Assembly: GCF_004016515.1 (NCBI RefSeq) | Contig: NZ_SACT01000004.1 | Span: 248,001-312,000, forward strand | DNA from: Rubrivivax albus | GTDB taxonomy: Bacteria > Pseudomonadota > Gammaproteobacteria > Burkholderiales > Burkholderiaceae_C | Direction of reading: 5' to 3' | Length of the DNA stretch: 64,000 nucleotides | Shown: piece after piece, positions 1 to 64,000 of the stretch | Layout of the letters: each line of letters opens with the position of its first letter | How positions within the stretch are numbered: position 1 is the stretch's first letter | The notes under the pieces: model-generated | What the model was told of the DNA's origin: nothing | Database searches by the model: none | What the model saw: the letters and a program-made list of their open reading frames with translations, nothing else | Translations under genes and position numbers: made by a program

Positions 1-289
1 GCATGGTGCGCTGGTCGGCGTCGGTGTGCAGCATGACCTCGAAGCCGGCACCCTGCAGTGCCTGCGCCATGGCACGGGCGTCGTTGACCGGGTTCTGCAG
101 GGGTGCGTCACGGTAGGCGGCGTTGCCGATGACCAGGGCCAGGCGTTTGCCCTGGGTGGCCGCTGGCGCGGCCGGTTGCACGACGAGGTTGCGGCTGGTG
201 CTGGCGGCCTGCGGCGGGGCGGGGAAGCCGGCCAGCAGCGCAGCGACGAGCAGGCTGGGCAGGGCGGGCAGAGCGGAATGGCGGCGCAT
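1..289 (-). CDS. caspase-like (peptidase C14 family) exported protein, N-terminal part
   Basis: Only the first 96 codons are in the window; the gene runs off the left edge. The ATG at 287-289 opens a signal peptide (RR then a hydrophobic run, ending near PPQAAS). A GKRLALVIGNAAYRDAPLQN stretch follows, then NDARAMAQALQGAGFEV. This LVIGN...Y...L.NPVNDA pattern is the standard beginning of the caspase p20 fold in bacterial metacaspase-like proteins; it is recognised by eye only. The catalytic His and Cys would lie beyond the window edge and cannot be checked. The protein is probably periplasmic. Cellular role is unknown; other exported caspase-fold proteins often carry SH3, TPR or peptidoglycan-binding domains downstream. 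Confidence 0.75.
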   Translation of the reverse strand, partial: MRRHSALPALPSLLVAALLAGFPAPPQAASTSRNLVVQPAAPAATQGKRLALVIGNAAYRDAPLQNPVNDARAMAQALQGAGFEVMLHTDADQRTM

Positions 290-355
290 CGGCCCTTCAT
301 CGGCCGTGCCCGGCGGAACTTGAGGCCAGGGAGTACCCGGCGCGTCGCCCTGTCG

Positions 356-1198
356 TCAGGCCGGCTGGTAGGCCAGCCGCACGTAGATCGGTGCGAAGGC
401 CTCGGCCTGCGTCACCTCCAGCAGGTGCTCGCGCGAGAGTTCCAGCATCGCGATGAAGGTGACGACCAGCACCGGCACGCCGCGTGTGGGGTCGAACAGG
501 TCCTGGAACTCGACGAAGCGCCGGCCCTGCAGCTTGCGCAGCACGATGCTCATGTGCTCGCGCACCGAGAGCTGCTCGCGGCTGATGGTGTGGTGGGCGT
601 TGAGCCGGGCGCGCTGGAGGATGTCGGCCCAGGCAGCGCGCAGGTCGTCGGTGTTCACCTCGGGCCAGCGCGGCTGCAGGCTCTGCTCCACGTGCACCTG
701 GGCGCGCAGGAAGTCGCGGCCCAACACCGGCACGGTGTCCAGCTTCGCGGCGGCGAGCTTGATCTGCTCGTACTCGATCAGGCGGCGCACCAGTTCGGCG
801 CGCGGGTCCTCGGGTTCGCTGCCGTCCTCGTTCTTCTTCGGCGGCAGCAGCATGCGGCTCTTGATCTCGATGAGCATCGCCGCCATCAGCAGGTATTCGG
901 CGGCGAGTTCGAGGTTGTGGCGCCGGATCTGGTCGACGTAGTCCAGGTACTGGCGGGTCACGTCCGCCAGCGGGATGTCGAGGATGTTGAAGTTCTGCTT
1001 GCGGATCAGGTAGAGCAGCAGGTCCAGCGGGCCTTCGAAGGCCTCGAGGAAGACCTCCAGCGCATCGGGCGGGATGTACAGGTCCTGCGGCAGCGCGAAC
1101 AGCGGCTCTCCGTACAGGCGCGCCACCGCCACCTGGTCGACGACCTCGGGTTCGGCGCGCGGGCCGTCTTCCCGGTCCGGGGCAGCCACCGGGTCCAT
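356..1198 (-). CDS. scpA: segregation and condensation protein A
   Basis: ScpA is the kleisin subunit that bridges the SMC ATPase and ScpB in the bacterial condensin complex, which compacts and helps segregate the chromosome. The 280-residue protein carries the family signature FEGPLDLLLYLIRKQ at about residues 54-68, followed by DIPLADVTRQYLDYV, and a winged-helix-like C-terminus. The frame stays open to 1330, but the added N-terminal residues are Arg/Pro-rich and would overlap the DUF3460 gene. The ATG at 1196-1198 is therefore the chosen start. The gene follows the DUF3460 gene (ends 1215) on the same strand with a 16-base gap, so co-transcription is likely. No scpB lies in the window. Confidence 0.95.
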   Translation of the reverse strand: MDPVAAPDREDGPRAEPEVVDQVAVARLYGEPLFALPQDLYIPPDALEVFLEAFEGPLDLLLYLIRKQNFNILDIPLADVTRQYLDYVDQIRRHNLELAAEYLLMAAMLIEIKSRMLLPPKKNEDGSEPEDPRAELVRRLIEYEQIKLAAAKLDTVPVLGRDFLRAQVHVEQSLQPRWPEVNTDDLRAAWADILQRARLNAHHTISREQLSVREHMSIVLRKLQGRRFVEFQDLFDPTRGVPVLVVTFIAMLELSREHLLEVTQAEAFAPIYVRLAYQPA

Positions 1199-1214
1199 GG
1201 GCGCGGCCTGGCGC

Positions 1215-1430
1215 TCAGCCGCCGCGCTGGACGGGTTCGTTCTGGTAGACGTAGGCCTTCTGCGGTACGCGCGCGGCCTTGTACTCGGCCTGGGCCTGGC
1301 GGTCGATGGACTGGTCCCACAGGCGGGCACGGCCGGCGCGCTGCTCGGCCTCGAGCGTGGGCTTCTTCGCCTTCAGTTCGTCGATGAACTGGGTGACGTC
1401 GGAGGTGTAGGGCTTCCAGAACAGCGGCAT
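1215..1430 (-). CDS. DUF3460 family small protein
   Basis: A 71-residue soluble protein (MPLFWKPYTSDVTQFIDELK..., charged and Lys/Glu-rich in the middle, ending in VYQNEPVQRGG). The FWKPYTSDVTQFI opening is characteristic of the DUF3460 family, short proteins encoded next to scpA in Burkholderiales. Function is unknown. It is probably the first gene of a unit with scpA: the ATG at 1428-1430 faces a TACAAT hexamer about 32 bases upstream (1462-1467 on the opposite strand) that could be a -10 element, although I see no convincing -35. It is divergent from the CYTH-CHAD gene. Confidence 0.85.
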   Translation of the reverse strand: MPLFWKPYTSDVTQFIDELKAKKPTLEAEQRAGRARLWDQSIDRQAQAEYKAARVPQKAYVYQNEPVQRGG

Positions 1431-1495
1431 GGCAGCAGGCGAGCGAAAATGGCAACCTACGATTGTAGTTCCGCAGGTCGGCAGGGGAGCAGCCC

Positions 1496-2983
1496 GTGGG
1501 GGTCGAGATCGAGCTGAAGTTCCAGGTGTCGCCGGGCCGGCTGGCAGCGGTGAAACGTGCCGTGGCCACCCGCAGCGCCGAGCGCATCGACCTGCACGCC
1601 AGCTACCAGGACACTGCCGACGGTCGTCTGGCCGCCGCGCGTCTGGCCTGGCGCGTCCGCCGCGAGGGCGCGCGCTGGGTGCAGACTCTCAAGGGGCCGG
1701 GTGACGGCCTGGCCCACCGGCTCGAACACGAGGTGGACTGCGCCCCGGTGCCCGATGGCCAGGTGCCGAAGGCCGACGTCGGCCTGCACGCCGGCACTCT
1801 GGCCGGGCGGCTGCTGGCGAACACGCTGGCCGGTGCCGGGCCGGTGCAGCAGGTCTACGCGACCGAGATCGTGCGCATCCGGCGCGTGCTGCGCCACGGC
1901 GGTGCGCGCATTGAGCTCGCGCTGGACATCGGCGAGGTGGTGGCCGGCAACCGCCGGGCCCCGGTCTGCGAACTGGAAATGGAACTGCTGCAGGGGCCTC
2001 TGGCGGCGCTGTGGTCGCTGGCGCGCAGCTGGGCGGGCCGCTTCGGCCTGCTGCTGGACCCGGCCACCAAGAGCGAGCGGGCACAGTGGCTGGCTGCTGG
2101 CGCCGGAACGGACATGCCAGCGCGCCCGGTGGCGCGTGCGCGCGAGCCGGCGCTGGCCCGGGGCCTGCCGCTGGGGGTGGCGCGCGCGGCGATGGTCGGT
2201 GCGGCCCTGGCCCACGGCCTGCCCAATGCAGCAGCGGTGACTGGCGGTGCCGCCACGCCGGACCACGTGCACCAGTTGCGTGTGGCGTTGCGCCGGCTGC
2301 GCAGCGTGTTGCGTGCGCTGGGCCCGGCCGATGCAACCCGCGACGACGCGCTGCGGGCGCTCTTTGCGGCGCTGGGGCGCCGGCGCGATGCCGACGTGAT
2401 GCGGGACACGCTGTCGCCGGCCTGGGCTGCCGCTGATGCCGCAGGCTGGCCGAGGCCGCCGCTGCCAGACGTGGAGGACACGGCTGCCACCGCGCTGGCC
2501 AGCCCGGCCACCACCGCACTGTGGCTGGACCTGCTGGCGCAGGCGGTGCCGCCGGAAGCAGGCTTCGACGATGACCAGGCCTGGGATGGCGTGGTGCGCC
2601 ACAAGCTGCAGCGCTGGCGCCGCAGCGCCCGCCGGCTGGCCGCCGATTGGGATGAGCTGGACACCGTGAACCGCCACCGCCTGCGCAAGCAGCTCAAGCG
2701 ACTGCGCTACCTGCTGGAGTACGCCGCGCCGCTGCTGCCGGCACGCAGGCTGCGCGCCGAGCTCGAGCACCTGCGCCCGCTGCAGGAGGCCCTGGGCCAC
2801 TGGAACGACCTGGCGGTGGCGCGCGAGCACTTGGCGGCCTGGCCGCAGCCGACGCCGGCGGTGCTGTTTGCTGCCGGCTGGCTGGCTCGCGCGTCGCAGG
2901 TGGCCGAAGCCGATTGCGGGCGCGCCATCAGGCGCTGGCGAGCGGCCGACGACGGGCTGCGCGGGTCCGACCTGAAGCGCTGA
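1496..2983 (+). CDS. CYTH and CHAD domain-containing protein
   Basis: A 495-residue two-domain protein. The N-terminal CYTH (triphosphate tunnel) domain opens with EIELKF at residues 4-9, the ExExK metal/triphosphate-binding motif. The C-terminal CHAD domain starts near residue 205 and contains paired histidine-rich helices (HVHQLRVALRRLRSVLR and HRLRKQLKRLRYLLEY). CYTH enzymes hydrolyse or bind triphosphates, and CHAD domains bind polyphosphate. The fusion probably acts in inorganic polyphosphate or tripolyphosphate metabolism. The start is a GTG; the ATG-like alternatives are internal to CYTH, so the GTG is preferred. The stop codon directly abuts the stop of the convergent SulP gene with no intergenic base. 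Confidence 0.9.
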   Translation: MGVEIELKFQVSPGRLAAVKRAVATRSAERIDLHASYQDTADGRLAAARLAWRVRREGARWVQTLKGPGDGLAHRLEHEVDCAPVPDGQVPKADVGLHAGTLAGRLLANTLAGAGPVQQVYATEIVRIRRVLRHGGARIELALDIGEVVAGNRRAPVCELEMELLQGPLAALWSLARSWAGRFGLLLDPATKSERAQWLAAGAGTDMPARPVARAREPALARGLPLGVARAAMVGAALAHGLPNAAAVTGGAATPDHVHQLRVALRRLRSVLRALGPADATRDDALRALFAALGRRRDADVMRDTLSPAWAAADAAGWPRPPLPDVEDTAATALASPATTALWLDLLAQAVPPEAGFDDDQAWDGVVRHKLQRWRRSARRLAADWDELDTVNRHRLRKQLKRLRYLLEYAAPLLPARRLRAELEHLRPLQEALGHWNDLAVAREHLAAWPQPTPAVLFAAGWLARASQVAEADCGRAIRRWRAADDGLRGSDLKR

Positions 2984-4651
2984 TCAGCGGTTGTCCAAGC
3001 CGCCGAAGGCATCGCCCACGGTCGGCACCACGTTCTCTGGGCCCAGTTCCGCCTCGAAGCCGCTGCTGCGCACCAATGCCAGCGGCTGTTCGTTCACATG
3101 CGCCAGCACCAGGGCGATGTCGCGCTTCGTCAGCGCCCGGTGGAGCTGCTGCAGCGCGTCCAGGCCGGAGCTGTCCAGCAGCACCAGCCGGTGCATCTCC
3201 AGGACCACGGCCCGCGTGCCCTCGGCCACGCGGGGCGGCAGGGCCTCGATCTTGCCGACGGCGCCGAAGAACAGCGAGCCATAGAGCTCGAACACCACCA
3301 CGCCCGGCGGCAGCGGGTGCTTCGTCGCCGGCTCCACGCGGAACAGCTGGCCCATGCGCCAGATGAAGAACACGCAGGCCAGCACCAGGCCCAGCTGCAC
3401 CGCCACCGTGAGGTCGAAGATCACGGTGGTGGCGAAGGTGCCGACCAGGATGGCGCGGTAGGTCGGGTGGAAGCGCCGCAGGCGCACGAACTCGTGCCAC
3501 TCGCCCATGTTCCAGGCCACGAACATCAGGATGCCGGCCAGCGACGCCAGCGGCACGTTCATCGCCAGCGGTGCGGCCACCAGCATCACGGTCAGCAGCG
3601 TCGCGGCGTGCACCATGCCGGCCACCGGCGTGCGGCCGCCGGCGCGCACGTTGGTCACCGTGCGCGCGATGGTGCCCGTGGCCGGGATGCCGCCCCACAG
3701 CGGCGCGGCCAGGTTGGCAACGCCCTGGGCCATCAGTTCCTGGTTGGGGTCGTGCTTGGGGATGTCGGCCATGGTGTCGGCCACGCGCGCGCACAGCAGC
3801 GACTCGATGGCGCCGAGCAGCGCGATGGTCACCGTGGGCACCAGCAGCTGCTGCACGGTGAGCCAGTCGAACGACGGCAGGGCGATGTCCGGCAGGCTTT
3901 GCGGGATGCCGCCGAAGCGGCTGCCGATGGTCTCCACGTCCAGCCCCAGCACCGTGACGGCCAGCGTGGCGCCTGCCAGTGCCACCACGGTGCCCGGCAC
4001 ATGGGCCGCCAGTCGCCGCGTCCTGGCGATCAGGCCCACCGGCGCCGTGGGCATGGCGTAGGACTTGGGCCACAGCACCACCACCGCGAGGCTCGCCCCG
4101 GCGATGGCCACCGCCAACGGGTTGATCGTGTGCAGCGCACCGGCCAACGTGCCGATCTGCAGGAAGAAGTCGGCCGGCATCTTGGCGATGTCCAGGCCAA
4201 GGAAGTCCTTCACCTGGCTGAGGCCGATGAGCACCGCGATGCCATTGGTGAAGCCGATCACGATGGACACCGGCACGTAGCGCACCAAGGCGCCGAGCTT
4301 GAGCGCGCCGAGCGCGATCAGCAGTACGCCGGCGAGCATGGTGCTGATGAGCAGGTTGGCCAGCCCGTAGCGCTCGACGATGCCGTAGACGATGACGATG
4401 AAGGCGCCGGCCGGCCCGCCGATCTGCACGCTGGAACCGCCCAGGGCGCTGATCAGGAAGCCGGCGATGATGGCGGTCACCAGCCCGGCCTCGGGCTTGA
4501 CGCCGCTGGCGATGGCAAAGGCCATGGCCAGTGGCAGCGCGACGACGCCCACGGTGAGGCCGGCGCCGATGTCGGCCACGGCCTGGGCGCGGCCGTAGCC
4601 GCGCAGGTGGCTCAGCAGCCGGGGGCGGAAGGGATGGAGTTGCAGGGCCAA
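2984..4651 (-). CDS. SulP family inorganic anion transporter with STAS domain
   Basis: A 555-residue inner-membrane carrier of the SulP/SLC26 family. The N-terminal two thirds hold many hydrophobic segments, starting with the family-typical DIGAGLTVGVVALPLAMAFA and followed by GLVTAIIAGFLISALGGS. A cytoplasmic STAS domain occupies roughly residues 445-545 and has the DSSGLDAL motif. Members move sulfate, bicarbonate or other anions, often by proton or sodium coupling. The exact substrate cannot be told from sequence; no carbonic anhydrase or sulfate-assimilation gene is adjacent. It is transcribed away from metG and converges on the CYTH-CHAD gene. Confidence 0.93.
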   Translation of the reverse strand: MALQLHPFRPRLLSHLRGYGRAQAVADIGAGLTVGVVALPLAMAFAIASGVKPEAGLVTAIIAGFLISALGGSSVQIGGPAGAFIVIVYGIVERYGLANLLISTMLAGVLLIALGALKLGALVRYVPVSIVIGFTNGIAVLIGLSQVKDFLGLDIAKMPADFFLQIGTLAGALHTINPLAVAIAGASLAVVVLWPKSYAMPTAPVGLIARTRRLAAHVPGTVVALAGATLAVTVLGLDVETIGSRFGGIPQSLPDIALPSFDWLTVQQLLVPTVTIALLGAIESLLCARVADTMADIPKHDPNQELMAQGVANLAAPLWGGIPATGTIARTVTNVRAGGRTPVAGMVHAATLLTVMLVAAPLAMNVPLASLAGILMFVAWNMGEWHEFVRLRRFHPTYRAILVGTFATTVIFDLTVAVQLGLVLACVFFIWRMGQLFRVEPATKHPLPPGVVVFELYGSLFFGAVGKIEALPPRVAEGTRAVVLEMHRLVLLDSSGLDALQQLHRALTKRDIALVLAHVNEQPLALVRSSGFEAELGPENVVPTVGDAFGGLDNR

Positions 4652-4780
4652 GCGGAAACCTCCGGAACACGTTGCGTCAGCGGTTGGGACTGACGCGGTG
4701 CCGGTGGCCCGCAGTGGTGCCGCAGCGCGACGAAGCGCCGGCGGCGGGAAGGGCCCTGGGGACTCATGGATCGACGCCGG

Positions 4781-6847
4781 TCAGCGCACCCGCATGCCGG
4801 GCACGGCGCCCGGCCAGGGTTCGAGCACGTACAGCCCGGGAGTGGTCTTCTCGTCGGCGTGGCTGGCAGCCAGCACCATGCCTTCGCTGAGGCCGAACTT
4901 CATCTTGCGCGGCGCCAGGTTGGCCACCATCACGGTCAGCTTGCCGGCCAGTTGTTCCGGCGCGTAGGCGCTGGCGATCCCGCTGAAGACGTTCCGGGTT
5001 CGGCCCTCGCCGACGTCCAGCGTCAGCCGCAGCAGCTTGGTGCTGCCTTCCACGCGTTCCGCAGCCACGATCTTCGCAATGCGCAGGTCGATCTTCGCGA
5101 AATCGTCGATTGAGATCGTCTCGGCGATGGCTTCGCCGCCGGGTTCCGGCGCCGGCGCGATGATCGGTTCCGGTGGCGCGAGCAGGGCGTCGATCTGCTT
5201 GACGTCCACCCGCTGCATTAGGTGCTGGTAGGCGCCGATGCGGTGTTTGCCCAGCGCACGGGCACTGTCGCCCCAGTGCAGCGGCGGCACGGCGAGGAAG
5301 GCTTCCACCTGCGTGGCCAGCGCCGGCAGCACCGGCTTGAGGTAGATCGTCAGCAGCCGGAAGGCCTCGATGCAGACGCTGCAGACGTCGTGCAGCGCGG
5401 CGTCCATGCCGTCCTGCTTGGCGAGTTCCCAGGGCTTGTGCTGGTCCACGTACTCGTTGACGCGGTCGGCCAGCGCCATGATCTCGCGCAGCGCCTTGCC
5501 GTACTCGCGCGTCTCGTAGAGCTCGGCGATGGCGTCGGCCGGCGCGCGCAGGCCATCCAGCAGCGCGCGGCCCTCGACCCCCAGGTCGCCCGACAGTTCA
5601 CCGCCGAAGCGCTTGGCCAGGAAACCGGCGGCGCGGCTGGCGATGTTGACGTACTTGCCGATCAGGTCGGCGTTCACGCGGGCGATGAAGTCGTCGGGGT
5701 TGAAGTCCACGTCCTCCACGCGGCCGTTGAGCTTGGCCGCTAGGTAGTAGCGCAGCCATTCCGGGTTCATGCCCAGCTCGAGGTAGCGCAGCGGGCTCAG
5801 GCCCGTGCCGCGGCTCTTGCTCATCTTCTCGCCACTGAGCTGCAGGAAGCCGTGCACGAACACGTGGTTGGGCGTCTTGCGGCCGCTGAAGTGCAGCATC
5901 GCCGGCCAGAACAGCGTGTGGAAGTAGGTGATGTCCTTGCCGATGAAGTGGATCTGCTCCACCGCCGGGTCGGCCACGTAGGTGTCGTAGTCGAGGCCCA
6001 GCTTCGCGAAGTGCCCCTTCAGCGATGCCAGGTAGCCCACCGGCGCATCGAGCCAGACGTAGAAGTACTTGTCCTCGGTGTCGGGAATGCGGATGCCGAA
6101 GTAGGGCGCGTCGCGCGAGATGTCCCAGTCGGACAGGCTCACGTGGCCGGCCTCGTCGGGGGCGAACCACTCGCGGATCTTGTTCAGCACCTCGGGCTGC
6201 AGGCGGCCGGGGGTGGATGTCCAGTCCTGCAGGAAGTCGAGGCAGCGCTGCGAGCTCAGCAGGAAGAAGTGGTGCGCGCTGCTGCGCAACTCCGGCGTGG
6301 CGCCGGAGAGTGCCGAGTACGGGTTCTTCAGCTCGGTGGGCGCGTATACCGCGCCGCAGACCTCGCAGGAATCGCCGTACTGGTCCTTGGCGCCGCACTT
6401 GGGGCATTCGCCTTTGATGTAGCGGTCGGGCAGGAACATGCCCTTGACCGGGTCGTAGAACTGCTGGATCGTGCGCTCGCCGATCAGGCCTTCCTTGCGC
6501 AGGCCGCGGTAGATGTCCTGCGCCAGGTCGTGGTTCTCCGGCGCGTCGGTGCTGTGCCAGTGGTCGAAGCCGATGTGGAAGCCCTGCAGGTACTTCGGCC
6601 GCGTGGCGGCGATGCCGGCGACGAAGTCCTGCGGCGATTTCCCGGCCTTCTCCGCCGCGATCATGATCGGCGCGCCGTGCGCGTCGTCGGCGCAGACGAA
6701 GTTCACCTCGTGCCCGCGCATGCGCTGGAAGCGCACCCAGATGTCGGCCTGGATGTACTCCATCATGTGGCCGATGTGGAACGGCGCGTTGGCGTAGGGC
6801 AGCGCCGTGGTGACGAACAGGCGGCGCGGGGCGGCAGGGGTGGACAT
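4781..6847 (-). CDS. metG: methionine--tRNA ligase
   Basis: Charges tRNA-Met with methionine. The 688-residue protein has the HIGH motif at residues 24-27 (within [15 protein letters not shown]), a zinc knuckle with two CxxC pairs ([18 protein letters not shown]), and the KMSKS loop as KMSKSRG. The C-terminal OB-fold tRNA-binding domain ([15 protein letters not shown]...) mediates dimerisation and tRNA affinity in long MetRS enzymes. The ATG at 6845-6847 is chosen; the ten residues upstream in frame are not conserved in character. It is a single housekeeping gene; flanking genes are unrelated. Confidence 0.98.
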
Positions 6848-6895
6848 GGCCCGAATTCTAGGGGCCGACCCTGACACCGGACGTCGGCAGACGGG

Positions 6896-8023
6896 TCAGG
6901 GCTCCGACAGGTCCGGCGTCGTCTGCACCTCCGCCGGCGGGAAGTCGGCCAGTGGGCCCAGCGGTGCAGCGTCGCGCTGGAACAGCGGTGCGCTGGTCAT
7001 CTGCGCGGCCAGCAGCCGCGCCAGCGACACCAGCGAGTCCTCGTGCGTGCGCTCCCAGCCGTGGCTGGCGTCGCAGGCGAAGCACACCAGCGCGGTGCGG
7101 ATGTCGTTGCCAGCCTCCAGCGCCGAGGCGGCGTCGCTGCGGTAGTAGCGGTAGACGTCGCGGCTGTGCTCGATGCCGTGCGCGCGACACAGCGCCAGGA
7201 GGTGGCGCGTGAGGTGCCAGTCGAAGGGGCCGGCGCTGTCCATCATCGCGATGGTCACGCCGCGCTCGCTGCTGTTCTGACCCGGCGCGTTGGTGGCGTT
7301 GTCCACCGAGATCATCTCCGCCACGTCGTTGCCGTGCAGGATGTGCGATGCGCCGACGCCCACTTCCTCGCTGATGGTGAACAGCAGCAGCACGTCCAGC
7401 GGCAGCGGTGCCTTGGTGCGAACCACGGCTTCGGCCGCGGCCAGCAGCGACGCCACCCCGGCCTTGTCGTCGAGGTAGCGCGAGTTCACGTAGCCGTTGG
7501 GCCCGAACTCGGTGCCCGGGTCGACTGCGATGGTGTCGCCCACGCGCACGCCCAGGCGCATCAGGTCGGCCACGCTGGCGGTGTCGGCGTCCAGGCGCAG
7601 TTCCACCTGCGTCCAGTCCACCGGCAGGGTGTCGATCTCCTTGTTGTAGGTGTGGCCCGAGGCCTTGATCGGCAGCACCGTGCCGCGGTAGGTGCCGGTG
7701 TCGCCGTACACCGTGACGCGCGCGCCTTCGGCGAAGCGGCTGGACCAGAAGCCGATGGGCACGACCTCCAGCCGGCCATTGGGCTTGAGCGCCTTGACCA
7801 TCGCGCCCAGCGTGTCCAGGTGGGCGGCGATGGCGCGCTTGGGCGTGTAGGCCGCGCCCGGCAGCACGGCGCGGATGGCGCCCCGGCGCGTGAGCTTGTA
7901 CTCCACCCCGATCTCGTCGAGGATCTCGCAGGCCAGGCGCACCACGGCGTCGGTCATGCCCGACGGGCTGGGCGTGGCCAGCAGGCGCTCCAGCGTGCGC
8001 AGCAGGAAGGTCTTGTCGATCAT
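6896..8023 (-). CDS. M42-family aminopeptidase of the NAGGN osmolyte cluster
   Basis: A 375-residue cocatalytic metallopeptidase of family M42. Visible metal-site motifs are AAHLDTLG (His68, Asp70), YLDDKAG, the catalytic Glu pair in ISEEVG, and SVDNA. It is the third gene of the asnO-ngg-peptidase group and overlaps the end of ngg by four bases (8020-8023), so it is translationally coupled. In clusters of this kind the peptidase is annotated as part of the N-acetylglutaminylglutamine amide (NAGGN) system. Its likely job, by inference, is turnover or trimming of the dipeptide osmolyte; I know of no direct proof. Confidence 0.9.
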   Translation of the reverse strand: MIDKTFLLRTLERLLATPSPSGMTDAVVRLACEILDEIGVEYKLTRRGAIRAVLPGAAYTPKRAIAAHLDTLGAMVKALKPNGRLEVVPIGFWSSRFAEGARVTVYGDTGTYRGTVLPIKASGHTYNKEIDTLPVDWTQVELRLDADTASVADLMRLGVRVGDTIAVDPGTEFGPNGYVNSRYLDDKAGVASLLAAAEAVVRTKAPLPLDVLLLFTISEEVGVGASHILHGNDVAEMISVDNATNAPGQNSSERGVTIAMMDSAGPFDWHLTRHLLALCRAHGIEHSRDVYRYYRSDAASALEAGNDIRTALVCFACDASHGWERTHEDSLVSLARLLAAQMTSAPLFQRDAAPLGPLADFPPAEVQTTPDLSEP

Positions 8024-9768
8024 GCGGTGGTCGCCTCCGCCGCCGTGGCCCGGGTCTGCGGGAACAGCAGGTCCACGAAGCGTTCCACCGTGGGCTGCGG
8101 TTCGTGGTTGGCCAGGCCGGGACGCTCGTTGGCCTCGATCACCGCATAGTCTTCACCGTCGAGGTCGGGCACGATGAAGTCGAAGCCCACCACCGGGATC
8201 TCCAGCAGCCGTGACGCCTGCTCGGCCACCGCGCGCAGTGACGGGTGCAGCCGGTCCGTCACGTCGTGGATGGTGCCGCCGGTGTGCAGGTTGGCCGTCT
8301 TGCGCACGGCCAGCGCCTCGCCTTCGGGCAGCACGCTGTCCAGCGTGAGGCCGGCGGCGGCGATGCAGCGCTCGGTCTCGGCGTCCAGCGGGATGCGGCT
8401 TTCACCCTGGGTGGCGGCCGCGCGACGCTTGCTCTGCTGCGTGATCAGCGTGCGCAGGTCGCTCCGGCCATCGCCCACCACCTGCGCCGGCCGCCGCGTG
8501 GCCGCGGCCACGACCCGGTGGTCGATGACGACGATGCGCAGGTCCTCGCCGGGCACGAACTCCTCGAGGATGACGACGTCGCCGTGCTGCTTCGCATCGG
8601 CGATGGCGGCCTGCACCGCGTCCAGGCCGCTGACGTCCACCGTGATGCCGCGCCCCTGCTCGCCGCGCGCCGGCTTGACGACCACGCGCGGATGGCGGGC
8701 CAGGAAGTCCTTCAGTGTGCTGTCGTCGCCAGCTTCGATCTGGTCGGGCGTGCGCACGCCGCCGGCGGCGAGCACCCGCCGTGTGAGCCGCTTGTCGTCG
8801 CACAGGCTCATCGCGAAGCCGCTGGTCAGCGCCGACAGCGATTCCCGGCAGGCCACGCTGCGCCCGCCCAGGCTGAGCCGGAAGCAGCCGCCATCGGCGT
8901 CCACGACCTCGGCCTGGATGCCACGACGGCGGGCCTCGTCGACGATGATCTGGGCGTAGACGTTCAGTCCTTCGTCGCGTTCGGGTCCCACGTACAGCCT
9001 TTCGTTGATCGGGTTGCGGTTCTTCACGCAGTAGACCGGCACACGGCGGAAGCCCACCTTCTCGTACAGGCGGATGGCCTCGACGTTGTCGTGCATGACC
9101 GACAGGTCCAGGTAGCGCCGGCCGCGGGTGCGGAAGCGTTGTGCCAGTTCCAGCGTCAGCGACAGGCCCACGCCATGGCGCAGGCACTGCGGGTCCACCG
9201 CCAGCGACCACAGGCTGCTGCCACCCTCTGGGTCGCCGCAGGCGGCCACGTGGTCGACGCCGGTGACGACGCCGACCACCGGGTGGCCGGCGTGCAGTTC
9301 CGGGTCCTCCGCCACCAGCACCTGCACCGGGCTGTTGGCCGACAGCGCGGCCAGGAAGCCGGCCTTGGGCGGCACCATGCCGCGGCGCTGCAGGATGCGG
9401 GCGATGGCGTCGGCATCCTCGGGGCGCGCGGCACGCACCGACCAGCCGCGCCGCGGTTTCGGGCGCGGCAGTGACGACGCGTCCGGCCCCTGCAGCGGCA
9501 GGCGGTAGGTGTGCGACGGGTCCAGGAACAGCTGCTGCGGCGCCAGGGCGACGACGACGTGCGGGTCGCGCACGTACATCGCCACGTCGCGCTGGCGCGT
9601 GCCTTCGTCGGCCAGCGCCGCCACCAGGGCAGGCGGATCGGCGAAGGTCTGGCCCAGCAGCAGCCGGCCCCAGCCGCAGTCGATGATCGCCGGTGCGCCG
9701 GTGTGGGCCACGGGCTCCCAGTGGCGCAGGCTGGCGTGCAGCGCGGGGTCCAGCGGGTCGGCAGGCAT
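8020..9768 (-). CDS. ngg: N-acetylglutaminylglutamine synthetase
   Basis: A bifunctional enzyme of about 582 residues that makes the dipeptide precursor of the osmolyte NAGGN. A GNAT acetyltransferase domain lies roughly at residues 110-255 (SLAVDPQCLRHGVGLSLTLE, then NVEAIRLYEKVGFRRVP). A C-terminal ATP-grasp ligase follows (KPARGEQGRGITVDV, VILEEFVPGEDLRIVVI, and DFIVPDLDGEDYAVIEAN). The open frame extends upstream to 9831, but that would run back into asnO. The ATG at 9766-9768 has an AGGTGGG ribosome site seven bases upstream and leaves a 14-base gap to the asnO stop, so it is preferred. It is the middle gene of the operon. Confidence 0.92.
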   Translation of the reverse strand: MPADPLDPALHASLRHWEPVAHTGAPAIIDCGWGRLLLGQTFADPPALVAALADEGTRQRDVAMYVRDPHVVVALAPQQLFLDPSHTYRLPLQGPDASSLPRPKPRRGWSVRAARPEDADAIARILQRRGMVPPKAGFLAALSANSPVQVLVAEDPELHAGHPVVGVVTGVDHVAACGDPEGGSSLWSLAVDPQCLRHGVGLSLTLELAQRFRTRGRRYLDLSVMHDNVEAIRLYEKVGFRRVPVYCVKNRNPINERLYVGPERDEGLNVYAQIIVDEARRRGIQAEVVDADGGCFRLSLGGRSVACRESLSALTSGFAMSLCDDKRLTRRVLAAGGVRTPDQIEAGDDSTLKDFLARHPRVVVKPARGEQGRGITVDVSGLDAVQAAIADAKQHGDVVILEEFVPGEDLRIVVIDHRVVAAATRRPAQVVGDGRSDLRTLITQQSKRRAAATQGESRIPLDAETERCIAAAGLTLDSVLPEGEALAVRKTANLHTGGTIHDVTDRLHPSLRAVAEQASRLLEIPVVGFDFIVPDLDGEDYAVIEANERPGLANHEPQPTVERFVDLLFPQTRATAAEATTA

Positions 9769-9782
9769 CCGGATGCCCACCT

Positions 9783-11564
9783 TCAGAGGCCCTGGCCCTG
9801 CAGCCACAGCTCCAGCAGCGCCACCTGCCACAGCATCGACCCGCGCAGCGGCGTCAGGTGCTGCGCCGGCTCGGCCAGCAGGCGCTGCACCTCTGCCGGC
9901 CGGAACAGGCCGCGCTCGCGGGCCCGTTGGGTGGCCAGCGTTTCCTTGATCATGTCCAGCACCGGTCCGTCGATGTACTTCAGGATAGGCACCGGGAAGT
10001 AGCCCTTGGGTCGGTCGACGATGGCCGGCGGCACCAGGCGCCGCGCGATGGCCTTGAGCACGCCCTTGCCGCCGTCGCCGAGCTTGTCGTCCTGCGGCAG
10101 GCGGCCGGCCAGTTCCACCAGTTCGTGGTCCAGGAAGGGCACGCGCGCCTCCAGGCCCCAGGCCATGGTCATCGCATCCACGCGCTTGACCGGGTCGTCG
10201 ACCAGCATCACCGTGGTGTCGATGTGCAGCGCCTTCTCGGCAGGCGTGCTGCGGCTCAGCGCCGCGAAGTGGCGCTCCAGGAAGGCCTGGCTGGCGTCGC
10301 CCGCCGCCATCGCCCCGGGTTCGAGGATCTGCGCCATCTGCGCCGGCGTGCGGTCGAAGAACGCGGCGCGGTACGCGGCGACCGCATCGGCGGGTGCTGC
10401 ACCGGCCAGCTTGGGGTACCAGTGGTAGCCGGCGAAGACCTCGTCGGCGCCCTGGCCGCTCTGCACCACCTTCGTGTGCTTGGCCACCTCGCGCGACAGC
10501 AGGTAGAACGCCACGTTGTCGTAGCTCACCATCGGCTCGTGCATCGCGGCGATGGTGCCGGGCAGGGCGCCCATCAGTTCCGAGGTCGGGATGTGGATGC
10601 GGTGGTGGTCGGTGCCGAAGCGCTGGACGACCATGTCGGAGTAGGTGAACTCGTCACCCGCCTCGCCGCCGGCGGCATCGAAGCCGATGGAGAAGGTCTG
10701 CAGGCCGTGCTGGCCGGCCTCGGCCAGCAGCGCGACGATGAGGCTGGAGTCCACCCCACCGGACAGCAGCACGCCCACCGGCACGTCGGCCACCTGGCGG
10801 CGGCGCACGGCCGTGCGCAGCGCCTGCTCGACGAGTTCCTCGCGCTCGCGTGCCGGCAGCGCCGCCACCTGGGCGTCGGCGGCCACGGTCAGCGACCACC
10901 AGCGGTGCGTCTCCTGCCGGCCATCGGGCGACACGCGCAGCAGGCTCGCCGGCGGCAGCTTGCGCACGCCGCGCAGCATGGTCAGTGGCGCCGGCACCAC
11001 CGCGTGCCAGGACATGTAGTGGTTCAGTGCGTCGAGGTCGATCGCCGTGTCCACCCCGCCGCCGGCCAGCAGCGCCGGCAGCGTCGACGCGAAGCGCAGG
11101 CCGCCTTGCACCGGCGCCAGGTACAGCGGCTTGATGCCGAAGCGGTCGCGCGCCAGCACCAGGCGGCCGCTGTCGCGGTCGAAGGCGGCGAAGGCGAACA
11201 TGCCGTGCAGGCGGTCCACGCAGGTCTCGCCCCAGGCGTGGAAGGCCTTGAGCACGACCTCGGTGTCGCCGGTGGACGCGAAGCGGTAGCCCAGCCCCTC
11301 GAGCTCCTGGCGCAGTTCACGGTAGTTGTAGACGCAGCCGTTGAAGGCCAGCGTCAGGCCCAGCGCCATGTCGACCATGGGCTGCTGGGCATGTTCGCTG
11401 AGGTCGATGATCTTCAGGCGGCGGTGCGCCAGTGCAAACGGGCCGTGCTGGATCAGGCCCTGGGCGTCGGGACCGCGGGGCGCCAGGCGTTCCGACATGC
11501 GGCCCAGGGCGGTGATGTCCGGCGCCTGGCCGTCGAACCGGATCTCGCCGGCGAATCCACACAT
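9783..11564 (-). CDS. asnO: N-acetylglutaminylglutamine amidotransferase
   Basis: An asparagine-synthetase-like enzyme of 593 residues that amidates N-acetylglutaminylglutamine to give the compatible solute NAGGN under osmotic stress. The mature N-terminus MCGFAGEIRFDG supplies the nucleophile Cys2 of the class II glutaminase domain. The PP-loop ATP site GVLLSGGVDSSLIVALLAE follows in the synthetase half. The open frame continues to 11714, but Cys2 must follow the initiator Met, so the ATG at 11562-11564 is decisive. It is the first gene of the asnO-ngg-M42 operon and lies 60 bases behind an unusually clear promoter. Distinguished from true AsnB by its operon partners. Confidence 0.93.
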   Translation of the reverse strand: MCGFAGEIRFDGQAPDITALGRMSERLAPRGPDAQGLIQHGPFALAHRRLKIIDLSEHAQQPMVDMALGLTLAFNGCVYNYRELRQELEGLGYRFASTGDTEVVLKAFHAWGETCVDRLHGMFAFAAFDRDSGRLVLARDRFGIKPLYLAPVQGGLRFASTLPALLAGGGVDTAIDLDALNHYMSWHAVVPAPLTMLRGVRKLPPASLLRVSPDGRQETHRWWSLTVAADAQVAALPAREREELVEQALRTAVRRRQVADVPVGVLLSGGVDSSLIVALLAEAGQHGLQTFSIGFDAAGGEAGDEFTYSDMVVQRFGTDHHRIHIPTSELMGALPGTIAAMHEPMVSYDNVAFYLLSREVAKHTKVVQSGQGADEVFAGYHWYPKLAGAAPADAVAAYRAAFFDRTPAQMAQILEPGAMAAGDASQAFLERHFAALSRSTPAEKALHIDTTVMLVDDPVKRVDAMTMAWGLEARVPFLDHELVELAGRLPQDDKLGDGGKGVLKAIARRLVPPAIVDRPKGYFPVPILKYIDGPVLDMIKETLATQRARERGLFRPAEVQRLLAEPAQHLTPLRGSMLWQVALLELWLQGQGL

Positions 11565-11624
11565 GCGTGGGGTGTCCTTTCTGTCTGCTGCGGTGCGCCG
11601 GTGGCACACCGATGGGAACCCCGC

Positions 11625-11653
11625 AGTATATTTGCACAAATATAAATGGGCAA
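11625..11653 (-). promoter_or_regulatory. promoter of the NAGGN operon with embedded 18-bp palindrome
   Basis: Reading the minus strand, TTGCCC (11648-11653), a 17-base spacer and TATACT (11625-11630) form a near-ideal sigma-70 promoter. Transcription would start about 54 bases before the asnO ATG. The region is strikingly AT-rich for this genome. The bases between and over the -10 include TATATTTG-CA-CAAATATA (11627-11644), an inverted repeat with 8-base arms. That makes it a candidate operator for an unidentified regulator, possibly an osmotic one. The link to osmotic control is inference from the operon product. Confidence 0.6.
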
Positions 11654-11702
11654 ATCCGTGCAGTTCGCCGTCGTTCCGCGCAGGTTCGGTCAAGATGCGC
11701 GC

Positions 11703-12113
11703 ATGCGTCCGCACCGCCGCCTGGCCCTCGAGGCCGCGCCCGTGGTCACGGCACCCGACGGCTCACGGGTGCGCGTGCTGCTCGACCTGCCGGGGCGCGG
11801 CAGCATGGCCTGTTTCGAACTCGACCCGGGCCAGGTGGCCGCCGCGGTCGTGCACCGCACGGTGGACGAGCTCTGGTGGGTGCAGTCCGGGCGCGGCGAA
11901 CTCTGGCGCTGCGACCCGGACGGCGAGACCGTGGTGACGCTGGAGGCGGGCGTGTGCGTGGACATCCCCTGCGGCACCCGCTTCCAGTTCCGCGCGGCCG
12001 ACGATGAAGCGCTGCAGGTGCTGGGTGTCACGATGCCGCCCTGGCCCGGCGCCGACGAGGCGCAGGTGGTGCCCGGCCGCTGGCCGCCGCGCCAGAATCC
12101 GGCCCATGAGTGA
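11703..12113 (+). CDS. small cupin-domain protein
   Basis: A soluble protein of about 136 residues with a single cupin barrel: the VDELWWVQSGRGELWR strand-turn and the LEAGVCVDIPCGTRFQFRA second motif are typical of RmlC-like cupins. The canonical metal-binding histidines are largely missing, so it may not bind metal. The ATG at 11703 is chosen; an upstream in-frame ATG at 11646 would place the start inside the divergent asnO promoter. Neither start has a strong ribosome site. The end overlaps the following thioesterase gene by eight bases (ATGAGTGA), implying translational coupling. Substrate is unknown. Confidence 0.75.
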   Translation: MRPHRRLALEAAPVVTAPDGSRVRVLLDLPGRGSMACFELDPGQVAAAVVHRTVDELWWVQSGRGELWRCDPDGETVVTLEAGVCVDIPCGTRFQFRAADDEALQVLGVTMPPWPGADEAQVVPGRWPPRQNPAHE

Positions 12114-12549
12114 CCACACCCCACCCGCCACCCGCGATGCCTTCGCGCACTTCACCGCCATCGACACCCGCTGGAGCGACAACGACGCCTACCGCCACGT
12201 CAACAACGTCGTCTACTACGGCTTCTTCGACACCGCGGTGAACCGGCTGCTGATCGAGGCCGGCGCGCTGGACCTCGAGCAGTCACCGGCCGTGGGCCTG
12301 GTCGTAGAGACGCAGTGCCGCTACTTCGCGCCCATCAGCTTCCCGGACCGCGTGCACGTGGGCTTGCGCGTGGCGAAGCTGGGCAGAAGCAGCATCCGTT
12401 ACGAGCTGGGTGTGTTCCGCAATGACGAGCCCTCGGCCAGTGCCGAGGGCCATTTCGTGCACGTGTACGTGGACCGCGCCAGCAACCGGCCGGTCCCGGT
12501 GCCCGACGCGGTGCGGCGGGTGGTCACGCCGCTGCAGCGCGCGGCGTGA
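12106..12549 (+). CDS. acyl-CoA thioesterase of the 4HBT hot-dog family
   Basis: A 147-residue hot-dog-fold thioesterase. The signature DTRWSDNDAYRHVNNVVYYGFFDTAVNR contains the catalytic Asp and the HVNN motif typical of 4-hydroxybenzoyl-CoA-thioesterase/YbgC-type enzymes, and CRYFAPISFPDRVHVG follows as the second strand region. It would hydrolyse acyl-CoA or acyl-ACP thioesters in the cytoplasm; the natural substrate cannot be inferred. The start ATG at 12106 overlaps the cupin stop. The gene converges on the M14 carboxypeptidase gene with only about 16 bases between stops. Confidence 0.9.
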   Translation: MSDHTPPATRDAFAHFTAIDTRWSDNDAYRHVNNVVYYGFFDTAVNRLLIEAGALDLEQSPAVGLVVETQCRYFAPISFPDRVHVGLRVAKLGRSSIRYELGVFRNDEPSASAEGHFVHVYVDRASNRPVPVPDAVRRVVTPLQRAA

Positions 12550-12565
12550 GCCCGGGCCGGCCGCG

Positions 12566-14491
12566 TCAGGGCGCCGTCACGGTCTGCTCGTCGGAGCAGT
12601 CCGCGCCGCTGCCGCGCTCGCAGACCTTGTAGGTCCAGTTGCCTGACGTGACGGCCTGACTCCAGGCGCCATCGTTGGCCGTGGCCCGCAGCAGCGTGCC
12701 GTTGCGGTAGATGTCCACGCGGCTTCCGTCTGCGCCGCTCCAGGCCAGGTTCACCGTGGTGCGCCGGCGCGGGCCGGGGCTGGTGCTCACGCTCAGTTCG
12801 ATGGCCGGCGGCGCGCCGCCGATCTGCAGCCAGCCGGCAGTGACCGGCCCGGTGGTTCCCGAGGCATCGCGCCCGACCACGTAGACGAGGTGCCTGCCCT
12901 CAGCGAGCCCAGCCGTCGGCAGGCTGCCGGTGACCGCCTCCGTGGCGCTGTCGAAGCTGCCGTCCGTCGGCGACAGCGCCACGGGCACCGCGCCATCGGC
13001 CCACGGCGGCGTGCCGATGTAGGCCTCGGCGGCGACGATGGCCTGTGTGGCCTCGCTGCCGTTGCGGTTGCTGAAGCGGGTGTCGGTCACCTGGGCGGTC
13101 AGCGCTGCTGGCGCGCCGGCGGCCACGCTGCTGGGCAGGCTGACGTTCAGCACGTCGGGGCCGCCCGGGGTCACGTACGGTGCGCGCACCACCTTGGCGG
13201 CGTAGATCAGCGCCGGCAGGTTGTTCGGCAGGATGGTGTTGGTGTAGGCGGCGCAGCTCTGGAAGAAGCTGGTGCCGAGCTCGAAGGTGTAGGCCGGCAC
13301 GCCGAGCTCGCCGTAGCTCGGCCCGTCGGTGGTGCCGTCCGTGGGGTACAGGCCGATGGACTGTGTGGGCGTGTAGCCGTTGAACCAGGCGAAGCGCCGG
13401 CCCAGCGTCTGCAGCGCGGTGCCGTTGGGCGCCGGCTGCGCGGTGTCGCCCCAGGGCCAGAGCACCAGCTCGCTGTAGCTGTGCAGGTCGATGTGCAGGC
13501 CCTGCGTGTCGGCCGGCGCAGCATCGTTCTTGCCCGGGCCACGGCGGTCGGGGAAGATGCTGCGGATGTAGGCCTCGACGGCCTGCGTTTCCGGTTCCGA
13601 GGCCGGCGCCGGGCCGCGGTAGGTGAGGTCGCAGGGGTTGCCGCTGGAGCCGGCGCCGCCGGTGCTGTTCCAGCTGAAGCCGAAGTTGCGGTTCAGGTCG
13701 GCCCCGATGGAGTTGCCGGCGCAGTAGTCGCTGTTGGTGTTCTTGCGCCAGGACAGGCCGGCCTCGGCGCGTTTGCGGCCGTCGGGGTTGGTCTGCAGCA
13801 GCAGGTGCACCTCGTGGTGATCGAGGATCCAGGTGGCGTCGGCATCGACGCCATGGCCCTCGAACAGCCAGCGTGCAAAGGCCAGGGCCAGCGGCGCCGT
13901 CGTGTACTCGCGGGCGTGAATGGCGGCGTTGACGAAGAGCTTGGGCTTGTCGCCGGCCATCGCGCTGTTGGTGAGCTTCAGCACCTTCAGGTCGTAGCCG
14001 CCCTGACCCTGCGTCTTCGCCCAGGAGTCGCCGACGTCCAGCCACTGCGCCAGCTGCGGCTTGGCGGCGGCAAAGCCCTCGGCGGCGGCGAAGGTCTCCT
14101 CCACCGTCTCGTAGCAGGGGTAGCCGGGGATGGCCTGCACGCCAGGGGCAGCGGCGTCGAAGCGGTCGAGGAAACGGTTGCGCTTCTCGACGACGTCGGG
14201 CGCCAGCTCCAGCCGGAAGCCGAACCGCCGCAGCAGCGCGATTTGCTCGGGCTGCAGTTCGAACACCAGGTAGCCCTGGGCCCAGGCGCTCTCGATCAGT
14301 TCGGCGTGCAGGCTGATCGCGGCCTTGCGGCCGGTGGCGGCGTCCGGGAAGTACGCGCGATACAGGTTGGTCTGCTGGCGCTCGGCGGCGCGCAGGGCGC
14401 GGTTCTCGGCGTCATGCGTGCCGTGCGACAGCGCCGGCGTTGCGCCGGCCAGGCACAGGGTGGCCGCCAGGGCCAGGGGAAGCTTCTGCAT
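12566..14491 (-). CDS. secreted M14-family zinc carboxypeptidase
   Basis: A 641-residue exported protein. The signal peptide ends near PALSHGTH. The M14 catalytic domain spans roughly residues 120-440: the zinc motif as NAAIHAREYTT (HxxE), substrate-binding LLQTNPDGRKRAEAG and DLNRNFGF, the third zinc histidine in GLHIDLHSY, and the catalytic Glu in AYTFELGTSFF. The C-terminal 190 residues form an Ig/fibronectin-like region (LAWSGADGSRVDIYRNG...), probably for substrate or surface binding. Likely function is extracellular digestion of peptides for nutrition. The family assignment is secure; specificity (A- or B-type) is not. Confidence 0.93.
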   Translation of the reverse strand: MQKLPLALAATLCLAGATPALSHGTHDAENRALRAAERQQTNLYRAYFPDAATGRKAAISLHAELIESAWAQGYLVFELQPEQIALLRRFGFRLELAPDVVEKRNRFLDRFDAAAPGVQAIPGYPCYETVEETFAAAEGFAAAKPQLAQWLDVGDSWAKTQGQGGYDLKVLKLTNSAMAGDKPKLFVNAAIHAREYTTAPLALAFARWLFEGHGVDADATWILDHHEVHLLLQTNPDGRKRAEAGLSWRKNTNSDYCAGNSIGADLNRNFGFSWNSTGGAGSSGNPCDLTYRGPAPASEPETQAVEAYIRSIFPDRRGPGKNDAAPADTQGLHIDLHSYSELVLWPWGDTAQPAPNGTALQTLGRRFAWFNGYTPTQSIGLYPTDGTTDGPSYGELGVPAYTFELGTSFFQSCAAYTNTILPNNLPALIYAAKVVRAPYVTPGGPDVLNVSLPSSVAAGAPAALTAQVTDTRFSNRNGSEATQAIVAAEAYIGTPPWADGAVPVALSPTDGSFDSATEAVTGSLPTAGLAEGRHLVYVVGRDASGTTGPVTAGWLQIGGAPPAIELSVSTSPGPRRRTTVNLAWSGADGSRVDIYRNGTLLRATANDGAWSQAVTSGNWTYKVCERGSGADCSDEQTVTAP

Positions 14492-14558
14492 GGGGTGTCA
14501 CCCTCGATGTGAAGCGGCCGATTCTGGCTGCCGCCACCGCTGGGGCCGCACCCGCAGG

Positions 14559-14573
14559 CCCCTACATTAGGGG
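14559..14573. promoter_or_regulatory. 15-base palindrome abutting the CWC gene start
   Basis: CCCCTA-CAT-TAGGGG is an inverted repeat with 6-base arms and a 3-base centre. It ends two bases before the ATG of the CWC gene at 14575 and lies 68 bases upstream of the divergent M14 start. It includes TACATT, which could serve as a -10 element. If so the CWC transcript would be nearly leaderless. It could be an operator for either gene. Confidence 0.35.
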
Positions 14574-14574
14574 G

Positions 14575-14817
14575 ATGGATGACACCGAGTGCGCCGACAC
14601 GCCAGATGCCCGCTGTCCGCGCTGCGGCCAGGCGTTCCATTGCGGCATGCAAGACGCCGCGCCCTGCGGCTGCACCACCGTGCAACTGCCGGCGGCCACC
14701 CTGGCCATGCTGCGCGCGCGCTACACCGGCTGCCTGTGCCTGCGCTGCCTGCAGGCGCTGGCCGCCGGGGATGCGGTCAGTGCAGCACCAGCAGCGGCAC
14801 CTTCGTCAGCGAGATGA
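14575..14817 (+). CDS. cysteine-rich CWC family protein
   Basis: A small protein of 80 residues with nine cysteines, most in pairs: CPRCGQAFHCG near residues 14-24, CGC in the middle, and CLCLRCLQ toward the end. This is the layout of the cysteine-rich CWC family (a small putative zinc-binding protein). Function is unknown. The ATG at 14575 is preceded by a G-run rather than a spaced ribosome site. Its 3' end overlaps the convergent universal stress protein gene by 41 bases, an unusual antisense overlap that could allow mutual interference. Confidence 0.75.
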   Translation: MDDTECADTPDARCPRCGQAFHCGMQDAAPCGCTTVQLPAATLAMLRARYTGCLCLRCLQALAAGDAVSAAPAAAPSSAR

Positions 14818-15220
14818 CGCGCTTGGTCTGCGAGCCGAACAGCAGTTCGCCGAAGGCGCCACGGCCGTGCGTGGCCATCACGATCATGTCGCAGTGGCCG
14901 CGGTCGGCCATGCCGGCGATGGCGCCGGCGATGTCGTCGTTGCGCTCGTACTCGCCCTGGAAGGCCACGCCGGCATCGGCCGCGGCCTGCTCGAAGGCCG
15001 ACAGCAGCTTCTTCGCGTGGGCCTCGGTCTGCGCCTCGTGCGCCTTGACCTCGCGCTGGTAGTTGGCCAGGTGCGTGCCCATGCCGGGCAGGGCCGGCAT
15101 CGCCTCGACGACGAAGCCAGTGACGCCGGCACCGAGCTGCCGGGCCAGCGCCAGGCTCTGCGCGACGGCTTGCGACGCCAGTTCGCTGCCGTCGATGGGA
15201 ACCAGAAGCTGTTTGAACAT
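14777..15220 (-). CDS. universal stress protein UspA family
   Basis: A 147-residue single-domain Usp. It begins MFKQLLVPIDGSELASQAV, and near the end has the nucleotide-binding signature HGRGAFGELLFGSQTKRVI followed by VPLLVLH. The Gly-rich motif suggests the ATP-binding UspFG/MJ0577 subclass. The ATG at 15218-15220 is chosen over an upstream in-frame extension that is Arg-rich. Cytoplasmic stress-survival role is inferred from the family. It lies downstream of the hemerythrin/old-yellow-enzyme pair on the same strand (43-base gap) and may belong to the same unit. Confidence 0.92.
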   Translation of the reverse strand: MFKQLLVPIDGSELASQAVAQSLALARQLGAGVTGFVVEAMPALPGMGTHLANYQREVKAHEAQTEAHAKKLLSAFEQAAADAGVAFQGEYERNDDIAGAIAGMADRGHCDMIVMATHGRGAFGELLFGSQTKRVISLTKVPLLVLH

Positions 15221-15263
15221 GCGGACTCTCCTGCAGTGACTGCGTGCCACTGTAGGAGCCGGC

Positions 15264-15818
15264 TCAGCGGCCGGGGTTGACGGCGGTCAAGCCTCGGCGC
15301 GCGGCCATCTCGGCGCCCATGGCGTGGGCGGCCTCGGCGTCGGCCAGCGCGCGGGCGGCCGGGTAGGCCAGTTGCTCCTCGGCGGTGATGTGCGGGCCGT
15401 AGAGCACGGCGAAGTCCTGCCAGGCCTGCGCCGCTGCGGGGGCAGCGTCGGTCGTCCACCGGCCGTCGGCCACCGCCTGTAGTGCCGCGCGCGCTGCCGG
15501 CCAGGCCGCGGCCATGCGGCGGTGGTCGTCCTGCAGGCGCGCCACCAGCGCGCCGTGGCGGCCGGCGTCGGCCGCCAGCAGGGCCGGGAAGACATGGCGC
15601 TCCTCGTCCTCGTGGTGCAGCGGTGCGGCGATGTCGAAGTAGCGCAGCACGTCGCGCGCCGCGTCCTGCGCCTGCGCATCGGCACCGTGGGTGGCCAGGT
15701 GCGCCTGCAGCCGGCACAGCAGGTCCAGGCTGCGCTGCACGCGGTCGTGGCAGGCGCTGAGCAGCTCGAACGGCTGGTCGAAGCCGGCACCGGGCGTGGG
15801 CATCAGCGGCGGGTTCAT
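15264..15818 (-). CDS. hemerythrin-like domain protein
   Basis: A 184-residue all-helical protein with the histidines and acids expected of a di-iron hemerythrin-like site: CHDRVQRSLDLL, HHEDEERHVFP, LQDDHRRMAAAW and GPHITAEEQLAYP. Bacterial members bind or sense O2 or NO, or protect iron centres. The start ATG overlaps the stop of the upstream old yellow enzyme gene by four bases, so the two are translationally coupled. Given the denitrification genes elsewhere in the window, an NO or oxidative-stress role is plausible but not shown. Confidence 0.88.
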   Translation of the reverse strand: MNPPLMPTPGAGFDQPFELLSACHDRVQRSLDLLCRLQAHLATHGADAQAQDAARDVLRYFDIAAPLHHEDEERHVFPALLAADAGRHGALVARLQDDHRRMAAAWPAARAALQAVADGRWTTDAAPAAAQAWQDFAVLYGPHITAEEQLAYPAARALADAEAAHAMGAEMAARRGLTAVNPGR

Positions 15819-16924
15819 CGCTGCCCGAAGTGCATGCCAGCGAACAGGCCCTTGGCCTCGCGCGGCGCGCTGCGCCAGTACGGGGGCGGCGCAGTGACCT
15901 GGGCGCCCAGGGCCGCCGCGGCGTGCCAGGGCCAGCGCGGGTCGTAGAGCATGGCGCGCGCCAGGGCTACAGCGTCGGCGTCCCCGCTGGCGATGGCGGC
16001 TTCGGCCTGCGCCGGCTCGGTGATGAGGCCGACGCCGATCACCGGCAGCGGCACGGCCTCGCGCACGGCGCGTGCCAGCGGCAGCTGGTAGCCCGGGCCG
16101 AGCGGGATCTTCTGCGCCGGCGAGACACCGCCGGAGCTGACGTGCAGCGCCGCACAGCCGCGCCGGGCCAGTTCACGGCCGAAGTCGACGGTCTGTGCCA
16201 AATCCCAGCCGCCGTCCACCCAGTCGGTGGCCGACACGCGCACCCACACCGGGACGGACACCGCGGCCTTGACCGCGTCGAACACCTCCAGCGGAAAGCG
16301 CATGCGGTTGGCCGGCGAGCCGCCGTAGGCGTCTTCGCGCGCATTGGCCAGTGGCGAGAGGAACTGGTGCAGCAGGTAGCCATGGGCCGCGTGCAGCTCG
16401 ATGCCCTGCAGGCCGGCGCGTTGGGCGCGCACCGCGGCGTCGACGAAACCCTGCTTCACGCGCGCCAGGCCGGCGGCGTTCAGCGCGGCCGGGGCCTCTT
16501 CGCCCGCTGCATGGGGCAGGGCCGACGGCGCTTCGGCCCGCCAGCCGCCTGGCGCGCCGGCCGGGATCTGCGTGCCGCCGTCCCAGGGCGCACGGCTGCT
16601 GCCCTTGCGGCCGGCGTGGCTGAGCTGCAGCGCCAGCGCGATGGGTGCGAAGCTGCGGATCATGCGCACGAGGTCGGCCAGCGCGGCCTCGTTGGCGTCG
16701 CTGTACAGGCCCAGGTCCTGCGGCGAAATGCGGCCCTCGGGGCTGATGGCCGTGGCCTCCAGGATCAGCAGACCGGCGCCGGACAGCGCCAGGTGGCCCA
16801 GGTGCACACGGTGCCAGTCGCCGGGTGTGCCGTCATGGGCGCTGTACTGGCACATCGGCGCGATCACGATGCGGTTGGGCAGCGAGAGTTGACCAAGCGA
16901 CCAGGGTTCGAAGAGGCGTGACAT
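15815..16924 (-). CDS. NADH:flavin oxidoreductase, old yellow enzyme (YqjM-like)
   Basis: A 369-residue FMN-dependent ene-reductase. The N-terminal PMCQYSAHDGTPGDWH motif has the redox-tuning cysteine (Cys25) typical of the YqjM subclass, followed by LQLSHAGRKGS, the substrate-binding pair in HAAHGYLLHQFLSP, YGGSPANRMRF, and RVSATDWVDGGW. It reduces activated C=C bonds of electrophiles using NAD(P)H and FMN; in the cell this class handles oxidative or electrophile stress. The frame is open to 17473, but MSRLFEPW at 16922-16924 is the family-typical start. It is the first gene of the unit with hemerythrin. Confidence 0.93.
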   Translation of the reverse strand: MSRLFEPWSLGQLSLPNRIVIAPMCQYSAHDGTPGDWHRVHLGHLALSGAGLLILEATAISPEGRISPQDLGLYSDANEAALADLVRMIRSFAPIALALQLSHAGRKGSSRAPWDGGTQIPAGAPGGWRAEAPSALPHAAGEEAPAALNAAGLARVKQGFVDAAVRAQRAGLQGIELHAAHGYLLHQFLSPLANAREDAYGGSPANRMRFPLEVFDAVKAAVSVPVWVRVSATDWVDGGWDLAQTVDFGRELARRGCAALHVSSGGVSPAQKIPLGPGYQLPLARAVREAVPLPVIGVGLITEPAQAEAAIASGDADAVALARAMLYDPRWPWHAAAALGAQVTAPPPYWRSAPREAKGLFAGMHFGQR

Positions 16925-17015
16925 GTGTGCACGATAGCGCGGTTGGCCGGTCTGCCGCGTCGGTGACGTGGCTGTCACACGGGCATCATCGCGCCCCCTC
17001 GCTGGAGACTCGGCC

Positions 17016-18035
17016 ATGAAACTACGTGTCGCCCTGTACCTGATCGTCGCCTGGTTGCTGGCCCCGATGATCGCCGCAGCCGCCGGCTGGCGCGGCATCT
17101 GGGGCACCGGCAGCGCCGGGCTGGACTTCCTGCTGCCGCTGCCGATCAGCGGCGGCGCGTTGCACGTGCCGTCGTGGCTGCTGGGTGCCGGCCTGGTGAT
17201 GGCGCGACAGTCGGCCGATGGCCACGCGGCATGGTGGGGGCGCATCGGCGCCCTGGCGATGGCCGCGTCGGGCGCCGTGCTGCTGGTCGACATGAACGAC
17301 GTCGCGCTGGCCTTGGGCACGGATGCACCTTGGCCGTCGGCGCGCCGGCTGCTCTCGGCCAACCCGCTGGGGCTGTTCCTGCTGGTCGATGGTCTGCTGG
17401 CGGCGCTGTGGCCGGGCGCGCCACGCGCTGCCGTGCCGGCACGCCGCCGCATGACCGGCCTTGGGCTGGCCATGGCATTACCCGCGCTGCTGGCCGTGGC
17501 CCTGTGGCAGCAGGCACCGGTGAGCCGCCACGACCTGCTGCCGGGCGCCGCGCGCTACGGACCGAACCGGGGTGACGAGACGGTGGCCCTGTTCACCACG
17601 CTGCCGATGCAGCCGGCCGTGCTGGCGGCGGCCGTGGCCCGCCACGGCAGCCCGATGCCGCCCGACCAGGACGTCAACGTGCAGGACCAGGCGGTGATGT
17701 TCTTCGACAGCCACGACGCCGCGCAGCGGCTGGACGTGGCCCGCGCGCGCCTGACCTGGTGCCGCTACGAGGACGGCACGCCCGAGCGCTGGATCGACGG
17801 CGCCGGCGACTGCTTCAGCGAACACCAGAACTTCTCCGAGCGGCTGACCGCGGCCCATGACACCATCGCCGCCGGCCACACGCGGCCGGTGCGGCTGTTC
17901 TTGGCCCGCGCCTCGGCGTGCCGCGCCCAGCCTTCAGCGGAGGAGTGCGCCGGGCTCGACAAGGCGCGCGAGCGGCTGCTCGCGAGCCCCGACCTCAACG
18001 ACCAGGACCGTGCTGCGCTGGCGCGCGCCGACTGA
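17016..18035 (+). CDS. uncharacterised membrane-anchored protein
   Basis: A 339-residue protein I do not recognise. The first 165 residues hold about five hydrophobic segments (VALYLIVAWLLAPMIAAAAG, PSWLLGAGLVM, IGALAMAASGAVLLV, GLFLLVDGLLAALW and LGLAMALPALLAVALW). The remaining half is soluble and probably periplasmic, with three Cys (CRYEDG, GDCFSEHQ, ACRAQPSAEECAG) that could form disulfides. The ATG at 17016 is chosen by the start of the hydrophobic run; a GGAG lies ten bases upstream. It is followed 12 bases later by a flavin reductase gene, so the two are probably co-transcribed. No function is proposed. Confidence 0.7.
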   Translation: MKLRVALYLIVAWLLAPMIAAAAGWRGIWGTGSAGLDFLLPLPISGGALHVPSWLLGAGLVMARQSADGHAAWWGRIGALAMAASGAVLLVDMNDVALALGTDAPWPSARRLLSANPLGLFLLVDGLLAALWPGAPRAAVPARRRMTGLGLAMALPALLAVALWQQAPVSRHDLLPGAARYGPNRGDETVALFTTLPMQPAVLAAAVARHGSPMPPDQDVNVQDQAVMFFDSHDAAQRLDVARARLTWCRYEDGTPERWIDGAGDCFSEHQNFSERLTAAHDTIAAGHTRPVRLFLARASACRAQPSAEECAGLDKARERLLASPDLNDQDRAALARAD

Positions 18036-18047
18036 AGGAGACCCAAG

Positions 18048-18611
18048 ATGCTGCAACCCGTGGCGCTCGAACACGCCAGCCGGCTCGTCAACCACGGCCC
18101 CACCGTGCTCGTGACCACCGAACACGGCGGCCGCCGCAACGTGATGGCCGCGGCGTGGTCGATGCCGGTGGAGTTCACGCCGCCGCGCATCGCGGTGGTT
18201 GTGGACAAGTCCACCTTCACGCGCGAGCTGCTGGCCGCCAGCGGCCGCTTCGCCCTGTGCCTGCCCTGCCCGCCGCTGGCGGACCTGACCTTCGCCGTCG
18301 GCAGCGAGAGTGGGCGCGACATCGACAAGTTCGCGCGCCACCGCATCGGCTTCACCCCGGGGCCGGTGCTGGGCCTGCCGTGGATCGACGGCTGCGTGGC
18401 CTGGCTGGAGTTGCGCCACATCCCGGAACCGCACACGGAGCAGGCCTACGACACGGTGTTCGGCGAAGTGGTGTCGGCCGCGGCCGACCCGCGCGTGTTC
18501 AGCGGTGGCCGCTGGTCGTTCGGCGAACACAACGCCGCGCTGCATACGCTGCACCATCTCGGGGGCGGTGCCTTCGCCGTGCCGTCGCGCGTGGTGCAGG
18601 CACAGCGCTGA
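18048..18611 (+). CDS. flavin reductase family protein
   Basis: A 187-residue flavin-binding split-barrel protein (DIM6/NTAB type): NHGPTVLVTTEHGGRRNVMAAAW, then IAVVVDKSTFTRELL with a typical FALCLPCP strand. Members bind FMN and either reduce flavin for a partner oxygenase or act as stand-alone reductases. An AAGGAGAC ribosome site precedes the ATG. It follows the membrane protein with a 12-base gap and precedes the sensor kinase by 43 bases. No partner monooxygenase is nearby. Confidence 0.88.
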   Translation: MLQPVALEHASRLVNHGPTVLVTTEHGGRRNVMAAAWSMPVEFTPPRIAVVVDKSTFTRELLAASGRFALCLPCPPLADLTFAVGSESGRDIDKFARHRIGFTPGPVLGLPWIDGCVAWLELRHIPEPHTEQAYDTVFGEVVSAAADPRVFSGGRWSFGEHNAALHTLHHLGGGAFAVPSRVVQAQR

Positions 18612-18654
18612 GCCGCACCGCCGGCGGGCACGCGGCTTGCGAACACGGCGGGCC

Positions 18655-19803
18655 ATGTCCGCCGCCGACCTCGCCGACCGCCACTCGCTGCTGCTGGACA
18701 GCCTGGGCGAAGGCATCTTCGGCATCGACCTCGACGGCCGCTGCACCTTCGTGAACCCGGCGGCCCTGCGCCTGCTGGGCCACCGCACCGAAACGGTGCT
18801 CGGCCTCAACATGCACGAGCTGGTGCACCACACGCATGCCGACGGGCGGCATTACCCGGAGTGCGACTGCCCGATCTTCAAGGCCTTCCGCCTGGGCGCG
18901 CCGTGTCGCATCGATGACGAGGTGCTCTGGCGCGCCGACGGCACGCCGTTCCACGCCGAGTACGCCAGCCACCCGATCCTGGACCAGGGGCGCGTGGTGG
19001 GCGCGGTGGTCAGCTTCGTGGACATCGGCGAGCGCAAGCGCGCCGAGACCCTGCTGCGCCAGACGAACGATGCGCTGGAGCAGCGCGTTGCCGAGCGTAC
19101 GGCGCAGCTGAGCACGGCGCTGTCCCGTCTACGCGACCGCGCGCACCACGCCGAGACGGTGCGCGAACAGGAGCGCACCCGCATCGCACGCGAGATCCAC
19201 GACGAGCTGGGCTCGCTGCTGGTTGCGCTGAAGCTGGACACCGACTGGCTGTCGCGCCGCCTGCCCGGCACGCCTGAGCAGCCCGCACTGCAGGCCAAGT
19301 GCCAGGGCATGGGCCGGCTGATCGACACCGCGGTGGACAACCTGGGCCGCATCATCACCGACCTGCGCCCCAGCATCCTCGACCACCAGGGCCTGTGGGC
19401 GGCGCTGGAGTGGCAGGCGCAGGAATTCGTCGAGAGCACGGAGCTCTCGGTGGAACTGCAGGTGCACGTGGCCGCCGGCGTGCCGCCGCCGCAGGGCGGG
19501 CTGGCGATCGCGGTGTTCCGCATTTTCCAGGAGATCCTGAGCAACGTGGCGCGCCACGCGCAGGCGCGCCAGGTGTGGATCCGCATCGCGGTGGACGACC
19601 CGCCGGGCCCGGTGCTGTACCTGGACGTGCGCGACGACGGCGTGGGCGCCAGCGCCGAGCGCCTGGGCGCGCCGCGCAGCTACGGCGTGATGGGCATGCA
19701 CGAGCGCGCCGCGCCCTTCGGCGGCCGGGTCACGATCGACAGTGCGCCGGGGCAGGGCACGCGGGTGCGGCTGGTGATGCCGCTGGAGGACCTGCCGAAG
19801 TGA
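18655..19803 (+). CDS. PAS-domain sensor histidine kinase (NarX/UhpB type)
   Basis: A 382-residue cytosolic kinase with no membrane segment. A PAS domain covers residues 8-125 and contains an unusual HHTHADGRHYPECDCPIF loop with two close cysteines and several histidines, a possible metal or redox site. A coiled coil follows (126-168), then a HisKA_3 dimerisation helix with phospho-acceptor His182 in REIHDELGSLLVALKLD, and an ATPase domain ending with DDGVGA and the PGQGTRVRL region. Its stop overlaps the response regulator start (GTGA), so the pair is translationally coupled. The pair sits directly upstream of the cyanate/cyanase operon, which it probably regulates (inference). Confidence 0.9.
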   Translation: MSAADLADRHSLLLDSLGEGIFGIDLDGRCTFVNPAALRLLGHRTETVLGLNMHELVHHTHADGRHYPECDCPIFKAFRLGAPCRIDDEVLWRADGTPFHAEYASHPILDQGRVVGAVVSFVDIGERKRAETLLRQTNDALEQRVAERTAQLSTALSRLRDRAHHAETVREQERTRIAREIHDELGSLLVALKLDTDWLSRRLPGTPEQPALQAKCQGMGRLIDTAVDNLGRIITDLRPSILDHQGLWAALEWQAQEFVESTELSVELQVHVAAGVPPPQGGLAIAVFRIFQEILSNVARHAQARQVWIRIAVDDPPGPVLYLDVRDDGVGASAERLGAPRSYGVMGMHERAAPFGGRVTIDSAPGQGTRVRLVMPLEDLPK

Positions 19804-20441
19804 TCCGGGTGCTCATCTGCGACGACCACATGATCGTGCGCCAGGGCATCCGGCAGTCGCTGGGCGAGGCCTGCGACATCGAAGTCGTGGCCGAGGCGGC
19901 CGACGGCCCCGCTGCGCTGCAGGCCCTGCGCCAGGGCGGCATCGACGTGCTGCTGCTGGACATCTCGCTGCCCGGCCGCGACGGCCTGGACGTGCTCCGC
20001 CAGGCGCGCGAGGAATTCCCCCGCCTGCCGGTGCTGATGCTCAGCACCTACCCCGACCGCCAGTACGCGGTGCGCAGCCTCAAGCTGGGTGCCAGCGGCT
20101 ACCTCAACAAGAGTGCCGACTCCGGCGAGATCACCGCCGCGGTGCGCCGCGTCGCCGGCGGCCAGCGCTTCATCACCGCGTCGGTGGCCGAGCTGCTGGC
20201 GCACGCGCTTGGTGCGCCATCCGACGACGAGACGCCGCTGCACCAGCTGCTGTCGCACCGCGAGCACCAGGTCTTCGAACGCCTGGCGCGCGGCGAGAGC
20301 GTTGGCGAGATCGCGCAGGCGCTGAGCCTGTCGTCGAACACCGTCAGCACCTACCGCGCCCGCATCCTGGACAAGACCGGGGCGCGCAACGACGTCGAGC
20401 TGGCGCTCTACGCGGTGCGCCGGCAGCAGCTGCCGCTCTGA
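19800..20441 (+). CDS. NarL/LuxR-family response regulator
   Basis: A 213-residue two-domain regulator. The receiver domain shows the acidic pair DD at residues 8-9, the phosphoacceptor Asp54 in LLLDISLPGRDG, and the conserved Lys in GYLNKSADSGEI. The C-terminal LuxR-type helix-turn-helix reads LSHREHQVFERLARGESVGEIAQ...SSNTVSTYRARIL. Translation starts at GTG 19800, which overlaps the kinase stop codon. A 9-2-9 palindrome lies only ten bases past its stop and upstream of the next operon, making it the obvious candidate binding site. Confidence 0.93.
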   Translation: MIRVLICDDHMIVRQGIRQSLGEACDIEVVAEAADGPAALQALRQGGIDVLLLDISLPGRDGLDVLRQAREEFPRLPVLMLSTYPDRQYAVRSLKLGASGYLNKSADSGEITAAVRRVAGGQRFITASVAELLAHALGAPSDDETPLHQLLSHREHQVFERLARGESVGEIAQALSLSSNTVSTYRARILDKTGARNDVELALYAVRRQQLPL

Positions 20442-20451
20442 TCCGGTGCGT

Positions 20452-20471
20452 CTGTAGGGCTGGCCCTACAG
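20452..20471. promoter_or_regulatory. perfect 9-2-9 palindrome upstream of the cyanate operon
   Basis: CTGTAGGGC-TG-GCCCTACAG lies 10 bases after the response regulator stop and 84 bases before the substrate-binding protein ATG. LuxR/NarL-type regulators bind such inverted repeats as dimers, so this is a candidate operator for the adjacent regulator. It is not followed by a T-run (GAAAAC follows), which argues against a simple intrinsic terminator, though it could fold as an RNA hairpin. Confidence 0.5.
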
Positions 20472-20555
20472 GAAAACGGCGGCGGCATCGATGTTGCAAG
20501 CGGCCCGTGCAGAGCAGACTGCATTCAACCGCCGAACCCTGGAAGGAAGCCCGAC

Positions 20556-21947
20556 ATGAGCGACAAGACCAGCGACTACTTCGACCCCTTCGACGCCGAC
20601 CGCCCGCTCCGCCTGGGCTGCAGCTGCGGCCGCCACGGCTCCGAGGCCGAACACGCCGCCGCCACGCTGCGCGCGCGCAGCGAGACGGCCGACTTCGAGA
20701 CGTACTCCAACGAGTTCGTGCAAGCCTCGCTGATGAAGGCGCTGTTCCCGCAGGACGCCATGCGCCGCAGCTTCCTGCGCGCCGTCGGCCGCAGGACGGC
20801 CATGGCCGCCATCGGCAGCGTGCTGCCCATGGCCAGCCTGCAGGCCATGGCCCAGGAGAAGGGTGCGCTGGAGAAGAAGGACCTCAAGGTCGGCTTCATC
20901 CCCATCACCTGCGCCACGCCGCTGATCATGGCCCACCCGCTGGGCTTCTACGAGAAGCAGGGCCTGAGCGTGCAGGTGGTCAAGACCGCCGGCTGGGCGC
21001 TGATCCGCGACAAGATGCTCAACAAGGAGTACGACGCCACGCACTTCCTGAGCCCGATGCCGCTGGCCATGAGCATGGGCGCCGGTTCCAACCCGGTGCC
21101 GATGAACGTGGCGACGATCCAGAACACCAACGGCCAGGCCATCACGCTGGCCAACAAGCACAAGGACAAGCGCGACCCGAAGCAGTGGAAGGGCTTCAAG
21201 TTCGCGGTGCCGTTCGAGTATTCGATGCACAACTTCCTGCTGCGCTACTACGTGGCGGAGTTCGGCCTCGACCCGGACCGCGACATCCAGATCCGCGTCG
21301 TGCCGCCGCCGGAGATGGTGGCCAACCTGCGCGCCGGCAACATCGACGGCTACCTCGGCCCCGATCCGTTCAACCAGCGCGCGGTGTTCGAGGAGGTGGG
21401 GTTCCTGCACCTGCTGACCAAGGACCTCTGGGATGGCCACCCCTGCTGCGCCTTCGGCACCAGCACCGAGTTCATCCAGAAGAACCCCAACACCTTCGCC
21501 GCGCTGTACCGCGCCGTGCTGCAGGCCGCGGCGATGGCGCGCAAGGCCGAGAACCGCGAACTCATCGCCAAGGTCATCTCGCCGGCCGCCTACCTGAACC
21601 AGCCGGAGACCGTGGTGGCGCAGGTGCTGACGGGCCGCTTCGCCGACGGCCTGGGCAAGGTGCAGAACGTGCCCAACCGCGCCGACTTCGACCCCATCCC
21701 CTGGCAGAGCATGGCGGTGTGGATGCTCACGCAGATGAAGCGCTGGGGCTACGTCAAGGGCGACGTCAACTACAAGCAGATCGCCGAGCAGGTGTTCCTG
21801 CTGACCGACGCGAAGAAGACCATGAAGGACCTGGGCATGACGCCGCCCGAGGGCGCCTACCCGAAGTTCACCATCATGGGCAAGGTCTTCGACCCGGCCA
21901 AGCCCGAGGACTACCTCAAGGGCTTCGCGGTCTCGCGCGCGGCCTGA
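20556..21947 (+). CDS. ABC transporter substrate-binding protein, CmpA/NrtA family (probably cyanate)
   Basis: A 463-residue periplasmic binding protein of the nitrate/bicarbonate/cyanate group (LKVGFIPITCATPLIMAHPLGFYEKQGL; later ALIRDKMLNKEYDATHFLSPMPLA). Unusually, the signal sequence is internal: about 68 hydrophilic residues with a CSCG motif (residues 22-25) come first. A twin-arginine-like leader MRRSFLRAVGRR with a hydrophobic stretch to about residue 99 follows. An AAGGAAG ribosome site precedes the ATG. It is the first gene of a four-gene operon ending in cyanase, so cyanate is the likely ligand, as in cyanobacterial CynA; nitrate remains possible. Confidence 0.88.
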   Translation: MSDKTSDYFDPFDADRPLRLGCSCGRHGSEAEHAAATLRARSETADFETYSNEFVQASLMKALFPQDAMRRSFLRAVGRRTAMAAIGSVLPMASLQAMAQEKGALEKKDLKVGFIPITCATPLIMAHPLGFYEKQGLSVQVVKTAGWALIRDKMLNKEYDATHFLSPMPLAMSMGAGSNPVPMNVATIQNTNGQAITLANKHKDKRDPKQWKGFKFAVPFEYSMHNFLLRYYVAEFGLDPDRDIQIRVVPPPEMVANLRAGNIDGYLGPDPFNQRAVFEEVGFLHLLTKDLWDGHPCCAFGTSTEFIQKNPNTFAALYRAVLQAAAMARKAENRELIAKVISPAAYLNQPETVVAQVLTGRFADGLGKVQNVPNRADFDPIPWQSMAVWMLTQMKRWGYVKGDVNYKQIAEQVFLLTDAKKTMKDLGMTPPEGAYPKFTIMGKVFDPAKPEDYLKGFAVSRAA

Positions 21948-21965
21948 CGCACGCCGGAGCGCGCG

Positions 21966-22847
21966 ATGAACTGGACGCAACACCCCGGGCTGCGCTCGGG
22001 CCTGCTGTCGGTGCTGCTGCTGGGCGTGCTGCTGGTGGCCTGGCAGCTGGCCACCACCGGCGGCCCGGCGGCCGCGCCGGCGGTGCAGATGACGCCCGAG
22101 GAGATCGAGTACGCCAAGCTGCTGGGCAAGGACCCCACCGGCGGCGGTGGCGGTGACGCCGCCAAGTCCGGCTTCCCGACGCCGGCGCAGATGGGCAGCG
22201 CCATCGTCACCCACCTGTCGGCACCGTTCTACGACAACGGGCCCAACGACAAGGGCATCGGCCTGCAGCTGGGCTACTCACTGGGCCGCGTGGCGCTGGG
22301 TTACCTGATCGCCGCGGCGGTGGCCATCCCGCTGGGCTTCGTCATCGGCATGAGCCCGCTGATCTACCGCGCGCTGGACCCGTTCATCCAGGTGCTCAAG
22401 CCGATCTCGCCGCTGGCCTGGATGCCGCTGGCGCTGTACACGATCAAGGACAGCAACATCTCCGGCATCTTCGTGATCTTCATCTGCTCGGTGTGGCCGA
22501 TGCTGATCAACACCGCGTTTGGGGTGGCCGGCGTGCGGCGCGAGTTCCTGAACGTGGCGCGCACGCTGGAGGTGTCGCCGCTGCGCCGCGCCTTCGAGGT
22601 CATCCTGCCTGCCGCGGCGCCCACCATCCTGACGGGCATGCGCATCAGCATGAGCATCGCCTGGCTGGTGATCGTGGCCGCGGAGATGCTGGTCGGCGGC
22701 ACGGGCATCGGCTACTTCGTGTGGAACGAGTGGAACAACCTCAGCCTGCCGAATGTGATCTTCGCGATCCTGGTCATCGGCGTGGTCGGCATGGCGCTGG
22801 ACCTGATGTTCTCGCGGCTGCAGAAGATGGTGACCTATGTCGACTGA
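21966..22847 (+). CDS. ABC transporter permease, NrtB/CynB family
   Basis: A 293-residue inner-membrane permease. An N-terminal membrane segment (GLLSVLLLGVLLVAWQLA) and a periplasmic Gly-rich loop (residues 58-64) come first. The BPD_transp_1 core follows (GYSLGRVALGYLIAAAVAIPLGFVIG) with the ATPase-coupling EAA loop around EFLNVARTLEVSPLRRAFEVILPAA. The ATG has GGAG six bases upstream. It pairs with the preceding binding protein and the following ATPase, whose start lies inside its last codons. Confidence 0.92.
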   Translation: MNWTQHPGLRSGLLSVLLLGVLLVAWQLATTGGPAAAPAVQMTPEEIEYAKLLGKDPTGGGGGDAAKSGFPTPAQMGSAIVTHLSAPFYDNGPNDKGIGLQLGYSLGRVALGYLIAAAVAIPLGFVIGMSPLIYRALDPFIQVLKPISPLAWMPLALYTIKDSNISGIFVIFICSVWPMLINTAFGVAGVRREFLNVARTLEVSPLRRAFEVILPAAAPTILTGMRISMSIAWLVIVAAEMLVGGTGIGYFVWNEWNNLSLPNVIFAILVIGVVGMALDLMFSRLQKMVTYVD

Positions 22848-23733
22848 AAGCGCGCGCACCTTCCTCACCGTCGAAGGCCTGGCCAAGCGCTACCCCGGCG
22901 CCACCGAGCCGGTCTTCGACAGCGTGAACTTCGGCATCGAGCGGGGCGAGTTCGTCTGCATCATCGGCCACAGCGGCTGCGGCAAGACCACCATCCTCAA
23001 CGTGCTGGCCGGGCTGGAAAAGGCCAGCGAGGGCTACGTGTTCATGGACGGCCGCGAGGTGGCCGGCCCCAGCCTGGAGCGCGGTGTCGTGTTCCAGGGC
23101 CATGCGCTGATGCCCTGGCTCAGCGTGCGCCGCAACATCGCCTTTGCGGTGCGCAGCAAGTGGCCCGACTGGAGTGCAGCGCAGGTCGACGCGCAGGTGC
23201 TCAAGTACGTGGAGATGGTCGGTCTGGCCTCTGCCATCGACAAGAAGCCGGCCCAGCTCTCCGGCGGCATGAAGCAGCGCGTGGGCATCGCGCGTGCCTT
23301 TGCCATTCAGCCCAAGATGCTGCTGCTCGACGAGCCCTTCGGCGCGCTGGATGCGCTCACGCGCGGCACCATCCAGGACGAGCTACTGAAGATCTGCGCC
23401 GAGACCCGGCAGACGGTGTTCATGATCACGCACGACGTGGACGAGGCCATCCTGCTGGCCGACCGCATCCTGCTGATGAGCAATGGCCCGCAGGCGCGTG
23501 TGGCCGAGATCGTGAAGAACACGATGCCACGCGACCGCACCCGCACCACGCTGCACAAGGACCCTCAGTACTACCGCATCCGCAACCACCTGGTCGACTT
23601 CCTGGTCGCGCGCTCGCAGGACCTGTCGCATGGCCGCGCGCCGGCCGTGCCGCCCGAAGTCACGCCCGGGCTCGACGAGCCCGAGCCCAACCCCACCCCC
23701 GTTCAACCCGTTCCCCTGAGGAGAATCGCATGA
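22837..23733 (+). CDS. ABC transporter ATP-binding protein, NrtD/CynD family
   Basis: A 298-residue ATPase: Walker A GHSGCGKTT near residue 45, Q-loop in VVFQGHALMPWLSV, signature LSGGMKQRVGIARA, Walker B MLLLDEPFGALD and the switch His in FMITHDVDEA. It has only the single ATPase domain, as in NrtD/CynD, plus a Pro-rich tail. It overlaps the permease by 11 bases and the cyanase start by four, so the whole operon is tightly coupled. It energises uptake of the small anion bound by the first gene product. Confidence 0.93.
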   Translation: MSTESARTFLTVEGLAKRYPGATEPVFDSVNFGIERGEFVCIIGHSGCGKTTILNVLAGLEKASEGYVFMDGREVAGPSLERGVVFQGHALMPWLSVRRNIAFAVRSKWPDWSAAQVDAQVLKYVEMVGLASAIDKKPAQLSGGMKQRVGIARAFAIQPKMLLLDEPFGALDALTRGTIQDELLKICAETRQTVFMITHDVDEAILLADRILLMSNGPQARVAEIVKNTMPRDRTRTTLHKDPQYYRIRNHLVDFLVARSQDLSHGRAPAVPPEVTPGLDEPEPNPTPVQPVPLRRIA

Positions 23734-24173
23734 GCCGCATGGACGTCACCGAGAAGATCGTCGCCACCAAGGTGGCCAAGGGCCTGAAGTGGGCCGATGT
23801 CGCCAAGGCCGTCGGCCTGAGCAAGGAGTGGGTCACGGCCGGCTGCCTGGGGCAGATGCAGTTCGACGACGCTCAGGCCGCCACGCTGGCGAAGATCTTC
23901 GACCTCACGGAAGCCGAGACGCAGTGGCTGAAGGTGGTGCCGTACAAGGGCAGCCTGCCCACCAGCGTGCCTACCGATCCGCTGATCTACCGCTTCTACG
24001 AGCTGGTGAACGTGTACGGCACCACGTTCAAGGAACTGATCCACGAGGAGTTCGGCGACGGCATCATGAGCGCCATCGACTTCCGCATGGACCTGCAGCG
24101 CGAGGCCGACCCGAAGGGTGACCGCGTGTCGATCACGATGAGCGGCAAGTTCCTGCCGTACAAGACCTATTGA
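23730..24173 (+). CDS. cynS: cyanate hydratase (cyanase)
   Basis: Converts cyanate and bicarbonate to carbon dioxide and carbamate, which decays to ammonia and carbon dioxide. The 147-residue protein has an N-terminal DNA-binding-like helical domain (LKWADVAKAVGLSKEWVTAGCLGQ) and the C-terminal catalytic fold. The three active-site residues are Arg88 and Glu91 in DPLIYRFYELV and Ser114 in DGIMSAIDF (Arg96, Glu99, Ser122 in E. coli numbering). An AGGAG ribosome site lies before the ATG at 23730. It is the last gene of the transporter operon, allowing use of external cyanate as a nitrogen source or its detoxification. Confidence 0.97.
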   Translation: MSRMDVTEKIVATKVAKGLKWADVAKAVGLSKEWVTAGCLGQMQFDDAQAATLAKIFDLTEAETQWLKVVPYKGSLPTSVPTDPLIYRFYELVNVYGTTFKELIHEEFGDGIMSAIDFRMDLQREADPKGDRVSITMSGKFLPYKTY

Positions 24174-24213
24174 GCCGGACGCGCTGCGCGCGCCGTCTCA
24201 ATTCGCCTCGCTC

Positions 24214-24243
24214 GAACGGACACGGCCTGCGGCCGTGCCGTTC
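24214..24243. terminator. strong GC hairpin between cynS and the Zur-like gene
   Basis: A stem of 13 pairs with one bulged A and a 3-base loop; the left arm is GAACGGACACGGCC and the right arm is GGCCGTGCCGTTC. It lies between the converging cynS and zur genes and could end transcription from both sides. There is no T-run, so it may act as a weak or Rho-assisted terminator. Confidence 0.45.
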
Positions 24244-24337
24244 ATCTCGGCGGGACGGTGGCGAACCAACCGCCTGTTGCTCGCCTCGTTTGGTGTGGAT
24301 CGCTGCGGCGTCGCGCAGCGGCGCTGTCGGCCCTCGT

Positions 24338-24760
24338 TCAACCCGGACGGGTCGCGTTGGCGCGTTGGCGCGTGCGCGGCGCCGGCTGGCAGTCGCGGCA
24401 GCGGCCGTAGAGCGTGAGCTCGTGGTCTTCCACCGTGAAGCCCGCCGGCGCCAGGCGGGACAGATCGCCCGGGCAGGCGTGCACGTCGAACACGCGATCG
24501 CAGGCGGTGCACTGGAAGTGATGGTGGTGCCCGTGGCCCACTGTCTCGTAGCGTGGGTTCTCGCCCGGCAGCGCCACCAGCTGGATCACGCCCTCGTCCA
24601 GCAGCGCCTTCAGGTTGCGGTAGACCGTGGCGATGCCCAGGCCAGGCACCTGCGCCTGCGCGGCAGACAGCACTTCCTGCGGCAGCAGCGGGCGCTGCGC
24701 GGCGTCCAGGGCGTCGCGGATGGCCGTGCGCTGACGGGTCGATCGTTCCATGCCCTGCAT
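24338..24760 (-). CDS. zur: Fur-family transcriptional regulator, probably Zur
   Basis: A 140-residue metalloregulator. The winged helix reads RQRTAIRDALDAAQRPLLPQE and GIATVYRNLKALLDEG. The dimerisation domain has the metal site HGHHHHFQC and two CxxC pairs, CTACDRVFDVHAC in part and GRCRDC, for structural zinc. It is divergent from a zinc ABC transporter operon with 71 bases between starts, which is the classical layout for the zinc uptake repressor Zur; iron (Fur) is less likely from context. The start could be ATG 24760 or the ATG nine bases further in. I could not see a consensus Zur box in the intergenic region. Confidence 0.82.
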   Translation of the reverse strand: MQGMERSTRQRTAIRDALDAAQRPLLPQEVLSAAQAQVPGLGIATVYRNLKALLDEGVIQLVALPGENPRYETVGHGHHHHFQCTACDRVFDVHACPGDLSRLAPAGFTVEDHELTLYGRCRDCQPAPRTRQRANATRPG

Positions 24761-24778
24761 TGTGCCGGTCGAATGACT

Positions 24779-24820
24779 GATAATGCGGTCTCAAGAGCAA
24801 TGCCCGCGCTGTCCGCGGGC
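24779..24820 (+). promoter_or_regulatory. leader of the zinc uptake operon: possible -10 and hairpin
   Basis: GATAAT at 24779-24784 is a good -10 match for the znuC-like gene; the -35 (about 24756-24761, TGCATT) is weak, as expected for a regulated promoter. Downstream, GCCCGCG (24802-24808) and CGCGGGC (24814-24820) form a 7-pair hairpin with a 5-base loop ending 11 bases before the GTG start. The hairpin occupies the place where a ribosome site would be, and I see no Shine-Dalgarno sequence there. Confidence 0.35.
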
Positions 24821-24831
24821 ACACCCCGACC

Positions 24832-25638
24832 GTGCTGCGCCTGCATGACCTGACCCTCGGCTACGACCGTCATCCGGCCGTGCACCATCTCGGCCTGGCG
24901 GTCGAAGACGGCGCGTTGCTGGCCGTCGTCGGTCCCAATGGCGCGGGCAAGAGCACCCTGCTCAAGGGCATTGCCGGCCTGCTGCGGCCGATGTCGGGCC
25001 GCATCGAGCGCACGCCGTCACTGGCGCGCCTGGCCTACCTGCCGCAGCATGCCGAGGTCGACCGCAGCTTCCCGGTACGCGTGGCCGACGTCGTGGCCAT
25101 GGGCCTGTGGTCGGAACTCGGCCCCTGGCGGCGCCTGACGCGCGATCACCATGACCGCGTCGTGCACGCGCTGGAGGCCGTGGGCCTTCAGGGCTTCGGG
25201 CAGCGTACGCTGGACACGCTCTCCGGTGGCCAGTTCCAGCGCCTGCTGTTCGCCCGCCTGATGCTGCAGGACGCGCGGCTGATCCTGCTCGACGAGCCCT
25301 TCGCGGCGGTGGACGAGGCCACGGTGGACACGCTGATGGCGCTGGTGCAGGTCTGGCACGCCCAGGGGCGCACCGTGCTGGCCGTGCTGCACGACCTGGC
25401 CCTGGTGCGCCGCGCCTTCCCGCAGACCTTGCTGCTGGCGCGCGAGGCGGTGGCCTGCGGGCCCACGGCAACGGTGCTGACACCGGCGAACCTGGCGCGC
25501 ACGCGCGGCATGGTCGAGGCCTTCGACGACCACGCGGCCGCCTGCGACGCGCCCGAGGCCACGACCGAGCCGCCCGTGCACGCCACGGCGCACCGGCACG
25601 ACCACGGTCACGGCCATGACCATGGCCACCGCCACTGA
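24832..25638 (+). CDS. znuC: zinc ABC transporter ATP-binding protein with His-rich tail
   Basis: A 268-residue ATPase: Walker A VGPNGAGKSTLLKG, Q-loop LPQHAEVDRS, signature LSGGQFQRLLFARL, Walker B LILLDEPFAAVDEA and switch His VLHDLALV. The C-terminus ends in a histidine cluster (HATAHRHDHGHGHDHGHRH), unusual for an ABC ATPase and likely to bind zinc. That makes feedback on transport by cytoplasmic zinc a reasonable guess. The start is GTG at 24832. It is the first gene of the operon with the permease (16-base gap), binding protein and ZrgA-like gene; manganese transport is a less likely alternative given the Zur-like regulator. Confidence 0.88.
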   Translation: MLRLHDLTLGYDRHPAVHHLGLAVEDGALLAVVGPNGAGKSTLLKGIAGLLRPMSGRIERTPSLARLAYLPQHAEVDRSFPVRVADVVAMGLWSELGPWRRLTRDHHDRVVHALEAVGLQGFGQRTLDTLSGGQFQRLLFARLMLQDARLILLDEPFAAVDEATVDTLMALVQVWHAQGRTVLAVLHDLALVRRAFPQTLLLAREAVACGPTATVLTPANLARTRGMVEAFDDHAAACDAPEATTEPPVHATAHRHDHGHGHDHGHRH

Positions 25639-25653
25639 CCGGACCGCGACCAC

Positions 25654-26541
25654 ATGGACGCACCGTTGCACACGCCGCTGATGCAGTGGCTCGGCCCGTT
25701 CGCCGAGTTCGCCTTCATGCAGTACGCGCTGGCCGGGCTGCTGGCGCTGTCACTCAGCGCACCACCGGTGGGTGTGTTCCTGATGCTGCGCCGCATGAGC
25801 CTGACCGGCGACGCGATGGCGCACGCCATCCTGCCCGGCGCTGCGCTGGGCTACCTGGTGGCCGGCCTGTCGCTGGGCGCGATGACGCTGGGTGGCCTCG
25901 CTGCCGGCCTGCTGGTGGTGGCCCTGTCGGGCGTGGTCACGCGCACCACGGTGCTGCGCGAGGATACGGCGCTGGCGGCGTTCTACCTGCTGTCGCTGGC
26001 GGTGGGGGTGGTCATCATCTCGTCGCAGGGCCGCAGCGTGGACCTGCTGCACGTGCTCTTCGGCAGCGTGCTGGCGCTCGACGGCACTGCGGTGCAGTTC
26101 CTCTGGGGTGTCGCGGCCGTCACCGTGGCCGTGCTGCTGCTGCTCTACCGGCCGCTGGTGCTGGAGTGCCTGGACCCCGGCTTCCTGCGTTCGGTCAGCC
26201 GCCTCAGCCCGGTGGCCCACCACGGCTTCCTGGCCCTGATGGTGCTCAACCTCGTGGCCGGCTTCCAGGCCCTGGGCACCTTGCTGGCCGTGGGTCTGAT
26301 GATCCTGCCGGCGGCGGCGGCCCGCTTCTGGGTGCGCGAACTGCGGCAGATGCTGGCGCTGTCCAGCGCCTTCGGCGCCCTCGGCAGCGTGGCCGGCCTG
26401 TGGCTGTCGTGGCGGCTGGACCTGCCCACCGGCCCGACCATCGTGCTCGCGCTGGGGGCGTTGCTGGGGGCGTCGCTGCTGGCCGCGCCGCGCGGCGTGC
26501 TGCGCGAACGTCTGCTGCCGGTGCGCCACCTGCGCGCCTGA
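25654..26541 (+). CDS. znuB: zinc ABC transporter permease
   Basis: A 295-residue ABC-3 family permease with about eight membrane segments (YALAGLLALSLSAPPVGVFLML, MSLTGDAMAHAILPGAALGY, LVALMV-type segments later). The SLTGDAMAHAILPGAALGY stretch is the family hallmark of metal-ion ABC-3 permeases. It lies between the ATPase and the binding protein genes with short gaps and forms the membrane channel of the zinc importer. Confidence 0.92.
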   Translation: MDAPLHTPLMQWLGPFAEFAFMQYALAGLLALSLSAPPVGVFLMLRRMSLTGDAMAHAILPGAALGYLVAGLSLGAMTLGGLAAGLLVVALSGVVTRTTVLREDTALAAFYLLSLAVGVVIISSQGRSVDLLHVLFGSVLALDGTAVQFLWGVAAVTVAVLLLLYRPLVLECLDPGFLRSVSRLSPVAHHGFLALMVLNLVAGFQALGTLLAVGLMILPAAAARFWVRELRQMLALSSAFGALGSVAGLWLSWRLDLPTGPTIVLALGALLGASLLAAPRGVLRERLLPVRHLRA

Positions 26542-26561
26542 ACCACGGCCCTGTCCGAACG

Positions 26562-27470
26562 ATGACCATACGCCTTCGTCTTCTTCTGCTGGCCCTCCTC
26601 CTGGGCCTGTGCGGTCCCTGGGCTCGTGCGGGCGACGCGCCGCTGCCCGTGGTCGCGAGCTTCAGCATCCTGGGCGACTTGGTGCAGCAGGTCGGCGGCG
26701 ACCGTGTGCAGGTCAGCCTGCTGGTCGGCCCCGACAGCGACGCGCACGCCGTGCAGCCCACGCCGTCGATGGCGCGGCGCGTGGCCGGTGCCGTCGTGCT
26801 GTTCTCCAACGGCCTGGGTTTCGAAGGCTGGATGGACCGGTTCCTGCGCGCCGCCGCCTTCCGTGGAAACCACGTGGTCGTGAGCGCGGGCCTGACACCG
26901 CGCGCCGCGGCCGGCGACCACGGCCACGGCCATGCCCACGACGTGGACCCGCACGCCTGGCAGGACGTGCGCCACGCCATCCACTACGTGGCCCGCATCG
27001 CCGACGGCCTGTGTGCCGCCGATGCCGCCCACTGCGCCGGTCACCGCGCACGCGCCGAGGCCGCCACGAAGCGCCTGCAGGCGCTGCACGCGCGCATCGT
27101 CGCCGCCTGGGCCGCGGTGCCGCTGGACCGGCGTGTGGTCATCACCACGCACGAGGCGTTCGGCTACTACGGCGCCGCCTACGGCGTGCGCTTCCTGTCG
27201 GCGCAGGGTATCTCGTCGGCCACCGAGCCCACGCCGCGCGCGGTGGCCGCACTGGTGCGCCAGGTCAAGACCAGCGGCACGAGAGCGCTGTTCCTCGAAC
27301 GCGCCGGCGACCCGCGCCTGATCGAGCGCATCGCACGCGAGACCGGTGCCGTCATCGGCGGCACCCTGTACGCCGATGCCCTGTCGGCCCCCGGCGGCCC
27401 GGCTGCCAGCTACGAGGCGATGATGGACCACAACACGCAGGCGCTGCTGCGCGCCGTGGAGGCCCGATGA
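26562..27470 (+). CDS. znuA: zinc ABC transporter substrate-binding protein
   Basis: A 302-residue exported protein with a signal peptide ending near PWARAGDA. The cluster A-I fold is marked by VVASFSILGDLVQQVGGDRV and GPDSDAHAVQPTPS (metal His). A short His-rich loop (GDHGHGHAHDVDPHAW) carries the second metal ligand, and HEAFGYYGAAYG follows. The His loop is typical of zinc-specific ZnuA as opposed to manganese SBPs, though it is short. The ATG at 26562 is the only start that gives a signal peptide. It overlaps the next gene by four bases. Confidence 0.9.
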   Translation: MTIRLRLLLLALLLGLCGPWARAGDAPLPVVASFSILGDLVQQVGGDRVQVSLLVGPDSDAHAVQPTPSMARRVAGAVVLFSNGLGFEGWMDRFLRAAAFRGNHVVVSAGLTPRAAAGDHGHGHAHDVDPHAWQDVRHAIHYVARIADGLCAADAAHCAGHRARAEAATKRLQALHARIVAAWAAVPLDRRVVITTHEAFGYYGAAYGVRFLSAQGISSATEPTPRAVAALVRQVKTSGTRALFLERAGDPRLIERIARETGAVIGGTLYADALSAPGGPAASYEAMMDHNTQALLRAVEAR

Positions 27471-28021
27471 ACATGACCAGTGGAACCTTGCGGGCCGGCG
27501 TGGTCGCGCTCATGACCGTGGCGACCGTGCCTGCGATGGCGCAGGGCCATGCCCACGTGCACGGGCAGGCCCAATTGGAGGTGGTGCTCGACGGTGCCGA
27601 ACTGCAGCTCACGCTGACGTCCCCTCTGGACAGCATCGTCGGGTTCGAGCACAAGCCCCGGACCGCGGCGCAGCGCCAGGCGGCCGAGCGTGCATTGCGC
27701 ACCCTGGTCGACCCGCCCCAGCTGTTCCTGGTGCCGGCGGCGGCCGGCTGCACGCTGCAGGACCAGGCCATCGAGGCGCCGGTGCTCCAGCCCGAAGCGG
27801 CCAACACCAAGCCGCACGACCACGCCGGCGAGCACGCCGACCTGGAGGCCACCTGGCGCTTCCGCTGCACGGCGCCGGACCGGCTGGACCGCCTGCCGCT
27901 GAAGCTCTTCGACCGCTTCGCGACGATGAAGCGGCTGGAGGTGCGTGTGGCCGGCCCGGCCGGGCAGGGGCGACAACTGCTGCGGCGCGGCGCCCCGGCC
28001 GAGGTGCAGTTCAGGCGCTGA
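27467..28021 (+). CDS. ZrgA family (DUF2796) zinc-uptake accessory protein
   Basis: A 184-residue exported protein: signal peptide to about AMAQGH, then HAHVHGQAQLEVVLDGAELQL, the opening of the DUF2796/ZrgA family. A His/Asp-rich patch follows (KPHDHAGEHADLEATW). In Vibrio the ZrgA protein assists the ZnuABC importer; the same role is likely here because the ATG overlaps the znuA stop (ATGA). It is the last gene of the zinc operon and ends just before the convergent cNMP-binding gene. Confidence 0.82.
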   Translation: MNMTSGTLRAGVVALMTVATVPAMAQGHAHVHGQAQLEVVLDGAELQLTLTSPLDSIVGFEHKPRTAAQRQAAERALRTLVDPPQLFLVPAAAGCTLQDQAIEAPVLQPEAANTKPHDHAGEHADLEATWRFRCTAPDRLDRLPLKLFDRFATMKRLEVRVAGPAGQGRQLLRRGAPAEVQFRR

Positions 28022-28059
28022 CGACGCTGAAGGCGCCGCCGGCCGGACCCAGGGTGCGG

Positions 28060-28647
28060 TCAGGCATAGCGCGACAGCCGCCGCGCGATCAGGAACGCGA
28101 AACGCTGATCCTGGTAGAACAGCTCCAGCAGCTTGGCCGCCGGCACCCACATCAGCTCGCAGTCGGTGTCGCACACGGCGGTGCCGGTGCGCTGCGCTGC
28201 CTCGCGGAACACGCCCACTTCGCCGAACAGTTCGCCCTCGGCGATCGTGCGGTCGAACTCCAGGATGCGCAGGCGGCCCGAGCGCAGCACATACACCTTG
28301 TCGGCCGGCTCGCCGAGGCGGAACAGCACCTCGCCGGCGGGCACGCGCAGCGGCTGCATGTAGGGCGTCAGGAAGTCGGCGTCGGGCCCGGCCTGCTGCA
28401 TCCCGCGCACGGCACGGATCGCGCGCCGCACCTCGTGCAGCCGCCACAGGTTCAGCGGCAGCAGGGCGCCGTGCAGCACCAGGATGGGCAGCACCTTGTC
28501 GAACACGCCCTGGCCCCAGCCCAGCAGCGCGTAGGCGATGAACGCCAGGTTGCTGGCGATGGCCATCGTGCGCAGCGGCACGATGGTCTTCATGAAGAAC
28601 GACGCGAACACCAGCGCCGCTGCCAGCCAGGCCACCCACACCATCAT
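28060..28647 (-). CDS. membrane protein with cyclic-nucleotide-binding domain
   Basis: A 195-residue protein with about three membrane segments in the first 70 residues (WVAWLAAALVFASFFM, IASNLAFIAYALLGWG, ILVLHGALLPLNLW) and a cytoplasmic cNMP-binding barrel at about 92-185. The barrel shows PAGEVLFRLGEPADKVYVLR, then EGELFGEVGVF in the phosphate-cassette position. The arrangement resembles Popeye-like or membrane CRP-type sensors that lack a DNA-binding domain. The cassette lacks the usual Arg for cNMP phosphate at the expected place as far as I can judge, so ligand binding is uncertain. It is downstream of nrdJ on the same strand (111-base gap). Confidence 0.8.
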   Translation of the reverse strand: MMVWVAWLAAALVFASFFMKTIVPLRTMAIASNLAFIAYALLGWGQGVFDKVLPILVLHGALLPLNLWRLHEVRRAIRAVRGMQQAGPDADFLTPYMQPLRVPAGEVLFRLGEPADKVYVLRSGRLRILEFDRTIAEGELFGEVGVFREAAQRTGTAVCDTDCELMWVPAAKLLELFYQDQRFAFLIARRLSRYA

Positions 28648-28758
28648 GCGCCGTACTCCCTGTCCGGTCCCGGTCGAGGAGTATGGCCGAGCGTTCGCGG
28701 TGCCGGCATCCGGCCATGCGAGTGCCGCGCCCGTGTCAGTGCGCCGAAGCCTGCAGCG

Positions 28759-31700
28759 TCAGCCGCAATGCCCCACGTAGCCGCAGGCGGTGCAGAAGTC
28801 GCAGCCGTCCTTGTGGATCATGGTGGCATTGCCGCATTCGGGGCAGGGCTTGCCGGCCTGCGGCACCACGGTGGCACCGGGCGTGGCTGCCGCGGCGGCG
28901 TCGGGCGTGGCCAGCACGCCCATCTCGCGCAGCGGGTAGCCGGCCTCGTCCAGCACGCCCAGCATCGCGTAGCGGTGGATGATCAGGCGCGCGAGGTAGG
29001 CCACGGTGCTGGGCCAGACCTGCTGGCGGCGCTCGCCATTGGGCAGCCCGGGCACGAAGGCCATGAAGTGGCCCAGCGGCTCGGCGTAGTTCAGCAGCTT
29101 GCGCAGCTTCATGCCGATCCAGGCCGGGTCGATCACGCGCATGTCCAGCGACAGCACGCGCGCCAGGCCGTCCAGCGCCCGCGGGTAGTTGCCCGCCAGG
29201 CCCATCGCGCAGGGGCGGGTGACGGTGCTGCCGTCGGGGGCCACCAGCGCCACCTCCTTGAGCGTGAGCGTGAAGCGCTCGCCGGTGGCCGGGTTGTCCA
29301 CGTCCACCGCCCAGGCCAGCGTGCCGGACGTGCCGGTGCGCGGTTCGTCGCGGCTGAACATGGCGTCGAGCACTGGCGTCGCGGCGCCTTCGACGAGGGC
29401 ACCGCGCTGTTCGCAGCGCCAGCGCAGCACCGCCGCGGTGGCGGCCACCACGCCGGGGAACAGGCGCTTGGTGCCGTCGGGCGGGAACGGCATCTCGAAG
29501 GCGCGCTCCTCGGCCACCGTGGCCAGCGCGTCGAGCTTGAGCCTGAGCCAGGCGGCGTCGTTGCTGCGCAGGTCCATGGACAGCGCCTTGGCCAGCGCGC
29601 CCAGGCCGCGCGGCTGCTCGGCGCCGTTGACCCAGACCTCGAACACGCGCGATCGACCCTCGGCATCGTCCGGCAGTTCGCCCACGAAGAGCGCGAAGTC
29701 GCCGAACGGGTGCTGGATCATGTAGCTCCAGGCCGGGTTGCCGGCCGGCAGCTCGGGGCGGCCCGGCCAGCGCAGGCTGGCCAGCACCGGGGCGGGCAGC
29801 TTGTCCAGCCGCAGCCGCTGGTCTGGGTGCTGGCCATCGGGCACCTGCAGCGCCGGCGTCGGCGCCGCCGGCGTCGTGCTCAGCACCGAGCCCAGCACGC
29901 TGTTGGGCCGGTAGGTGGCCAGGCCCTTGAGGCCCGACTTCCAGGCCTGCAGGTAGAGGTCGCGGAAGTCGGCATAGGGGTAGTCTGCCGGCACGTTGAC
30001 GGTCTTGCTGATCGACGTGTCCACCAGCGGTGCCACCGCGGCCACCATCGACGCGTGGGCCTGCGCGCTCATCTCCAGCGCGGTGACGAAGGCCTCGGTC
30101 AGCGGTGCCTCGTCGCCCTTCAGGTGGCGGTACAGCCGCCACGCGTGGTCTTCCACCGCGTAGGCCTTGGTGGTGCCGTCCGGCATGCGCTTCTTGCGCG
30201 TGTAGGTCCAGCTGAAGGCGGGCTCGATGCCGTTGCTGGCGTTGTCGGCAAAGGCCAGGCTGATGGTGCCGGTGGGTGCGATGGACAGCAGGTGCGAATT
30301 GCGGATCCCTTGGGTGCGGATCTTCTCCTTCAGCGCCGCCGGCAGGCGGCTGGCGAAGCGGCCGCCGCTGAGGTAGAGGTCGCGGTTGAACAGCGGGAAG
30401 GCGCCGCGTTCGGCGGCCAGGTCGCTGCTGGCAGCGTAGGCGGCGTCGCGCATCACGGTCGAGATGTGGCGCGCGGCGTCGCGCGCCGGATTGGTGTCGT
30501 AGCGCAGGCCCAGCATCACCAGCGCGTCACCCAGGCCGGTGAAGCCCAGGCCGACGCGGCGCTTGGACGCCGCCTCGGCCTGCTGTGCCGGCAGCGGCCA
30601 GACGGTCACGTCGAGCACGTTGTCCAGCATGCGCACGGCCACCGCGCAGACCTCGGCGAAGGCCGCCTCGTCTAAGCGCGCCGTGGCCTCGAACGGGTCG
30701 CGCACGAAGCGGGTGAGGTCGACGCTGCCCAGGCAGCAGCAGCCGTGGGGCGGCAGCGGTTGTTCTGCACAGTTGTGCACCAGCAGGCCGTTGGCGTCGA
30801 AGGCATGGACGTCAGCGACGGTCACGTCGTAGACCTCGGCCGCGCCGTCCGGCTCGACCGACAGCACGGTGGCCGTGAAGCGCTCGCGGTTGGGCGTGCG
30901 GCGGTAGGCCGACACGGCCTGCGCCAGGCGCGCTGCCTTGGCCTCGTCGGCAAAGCCGACGAGGTCGGCAAAGCGCGGCAGGTTCTCGCCAGCGATCACC
31001 AGCTCGCTGAGCTCGGCCTGCGGGTACAGGCGCTGGCCGCCGCGGCCATCGGGCAGGGCCTGCGGGCCGGCGGCGCGCCGGCCGCGGTAGACCTTGGCGG
31101 CGATGCCCAGGCGCAGCAGCAACCGCTGCACCGTCTGCAACAGCGCCGCGTCGGCCTGCGTCAGGCGCACGCTCACCCCCTTGGCCTGCGTGCCCTGCAC
31201 CGAGCCGTCGGCGTCGAACAGCCCTCGCAGCAGGCCACGGCAGAAATCGGAGCCAGCCGACTCCATGCGGGGCGTGATGGTCTTGTGGCCCGGCGCCATA
31301 CCCATCCCAAGAGCCAGGTCGCGCAACGGCGCCGAGGAGAGCCGGCACTCGCCACGCCCGGCCACCGGGCGCTGCCAGCCGCGGAAGTCCGCACGGTGCG
31401 GCAGCCGTGCGATGGCGTCGGACACGGCCCGCATCACGCCGCCCGCGCCAGACACGATGGCGTTCGTGTCGGCCCCTGCCGCGCGCAGCTCTGGTGCCCA
31501 GACCGACAGCACGGCCTTGCGTGCCCCCAGGTGACCGTCGCCGATCAGCAGGCCGAGCAGGTAGCCCTCGTCGGCACAGCCCACCCCGGGCCAGCCCAGC
31601 ATCGCTCGGTGGTCGTTCAGCACCACGGCATCGCCAGGCTGCAACGCGCCGGCGGCGCACCAGTCGGCGTGCTGCAGGTAGCGGGTCTGCTTCGTCACGC

Positions 31701-32793
31701 GACGCACCGGGTGGTCGTGGGTCAGCCGCAGTTCGTGACCCTCCCGGGTGCGCAGTCGCAGGACTGGCTTGTGGCCGGTGGCGAAGAAGCCGGCCGACTC
31801 GGTGGCGTGCGGGCGACCGTCGACCACGGCCTCGAAGGGCCGGCCGATCAGATCGGCCACCTGGCGCGGGCCATCGGCGGTCATCACCCAGGTGTCTGCA
31901 GTGACGCAGGGGTTGGTGGCGGCGATGGTCTCGCAGTACCCCAGGTTGTTGTCGGCGTTGATGCGGTCCAGGAACAGCACGCCGGGTTCGGCGTGGTCGT
32001 AGGTGGACCGCATGATCTGGTCCCACAGGTCGCGCGCCGGCACGCGGCGGTAGACCCACAGGCCGTCGTCGCGCTGGTGGGCACCGGCGGCCTTGAGCTT
32101 GGTGCCGGGCTCGGCCCGGTGCACCAGCTCGACCTCGGTGCCGTCCACCACCGCCTGCATGAAGGCATCGGTGACGCCGACCGAGACGTTGAAGTTCCTC
32201 AGATCGCCTTCGTCCTTGGCGTGGATGAAGGCCTCGATGTCCGGGTGGTCGCAGCGCAGCACACCCATCTGCGCGCCACGCCGCGCGCCGGCGGATTCCA
32301 CCGTCTCGCAGCTGCGGTCGAACACGCGCATGTAGCTCACGGGGCCGCTGGCGCTGCTGGCGGTGCTGGCCACCGCGGCGCCGGCCGGGCGGATGCGGCT
32401 GAAGTCGTAACCCACGCCGCCACCGCGGCGCATGGTCTCGGCGGCCTGGGCCAGCGCGGTGTAGATGCCGGGGAAACCGTCCTCGTCCTCGGTGATGCTG
32501 TCGCCCACCGGCTGCACGAAGCAGTTGATCAGCGTCGCGGCCAGGTCGGTGCCCGCGGCCGACGCGATGCGCCCGGCCGGCACGAAGCCGCGCTGCTGCG
32601 CGTCCAGGAATCGGGCCTCCCAGTGGGCGCGGTGCTCCGGGGCCTCGACCGCTGCGAGCGCACGCGCCACGCGGCGGCGCACGTCGTCGGCCTGGGCTTC
32701 GTCGCCCTTGGCGTATTTCTCCAGCAGCACCTCGGCGCTGATGGGCTGCGCCGGCAGCGTGCGCGAGGCGGATGGGGTGCGGGTGGTGGTCAT
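28759..32793 (-). CDS. nrdJ: adenosylcobalamin-dependent ribonucleoside-diphosphate reductase, intein-containing
   Basis: A class II ribonucleotide reductase precursor of 1344 residues. Removing the 379-residue intein (Cys296-Asn674) leaves a 965-residue enzyme, normal for the long NrdJ type. Extein features: [12 protein letters not shown], the [13 protein letters not shown] substrate region, the active-site [10 protein letters not shown] split by the intein, [11 protein letters not shown], and a C-terminal zinc-finger-like tail (CPECGN ... CDFCTACG). B12 radical chemistry makes dNTPs without needing oxygen. The ATG has AAGGAG six bases upstream and lies 10 bases after the nnrS stop, so the two genes are probably co-transcribed. 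No class I or III reductase is in the window. Confidence 0.95.
30772..31908 (-). mobile_element. LAGLIDADG intein in the NrdJ active site
   Basis: In-frame 379-codon insertion. Block A starts at Cys296 ([17 protein letters not shown]), and block B is RLTHDHPV with the TxxH motif (Thr358, His361). Two LAGLIDADG endonuclease motifs follow: LLGLLIGDG (residues about 412-420) and LRGLFDADG (about 522-530). Block F is [16 protein letters not shown], and block G is LLVHN followed by the +1 Cys675. All residues needed for standard class 1 splicing are present, and both endonuclease aspartates are kept, so splicing and homing both look intact. The insertion is between Pro295 and the catalytic cysteine of NPCAE. 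Base composition matches the host gene by eye. Confidence 0.93.
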
Positions 32794-32803
32794 GACGGCT
32801 CCT

Positions 32804-34093
32804 TCAGCCCGGCCGGCCGTCGACCCGGGGGCGGCCGTACCAAGCCAGGTGGCGCAGGCCCCAGGGCAGCAGCGCTGCAGCCCAGGTCACGGCCGCCCAG
32901 GTCAGCAGTGGCAGCTGGGCGATGTCGCTCATGATGCGCCCGATCACAGCGGCCTGCAGCACCCAGAAGAGCACCCATGCGCCGGTGTCGACCGCCAGCG
33001 CACGCCCGCTGTGGCCGGCGCTGACGCGGGTGACCATGGCCACCAGCGTGCTGCCCAGGAAACCCATGGTGTAGGCGTGCAGCGGCGCCAGGCCCAGCCC
33101 TGGCTGGCCGGCGGCCTGCAGGCCATGCGACACCGCCGCCAGCCCCATCGCCACGCCCAGCCACACGAAGCCCAGGTGCAGCATCGCCAGCAGGCGGTTC
33201 CGCAGGCTGTGCAGCAGGCCCCAGCGCAGCGCCAGCAGCGTCCAGCCCAGGCCGGCGGCGGCCTCGATGGCGGCCTGCAGCGCCAGCGGCACCGGCGCCC
33301 AGTGCACGAAGCCCTCGAAGCCGAGCACCATCACGAAGCTGGCGAGCAGCCACTGCGGCCGCCAGGCGTCCAGCGCCGGCACCGCGGCGGCGCTGAAGAA
33401 CGGGATCATCCGGTGCGCCACCGCGGCGTAGACCACGCCGGCGAAGGCCCACAGCGCCACGCGCACGGTCTCGTGCACGGTGGCCAGGTCGCCGGCGGCG
33501 ACGCTGCCGGCGGCCACGACCATCAGCACGGCGCCGAAGGCCCCTGCGACCGTGACGACAGAGGCGTGCAGCTTGTCCGTGGCCGCGCTGCGCAGCAGCA
33601 GGCGGGTGAAGTGCAGCACGGCGCGCCCCCAGCCGGCCGCCAGTGCCGCCAGGCCCAGGGCCGCCAGCAGCCGGGCCAGCGCCGGGTCGTGCGCAAAGCC
33701 GGCCAGGCCCAGCACCAGCGCGCCGGCGGCCTGCGCCTGCACCGGGCCGCGCAGGTGGCGCACCGCCGGTGGCGGCAGGCCCAGCCAGCGCGGGCCGGCG
33801 GTGAACAGGAAGCCGGTGAAGAACAGCGGCATGAAGCCGAAGCCCATCAGCAGGGCGTGCAGCGTGCCCGATGGCAGACCGGCCGGCACGGCCACCCCGG
33901 CCGCGCGCGCCAGCAGCGTGCCGGCCCACCACAGGGCCACCAGCAGCAGCACGGCGGTGCCGGCGGCAAAGGCCAGCCGGTGCGGGGCGGAGAGCAGCCG
34001 CCCCGGTCGCCAGGGCAGGGCAGTGCGTCGGGTGTGTGACAGGGCCGGCTGCGCGGCCGGCGCGTGGAGGTGCAGGGGCAGGGTTCGCGACAT
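32804..34093 (-). CDS. nnrS: NnrS family membrane protein
   Basis: A 429-residue inner-membrane protein with about 12 hydrophobic segments and the NnrS pattern: [41 protein letters not shown], and [29 protein letters not shown]. NnrS is a haem/copper protein that protects against nitrosative stress and is usually under NnrR/Dnr control. The ATG at 34091-34093 is chosen because the upstream extension is unlike protein. A TTGCG-N4-CGCAA palindrome lies 37 bases upstream. It is directly upstream of nrdJ. Confidence 0.9.
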
Positions 34094-34129
34094 GGGCCGC
34101 GATGCTCGGGCCAGGGCGCCGGTGAGGCT

Positions 34130-34143
34130 TTGCGTCAGCGCAA
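34130..34143 (-). promoter_or_regulatory. candidate Crp/Fnr-family operator upstream of nnrS
   Basis: TTGCG-TCAG-CGCAA is a 5-4-5 palindrome with the TTG...CAA ends of Fnr/Dnr boxes. It lies 37 bases upstream of the nnrS ATG, the same distance as the FNR palindrome before the dnr-like gene. The inner CG bases differ from both the TTGAT and TTGAA classes, so the binding protein is uncertain. Confidence 0.4.
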
Positions 34144-34193
34144 CCCGGCCGGTCAAAGCCGGCATGGTGGCGTGCGGATGTGGCTTGGCCGCC

Positions 34194-34598
34194 TCAACCC
34201 GCCGTGGCCAGCAGCCCGGCCGGGTGGTGGGCCACCGCCACCGACACCATGAAGCCCAGGCAGCCCAGCGCGGCCAGCGTCCAGCCGGCGCACGCGGCCG
34301 GCGTGCGCGCCCGGCGCAGCGCCATCGTGCCCAGCCCCACATAGGCCACCAGCAGCACCAGCTTCACGCCCAGCCAGGTCTGCACCAGCGGGTTGACCTG
34401 CAGGGCGGCCCACAGCAGGGCACCGGCGGTGAGCAGGCCGGTGTCGATCACCCAGCTGGCCACACGCGCCGGCAGCGACAGCGGCCAGTGCGCCCCCGCC
34501 AGCCGGCCCGAGGCCCGGAGCAGGAACCAGCCGCCACTGAGCGCCACCAGGCCGATGTGGGCCTGGCGCAGGGTGGCGTAGTGGTCGATCAATGACAT
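34194..34598 (-). CDS. SirB2 family membrane protein
   Basis: A 134-residue protein with four predicted membrane helices: [49 protein letters not shown] and [20 protein letters not shown]. The opening [18 protein letters not shown] is the SirB2 pattern. Function is unknown; the family was named for proximity to sirB1 and often accompanies respiratory or redox genes. The ATG at 34596-34598 is chosen; the long upstream extension is not protein-like. It precedes nnrS by 100 bases on the same strand and is divergent from fabA. Confidence 0.85.
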
Positions 34599-34809
34599 GG
34601 GACAGGTGTCGCAGCGCCCGATTGTGCGCGGCGACACCCCGGGGAGCCCGCGATGCCGGCCACGGCATGGCGGCAGATCTGCGGGCCGTTGCGCTGGCTC
34701 AAGCGGCCCCGTCAGCGCCGGCCCAGGCAGCGCAGGCAGAATGTCGGGCCACGCGCCGGTGGAACCCAGGGGCCACCGGCTGGATTGCAGACCCCAACCG
34801 CGACCGCCC

Positions 34810-35358
34810 ATGACGTCCACCACCCCGCGCCCGAGCCAGCGAGAACTGGGTCGCCACTCCTATGGCCGCGACGACCTGCTGGCCTGCGGCCATGGCGAAC
34901 TGTTCGGGCCTGGCAACGCCCGCCTGCCGCTGCCGAACATGCTGATGTTCGACCGCATCGTGCAGATCGACGACACCGGCGGCGCGCACGGCAAAGGACA
35001 GATCGTGGCCGAGCTCGACATCCGGCCCGACCTCTGGTTCTTCGACTGCCACTTCGAGACCGACCCGGTGATGCCCGGCTGCCTGGGCCTGGATGCGCTG
35101 TGGCAGCTGGTGGGCTTCTGGCTGGGCTGGCGCGGCAACCCGGGCCGCGGCCGCGCGCTGGGTGCCGGCGAGATCAAGTTCTTCGGCCAGGTGCTGCCCA
35201 GCGTGTCCAAGGTCACCTACCGGCTGGACCTCAAGCGCGTCATCGAGCGCAAGCTGGTGATGGGCATCGCCGACGGCAGCGTGCTGGCCGACGACCGCGA
35301 GATCTACCAGGCCACCGACCTCAAGGTGGGCCTGTTCACGTCCACCGAGGCCTTCTGA
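34810..35358 (+). CDS. fabA: 3-hydroxydecanoyl-[ACP] dehydratase/isomerase
   Basis: Introduces the cis double bond at the C10 stage of unsaturated fatty acid synthesis. The 182-residue hot-dog protein carries the active-site His in [20 protein letters not shown] and the helix [10 protein letters not shown]. The ATG at 34810 gives the usual length. It overlaps fabB by one base (TGATG), so both are made together, matching the fabA-fabB pairing of proteobacteria. No FabR-type box was recognised upstream. Confidence 0.96.
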
Positions 35359-36608
35359 TGCGCCGCGTCGTCATCACCGGCCAGGGCATCGTCTCGAGCC
35401 TGGGCAACACCGTCGACGACGTGGCCGCCAGCCTGCGCGAGGGCCGCTCTGGCATCCGTGCCAACCCCGTCTACGCCGAGCGCGGCCTGCGCTGCCAGGT
35501 CAGCGGCCGCCCGGCGCTGGAGCTCGAGGCGGCCATCGACCGCCGCACGCTGCGCTTCATGGGCGACGCCGCGGCCTACGCCTACCTGTCGATGCAGCAG
35601 GCGATCGCGCAGTCGGGCCTGACCGAGGCGCAGATCTCGCACCCGCGCACCGGCCTGGTGGCCGGCAGCGGCGGTGCGTCCAGCTTCAACCAGGTCTGGG
35701 CTGCGGACACGCTGCGCGCCAAGGGCATCAAGCGCGTGGGCCCGTTCATGGTCACGCGCACCATGGGCAGCACCGTGTCGGCCTGCCTGGCCACCAGCTT
35801 CGGCATCAAGGGCGTCAACTACTCGATCAGCTCCGCCTGCGCCACCAGCGCGCACTGCATCGGCCACGCCGCGCAGCTGATCGCCTGGGGCCAGCAGGAC
35901 GTGGTCTTCGCCGGTGGCGGCGAGGAGGAGAGCTGGGAGCTGTCGCTGCTGTTCGACGCCATGGGCGCAATGTCCAGCGGCTACAACGACCGACCGGAGC
36001 AGGCCTCGCGTGCCTTCGACAGCGCGCGCGACGGCTTCGTCATCGCCGGTGGCGGCGGCATGCTGGTGCTCGAGGCGCTTGAGCATGCGCAGGCGCGTGG
36101 CGCCACCATCCTGGCCGAGCTGGTGGGCTTCGGCGCCACGTCCGACGGCCACGACATGGTGGCCCCCTCCGGCGAAGGTGCGGTGCGCTGCATGCAGCAG
36201 GCGCTGGCCACGGTGCAGCGGCCGGTGGACTACATCAATGCCCACGGCACGTCCACGCCGGTGGGCGACGCGGCCGAACTCGGCGCGGTGCGCGAGGTCT
36301 TCGGCGCCGCGCTCGCGGGCGAGGCCACCGTGCCGGCGTTGTCCAAGGTGCCGGCCATCAGTTCCACCAAGTCCCTCTCCGGCCATTCGCTGGGGGCGGC
36401 TGGTGCGCAGGAGGCGATCTACGCGCTGCTGATGCTGCAGCAGGGCTTCGCCGCCGCCTCGGCCAACATCGACACGCCCGACCCGGCCGCCGAGGGCCTG
36501 CCCCTGCTGCGCGAACGGCTGGACGCGCCGCTGACCACGGTGATGTCCAACAGCTTCGGCTTCGGCGGCACCAACGCGTCGCTGGTGTTCACGCGCTTCG
36601 ACGATTGA
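35358..36608 (+). CDS. fabB: beta-ketoacyl-ACP synthase I
   Basis: A 416-residue condensing enzyme that elongates the unsaturated intermediate made by FabA. The catalytic triad is visible: Cys in [15 protein letters not shown], His in [15 protein letters not shown], and His in [25 protein letters not shown] near the C-terminus completes the thiolase fold. The FabB (rather than FabF) assignment rests on the operon with fabA and on the [16 protein letters not shown] opening. Confidence 0.96.
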
Positions 36609-36618
36609 GGCGCTGATG

Positions 36619-36637
36619 CGCCGGTGGTTTGCCGGCG
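36619..36637. terminator. hairpin between fabB and the acyltransferase gene
   Basis: CGCCGG and CCGGCG pair over a 7-base loop (TGGTTTG) in the 45-base space between two converging genes. Position suggests a bidirectional terminator, but there is no T-run on either strand. Confidence 0.3.
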
Positions 36638-36653
36638 ATGCGATGGCCGCGGC

Positions 36654-37520
36654 TCAGCCGGCACGCAGCAGGTCGTCGATCAGCTGGTCCTTGGCCGTCC
36701 ACAGCTGCTCGGTCCAGCGGCCGAGCCTGACAACGTGGGCGCGCCCGGTGGCCTGCTCCAGGCCCACCAGCTCGGCCGGGATCGCGTGGGCCTGCACGCG
36801 CACGACCACGGTGTCGAGCCGGCCGCAGAGCAGGTCCCAGAAACTGGGGGTGCCGCGCGGGTAGACCACGGTCACGTCGAGCAGGGCCTGGAACTGCTCG
36901 CCCATGGTGGCCAGTGCCACCGACAGCCCGCCCACCTTGGGCCGCAGCAGGTGCCGGTAGGGGCTCTTGTCGGCCGCGATCTTGGCCGGCGTGGCGCGTG
37001 TGCCCTCGACGAAGTTCATCACCGAGGTGGGCACGTGGCGGAACTTCTCGCAGGCCAGGCGGGCGGTGGCCAGGTCCTTCTGCAGCGCCGCCTTGCCCTT
37101 GCCACGGCTCATGAACGGGAAGTCCAGCGCCCACCAGGCCAGGCCGATCACCGGCACCCAGATCAGCTCTCGCTTGAGGAAGAACTTCAGGAACGGGATG
37201 CGGCCGTGGAACACGCGCTGCAGCACCAGGATGTCGACCCAGGTCTGGTGGTTGCTGGTGACGAGGTACCAGCCGCGCGGGTCCAGGCCATCCAGGCCCT
37301 GCACGTCCCAGCGCGCCTGCGGGGCCACGGCCGCGATCCACGCGTTGTTGACCGCCACCCAGCCGGAGGCCAGGCCCGCCAGCACGCGGTCGGCCACGCG
37401 GCGCACCGGCGCCAGCGGCACCAGCAGCTTGACGAGCGACGGGACCACCAGGCTGAGCGCGACGATCAGGGTGTTGAGGCCGAGGATCAGGCTGGTGAGG
37501 ACACCGCGCAGGGCTGGCAT
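36654..37520 (-). CDS. lysophospholipid acyltransferase family protein (PlsC-like)
   Basis: A 288-residue membrane-anchored acyltransferase. A hydrophobic N-terminus (TSLILGLNTLIVALSLVVPSL) precedes the HX4D catalytic motif as SNHQTWVDI. FVEGTRAT for glycerol-phosphate binding and VVYPRGTPS as motif IV follow. The YihG-like layout suggests 1-acylglycerol-3-phosphate or cardiolipin-remodelling activity. The frame is open far upstream antisense to ggt, but only the part from the ATG at 37518-37520 looks like protein; a start 78 bases earlier cannot be excluded. Its place beside fabAB fits a lipid theme. Confidence 0.88.
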   Translation of the reverse strand: MPALRGVLTSLILGLNTLIVALSLVVPSLVKLLVPLAPVRRVADRVLAGLASGWVAVNNAWIAAVAPQARWDVQGLDGLDPRGWYLVTSNHQTWVDILVLQRVFHGRIPFLKFFLKRELIWVPVIGLAWWALDFPFMSRGKGKAALQKDLATARLACEKFRHVPTSVMNFVEGTRATPAKIAADKSPYRHLLRPKVGGLSVALATMGEQFQALLDVTVVYPRGTPSFWDLLCGRLDTVVVRVQAHAIPAELVGLEQATGRAHVVRLGRWTEQLWTAKDQLIDDLLRAG

Positions 37521-37760
37521 GGCAGGGCAGGTGGGTTGCCGCAGGGGCGGCAGGAAAGGTGCGCCATCGGCGGCGGTCGACCGGTGATTCTGCGCCATCG
37601 GCATGACCCCCCTGCGCCATGCCCGCGGTGTGCGCTTGCTCTGGATCAACGGCAACACCATCCCGAGACCTAGGGGTGTGTGCCCTGGGGCCGGCCCGGG
37701 TGCCGCGCCGGCCGCATCGGCGCATGCTGGGCAACCAACCCAAACACGAGGAGTTCCCCG

Positions 37761-39680
37761 ATGGCGAGATCCACCGCCCCGATGCCGCCGCGTGCCGGCC
37801 TGACCCTGGCCGTGCTGGCCGCGCTGATGCTGGCAGCACCGGCCACCAGCCTGGCCGATGCGGCACGCCCCGGCGCCACGGCGCCCGCGAAGGCCCAGGC
37901 CAAGCGCGGCCTGAAGGCCCCGCCGGTGGACACACCGCTGTACCGCCGCGGCGTGGTCGCCGTGGCCAACCCCTACGGTGCCGAGGCCGGCGCGCAGATC
38001 CTGCAGCGCGGCGGCAACGCGATCGACGCCGCGGTGGCCATCGCCTATGCGCTCAACGTGGTGGAACCGCAGTCGGCCGGCATCGGCGGTGGCGGCTTCA
38101 TGCTCGTGCACCTGGCCGAGACCGGCGAGACCTTCAGCATCGACACCCGCGAGACGGCGCCCGCCGGCGCCACACGCGACATGTTCGCCGGTGTCTCCAG
38201 CGCGTCGCGCAAGGGCGTGGCCGTGGGCGTGCCGGGCATGGTGCGCGGCACGGCGCAGATCGTGGCCGAACATGGCCGCCTGCCGTTGCGCCGCGTGCTG
38301 GCCCCGGCCATCGCGCTGGCGGAGGACGGCTTCGCCGCCACCCAGCGCTACTCGGACGTCAGCTGCAACGACCGCGCCTTGAACTCGCCGGAGACGCGCG
38401 AGTTCTTCTGCCCCGGCGGCGTGGCGCCGGCGCCGGGCACGCTGATCCGCAACCTGCCGCTGGCCAACACGCTCAAGCTCATCGCCCGCCACGGCCCGGA
38501 CTGTTTCTACAACTACATGCCCGACAAGGGCTGCGACATCGCCGAGGGCATCGTCGCGGGCCAGGCGCGCAGCACGATCATCGTCAATGGCGTCGAACAG
38601 CCCGGCAAACCGGGCTCGATGACGCTGGCCGACCTGGCCGCCTACCAGCCGGCGCGGCGCGCGCCCATCGAGGGCAGCTACCGCGGCTACACCATCAAGG
38701 CCATGGCGCCACCGTCTTCCGGTGCGCTGACGGTGCTGCAGATCCTGGGCATGCTCGAGCGCTTCCCGCTCGGCGACGCGTCGCAGGGCTTCGGCTTCGG
38801 CTCGGTGAAGACGCTGCAGACCATGGCCGACGCGATGCGCCTGGCCTTTGCCGACCGCGCCATCTGGATGGCCGACGCCGACTTCGTGCCCGTGCCCACC
38901 GTGGGCCTGATCAACCCCGACTACCTGGCCCTGCGCAGCGGCCTGATCACGCCGGGGCAGCGCATCGATCCCAACCCCGTGGCCGACGACCCGCGGCCCT
39001 ACGAGATCCCGGGCTTCAAGCGCAGCAAGCCGCTGGCGGTGGCGCTGCCGGTGACAGGCCCGGACAACGGCACCACGCACTTCTCGGTGGCCGACCGCTG
39101 GGGCAACGTGGTGTCCTACACCAACACCATCGAGTCGTCGCACGGCATCGGCACCTTTGCGGGCTACACCCTGACCGACGGCACCTTCCGCAACTTCGGC
39201 TTCCTGCTCAACAACGAGCTGACCGACTTCAACACCACGCCCAGCACCAACCCCTTCACCGGCACCGACGGCTACAACGACGTGCAGCCGCTCAAGCGCC
39301 CGCGCAGCAGCATGACGCCGACGATGCTGTTCGACCCCCAGGGCCGGCCCATCCTGGCCTACGGCTCACCGGGCGGCGCCACCATCATCAACTCGGTGGT
39401 CAACGTGACGATCAACCTCGTCGACCACGGCATGGGGTTGCAGGAGGCCATCGACGCCGGGCGCATCTCGGTGTCGTCGGCCAACCCGTCGATCACGCTC
39501 GAATCGCGTTTCCCGGCCGAGACGGCCGACGGCCTGCGCGCGCTGGGTTACAGCGTGAGCATCGGCGACGTGGGCTCCGTGCAGGCCGTGGGCCGGTTGC
39601 CGAACAGCGGGCTGGTCTACGGCGCCGCCGACGACCGTCGCGAAGGCACGGTGATCGGGTTGCCGCGGCCGCGGCCCTGA
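37761..39680 (+). CDS. ggt: gamma-glutamyltransferase
   Basis: A 639-residue periplasmic enzyme that hydrolyses or transfers the gamma-glutamyl group of glutathione. Signal peptide to about TSLADAA, then ANPYGAEAGAQILQRGGNAIDAAVA and GIGGGGFM, the large-subunit hallmarks. The autocatalytic cleavage site is the Thr of NGTTHFSVAD, which becomes the N-terminal nucleophile of the small subunit. SSMTPTMLFD and GSPGGATIINSV follow. The ATG at 37761 has GAGGAG ten bases upstream. A partially Cys-containing loop (SCNDRALN...FFCPGG...DKGCDIAEG) is an unusual extra. Confidence 0.94.
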   Translation: MARSTAPMPPRAGLTLAVLAALMLAAPATSLADAARPGATAPAKAQAKRGLKAPPVDTPLYRRGVVAVANPYGAEAGAQILQRGGNAIDAAVAIAYALNVVEPQSAGIGGGGFMLVHLAETGETFSIDTRETAPAGATRDMFAGVSSASRKGVAVGVPGMVRGTAQIVAEHGRLPLRRVLAPAIALAEDGFAATQRYSDVSCNDRALNSPETREFFCPGGVAPAPGTLIRNLPLANTLKLIARHGPDCFYNYMPDKGCDIAEGIVAGQARSTIIVNGVEQPGKPGSMTLADLAAYQPARRAPIEGSYRGYTIKAMAPPSSGALTVLQILGMLERFPLGDASQGFGFGSVKTLQTMADAMRLAFADRAIWMADADFVPVPTVGLINPDYLALRSGLITPGQRIDPNPVADDPRPYEIPGFKRSKPLAVALPVTGPDNGTTHFSVADRWGNVVSYTNTIESSHGIGTFAGYTLTDGTFRNFGFLLNNELTDFNTTPSTNPFTGTDGYNDVQPLKRPRSSMTPTMLFDPQGRPILAYGSPGGATIINSVVNVTINLVDHGMGLQEAIDAGRISVSSANPSITLESRFPAETADGLRALGYSVSIGDVGSVQAVGRLPNSGLVYGAADDRREGTVIGLPRPRP

Positions 39681-39713
39681 GGCGAGCGCCAGAACCGTCG
39701 CACCTGGTTCAGG

Positions 39714-39730
39714 CGCCTGATGAAGGCGCT
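39714..39730 (+). terminator. hairpin after ggt
   Basis: GCGCC and GGCGC pair across a 7-base loop, 34 bases past the ggt stop codon. It is a possible weak terminator with no T-run after it. Confidence 0.3.
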
Positions 39731-39988
39731 CCGCAGTTGACGAGCGGCGATTCGCCAGAAGACGACGTGCGACCAGTGGCGCTGGCCGACCGGCCAGGCG
39801 TCACACCAGCCGACCCGGGCGCGCCGGCGACTCGGGGCCGTGTGCCTTCAAGATCCGGCTGATGGGTGCACCGAGCGGGCCATCATCGGCCGCGCTGGCA
39901 AGGGCGAGCCCGGACACGAGCCGTCCTGAGGACGGTTCTCGCCTGTCGAGCGGTGCGAGCGACCGAGAGCACGCGGCCTGCAAGGCCG

Positions 39989-40028
39989 AAGCGCAGCCAT
40001 GGCCCGTGCCATGGCGAGCATTCGCAAC
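39989..40028 (+). repeat. structured dispersed repeat, copy A
   Basis: A 40-base segment matching copy B at 54273-54312 with four differences. Its core folds as a perfect 8-pair hairpin: GCCATGGC (39996-40003), loop CCGT, GCCATGGC (40008-40015). The conserved flanks are AAGCGCA on the left and GAGCATT(C/T)GCAAC on the right. It sits in the gene-less stretch between ggt and the DUF1631 gene. Confidence 0.65.
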
Positions 40029-40466
40029 ACGGCCTGACGGCCTGCCAGCGTGGTGGAGGGCGGCGCGATCGGGTGTGCAGCGTGCTCACCCGACAGGTGA
40101 ACTTGGTCGTGGCCACTTCCGTCGCCCACATCAAGCACTTGCATGCCGAGGAGAGCGGCCATCTGCCGGATCTAGGCTCAGTGGGCGGTTCGTGCAGGGC
40201 CGTCCGATGGTGACGTCGGCCGACCTGGACCTGGCAGGTGGGCGGCGGTTGATCCGCTGCGGTCGCAGCAACGGCGTGAATTCATGCCATCGGTGGTGTC
40301 GGACCAGCGGGTGAAGGAGGGGGCAACCGCGGGTTCAGTAGTGTTCTGATGAGCCGCGAAACCAGGGGGGAGACGCAGGCCTCAAGGTTCGTCCGCACGC
40401 GCCGAAGACATGGCTTTGGGCACAGGTTCTGCGCTGGCCCGGCACCCGCTGACGACTGGAGCGCCC

Positions 40467-42479
40467 GTGAATCTCTTCGACATCTCCATGGCGGCTCAAC
40501 CGCAGGCTGCCGCGCTGGCGGACATCCTGCGGCAGGGTGTGGGCCGCTGGGTGGTGGCCATGGTCGAGCGCGCCATTCGCCGTGAAGAGTCGGCGGTCTC
40601 GGTGCACGGTCTGGCGAACTCGCCTCTCCTGGCACAGTTGCTTCAGCGGCGACGCGTGGAACTCGTGCATGCACTGTCCCGAGCGCTGGTTGCCCGGTTG
40701 GACGTTGAGCGCGACGAAGTTTCGTCCTCCCCCGGCCCGGTCATGAGCGGGTCGAAGCTGACGCTGATCTCCGAGTCGCAGATCGACGCCGAGATCGAAA
40801 CCGCCCGCATCGTCCAACTCGTCGAGTCCGAGGCCGAGCTCCCCTTGCTGGAACTCGCGGCCTTGAGCAGCCGGCTGCAGGGTTGTGACCGTATCGACAT
40901 CGCCACGGTGCCGCTCGGGCCGCTGGTGTGCGCGAACGCGTTGCGTGAGGCTGTCCACGAGGTGGAAGCCGACATCGCGCACCGGCAAGCGCTGCTCCGT
41001 GGACTCGGGACCGCCATGGCGAGCCAGATGCGGGAGGTCTACACGGAACTGTCGCAGTGGCTCGAACAGCAGGGTGTCGAGCCGATGGGTTATCAGGTCG
41101 GCGCGGTCGATGTCGTGGCTTCGGTCTCGTCCGCCGCGCGCGGCTCGCCGATGGCCACCGTGCGAACATCTGGTGCCGAGGCGCCCACTCCACCGGCAGA
41201 CTCGATGCGCGAACTGGTGGCCTGGGCCCACCGCACGCAGATGGTGAGCGAGGATGCTTCCGCGGCGTTGCCCGAGCTGACGCTCAGAGTTCAGCCAGAG
41301 TCCTTGCCCGGTAGCGCCGGTCCCCAACTGCCGCGGGCTGCCGCCGAAGGTCTGATGCAGCGCCTGTTCGAAGAGCTGCGGCAGCAGAGTAGCCGATCGC
41401 CGTCGATGGCGAGAGCGCTGCAGCGCCTGGAACAGCTGGCCCAGCGCTTTGCGGCAGACGTTCCCCAGATCTGGAGTGACCCGGAGCACGTGTGGTGGCA
41501 GTTGCTGGACCGGCTGCTGGCTGCAACGGCGCTGCACGACGATCTCGGGACCGACGACCAGCGGGTGCTCGGCCACTCGCTCGAGGAGCTGTTGCAGCGC
41601 CTGCTGGCCAGCCCGAAGCTGGACGCGCAGGCCTGTCTGCGCGCCGCAGACAAGGTGCAGCAACTGGCAGCTCAACTGCTCGAGCGCTCGGCCTCACCGG
41701 GTGCCGAGGACGTCGCCGCGCTGCAGCGGCAGGCCGACCGCGGAGAGCTCGAGCTTGCCTTCCGCAATCAGATCGTCCAGCAGTTGCGCAGCACGCCGAC
41801 GAGCGGGTTGATGCGGCGCTTCCTGCTCGAACCCTGGACGGAGGTGCTGGTGGCCAGAGCCCTGCGCCATGGTGCCACGCACGAAGCCGTGGCCGAGGCA
41901 GCACTGGTGGTCGATGACCTCATCCGCGCGACCGCGCAGCCGGGCCAGAAGGTGTCACGGGCACAACGCGCAGTTCTGCTGCGTCAGGTGGAGGAGGGCC
42001 TGGCGGACGCCGAGCTGCCAAGGCCCCGTGTCGATGCCGAACTGGTGGAACTGGCCGACCTGCTGCGCAACCCGCCGACGCATCCCGCCGACCTGACCGA
42101 GGCGTGGGTCGAGGAGTCGGTCGAGACGCTGCCCGTGCCAGCCCTGCTGGACCTGCATGCCGGCCTTCCGACCGTGCCTCTGGGAGGCGATCTGGCCGAC
42201 GGCGAGCCGGTGCAGACACCGGCGCAATGGGTAGAAGCCCTTCAGCCTGGTGCCCTGTGTCGGTTGTTCCTTCAGGGGATCTGGATGTCGGCGCGGTTGA
42301 AGTGGGTTGGGCCGGGCCAACGCCTCTTCCTGTTCCAGAGCCGACATGGTGGCAGGTCGCACACGCTGACGCAACGCATGCTGTGCAGGCTCCGCGAAGC
42401 CGGACTCGCCACCACCATCGAAGACAACCTCCTGCGTGCGCAGGCCATGGAGTCGTTGGTGCGGCACACCGTGATCTGA
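40467..42479 (+). CDS. DUF1631 family protein
   Basis: A cytoplasmic protein of about 670 residues, mostly helical and acidic, assigned to DUF1631. The C-terminal block SARLKWVGPGQRLFLFQSRHGGRSHTLTQ resembles the end of that family, whose members are found in Burkholderiales and have no settled function. A GTG at 40467 has GGAG five bases upstream and is preferred. An in-frame ATG at 40410 has a poorly spaced site. The reading frame uses more A/T-ending codons than neighbours, hinting at different ancestry or expression. It lies alone between a gene-less stretch and the denitrification genes. Confidence 0.75.
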   Translation: MNLFDISMAAQPQAAALADILRQGVGRWVVAMVERAIRREESAVSVHGLANSPLLAQLLQRRRVELVHALSRALVARLDVERDEVSSSPGPVMSGSKLTLISESQIDAEIETARIVQLVESEAELPLLELAALSSRLQGCDRIDIATVPLGPLVCANALREAVHEVEADIAHRQALLRGLGTAMASQMREVYTELSQWLEQQGVEPMGYQVGAVDVVASVSSAARGSPMATVRTSGAEAPTPPADSMRELVAWAHRTQMVSEDASAALPELTLRVQPESLPGSAGPQLPRAAAEGLMQRLFEELRQQSSRSPSMARALQRLEQLAQRFAADVPQIWSDPEHVWWQLLDRLLAATALHDDLGTDDQRVLGHSLEELLQRLLASPKLDAQACLRAADKVQQLAAQLLERSASPGAEDVAALQRQADRGELELAFRNQIVQQLRSTPTSGLMRRFLLEPWTEVLVARALRHGATHEAVAEAALVVDDLIRATAQPGQKVSRAQRAVLLRQVEEGLADAELPRPRVDAELVELADLLRNPPTHPADLTEAWVEESVETLPVPALLDLHAGLPTVPLGGDLADGEPVQTPAQWVEALQPGALCRLFLQGIWMSARLKWVGPGQRLFLFQSRHGGRSHTLTQRMLCRLREAGLATTIEDNLLRAQAMESLVRHTVI

Positions 42480-42541
42480 GTCCGCCGGCGCCGCATGCGG
42501 TGCCGGCCCGCCTCCACGGTCGCATCCGACGTCCTTCCCAG

Positions 42542-44509
42542 TCACCACGCACCGCGGAGCGCCAGCGACACCGTGCGCGGCGCCTCGGCGTGCGTGTACC
42601 GCGCGGACTTGTCCGCCGGGCGCAGGTTGGTCAGGTTGTGCACCCGCAGCGCCAGCGTCAGACCCGGTCCCAGTTGGCGCTGAACGTAGGCGCCCCACTG
42701 CGTCAGGTCGGCTACGGCCACGTCGGGCGCGCCGCGGGTGGCCGACGGCAGCAGGGTGCCACTGGCATGGTCGACGCGCAGGCCGGCCTGCCAGGGGCCG
42801 TGGGACCAGTCCAGGCGGGCGCCCATGCTCAGCCGCGGGCGGTAGGTCAGGCGCTCGCCGTCGGCATCGGTGGCGTCCAGCCAGGTGGTGCTGGCCTGGG
42901 CGCTGAAGCCGGCACCCAGGGGCATCGCGGCGCCCAGTTCCAGCCCGCGCAGGCGCGCGCGGGCCACGTTCTGGTAGACGTAGGTGCCCACGCCCGGCAC
43001 CGGGCCGGGGGCGACGAGCTCGAGTTCGATCAGGTCGTGCACGCGCTGCGAGAACAGCATCGCCTGCAGCTCCAGCCCTTGCCGCTCGAAGGCGAAGCCG
43101 GCTTCCACCGCGTCGCTGGTCTCGGGCTTCAGGTCCGGATTGCCGAGCACCGTGTTCGGCCCCTCGGGCCGGCCGCCGGGCACGATCTGCTTCAGGTTGG
43201 GCGCCTTGAAGCCGTGGCTGAAGCCACCCTTGAGCGTCCACCCCGGCGCCGTACGCCAGGTGACGTAGAGCCGTGGGCTGGTCTCCCGGCCGAACAGGTG
43301 GTGGTCGTCGTGGCGCAGGCCCAGCGTCAGGTCCAGCGGCCGGGCACCGTCGATCACACGCCACTCGTCCTGCACGAACAGCGCGCGGTGGCGCGCCAGT
43401 GACCGGCCGTCCGGCATGCCCGGGTCCTCCAGCGTCTCGTTGCGCGCCTCGAAGCCGGCGATCAGCACATGCGCGCCGGCGTCGTGGCGCACCAGCCCTT
43501 CGAGGACGCGGTCGCGCAGTGTCTGCGGCGCGTTGATGGCCACGCCCCCGGTGCGCCGGTTCTCCACGTCCAGCCGCGTGCCATAGGTGCGCAGCTGCGT
43601 GGTGGTGTCGCCGCGCTCGTCCCACTCGGCGTCCCAGGCCAGCGACGCCATCGCGCGGGCGATGAGGTTGTCGCTGACGTGGTAGCGGCGCGCGCCGCTG
43701 CGCTCGCGCGCGTCGGCGGTGCGCGTCTCCTCGCCGGCGTGGAGATCCAGCGCCACCCGGTGGGCGCGCGATGCCCGCCAGGCCAGGCCCAGCCAGCCGT
43801 CGGTCTTGTCGTGGCCTTCCAGTTCGCTGACCTGCGCGTCGGCCGGTGACGCCACGGCGTCGCGGCGGCCGGTGGCCAGGCCGGCGCGCAGGCCCAGGCC
43901 AGGGGCCAGCGGGCCGTCCACCGAAACGGCCGCGCGGTGGCCGTCACCGCCGCGGTCGCCGCTGGCCACGCTGCCTTCGGCGCGCGCCGCGACGCGCCAG
44001 CGATCGCCGGCCTGGCGGGTGATCACGTGCACCACGCCGCCCAGGGCCTCCGAACCGTAGAGCACCGACAGCGGGCCGCGCACGATCTCGATGCGTTCGA
44101 TGTCGTCCACCGGGATCCAGTCGAACTGGAAGTCGGAATGGCCCACCACACCGTCGCTGGGCGCCACGCGCCGGCCGTCGACGAGGAACAGCGTGTGCTT
44201 CGGGTCCATGCCGCGCAGGCTGATCACCTTGCGCCCGCCGATCGAGCGGCCCTGCAGCGACACGCCGGTCTCGCCGCGCACGGCCTCGAGCACGTCGTCG
44301 GCCCCGCGGGCCTCGATCTCCTGGCGCGTGACCACGCTCATGGCCGCGGGCGCATCCAGCGCCAGCATCGCGTGGCGCGTGGCGGTGACGACGACCGTCT
44401 GCGGCTCGGCGGTCTGCTGCGCCAGCGCGGTGCCGGCGCAGAGCAGGGCCAGGCCTGGCACGCAGGCCAGGTGGACGAGGCGGCGGGGGAACGGGGGGCG
44501 GGGGTTCAT
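42542..44509 (-). CDS. TonB-dependent outer-membrane receptor
   Basis: A 655-residue receptor. A signal peptide ends near GTALAQQT and is followed by the TonB-box-like TVVVTATR. The plug domain reads AMSVVTRQEIEARGADDVLEAV, ISLRGMDPKHTLFLVDGRRV and RIEIVRGPLSVLYGSEALGGVVHVIT. The 22-strand barrel ends with LALRGAW, a terminal aromatic as required. The ATG at 44507-44509 is chosen; upstream extension is antisense to nirS. An imperfect Dnr-like box lies 63 bases upstream, suggesting co-regulation with nirS. The substrate is unknown; haem, iron or copper would all make sense for denitrification. Confidence 0.9.
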   Translation of the reverse strand: MNPRPPFPRRLVHLACVPGLALLCAGTALAQQTAEPQTVVVTATRHAMLALDAPAAMSVVTRQEIEARGADDVLEAVRGETGVSLQGRSIGGRKVISLRGMDPKHTLFLVDGRRVAPSDGVVGHSDFQFDWIPVDDIERIEIVRGPLSVLYGSEALGGVVHVITRQAGDRWRVAARAEGSVASGDRGGDGHRAAVSVDGPLAPGLGLRAGLATGRRDAVASPADAQVSELEGHDKTDGWLGLAWRASRAHRVALDLHAGEETRTADARERSGARRYHVSDNLIARAMASLAWDAEWDERGDTTTQLRTYGTRLDVENRRTGGVAINAPQTLRDRVLEGLVRHDAGAHVLIAGFEARNETLEDPGMPDGRSLARHRALFVQDEWRVIDGARPLDLTLGLRHDDHHLFGRETSPRLYVTWRTAPGWTLKGGFSHGFKAPNLKQIVPGGRPEGPNTVLGNPDLKPETSDAVEAGFAFERQGLELQAMLFSQRVHDLIELELVAPGPVPGVGTYVYQNVARARLRGLELGAAMPLGAGFSAQASTTWLDATDADGERLTYRPRLSMGARLDWSHGPWQAGLRVDHASGTLLPSATRGAPDVAVADLTQWGAYVQRQLGPGLTLALRVHNLTNLRPADKSARYTHAEAPRTVSLALRGAW

Positions 44510-44571
44510 GGTGTGCTCCGGCACGTGAATCTCGATACCCCGGAGGTTCCGCCTGCAGGCGCCGCCGGTCC

Positions 44572-44585
44572 TTGAACTGGTTCGC
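44572..44585 (-). promoter_or_regulatory. imperfect Dnr-type box for the TonB receptor
   Basis: Plus-strand reading TTGAACTGGTTCGC keeps one perfect half (TTGAAC) and most of the other. It lies 63 bases upstream of the receptor ATG, nearly the same spacing as the boxes of nirS and norC. The partner half-site mismatch may weaken binding. Confidence 0.45.
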
Positions 44586-44668
44586 CTTTGGGCGCGGTCG
44601 ACCGCTTGCGCGGCAGGGCTTTGCGGCGCGTCAAGCCGGCGTCCCTTGCCGGGCCTTCGTTGCGGCCC

Positions 44669-46505
<1,837 letters not shown>

Positions 46506-46520
46506 GCGGAGGGCCGACCC

Positions 46521-46847
46521 ATGACACGAAGTCATCCCTGGGCGGCCCTGGCCGCCGGTGCGCTGGCCTGCGGGCTGGCGCTGCCGGCGGCGGCCAACCC
46601 CGAAGCCGCGCTCGGCGCCGCCGGCTGCACGGCCTGCCATGCCAAGGACAAGAAGCTCGTCGGCCCAGCCTGGAAGGACATTGCCGCGAAGTACAAGGGC
46701 CAGGCCGGCGCGCCGGCCGATCTGGCGCAGAAGGTGCGCGGCGGCGGCAAGGGTGTGTGGGGGCCGATCCCGATGCCGCCGAACCCGGCGGCGAAGATCG
46801 GCGACACCGAGCTGGCCGCCGCCATCGGCTGGATCCTGCAGCAGTAG
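46521..46847 (+). CDS. nirM: class I c-type cytochrome (c551/NirM-like)
   Basis: A 108-residue exported cytochrome: signal peptide to about AAANP, haem site CTACH near residue 36, and the axial Met in GPIPMPPNPA, as in cytochrome c551/c552. It lies 15 bases after nirS and is presumably the periplasmic electron donor to NirS. The gene symbol is by position and family resemblance; it could donate electrons to NorC as well. Confidence 0.88.
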   Translation: MTRSHPWAALAAGALACGLALPAAANPEAALGAAGCTACHAKDKKLVGPAWKDIAAKYKGQAGAPADLAQKVRGGGKGVWGPIPMPPNPAAKIGDTELAAAIGWILQQ

Positions 46848-46877
46848 GCGAAGCAGGGCGGTGGCAGGCGCGCGGCG

Positions 46878-47570
46878 ATGAAGCGGCGCACGCTGCTCGG
46901 CGCCGGCCTGGCCTGGCCGGCGCTGGCCGTGGCGGCACCGTGCAGCGTCACGCTCGGCGGCCAGCGGCTGCAGGCCAGCACCGGTGGCCTGCGCCTGACG
47001 GACCTGCAAGGCCAGGTGCTGCGCGACTACCCCGGCCGCAACCTCGCCGGCACCCGGCACGGCGGCGCCAGCGCGCTGCTGGCGCTGCCGCACCGGCGCA
47101 GCCTGCTGGCCGCGTGGCCATCGCTGCAAGAGTGGTGGGAGATCCCGCTGGACCCCGACGCGCCGCCGATCTTCGACGGCTACGTGCACGACCACCGCAT
47201 GGGCGAGGCCATTGCCAGTCCGGGGCACCTGGGGGTGCGCCGCATCCCCTTCGACGGCCCCGCGCCCACCCCTGCGTTCGCGCCGCCCGGGCGCGCCTGG
47301 GTGGCGGCCACGGCGGGCGACCTGCTGCTCGTCGTCCACCTGGACGTGCGGCGCACGGTGGCCCGGCTGCCGGCGCCCGGGGCGCGGCCTGCCGAGAGCC
47401 GCCTGTGCGGCGACCACTGGCGGGTGCCGGTGCACGGCGGCACGCTGACCCTCGATGCCCGGCGCTGGACGCCGTTGGCCGAGCCGGCTTCCGACGCACC
47501 GGGCGCCTGCGAGGCCGACAATCCCGCCGCAGCACCGGTGATCAGCGTCTGTGCCGATCCCCTCCGCTGA
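46878..47570 (+). CDS. unknown exported protein of the nir cluster
   Basis: A 230-residue protein beginning MKRRTLLGAGLAWPALAVAAP, a signal peptide with Tat-like RR. The body has beta-propeller-like strands (GGQRLQASTGGLRLTDLQGQ; ASALLALPHRR; EWWEIPLDPDAPPIFDGY; LLVVHLDVRRTVARLPAPG). From memory the WEI...DP...HD.R.GEAI pattern is reminiscent of a segment of haem d1-domain proteins, but it is far shorter than NirF or NirN; this is a weak guess. Four cysteines in the mature part could form disulfides. It starts 30 bases after nirM and ends just before the convergent dnr-like gene. Confidence 0.65.
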   Translation: MKRRTLLGAGLAWPALAVAAPCSVTLGGQRLQASTGGLRLTDLQGQVLRDYPGRNLAGTRHGGASALLALPHRRSLLAAWPSLQEWWEIPLDPDAPPIFDGYVHDHRMGEAIASPGHLGVRRIPFDGPAPTPAFAPPGRAWVAATAGDLLLVVHLDVRRTVARLPAPGARPAESRLCGDHWRVPVHGGTLTLDARRWTPLAEPASDAPGACEADNPAAAPVISVCADPLR

Positions 47571-47585
47571 GGTCGGGCTCCTTCG

Positions 47586-48284
47586 TCAGCCCGGGTAGGC
47601 TGCCAGCTTCGCCGGGTCGAGCAGGCGGATGTCCCGCTTGTCGACCTCGATCAGCCCGGCCTCCTCCAGCTCGCGCAGCACGCGCGAGAAGTACTCCGGC
47701 GTCAGCGACAGGCGCGAAGCCACGGTGGCCTTGCTGACCGGCAGGCTCACGGTGACCACCTCGCCGGTGGCGCAGTCCTCCACGCCCTGTTCGCGCAGCA
47801 GGTAGCCGATGACGCGCTGCACGCCGTTCTGCAACGCGTAGGCCTGCACGTCGTGCACCAGGCCGTGCAGGCGGCGCGACAGGCCGGCGAGCATGCGCAG
47901 CGCCAGGCGCCCGTCGCGCTGGATGCCGCTGAGGATGGTCTCGCGCGCCACCGACAGCAGCATCGAATTCGCCAGCACCTGCGCGTTCACCAGACACGGC
48001 CGGCCCAGGAAGACCAGGGCCTCGGCGAAGCTCTGGCCGGGCCCCACGAGCTCGATCACCTTCTCCTGGCCGCCCGGCGAGATCACGAACAGCTTCACCT
48101 GCCCCAGCACCACCACGTGGAAGTGCTCGCAGGGCTCGCCGACGCGGAAGACCATCTCGCCGCGTTCCAGGCGGCGCAGCGCGCAGCCGGCAGCGATGTG
48201 GTCGATCTGCTCGCCGTCCAGGTCGCCGAAGAGCGGCAGGCGGGTCAGGAAGCGCGGGATGTCGAAGCGGCTGGTGTCGAGCAT
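47586..48284 (-). CDS. dnr: Crp/Fnr-family regulator, Dnr-like
   Basis: A 232-residue regulator with a sensor barrel, a long dimer helix and a C-terminal helix-turn-helix. The recognition helix TPEYFSRVLRELEEAG has E..SR spacing, as FNR uses to read TTGA half-sites. The N-terminal cysteines for an iron-sulfur cluster are missing, so it is more like Dnr/NnrR (haem-based NO sensors) than FNR. Its gene lies between the nir and nor genes, whose promoters have matching palindromes. Its own promoter has a canonical FNR palindrome 37 bases upstream. The symbol is by analogy. Confidence 0.85.
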   Translation of the reverse strand: MLDTSRFDIPRFLTRLPLFGDLDGEQIDHIAAGCALRRLERGEMVFRVGEPCEHFHVVVLGQVKLFVISPGGQEKVIELVGPGQSFAEALVFLGRPCLVNAQVLANSMLLSVARETILSGIQRDGRLALRMLAGLSRRLHGLVHDVQAYALQNGVQRVIGYLLREQGVEDCATGEVVTVSLPVSKATVASRLSLTPEYFSRVLRELEEAGLIEVDKRDIRLLDPAKLAAYPG

Positions 48285-48320
48285 GGCCCCGGCATGCTGC
48301 CGCGATGGCGGCGCAGACGC

Positions 48321-48334
48321 TTGATGCGCATCAA
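48321..48334 (-). promoter_or_regulatory. canonical FNR palindrome upstream of the dnr-like gene
   Basis: TTGAT-GCGC-ATCAA exactly matches the FNR/Anr consensus and extends to an 18-base perfect palindrome (48319-48336). It is 37 bases from the ATG of the Dnr-like regulator and just beyond the end of norD. It suggests oxygen-responsive control by an FNR protein encoded elsewhere. Confidence 0.7.
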
Positions 48335-48356
48335 GCTGGCGCCGAACATCGCCGCT

Positions 48357-50087
48357 TCAGCGCGCCAGCCGCGCATGCAGCGTGGCCAGGCGCGTGGCCA
48401 GTTCCTCCGGCCGGCGCACGGCGGCCCAGCCGGCGTCGCCGAACAGGCGCGGCAGCGTGTCGCCGGCCTCGGCGTCGATGCTCAGCGCAAACGGCAGCAG
48501 GCCGGCCTGGCGCGCCTCCAGCACGGCCTGGCGGGTGTCCTCCAGGCCCCAGGCGCTGTCGTAGCCGTCCAGGTCGTGCGGCTTGCCGTCGGTCAGCAGC
48601 AGCAGCAGGCGCCGGCGTTCCGGCCGCTGCTGCAGCCGCCGCGTGCCCGCACGCAGCGCTGCGCCCATGCGCGTGTAGTAGCCCGGCTTGAGCGCGCCCA
48701 GGCGCGGCAGCACCGCCGGTCCCCAGCGCTGCGGGAACGGCTTGAGCGCGTGCAGGCGCAGCTGCCGGCGCAGCGAGCTGAAGCCGTAGACGGCAAACGG
48801 GTCGCCGCTGCCGGACAGCGCCTCGCCGAAGACGTAGAGGGCCTCGCGGATGACGTCGATCACGCGCCGGCGGTCGTTGACATGGGCGTCGGTGGACATC
48901 GACAGGTCGGCCAGCAGTAGCGTGGCGAGATCGCGGTCGCGGCGCATGCGGCGCTGCCAGACCGCGGCCTCGGTGCTGCGCGTGGCGGCCGCCGCCGCTC
49001 GGTGGCGCACCCAGGCGTCCAGGTCCAGGCGCTCGCCGGCGGGGCCGGGCGCGCTCCAGCGCAGCGCATCGCGCTGGCGTTCCAGCTGGCGGCGCACGCG
49101 CGCGGCGGTGGCACGCAGCGCCGGCTCCGGCGACCAGGGCCTGGGTTCGCGTGGCAGGTAGACCTGGGCCCGGACCCGGTCGACCCGCAGTGCACGGGTG
49201 CGCGGGTCCCACTCCGGCAGGGTTTCGCCGGCACCCAGGGGCCGGTCGTCGGCCGACGCCGACGGCAGGTCGAGGTCGAAGCGCCAGCGGGCCCGGGCGC
49301 CGCCGGCCGTCTGCTGCAGCGTCAGGGTCTCCAGTTCTTCTGCCGCGGTGGCGGCGCTGCCGTCGTCCTCGTCGTCCAGCGCCCGGTCCACGCGCAGCGG
49401 GTCGCCGAAGGTCAGCAGCGACTCGGTCTTCGAGGCCAGCAGCAGCGGCGTGCGCGATGCACCTTCACAGGCGCGCTGCGTGCGGCGGCGGGGCGATGGC
49501 GGCTGGGCGGCATGGCTGGCGTCCGCGGTTCGGTCCTCCTCGCCCGGGCCGGTGCCGTCGACGGCGGCGGCTGCGGGCACGGGCACGATCCAGGTCCAGG
49601 CCGGTGTCGCGTCCGCCGGCCTCGCACCGGGTGGCGGCAGCGGCACGCCCAGCGCAGCATGCAGCCGCGCGAACCGTGACACCAGGCCGGGAAAGCGCGC
49701 CAGCACGCGCGGGATGGCCTCGGTGTTGGCGCGCACCCAGGGCAGTCCCAGGTCGATCTGGCTGGCCAGTGCGGCCCACCAGCGGTAGAGGTCGGCGTTG
49801 CGTTCGGGGTCGTCGCACAGCGCCACCTGCGCCGGCAGCGCCAGCACGGCCGCGTCGAGCTGCGGCAGCGGCAGGCGCAGGCCGGTGCCCGCCACGCGCT
49901 GCCAGAAGCGGCGTTCGCCGCCGACGCGCATCGGTGCGGCCTCGGCCACGCGCTGCGTGCCGCCGCCGGCGTGCAGCATCAGCTCGACGGTGCGGCGGTG
50001 ATCCGTCAGGCAGGCGGCACCCGGACGCGCTGGTTCGGCCCGCCCGGTGACCCAGCGGTGCCATTGCAGGCCGACCCATTCCTCCAT
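48357..50087 (-). CDS. norD: NorD, von Willebrand factor A domain protein for NO reductase activation
   Basis: A 576-residue cytoplasmic protein. The variable middle is acidic and Ala/Pro-rich. The C-terminal VWA domain carries a MIDAS motif LLLADLSMSTDAHVND (DxSxS), then YTRMGAALRAGTRRL and LLLLTDGKPHDLDGYDS. NorD works with the AAA+ protein NorQ to insert the non-haem iron of cNOR. The open frame continues well upstream, but MEEWVGLQWHRWVTG at 50085-50087 is the natural start and touches the stop of the preceding gene. It is the last gene of norCBQ-FeS-norD. Confidence 0.92.
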   Translation of the reverse strand: MEEWVGLQWHRWVTGRAEPARPGAACLTDHRRTVELMLHAGGGTQRVAEAAPMRVGGERRFWQRVAGTGLRLPLPQLDAAVLALPAQVALCDDPERNADLYRWWAALASQIDLGLPWVRANTEAIPRVLARFPGLVSRFARLHAALGVPLPPPGARPADATPAWTWIVPVPAAAAVDGTGPGEEDRTADASHAAQPPSPRRRTQRACEGASRTPLLLASKTESLLTFGDPLRVDRALDDEDDGSAATAAEELETLTLQQTAGGARARWRFDLDLPSASADDRPLGAGETLPEWDPRTRALRVDRVRAQVYLPREPRPWSPEPALRATAARVRRQLERQRDALRWSAPGPAGERLDLDAWVRHRAAAAATRSTEAAVWQRRMRRDRDLATLLLADLSMSTDAHVNDRRRVIDVIREALYVFGEALSGSGDPFAVYGFSSLRRQLRLHALKPFPQRWGPAVLPRLGALKPGYYTRMGAALRAGTRRLQQRPERRRLLLLLTDGKPHDLDGYDSAWGLEDTRQAVLEARQAGLLPFALSIDAEAGDTLPRLFGDAGWAAVRRPEELATRLATLHARLAR

Positions 50088-51070
50088 CAACGGCTCCTGT
50101 CGTCGCGCCGCTGGCGCAGCGTCTCGCGCAGCGCGTCGACGCCGATGGTCCACTGCAGGTTGGGGCTGGCGCTGCGCCCGGCGTGCGACTGTTCGCACTG
50201 CGCCAGGCACTGCCCGCATTGCACGCAGCTGAACATCAGCCGCTTGACCTGGCGCGGGCGCAGCCGCATCGGGCAGGCCACCTCGCAGGCGTCGCCCGCG
50301 GGCGCGTCGGCGGTGGCACAGCCACGGCACTCGGCGGCACGGGCGCGGTCGAAGGCCATCACCAGCGCGCGCGGGTTGCTCATCCACGCCAGGCTCTGGA
50401 ACAGGCCCACGGCGCAGCCGAAGCGGCAGAACAGGTGGCGCGCGAAGGCGAACTCCAGCGTGAAGACCACGCTGCCGATGGCCAGGAAGCGCGCCTGGTT
50501 GGGCGTGAGCGTGCCGCTGAGCAATCCGCCCCAGATCTCGCGCGGCGGCAGCAGGTAGGTCAGCAGCGTGATGGCCCACAGGAAGCCGAAGATGGCGCAG
50601 GCCAGCGCGAACAGCGGCCACCAGCGGCGCTGCGGCACGCGGCCGCCACGCGGCACGGGGTGGCGGTCCCAGACGCTGAGCTTGCCGCTGGCCCGGTGCA
50701 GCAGGTCGTTGAGGCCTTCCACCAGCGAGAAGTGCGGGCACAGCCAGCCGCAGTAGACCCGGCCGAAGCGGCGGGCGACGGCGAGAAAGGCCGCGACGAG
50801 TGCCACCGCCGGCAGGATGCCGCGCAGGAAGATCGACAGGGCCACCTGCGTGGCCGTGAGCTCGCCGCGCTGGAAGGCGGCGATGCCCAGCGTCCAGCGC
50901 TGGCCCCCGAACCACAGCTGCGCCTCGTGCAGGTCGAAGCGCAGCAGGTCCAGCGCCGGGGCGGCCAGGAAGAGGGCGAAGAAGCCCATCTGCAGCGCAC
51001 GGCGGCGTCGCTGCAGCGCCGCATGGTCCAGCTCGAGCGTGGGTTCAGCCACCGTCGCCAAGCACGGCAC
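50087..51070 (-). CDS. membrane 4Fe-4S protein (NapH/NosR/CcoG-like) in the nor operon
   Basis: A 327-residue protein with about five membrane segments (FFALFLAAPALDLLRF; ILPAVALVAAFLAV; WPLFALACAIFGFLWAITLLTY; FLAIGSVVFTLEFAF). Four cysteine clusters follow one another: CGWLCPHFSL, CRFGCAVGLF, CRGC...CEVACP and CVQCGQCLAQC. The last resembles a 4Fe-4S ferredoxin motif. The layout matches NapH/NosR-type quinol-to-iron-sulfur membrane proteins. The GTG at 51070 has AGGTG upstream and overlaps norQ; an in-frame GTG at 51052 is possible. A role in electron supply for NO reductase maturation is only an inference from the operon. Confidence 0.85.
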   Translation of the reverse strand: MPCLATVAEPTLELDHAALQRRRRALQMGFFALFLAAPALDLLRFDLHEAQLWFGGQRWTLGIAAFQRGELTATQVALSIFLRGILPAVALVAAFLAVARRFGRVYCGWLCPHFSLVEGLNDLLHRASGKLSVWDRHPVPRGGRVPQRRWWPLFALACAIFGFLWAITLLTYLLPPREIWGGLLSGTLTPNQARFLAIGSVVFTLEFAFARHLFCRFGCAVGLFQSLAWMSNPRALVMAFDRARAAECRGCATADAPAGDACEVACPMRLRPRQVKRLMFSCVQCGQCLAQCEQSHAGRSASPNLQWTIGVDALRETLRQRRDDRSR

Positions 51071-51857
51071 GTTGCACCTCGTGCAGGGCGGCCAGGGTGC
51101 CGCAGTCGTCGGTCAGCGCCTGCAGCACGGCGTGATGGGCGGCGTCGCTCAACGCCATGCCGCCGGCCTGCAGCCGTGCGGCCATCACCAGCAGCCGCGT
51201 GCTGGCCGTCTCTTCCAGGTCGTGGTCGGTGAGCCGCCGAAGTGCCTGCGCCAGCGCCACCAGTTGCGCCGCCACCGCGTCGCCGCAGCCGCTCTCGCTG
51301 GCCACGATGCGCGCTTCCAGCGCCGGCGCGGGGTAGTCCAGCGTCAGCGCCACGAAGCGCTGGCGCGTGCTGGGCTTCAGGCCCTTGAGCAGGTTCTGGT
51401 AGCCCGGGTTGTAGCTGACCACCAGCATGAAGCCGGGCGCCGCGTCCAGCAGTTCGCCGGTGCGTTCCAGCGGCAGCTGCCGTCGGTCGTCGGCCAGCGG
51501 GTGCAGCACGACGGTGATGTCCTTGCGCGCCTCCACCACCTCGTCGAGGTAGAAGATCGCGCCCTGGCGCACGGCCTGGGTCAGCGGGCCGTCGCACCAG
51601 CGGGTGTCGCCGCCGACGATCAGGTGGCGGCCGGTGAGGTCGGCCGCGCCCAGGTCGTCGTGGCCGCTCACCGTGACCAGCGGGCGGCCCAGCCGCTGCG
51701 CCATGTGCTCCACCAGCCGCGTCTTGCCGCAGCCGGTGGGGCCCTTGAGCAGCAGCGGCAGGCGCGCCGCGTAGGCCTGGGCGAAGAGCTCGCACTCGCC
51801 GCCCTGCGCCAGGTAGGCACACGGGTCGCGCAGCGCGTCGGGCCGGGTGCGGTCCAT
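51045..51857 (-). CDS. norQ: NorQ/CbbQ-type MoxR AAA+ ATPase
   Basis: A 270-residue AAA+ chaperone: Walker A LLKGPTGCGKTRLVEH, Walker B GAIFYLDEVVEA, sensor 1 MLVVSYNPGYQNL and sensor 2/arginine region LKPSTRQRFVAL. It works with NorD to assemble active cNOR. The ATG at 51855-51857 is chosen; a GTG lies directly before it. It sits 15 bases after norB and overlaps the 4Fe-4S protein gene at its 3' end. Confidence 0.94.
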   Translation of the reverse strand: MDRTRPDALRDPCAYLAQGGECELFAQAYAARLPLLLKGPTGCGKTRLVEHMAQRLGRPLVTVSGHDDLGAADLTGRHLIVGGDTRWCDGPLTQAVRQGAIFYLDEVVEARKDITVVLHPLADDRRQLPLERTGELLDAAPGFMLVVSYNPGYQNLLKGLKPSTRQRFVALTLDYPAPALEARIVASESGCGDAVAAQLVALAQALRRLTDHDLEETASTRLLVMAARLQAGGMALSDAAHHAVLQALTDDCGTLAALHEVQRAVLGDGG

Positions 51858-51872
51858 CACGTCACCCGCCCG

Positions 51873-53760
<1,888 letters not shown>

Positions 53761-53824
53761 GGTGCCTCCTGCAAGGGGTCGATGACGATGCACAGGAGGC
53801 TAGGGACCGCTGTCGCGCGCGTCC

Positions 53825-53838
53825 TTGAACCGGTTCAA
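53825..53838 (-). promoter_or_regulatory. Dnr/NnrR-type box upstream of norC
   Basis: TTGAACCGGTTCAA is a perfect palindrome (16 bases with the flanking C/G). It starts 65 bases upstream of the norC ATG, the same spacing as at nirS. A 20-base segment around it (TCCTTGAACCGGTTCAAGAA) is repeated exactly before the DUF2249 gene. Confidence 0.7.
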
Positions 53839-53900
53839 GAATTTTCCGAGTGAGTCGCTCGGGTACTGCATCGGCACGCGCCCGATGGACGCCCACCGGT

Positions 53901-54143
53901 TCAGCGGCGGGCCACCTGCACCACCCACCGGTCCGGGCCGCAGCGCAGGTAATCCCAACTGGCCTGGCCCGGACGGTCCCGGTCGCAGCGGTAGTAGAGG
54001 GGGGCGGGGTCGGCGCTGGCGCTGAACGTGAACACCTCGCCCGGGTTCAGGCCATCGAGCGCGGCGAGCAGGGAGCTCACGCGCTGCGCTGGCGGCAAGG
54101 CCGCCAGGTCGATGTTCAGCAAGGGGGCGCCTTCTGGCCGCAT
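53901..54143 (-). CDS. DUF2249 domain protein
   Basis: An 80-residue protein of the small DUF2249 (TusA-like fold) family: LLNIDLAALPPAQRVSSLLAALDGLNPGEVFTF, then RPGQASWDYLRCGPDRWVVQVAR. Members are frequently found in denitrification clusters, and their role is not established. A TTG start at 54191 would lie inside the regulatory palindrome and is rejected; the ATG at 54141-54143 is used. A Dnr-type box lies only 35 bases upstream. It is separated from norC by an intergenic region with the norC box and is transcribed on the same strand. Confidence 0.75.
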   Translation of the reverse strand: MRPEGAPLLNIDLAALPPAQRVSSLLAALDGLNPGEVFTFSASADPAPLYYRCDRDRPGQASWDYLRCGPDRWVVQVARR

Positions 54144-54177
54144 GCCACCAGTCTGGGCACCCGACGATGGGGTGTCC

Positions 54178-54191
54178 TTGAACCGGTTCAA
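54178..54191 (-). promoter_or_regulatory. Dnr/NnrR-type box upstream of the DUF2249 gene
   Basis: TTGAACCGGTTCAA, identical to the norC box including the flanks TCC and GAA. It is 35 bases from the ATG of the DUF2249 gene. If activation occurs from about -41.5, transcription would start at or next to the ATG and the mRNA would be leaderless or nearly so. Confidence 0.65.
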
Positions 54192-54210
54192 GAACGACGC
54201 GGGCGACTCA

Positions 54211-54369
54211 GAGGGTGAGAGGTCATCCAGCGTGCCCGAGCAGACGCGCCAAGCGATCCGAATCTAGGCGCAAAGCGCAGCCATGGCTCGGGCTATGGCG
54301 AGCATTTGCAACGACGAGTCGGGCCGTTTGGCGCGGATGAGCGGGCGTGCGGGATTGGCTCTCACCCTC
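54211..54369. repeat. inverted repeat bounding a 159-base segment
   Basis: GAGGGTGAGAG (54211-54221) and CTCTCACCCTC (54359-54369) are exact 11-base inverted arms; with one mismatch the pairing extends to 14 bases. The right arm touches the stop codon of the aminotransferase gene. The enclosed DNA holds repeat copy B and no gene. The arms could bound a small non-autonomous element or form a long-range RNA stem. Confidence 0.45.
54273..54312 (+). repeat. structured dispersed repeat, copy B
   Basis: Matches copy A (39989-40028) in the same orientation with four differences in 40 bases. The core hairpin is GCCATGGC (54280-54287), loop TCGG, GCTATGGC (54292-54299). The change from C to T in the right arm turns a G-C pair into G-T, so the 8-pair stem is kept. 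It lies inside the inverted-repeat-bounded segment. Confidence 0.65.
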
Positions 54370-55284
54370 TCAGGCCGGCAGGCCCACCGCGGCCGCGTAC
54401 AGGGCCGCGGCGCGCTGCGTCAGTGGCCCTGGCAGGCCGCCGCCGATGGTGCGCCCGTCCACCCGCACCACCGGGGTCACGCCGCCCAGCGTGCCGGTGA
54501 CGAAGGCCTCGTCGGCGGCGTAGACCTGGGCCAGCGTGAAGTCGCACTCGCGCGCCGGCAGCCCCGTGGCGCGCCAGGCCGCCAGCACGCTGGCCTGGGT
54601 GATGCCCTTGAAGTTGTAGGCACCCGTACTGGTCCACAACTCGCCGCCGCGCACGATGAAGAAGTTGGTGCTGTTGCAACTGGCCACGAAGCCGCGCGGG
54701 TCCAGCATCAGCGCCTCGTCGGCGCCGGCCTGGATGGCCTGCAGCAGGGCCTGGATCAGGTTGAGCCGGCTGTGCGAATTCAGCCGCAGGTCGAAGACGT
54801 CGGGCCCGCTGGTGCGGAAGGTGGACGTGAACAGCGCCAGGCCCTGCGCCTTGCTCTCCGGCCGCGGCGTCTTGTACTCGGCGACGATGACCACGGTGGC
54901 GCCGCCGACGATGAAGCGGGGGTCCTGGTTGACGGTGGACTTGACGCCGCGCGTGACCATCAACCGCAGGTGGGCGCCGTCGGTCATGCCGTTGGCGGCC
55001 AGCGTGGCGTGCAGGGCGGCGGTGAGTTCGGCGCGCGTGAGGCCGATGTCCAGCGCGATGCTGCGCGCGCCTTCGAAGAGCCGGTCCAGGTGCGCCTCCA
55101 GGCTGATCAGCTGGCCGCCCGCCAGCCGCAGACCTTCCCACACGCCGTCACCCAGCGCGAAACCGGCGTCGAACACCGACACCATGGCCTGGGCGCGCGG
55201 CACCAGCTGGCCGTTGAGCCAGACCAGCACGTGCTGATTGCGGGGGTCGGCCACATAGCCCTGGGCGCTGCGCGAGGTGTCCAT
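54370..55284 (-). CDS. class IV (branched-chain/D-amino acid type) aminotransferase
   Basis: A 304-residue PLP enzyme of fold type IV. The opening VLVWLNGQLVPRAQAMVSVFDAGFALGDGVWEGLR is typical, and the PLP lysine is probably in GAYNFKGITQASVLA. EALMLDPRGFVASCNSTNFFIV and EAFVTGTLGGVTPV follow. D-alanine transaminase, branched-chain aminotransferase (IlvE) and aminodeoxychorismate lyase share this fold. The length and FVTGTLGGVTPV motif favour a DAT/IlvE-like enzyme but do not decide. The ATG at 55282-55284 removes an Arg-rich upstream extension. It is divergent from recC with about 42 bases between. Confidence 0.88.
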   Translation of the reverse strand: MDTSRSAQGYVADPRNQHVLVWLNGQLVPRAQAMVSVFDAGFALGDGVWEGLRLAGGQLISLEAHLDRLFEGARSIALDIGLTRAELTAALHATLAANGMTDGAHLRLMVTRGVKSTVNQDPRFIVGGATVVIVAEYKTPRPESKAQGLALFTSTFRTSGPDVFDLRLNSHSRLNLIQALLQAIQAGADEALMLDPRGFVASCNSTNFFIVRGGELWTSTGAYNFKGITQASVLAAWRATGLPARECDFTLAQVYAADEAFVTGTLGGVTPVVRVDGRTIGGGLPGPLTQRAAALYAAAVGLPA

Positions 55285-55326
55285 GGGCCGGGACTGTAGC
55301 CGCGGCCCGCCCCTTATCCTGTGCAC

Positions 55327-58300
55327 ATGACGAGCGAGGCGCCGCGTCCCGGCCTGGTGATCCTGCAAGGCAACCGCCTGGAGCGGCTGGCCGAGGCCGT
55401 GTTCGCGTGGCAGGCGCGTCAGCCGCTGCCGCCGCTGCAGGCGGAAACCTTCCTGGTGCAGAGCCACGGCATGGGCGAGTGGGTGAAGATCGCGCTCGCG
55501 CAGCAGCAGGGCATCTGCGCTGCCACATGCGTGGAGCTGCCGGCGCGCTTCTTCTGGCGAGCCTGGCGCGCGGTGCTGGGGCGCGCGGCCGTGCCGGCGT
55601 CACTGCCGCTGGACGAACTGCCGCTGACCTGGCGGCTGATGCAGTCGCTGCCCGGCTGGGCGGCCGACGACCCGGTGCTTGCCCCCGTGGCCGGTTTCCT
55701 GGGTGCCAGCCACGACCCGGCGCGCCGCCTGCAGCTGGCCCAGCGCCTGGCCGACCTGTTCGACCAGTACCAGGTCTACCGGCCCGAATGGCTGGACGCC
55801 TGGGCCGCGGGCCAGGACCACCTCGGGTCCCGGCCCGTGCCCGAGGACCAGTGCTGGCAGCCGGCGCTGTGGCGGCTCCTGGTCGCCGGCCTGCCGCCCG
55901 GTGCCGTGGAGGCCACGCGCGGCCGGCTGCAGGCGCGCTTCACGGCGGCGCTGGCGCAGGGCGGCCCGTTCCCCGGCCTGCCGCCACGCGTGGTGCTCTT
56001 CGGGAGCACCCACCTGCCGCATGGCGTGCTGCAGATGCTCGAAGCCCTGGCGCAGCAGGTGCAGGTGCTGCTGGCCGTGCCCGACCCCTGCCGCTACCAC
56101 TGGGCCGACATCGTCGACGGCCGCGAGCTGCAGCGTGCCGCACGCCGCCGCGCGCTGCGCGACGGGCGTGACCTCGCCACCGTGCCGCTGGCGCAGATGC
56201 ACCTGCACGGCCACCCGCTGCTGGCCGCCTGGGGCCGCCAGGCGCGCGACTTCGTGCGCTCGCTCGACGCCTTCGAAGGGGCCGACCAGCGCGTCGAGCT
56301 CTACGACGACGAGCCAGCCACCACGATGCTTGCGCGTGTGCAGGCCGCCATCCGCGATCTGCAGCCGCCGGCCGAGACCGACCGCACGCCGCCGCCGGCC
56401 GACGACCGCAGCATCGTCTTCCACGTCGCGCACGGCCCGCAGCGCGAGGTGGAGATCCTGCACGACCAGCTGCTGCACCTGCTGGCGCACCCGCCGGCTG
56501 GCACGCCGCTGGCACCGCGCGACATCGTCGTCATGGTGCCCGACATCGAGACCTTCGCCCCCGCCATCCGCGCCGTCTTCGGCCAGCACGGGCGTGGCGA
56601 TGCGCGGCACATCCCCTGGGGGCTCACCGACCGGCCCGACCGCGGCCACGCGCCGTTGCTGGTGGCGCTGGAGTGGGTGCTGGGCCTGCCGCAGCAGCGC
56701 GCCGGCGCCAGCGATCTGCTGGGCCTGCTGGAGGTGCCCGCGGTGGCGCGCCGCTTCGGCCTGGACGCGGCCGACCTACCCACGCTGGCGGCCTGGGTGG
56801 ACGGTGCCGGCATCCGCTGGGGACTGGACGCCGCACAGCGCGACCAGCTCGGCCTGGGCGCGGCCGGCGAGGCCAATACCGCCGCCTTCGGCCTGCGCCG
56901 CATGCTGCTGGGCTACGCCGCCGGCGACGGCCCGGCCTTCGGCGACATCGAGCCCTATGCCGAGGTGGCCGGGCTGGAGGCCGGGCTGGCCGGCACGCTG
57001 GCCGCGCTGCTCGAAGTGCTCGGCACGTGGTGGCGCGAAGCCGCCCGGCCTGCCACGCCCGAGGTCTGGGCGGCGCGCTGCCGGCGCCTGTTGCCGGCCC
57101 TGTTCGAGGCTGCCGACGACGGCGACCGCGCTTTGGTCGCGGCGCTGGACCAGGCGCTGACGCACTGGCTGCAGGCCACCGAGACCGCCGGTTTCGACGC
57201 CGAGCTGCCGCTGCCCGTGCTGCGCGAGGCCTGGCTGGGCGCGCTCGACGCGCCCGGCGGCGGCCAGCGCTTCCGCGCCGGCGGCGTCACCTTCTGCACC
57301 CTGCTGCCGCTGCGCGCCATCCCGTTCGAGGTCGTGTGCCTGCTGGGCATGAACGACGGCGACTACCCGCGCCGCGCGCCGCGCAACGACTTCGACCTGA
57401 TGGCGCTGCCCGGGCAGGCGCGGCCGGGCGACCGCTCGCGCCGCGACGACGACCGCCAGCTGATGCTGGACGCCCTGCTGTCGGCGCGCCGCGTGCTGTA
57501 CGTGTCATGGACCGGCCGCAGCGTGCGCGACAACCAGGCCCTGCCGCCGTCGGTGCTGGTGGCGCAGCTGCGCGACCACCTTGCCGCCGTGTGGGGCGAC
57601 GAAGTGGTCGAGGAACGCACCACCGAACACCCGTTGCAGCCTTTCAGCCGCCGGTACTTCGAGCCCGGTGGCGCCCTGTTCACCTACGCCCGCGAATGGC
57701 GGGCCGCGCACGAGGCACTGCCCGACGAAGCGCCGGCCGCCACGGCGCCACGCGACGAGGGCGCGGCACGGCTGACCCTGGTCGACCTCGCCGCCTTCGT
57801 CCGGAACCCGGTGCAGGCCTGGTGCCGCCACCGGCTGCAGCTGCAGTTCCCGCCGCAGGACGCCGCGGCCGAGGACGACGAACCCTTCGGCGACGACGGC
57901 CTGGAGCGCTGGGGCCTGGGCGACGCGGTGCTGCGGGCCGTGCAGGCGGGGCCCGGCCACGACGACCCGGCCGTGGCCGTGGCCGCGGCGGTGGCACGGC
58001 TGGGCCGTGCCGGTGAGCTGCCGCTGGCCGGGCCGGGCCGCTGGGCGCAGGACCAGTGGGTGCAGACCCTGGCGCCGGCGGTGCGAGCCTGGCAGGCGGC
58101 GACGGCCGACCGGCCGCTGCACGAGACCCCCTGGGCCGTGCACCTGGCGCCCACCGACGCCCCTGCGCTCGACGACGCGCTGCCCGGTCTGCGCCGCGGC
58201 GCCGACGGCAGCGACGGCACCGACGGCCCATGGACCTGGGTGGTGCTGCAGGCCACTCGCCTGGGCGACGGCAGCAAGGACCTGCGCGGCGACAAGCTCG

Positions 58301-58740
58301 TCCTGGCCTGGCTCCAGGCCCTGGCCTGCGCCGCCGCCGGCGTGCCGGCCACCGGCATCGTGATCGCGCCCGACGTGCAGGTGGTGCTGCAGGCCCCGCC
58401 GCAGGACGAGGCGGAGCAGGTGCTGGAGGCGCTGCTGCGCTGCTGGGGCGCGGTGATGGCGTCCGACGAACCCTGGCCCACCGCCGTGCGCACCGGCCTG
58501 GCCTGGTTGGACGACCCGGGCGACCCGGGCACCGCGGCCAAGGTCTACGACGGTGGCGAACAGCAGCGCGGCGAAGGCGAGGAACCCTGCCTCGCACGCC
58601 TGGTTCCAGACTTCGAGACACTGCAGGCGTCGCCACGCTTCGCGGCCATCACCGAGCAGCTGTACGAACCGCTGCGCCACGCGCTGGCCACGTGGGTGAC
58701 CTGGGCGCCGCTCGGCGCCGAGGGGGTGGGTGATGACTGA
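55327..58740 (+). CDS. recC: exodeoxyribonuclease V subunit gamma
   Basis: The 1137-residue RecC subunit scaffolds the RecBCD helicase-nuclease and scans for Chi during double-strand break repair. Family features: LVILQGNRLERLAEAVFAW at the start, FLVQSHGMGEWVKIALA, and VPDIETFAPAIRAVFG in the inactive helicase-like region. LPLRAIPFEVVCLLGMNDGDYPRR lies mid-protein. The ATG at 55327 is used; a GTG two codons earlier is also possible. It overlaps recB by eight bases, so the subunits are coupled. Order recC-recB-recD without ptrA is as in many betaproteobacteria. Confidence 0.96.
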   Translation: MTSEAPRPGLVILQGNRLERLAEAVFAWQARQPLPPLQAETFLVQSHGMGEWVKIALAQQQGICAATCVELPARFFWRAWRAVLGRAAVPASLPLDELPLTWRLMQSLPGWAADDPVLAPVAGFLGASHDPARRLQLAQRLADLFDQYQVYRPEWLDAWAAGQDHLGSRPVPEDQCWQPALWRLLVAGLPPGAVEATRGRLQARFTAALAQGGPFPGLPPRVVLFGSTHLPHGVLQMLEALAQQVQVLLAVPDPCRYHWADIVDGRELQRAARRRALRDGRDLATVPLAQMHLHGHPLLAAWGRQARDFVRSLDAFEGADQRVELYDDEPATTMLARVQAAIRDLQPPAETDRTPPPADDRSIVFHVAHGPQREVEILHDQLLHLLAHPPAGTPLAPRDIVVMVPDIETFAPAIRAVFGQHGRGDARHIPWGLTDRPDRGHAPLLVALEWVLGLPQQRAGASDLLGLLEVPAVARRFGLDAADLPTLAAWVDGAGIRWGLDAAQRDQLGLGAAGEANTAAFGLRRMLLGYAAGDGPAFGDIEPYAEVAGLEAGLAGTLAALLEVLGTWWREAARPATPEVWAARCRRLLPALFEAADDGDRALVAALDQALTHWLQATETAGFDAELPLPVLREAWLGALDAPGGGQRFRAGGVTFCTLLPLRAIPFEVVCLLGMNDGDYPRRAPRNDFDLMALPGQARPGDRSRRDDDRQLMLDALLSARRVLYVSWTGRSVRDNQALPPSVLVAQLRDHLAAVWGDEVVEERTTEHPLQPFSRRYFEPGGALFTYAREWRAAHEALPDEAPAATAPRDEGAARLTLVDLAAFVRNPVQAWCRHRLQLQFPPQDAAAEDDEPFGDDGLERWGLGDAVLRAVQAGPGHDDPAVAVAAAVARLGRAGELPLAGPGRWAQDQWVQTLAPAVRAWQAATADRPLHETPWAVHLAPTDAPALDDALPGLRRGADGSDGTDGPWTWVVLQATRLGDGSKDLRGDKLVLAWLQALACAAAGVPATGIVIAPDVQVVLQAPPQDEAEQVLEALLRCWGAVMASDEPWPTAVRTGLAWLDDPGDPGTAAKVYDGGEQQRGEGEEPCLARLVPDFETLQASPRFAAITEQLYEPLRHALATWVTWAPLGAEGVGDD

Positions 58741-61700
58741 GTCCGTCGCGGCCACCGCGCTCGACCCGCTGACCCTGCCGCTGGAAGGCAGCCGGCTGAT
58801 CGAGGCCAGTGCCGGCACCGGCAAGACCTGGACCATCGCCGCCCTGGTGCTGCGCCTGGTGCTGGGCCATGGCACGCCGGCGCGCAGCGTCGACCAGATC
58901 CTGGTCATGACCTTCACGCGGGCGGCCACCCGCGAGCTGGGCGACCGCATCCGCGCCCGACTGGCGCAGGCGGCCGCCGTCTTCCGCGGCGAAGCCGGTC
59001 CGGGCGACGATGCCTTGCTGCAGGGCCTGCTGGCGGCTTTTCCCGAGGGCGACGCGCGCACGCAGGCCGCCTGGCGCCTGGCCGTGGCCGCCGACGCCAT
59101 GGACGAGGCGGCGGTGCACACCATCGACGCCTGGTGCCAGCGCATGCTGCGCGAGCACGCCTTCGACAGCGGCAGCCTGTTCGACGAAGAACTGCAGGCC
59201 GACGAGGCCGCGCTGCGCGACACCGCGGTGCGCGACGTCTGGCGGCAGCAGGTCTATCCGCTGCAGGGCGATGCGCTGGGCGCGGTGCTGGGGCGCTGGC
59301 CCTCGCCGGCGGCGCTGGCGCAGGCGATCCGGCCGTTGTGGGACGGCGAGCTGCCGGCGGGCGTGGCCACCGGCGCGCTGGCCGACGCCGTGGACCGAGC
59401 GCTGGCCGGCATGCAGGCGCTCAAGGCCGGTTGGGCCGAGCGTGCCGAGGCCATGCTGGCCTGGCTGCGCGGGCAGTGGGCGCGCAAGGACTGCCCGTTC
59501 AACAAGGCCCGCCTGGGCGAGAAGCACACGCCGGGGTGGCTGATAGCCCTGAAGGACTGGGCCGGGTCACCTGGACTCGACCGGCCCGGTCTCAGCGATG
59601 CGGCCCGCCTTCGCCTCACGGATGCCGGGGCGCGCGACGCGCTCAAGGCCGGCTGCACCGTCGACCTGCCGCCCGAGTTCACCGCCTTCGCCGACCTGAT
59701 GGCGGCGCTCCAGGCCTGGCCGGATCCGACCAATGCCCTGCGCGTGAACGCCGCCGCGCTGGCGCGCCAGCGCCTGGCGCAGCTCAAGGCGGCCACCGGC
59801 ACCTTCGGCTTCGCCGACCTGCTGCAGCGCCTGGACGACGCGCTGGACGAGGCCCGCCACGGCGAGCGAGCCCTTCGCCTGCGCGAGCGCATCGTGGCGC
59901 AGTACCCGGTGGCGCTGATCGACGAGTTCCAGGACACCTCGCCGGTGCAGCTGTCGGTGTTCGACCGCCTCTACGACATCGCGCGCGACGACCCCGCCAC
60001 GACGCTGCTGCTGATCGGCGACCCCAAGCAGGCCATCTACGCCTTCCGCGGTGCCGACATCCAGAGCTACCTGCGCGCTCGCCGGGCCACCGCCGGGCGC
60101 CACCACGTGCTGGGCACCAACCACCGCTCGGCCGCCGCGCTGGTGGACGCGGTGAACACGCTGTTCCAGCGCGCCGAGACGCGGCCCGGGGCCGGCGCTT
60201 TCGGCTTCGGCGACGCGCTGCCCTTCGAGCCGGTGCGCGCCCGGGGTCGGGCCGAGCGCCTGGTGGACGCCACCGGGCCGCTGCCTGCCGTCACCTGGGT
60301 GGCCGATGCCACGCCGCGCCTGGCGGGCGAGCACCAGCCGCTGTTCGCCGCGCTGGCGGCAGAACGCATCGTGGCCCTGCTCAACGACCCGCAGACCGGG
60401 TTCCTGCACGAAGACGATGCTTTCCGGCGCCTTCGCCCGGCCGACATCGCGGTGCTCGTGCGCACCGGCCGCGAAGCGCAGACCGTGCGCCAGGCGCTGC
60501 GCCGGCGCGGGCTGGCGTCGGTCTACCTGTCGGACCGCGACTCCGTCTTCGCCACGCCCGAGGCCGCCGATCTGCTGCGCCTGCTGCAGGCCGTGGCCGC
60601 CCCCCGCGACATCCGCCTGGCGCGCGCCGCGCTGGCCACCGCCTTGCTGGCGCGCACGCTGCCGGAGCTGCGCGCCCTGGCCGACGACGACGCGCGCTTC
60701 GACCGCGCTGCCGAGACGCTGCAGGCGCTGCAGCCCGTCTGGCGCCAGCAGGGGGTGCTGGCCATGCTGCGCCGCGCGTTGCACGCCTTCGACCTGCCGG
60801 CGCGCTGGCTGGCGGCGGAAGACGTGGCCGGTGAACGGCGCCTGACCAACGTGCTGCACCTGGCCGAGCTGCTGCAGGCCGCCGCCGGCACGCTGGAGGG
60901 CGAGCCGGCGCTGATCCGCTGGCTGGCGCAGCAGATCGACGGTGACGAGGCCGGCGGCGACGAGCGCGTGCTGCGCCTGGAGAGCGACGCCGACCTGGTG
61001 CAGGTGGTCACCATCCACAAGAGCAAGGGCCTGGAGTACCCGCTGGTCTTTCTGCCCTTCGTGGCCCAGTGCCGGCCGCGCGACGGGCGCGAGCAGCTGC
61101 TGTGGGCGCCGCTGCCCGACGGCGGCCGACGCCTGCTGACCGACCCCACGCCCGACGACTGGGCACAGGCCGACGCCGACCGCCTGCGCGAGGACCTGCG
61201 CCTGCTCTACGTGGCGCTGACGCGGGCGCGCCACGCGCTGTGGGTGGGCATGGCCGCCGCGGCCACGGGCAAGGCGCGCACGCCGCTGTGGCCCCGCAGC
61301 GCCGCCGGGCAGCTGCTGTGCGGCCCGGGCGCCGAGGCCTTCGGCCCGGCGCTGGACGCGCTGGCCGGCCCCGCGGTCGACGTCCAGTGGCTGCCGCCCG
61401 CGGAGACGCCACCGCTGCCCCCGGTGACCCGCCGCCGCGTGCAGGACGCCGATACGCCCCTGGCGCCGGCCCCGCGCTACAGCGTCCAGTTCGACCGCGA
61501 CTGGGCCATCGCCAGCTACTCGGCCCTGGTGCGCGATGCTGGCCGTGGTGTCGTGGCCGGCGTGGCGCAGGAAACGCCTGCGGCACCGCTGCTGCGCGAG
61601 GACGAGCCCGTGGACGCCGCCGCGGTGCCGCGGGGCGCCGACCAGCCGTGGCACCGCTTCCCCCGCGGCGCCTTCGCCGGCAACTTCCTGCACGACCAGC

Positions 61701-62368
61701 TCGAATGGCTGGCGGGCGAGGGCTTTGCGCTCGACGGATCGGCCGACCTGCGCCAGACCCTGCTGCGCCGCTGCGAGCGCCAGGGCTGGGGCCACCGGGC
61801 CGACGACGTGCTCGCCTGGCTGCAGCAGGTCTGCGCCACACCGCTGCCGCCGCTGGGCGTGCCACTGTCTGGCTTGGAGGCGGTGTGGCCGGAGATGGAG
61901 TTCTGGCTGCCCAGCGATGGCCTGGACGCCGGCCGCATCGACGCCCTGTGCCGCGCGCACCTGTGGCCCGGTGCACCGCGGCCCGCGCTGCCGCCGCGCC
62001 GGCTGAGGGGCCTGCTGATGGGCTTTGCCGACCTGGTGATCGAACATGGCGGCCGCTACTGGGTGCTGGACCACAAGAGCAATGCGCTGGGCGGGCGCGA
62101 CGCCGACTACACCGCCGACGCCCTGCAGGCGGCGATGTGCGACCACCGCTACGACGTGCAGGCCGCGCTGTACCTGCTGGCGCTGCACCGGCTGCTGCGC
62201 GCGCGTCTGGGCGCGGCCTATGTGCCGGCCCGGCACCTGGGCGGCGCGGTCTACCTCTTCCTGCGCGGGGTGCAGGGCCCGGCGGCCGGTTGCTGCACGG
62301 TGGCGGCGCCGGTGGCGCTGGTGCAGGCGCTGGACGCGCTGATCGCGCCGGTGGAGGCGGCCTCGTGA
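58733..62368 (+). CDS. recB: exodeoxyribonuclease V subunit beta
   Basis: A 1211-residue 3'-5' helicase and nuclease. SF1 motifs: Walker A EASAGTGKTWT (Lys31), VMTFTRAATRELGDRI, Walker B IDEFQDTSPVQ, LIGDPKQAIYAFRGAD and VVTIHKSKGLEYPLVF. The C-terminal nuclease domain has GNFLHDQLEWLAGEGF, LLMGFADLVIEHGG and the metal-site VLDHKSNALGG. The usual D-Y-K is D-H-K here; the essential Asp and Lys are kept. It overlaps recC upstream, and its TGA overlaps the recD start GTG. Confidence 0.97.
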   Translation: MTESVAATALDPLTLPLEGSRLIEASAGTGKTWTIAALVLRLVLGHGTPARSVDQILVMTFTRAATRELGDRIRARLAQAAAVFRGEAGPGDDALLQGLLAAFPEGDARTQAAWRLAVAADAMDEAAVHTIDAWCQRMLREHAFDSGSLFDEELQADEAALRDTAVRDVWRQQVYPLQGDALGAVLGRWPSPAALAQAIRPLWDGELPAGVATGALADAVDRALAGMQALKAGWAERAEAMLAWLRGQWARKDCPFNKARLGEKHTPGWLIALKDWAGSPGLDRPGLSDAARLRLTDAGARDALKAGCTVDLPPEFTAFADLMAALQAWPDPTNALRVNAAALARQRLAQLKAATGTFGFADLLQRLDDALDEARHGERALRLRERIVAQYPVALIDEFQDTSPVQLSVFDRLYDIARDDPATTLLLIGDPKQAIYAFRGADIQSYLRARRATAGRHHVLGTNHRSAAALVDAVNTLFQRAETRPGAGAFGFGDALPFEPVRARGRAERLVDATGPLPAVTWVADATPRLAGEHQPLFAALAAERIVALLNDPQTGFLHEDDAFRRLRPADIAVLVRTGREAQTVRQALRRRGLASVYLSDRDSVFATPEAADLLRLLQAVAAPRDIRLARAALATALLARTLPELRALADDDARFDRAAETLQALQPVWRQQGVLAMLRRALHAFDLPARWLAAEDVAGERRLTNVLHLAELLQAAAGTLEGEPALIRWLAQQIDGDEAGGDERVLRLESDADLVQVVTIHKSKGLEYPLVFLPFVAQCRPRDGREQLLWAPLPDGGRRLLTDPTPDDWAQADADRLREDLRLLYVALTRARHALWVGMAAAATGKARTPLWPRSAAGQLLCGPGAEAFGPALDALAGPAVDVQWLPPAETPPLPPVTRRRVQDADTPLAPAPRYSVQFDRDWAIASYSALVRDAGRGVVAGVAQETPAAPLLREDEPVDAAAVPRGADQPWHRFPRGAFAGNFLHDQLEWLAGEGFALDGSADLRQTLLRRCERQGWGHRADDVLAWLQQVCATPLPPLGVPLSGLEAVWPEMEFWLPSDGLDAGRIDALCRAHLWPGAPRPALPPRRLRGLLMGFADLVIEHGGRYWVLDHKSNALGGRDADYTADALQAAMCDHRYDVQAALYLLALHRLLRARLGAAYVPARHLGGAVYLFLRGVQGPAAGCCTVAAPVALVQALDALIAPVEAAS

Positions 62369-64000
62369 CCGCCGCTGCCTCGCTCGCCGACCTGGCGGCC
62401 TGGCAGGCCGCCGGCTGGCTGCGCCCGCTGGACGTGGCGCTGGCGCGCTTCCTGCACGACACCGCGCCCACGGCCCCGCCCGACCTGCTGCTGGCCGCGG
62501 CGCTGCTGTCGCGCCTGGAGTCGGCGGGCCACAGCGCGCTGCCGCTGGACGACCTGCCCGGCACCGCCGCCGAACTGCTGGACTGGCCGGCCGAGGCCTT
62601 GAACGCCCTGTCGCAGGCGCTGGCCACCCGGCCGCTGCAGCCGCAGGCCTGGGCCGGCTGTGCGGCGGTCGAGGCCGACCCGCCCGACGACGAGGGCGGA
62701 ACGCCCCTGGTGCTGGCCAATGACCGGCTGGCGCTGCGCCGCCACTGGCGCGACGAAGGTGACATCGCGCGGCAGTTGCGGGCCCGGGCCGCTGCGTCTC
62801 TTCCTGTGGACGAGGCGCAGGCCACCGCGTGGCTGGGCCGCCTGTTCCCGCCGCGCGCCGACGGGGATGTCGACTGGCAGCGCCGTGCCGGCGAGGTGGC
62901 ACTGCGCGGCCGCTTCACGCTGGTCACCGGTGGGCCGGGCACCGGCAAGACCTGGACGGCGGCGCGGCTGCTGGTGCTGCTGCAGGCGCTGCGCGGCCGT
63001 GGTGGGCCCGATGGCCCCCCCGCGCCCTGGCTGCGGGTGGGCCTGGCGGCACCCACCGGCAAGGCGGCGGCGCGGCTGAAGCAGTCCATCCAGCAGGCGC
63101 TGCAGGGCCTGCGCCCGGCGCTCGGGCCGCTGGCCGGCGAGGCGCTGGACCCGTGGGCCGACGCGCTGCCGCCGGCGCGCACGCTGCATGCGCTGCTGGG
63201 CCCTCGGCCGGGCACGCGGCGCTTCCGCCACGACGCGACGAACCCGCTGCCGCTGGACCTGCTGATCGTGGACGAGGCGTCGATGGTGCACCTGGCCCTG
63301 ATGGCGCGGCTGCTGGACGCGCTGCCGTCCACCGCGCGCCTGGTGCTGCTGGGCGACCCCGATCAGCTGGCCTCGGTGGAAGCCGGCGCGGTGCTGGCCG
63401 ACCTGTGCGCCGCCCCGGTGCTGGTGCCGCGCACGGTGGCGCTGCGCGAGAGCCGACGCTTCCAGGGCGCCATCGGCGCGCTGGCGCAGGCCATGCACGG
63501 GGGCGACGGCGCAGCCGCGCTGGCGGCCCTGCGGGGCGATGCGTCCGGCGCGCTGGCGCTGCAGTCCCCGCGCGACGCGACGGCCGTGCTGCCGCTGGCG
63601 GTGCAGGGCTACCGGCCGATGCTGCAGGCACTGCAGGGCCCGGGCACGCCGGCCGAGCGCGCCCGGGCCGCGCTGCAGGCCTTCGAGGCTTTTCGCCTGC
63701 TGTGCGCGCTGCGCGAGGGGCCGTGGGGGGTGGACGGGCTCAACGGCGCCGTCGAACGTGCGCTTGCCGATGCCGGCCTGCTGCGCCGCAGCGGCGAGTG
63801 GTACACCGGCCGACCGGTGATGCTGTCGCGCAACCAGCCGGCGCTGGGCCTGTTCAACGGCGACATCGGCCTGGTGCTGCCCGCGGACGACGGCACGCCG
63901 CGCGCCTGGTTCGCCGAGGGCGAGGCCCTGCATGCGGTGGCCGTGGGCCGTCTCGAGCAGGTGCAGACCGCGTTCGCGATGACGGTGCACAAGAGCCAGG
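62365..64000 (+). CDS. recD: exodeoxyribonuclease V subunit alpha, 3' end outside window
   Basis: The first 545 codons of the 5'-3' helicase subunit. Starts at GTG 62365, which overlaps the recB stop. Walker A is VTGGPGTGKTWT (Lys195), followed by LAAPTGKAAARLKQSIQ, Walker B LLIVDEASMVHLALM and LLGDPDQLASVEAGAVL. The final visible residues are FAMTVHKSQ, motif V/VI of the helicase core, so only a short C-terminal part is missing. It forms the RecBCD complex with the two preceding gene products. Confidence 0.95.
   Translation, partial: MTAAASLADLAAWQAAGWLRPLDVALARFLHDTAPTAPPDLLLAAALLSRLESAGHSALPLDDLPGTAAELLDWPAEALNALSQALATRPLQPQAWAGCAAVEADPPDDEGGTPLVLANDRLALRRHWRDEGDIARQLRARAAASLPVDEAQATAWLGRLFPPRADGDVDWQRRAGEVALRGRFTLVTGGPGTGKTWTAARLLVLLQALRGRGGPDGPPAPWLRVGLAAPTGKAAARLKQSIQQALQGLRPALGPLAGEALDPWADALPPARTLHALLGPRPGTRRFRHDATNPLPLDLLIVDEASMVHLALMARLLDALPSTARLVLLGDPDQLASVEAGAVLADLCAAPVLVPRTVALRESRRFQGAIGALAQAMHGGDGAAALAALRGDASGALALQSPRDATAVLPLAVQGYRPMLQALQGPGTPAERARAALQAFEAFRLLCALREGPWGVDGLNGAVERALADAGLLRRSGEWYTGRPVMLSRNQPALGLFNGDIGLVLPADDGTPRAWFAEGEALHAVAVGRLEQVQTAFAMTVHKSQ

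Follow-up and report, generated by a model that had tools for sequence, protein, structure and literature searches.

An apparent LAGLIDADG homing intein next to the radical cysteine in the class II ribonucleotide reductase of Rubrivivax albus, at a site that many inteins share

In the 64-kb stretch of Rubrivivax albus DNA analyzed here (the window), nrdJ is interrupted in frame immediately upstream of the codon for its radical cysteine. This raises the question of what the insert is, whether its position is unusual, and whether it serves the reductase or only itself. We regard it as very probable that the insert is a self-splicing homing intein of the canonical class 1, LAGLIDADG type, lying between the proline and the radical cysteine of NrdJ at a site well used by such elements. 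The features on which this reading is built are collected in Table 1.

Table 1. Features of the interrupted nrdJ gene, in positions of the window
Feature	Position	Strand	Basis
nrdJ, adenosylcobalamin-dependent class II ribonucleotide reductase precursor	28759..32793	-	open frame; NrdJ_Z; 1xje alignment
N-extein, 295 aa, C-terminal end ...ATNP	31909..32793	-	frame; 1xje alignment up to Asn320-Pro321
Intein, 379 aa, Cys1 to Asn379	30772..31908	-	translation; Pfam/NCBIfam; model pLDDT 93.5; PI-PfuI Z 27.6
HINT splicing domain, N-terminal half, ~residues 1-105	31594..31908	-	intein_Nterm at residues 1-69; secondary structure of the model; boundary approximate
Block B TxxH (THDH, residues 63-66)	31711..31722	-	T63 and H66 in 81/81 aligned inteins
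LAGLIDADG homing endonuclease domain, ~residues 107-340	30889..31590	-	LAGLIDADG_3 at 222-318; I-Tsp061I alignment
LAGLIDADG motif 1, LLGLLIGDG, residues 117-125, Asp124	31534..31560	-	D124 in 81/81
LAGLIDADG motif 2, LRGLFDADG, residues 227-235, Asp234	31204..31230	-	D234 in 80/81
HINT domain, C-terminal part, ~residues 341-379, ending His378-Asn379	30772..30888	-	intein_Cterm at 358-379
+1 C-extein cysteine codon (TGT)	30769..30771	-	aligned with T. maritima NrdJ Cys322; flank read
C-extein, 670 aa, N-terminal start CAEQPLPP	28762..30771	-	frame; 1xje alignment

The interrupted frame, whose coordinates include the stop codon, encodes a precursor of 1,344 aa with the intein and 965 aa without it. 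Searched as a whole, it matches the NCBIfam profile NrdJ_Z at 558.5 bits (cut-off, 399.95), and Pfam recovers from it the barrel domain of ribonucleotide reductase (RNR; aa 90 to 961) along with LAGLIDADG_3; the score above the cut-off and the NPC.E motif that NP and CAE form once spliced identify it as a NrdJ class II RNR. In an alignment with the NrdJ of T. maritima (PDB codes 1xje and 1xjk), the part before the intein ends at Asn320-Pro321-Cys322 and the part after it restarts at Pro321-Cys322. Cys322 is the radical cysteine of that enzyme; its class I equivalent is Cys439 of Escherichia coli (in the motif NLC). The same genome also encodes a class I nrdA (motif NLCTEI) with nrdB close downstream of it, and the splicing of NrdJ therefore need not be essential for deoxyribonucleotides. 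Next to nrdJ, and sharing its strand, lies nnrS (PF05940). No tRNA was found in the 64-kb window, nor any known RNA family at the Rfam gathering thresholds.

The insert is read from the minus strand (the plus-strand reading of 30772-31908 is not the intein) as 379 stop-free residues, CVTADTW...LLVHN, in frame within nrdJ, with ...ATNP before it and CAEQPLPP after it, so that NP is parted from CAE. As the original prediction had it, every splice residue of a class 1 intein is there to be read, namely, Cys1, a TxxH motif (T63-H66), the penultimate His378, the terminal Asn379, and the +1 Cys, and each of the two LAGLIDADG motifs of a homing element has its catalytic aspartate (Asp124 and Asp234). 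On the insert alone, Pfam returns LAGLIDADG_3 (1.2e-22) and Intein_splicing (39.3 bits; cut-off, 35.8), the latter dropping to 34.9, slightly below the cut-off, in the whole frame, and NCBIfam returns intein_Nterm (33.4; cut-off, 24.5) and intein_Cterm (24.9; cut-off, 15.6). When the window copy was aligned with 80 fetched relatives (see below), Cys1, T63, H66, D124, D232, and N379 were present in all 81 inteins and D234 and H378 in 80 each. Sequence, profile matches, the 1xje alignment, and the 81-intein alignment thus bear out a complete intein just before the radical cysteine, and the sharing of one side chain by splicing and catalysis, also part of the prediction, follows directly from the position of the junction. 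No second intein was found elsewhere in the genome by PF14890 or by a search with the intein protein.

A structure model of the intein, made with 52 sequences as input, has a mean pLDDT of 93.5. Foldseek ranks the TliVMA intein first against it and PI-PfuI, an RNR intein from Pyrococcus furiosus, fifth; in VIA-align, the two tie for the top ranks (PI-PfuI, Z = 27.6, rmsd of 4.5 over 324 residues; TliVMA, Z = 26.8 and 26.6), with PI-SceI next (Z = 22.8 to 24.4). Inteins consisting of a splicing domain only rank lower (Z of ~16 to 20; DnaB mini-inteins, ~20), and I-Tsp061I aligns with model residues 107 to 340 (Z = 17.0). The predicted fold combines a HINT domain with a LAGLIDADG domain and resembles known inteins with endonucleases.

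A pattern scan of genome contigs recovered 488 related stretches, which need not all be separate loci; we fetched the top 80, each a locus of its own. All 80 have the in-frame arrangement NP↓C...N↓C[A/G]E[Q/E]P (arrows mark splice junctions), with a C-terminal HN in 79 and SN in one; a looser parsing pattern gave one odd N-flank, which the stricter parse read as NP like the rest. By their record titles, 75 belong to beta-proteobacteria or genera thereof (Acidovorax, Delftia, Polaromonas, Hydrogenophaga, Gallionella, and others), and the other five to Proteobacteria (three), Gammaproteobacteria (one), and Chitinophaga (one). The window's intein is a further copy in a large known group and is not unusual; the rarity that the original prediction implied has to be given up in view of these relatives at the same junction and of the inteins that precede the corresponding cysteine in class Ia and Ib reductases of phages.

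Both states of the site occur within the genus. A scan of 81 genomes gave 43 long-form NrdJ genes in 39 genomes (hand count), taking matches of at least 74% identity that cover a 307-aa C-extein query and leaving out partial matches (G022 twice, G044:C166) and a shorter NrdJ subtype (50 to 69% identity). Of these genes, 35 are empty, six carry an intein of the window's type (class A), and two carry one of a second type (class B). The 379 residues are no regular part of NrdJ, being absent from 35 of 43 genus genes, and the refutation proposed with the original prediction accordingly fails. L105 and L106, the genes closest to that of the window, are both empty, their flanks running on without a break (106 and 103 of 120 nt identical to the window). 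On an extein tree of the 43 genes, the distribution is scattered, the full/empty label needing at least six changes for the eight full genes. The genus scan also returned L009 and L010, which proved to be inteins elsewhere in class I NrdA, with the NLC motif uninterrupted further downstream, so that the radical-cysteine site is evidently not the only one in use; L011 to L015 are inteins in another protein, presumably SpoVR-like.

At the family level, a sample of 399 genomes contains ~131 long-form matches among those listed (hand count). We read 46 regions (39 without the same-genus L134 and 7 without L190, which spans 834 bases), comprising 28 full (22 class A and 6 class B), 17 empty, and one unparsed (L171); they were picked mostly for long open frames, and the counts are thus not frequencies. 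Shorter open frames and the empty-site pattern, which is present in 209 of the 399 genomes, suggest that the unread genes are empty; if all of them are, occupancy including the window is 29 of the ~131 listed. Shortened inteins are found at the same site (277, 278, and 318 aa in class A; 252 and 276 aa in class B) and by their length look to have lost part of the endonuclease, as in the decay phase of a homing cycle.

The two classes are distinct lineages in a tree of 43 inteins (midpoint rooted, with one long row and 15 rows, the window's among them, of unusual letter make-up). Here, the class A copies of beta-proteobacteria cluster together (100/100) and share a branch with inteins from viral contigs (98/97), and the class B copies, ending in NGLVTGQ and hence having a terminal Gln and no penultimate His, group with class Ib inteins (98/98). 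The exteins of L124 (class A) and of L117 and L122 (class B) are 93 to 94% identical and hold different inteins at one codon. No class B relatives were found in viral contigs with one sequence as the query. Passages of PMC4031507 describe other inteins that end in Gln and lack the penultimate His, including one in an RNR of Chilo iridescent virus, which is stated to splice with its native Gln.

The junction before the radical cysteine, as placed by the Cys322 alignment, has equivalents in other reductases: SNL↓C...GN↓CSE in SPbeta bnrdE and in Miltoncostaea (both class Ib), SNL↓C...GN↓CTE in a Staphylococcus phage reductase, and TNL↓C...GN↓CVE in T5-like phages of Proteus and Salmonella (annotated as class Ia or large subunit). 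A search of named phages gave 195 records, the best of the SPbeta type. Among 33 relatives in viral contigs (some of them near-copies), counted across hosts irrespective of RNR class, 26 have NP↓C...N↓C and one has NV↓C...N↓C; three have NPC↓C...HN↓SE, one is cut at the N-end, and two have flanks unlike RNR. In those three, the intein sits one codon later and the radical cysteine is at -1, so the +1 nucleophile and the radical cysteine need not coincide. On the tree, two NPC↓S copies nest among four NP↓C copies (98/93). We lean, with some reserve, toward the view that homing has targeted the radical-cysteine codon repeatedly, in RNRs of classes Ia, Ib, and II, with two separate lineages at the identical codon of beta-proteobacterial NrdJ and a slide by exactly one codon in one viral lineage. 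Neither the slide nor the two lineages at the NrdJ codon turned up as a report in the searched portion of the open-access PMC literature.

Sequence divergence offers a further view of mobility. Among 28 class A alleles, intein identity follows extein identity weakly (Spearman coefficient of 0.23 over 378 non-independent pairs), and intein dS exceeds extein dS in all eight close pairs (e.g., 0.60 to 0.65 versus 0.16 in L117/L122), the lower extein values being possibly due in part to codon bias. In the endonuclease region, dN/dS ranges from 0.07 to 0.28 across seven full-size pairs, versus 0.57 for the single shortened pair (L139/L153); these pairs are of alleles other than the window's, three of them share alleles, several dS values are near saturation, and the domain borders were fixed by residue number. 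The exteins and HINT regions of these related alleles are under purifying selection. The pattern fits a homing element that moves between hosts and is kept active. The first four C-extein codons (TGT GCA GAA CAA) are the only run of at least three A/T-ending codons in the window's gene, but a co-conversion footprint was dropped as an explanation, A/T endings in the first five C-extein codons being no different at 0.25 in full and 0.18 in empty alleles (36 and 52 alleles, respectively; P = 0.19). Among single N-side codons, A/T endings are found at -2 in 0.50 of full versus 0.21 of empty alleles and at -6 in 0.22 versus 0.02.

These data also bear on two other ways to understand the locus. The intein might be a domesticated regulator, its conditional splicing (in response to oxygen or redox, for instance) timing the activation of the oxygen-independent NrdJ. 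Both splice nucleophiles are cysteines, NrdJ is useful at low oxygen, the adjoining gene is nnrS, and with a class I enzyme present, delayed maturation of NrdJ would be tolerable. Nevertheless, we consider this very unlikely, since the intein is missing from most genus genes, the closest relatives included, two separate lineages have settled at the same codon, and intact endonuclease motifs together with purifying selection in related alleles fit a selfish element. Slighter still is the probability that the intein no longer splices and nrdJ is effectively inactive, with the class I enzyme doing the work: nrdA and nrdB are indeed in the genome, but the splice residues match those of the 80 aligned relatives, the frame is complete with a NrdJ score above the cut-off, and selection in related alleles has preserved the exteins and HINT regions.

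Returning to the self-splicing homing intein as the preferred reading, we infer how the intein splices, how it cuts DNA, and why it sits where it does as follows. After translation, the HINT domain would act on the Pro(-1)-Cys1 bond by an acyl shift; the acyl group would then move to the +1 Cys, Asn379 would cyclize, and the exteins would join to restore NPCAE, whereupon B12 could help to turn the freed cysteine into the thiyl radical. Pro at -1 slows the first splicing step in several inteins, and given this residue, the splicing of the window's intein may be slow; splicing has reportedly been demonstrated for the RIR1 intein of Methanothermobacter, in which Pro is at -1 and Cys at +1. It is reasonable to suppose, as had been predicted, that no active NrdJ exists before splicing. 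Imprecise loss of the intein, likewise deemed impossible in the prediction, may be so; genes in the empty state are common (35 of 43). On DNA, the endonuclease would cut, around the NPC[A/G]E codons, those nrdJ alleles that lack the intein, and repair would then copy it in. The codons around the radical cysteine would be chosen as a highly conserved target at which deletions are punished; passages of PMC5874633 and PMC2814812 describe conserved or catalytic sites as favored by inteins.

The locus and its relatives document, by sequence, that inteins precede the radical cysteine in RNRs of three classes. The close pairs of full and empty alleles are material for tests of homing and fitness, and the collection supplies natural inteins with proline at -1, one lineage of which has a terminal glutamine and no penultimate histidine.

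Several known systems provide points of comparison. About 80 inteins are curated in RNRdb, according to the part of PMC2795772 available, and the corresponding part of PMC12918982 gives eight inteins among 18,717 viral RNRs, making them uncommon in that set; the portions seen of PMC3653736, PMC8772380, PMC6370689, PMC7090010, PMC3326045, and PMC12918982 contain no NrdJ insertion-site data. NrdJ inteins in beta-proteobacteria are already published, as excerpts of PMC4465626 indicate. Such NrdJ inteins of beta- and gamma-proteobacteria are among the closest systems. According to the same excerpts, nrdA and nrdJa contain LAGLIDADG-3 inteins in Azotobacter chroococcum; the nrdJa intein occupies residues 321 to 690 and is, like the window's, a LAGLIDADG-3 intein in NrdJ, of which the window copy, on this partial account, is another allele.

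The SPbeta bnrdE intein resembles the window's in lying directly before the equivalent cysteine (full-length tblastn, E = 5e-17) but differs in its class I host, its lack of a penultimate His, its 24% identity, and its separate branch in the tree. The profile NF006207 (PRK08332; 1,684 positions), which represents a Pyrococcus-type B12 RNR protein with inteins, matches aa 519 to 866 of the protein at profile positions 1098 to 1440, continuously across the intein end, the junction, and the C-extein; the window intein alone matches it with residues 224 to 379 (positions 1098 to 1241). This suggests that the family has an intein at the same junction as the window's, the match of 301.6 bits being far under the 2,400-bit cut-off. 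SPbeta bnrdE and its kin presumably correspond to the InBase allele RIR1-i. In the available text of PMC1635734, both RIR1-i and RIR1-l are named for RNR inteins, and allelic RNR inteins are said to be common to Bacillus subtilis prophages, eukaryote viruses, and a cyanobacterium. The split intein NrdJ-1, with native exteins NPC and SEI and an obligate Ser at +1 according to passages of PMC13123727, shares the motif of the window's gene, and its structure 8ubs matches the splicing domain (Z = 18.8). It differs, as far as those passages go, in being split and in lying one codon later (Cys at -1 and Ser at +1), with 8ubs covering the splicing part only; this is the position taken by the viral NPC↓S insertions.

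The nrdJ gene of the window is flanked on one side by genes for the zinc uptake proteins ZnuA and ZrgA and for a protein with a cyclic-nucleotide-binding domain, and on the other by those for NnrS, SirB, a FabA-like protein, and a ketoacyl synthase. Directly after the intein, the C-extein opens with the only run of at least three A- or T-ending codons in this gene, in which approximately 6% of the extein codons end in A or T. Such a run at the start of the C-extein is not a general trait of full alleles, i.e., nrdJ genes with an intein at the radical-cysteine site.

Positions of the features discussed, in window coordinates
Feature	Position	Basis
Neighboring genes	25686-36605	Pfam
First four C-extein codons, all A- or T-ending	30760-30771	

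At the same NrdJ site, inteins shortened to 277, 278, 318, 276, and 252 aa were observed in loci L139, L153, L150, L149, and L163, respectively, with those of L139 and L153 ending in KN in place of HN. Related inteins in three viral contigs (L214, L219, and L224) have their insertion point one codon later (NPC/C...HN/SE; slashes mark junctions); as read at the match starts and ends, the -1 residue is the radical cysteine and the +1 residue is Ser. The Salmonella phage SP3 reductase frame (L022) has a second intein-like insert (NTQQ/CYSADTEV...VCGN/SRGG) upstream of its radical-cysteine insert.

Among members of the genus, the class I NrdA of two genomes (L009 and L010; G023 and G048) contains an intein upstream of, rather than at, the NLC radical-cysteine motif, and five loci (L011, L012, L013, L014, and L015) carry a different intein (EGWA/C...HN/CFW) in a presumably SpoVR-like protein.

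A second intein type occupies the same NrdJ codon as the ordinary type, to which the window's 379-aa LAGLIDADG intein belongs, in L117 (G014) and L122 (G065), whose hosts share 93-94% extein identity with L124 (G012), a host of the ordinary type. These inteins end in NGLVTGQ/C, with a terminal Gln and no penultimate His, and in the intein tree they group with class Ib ribonucleotide reductase inteins.
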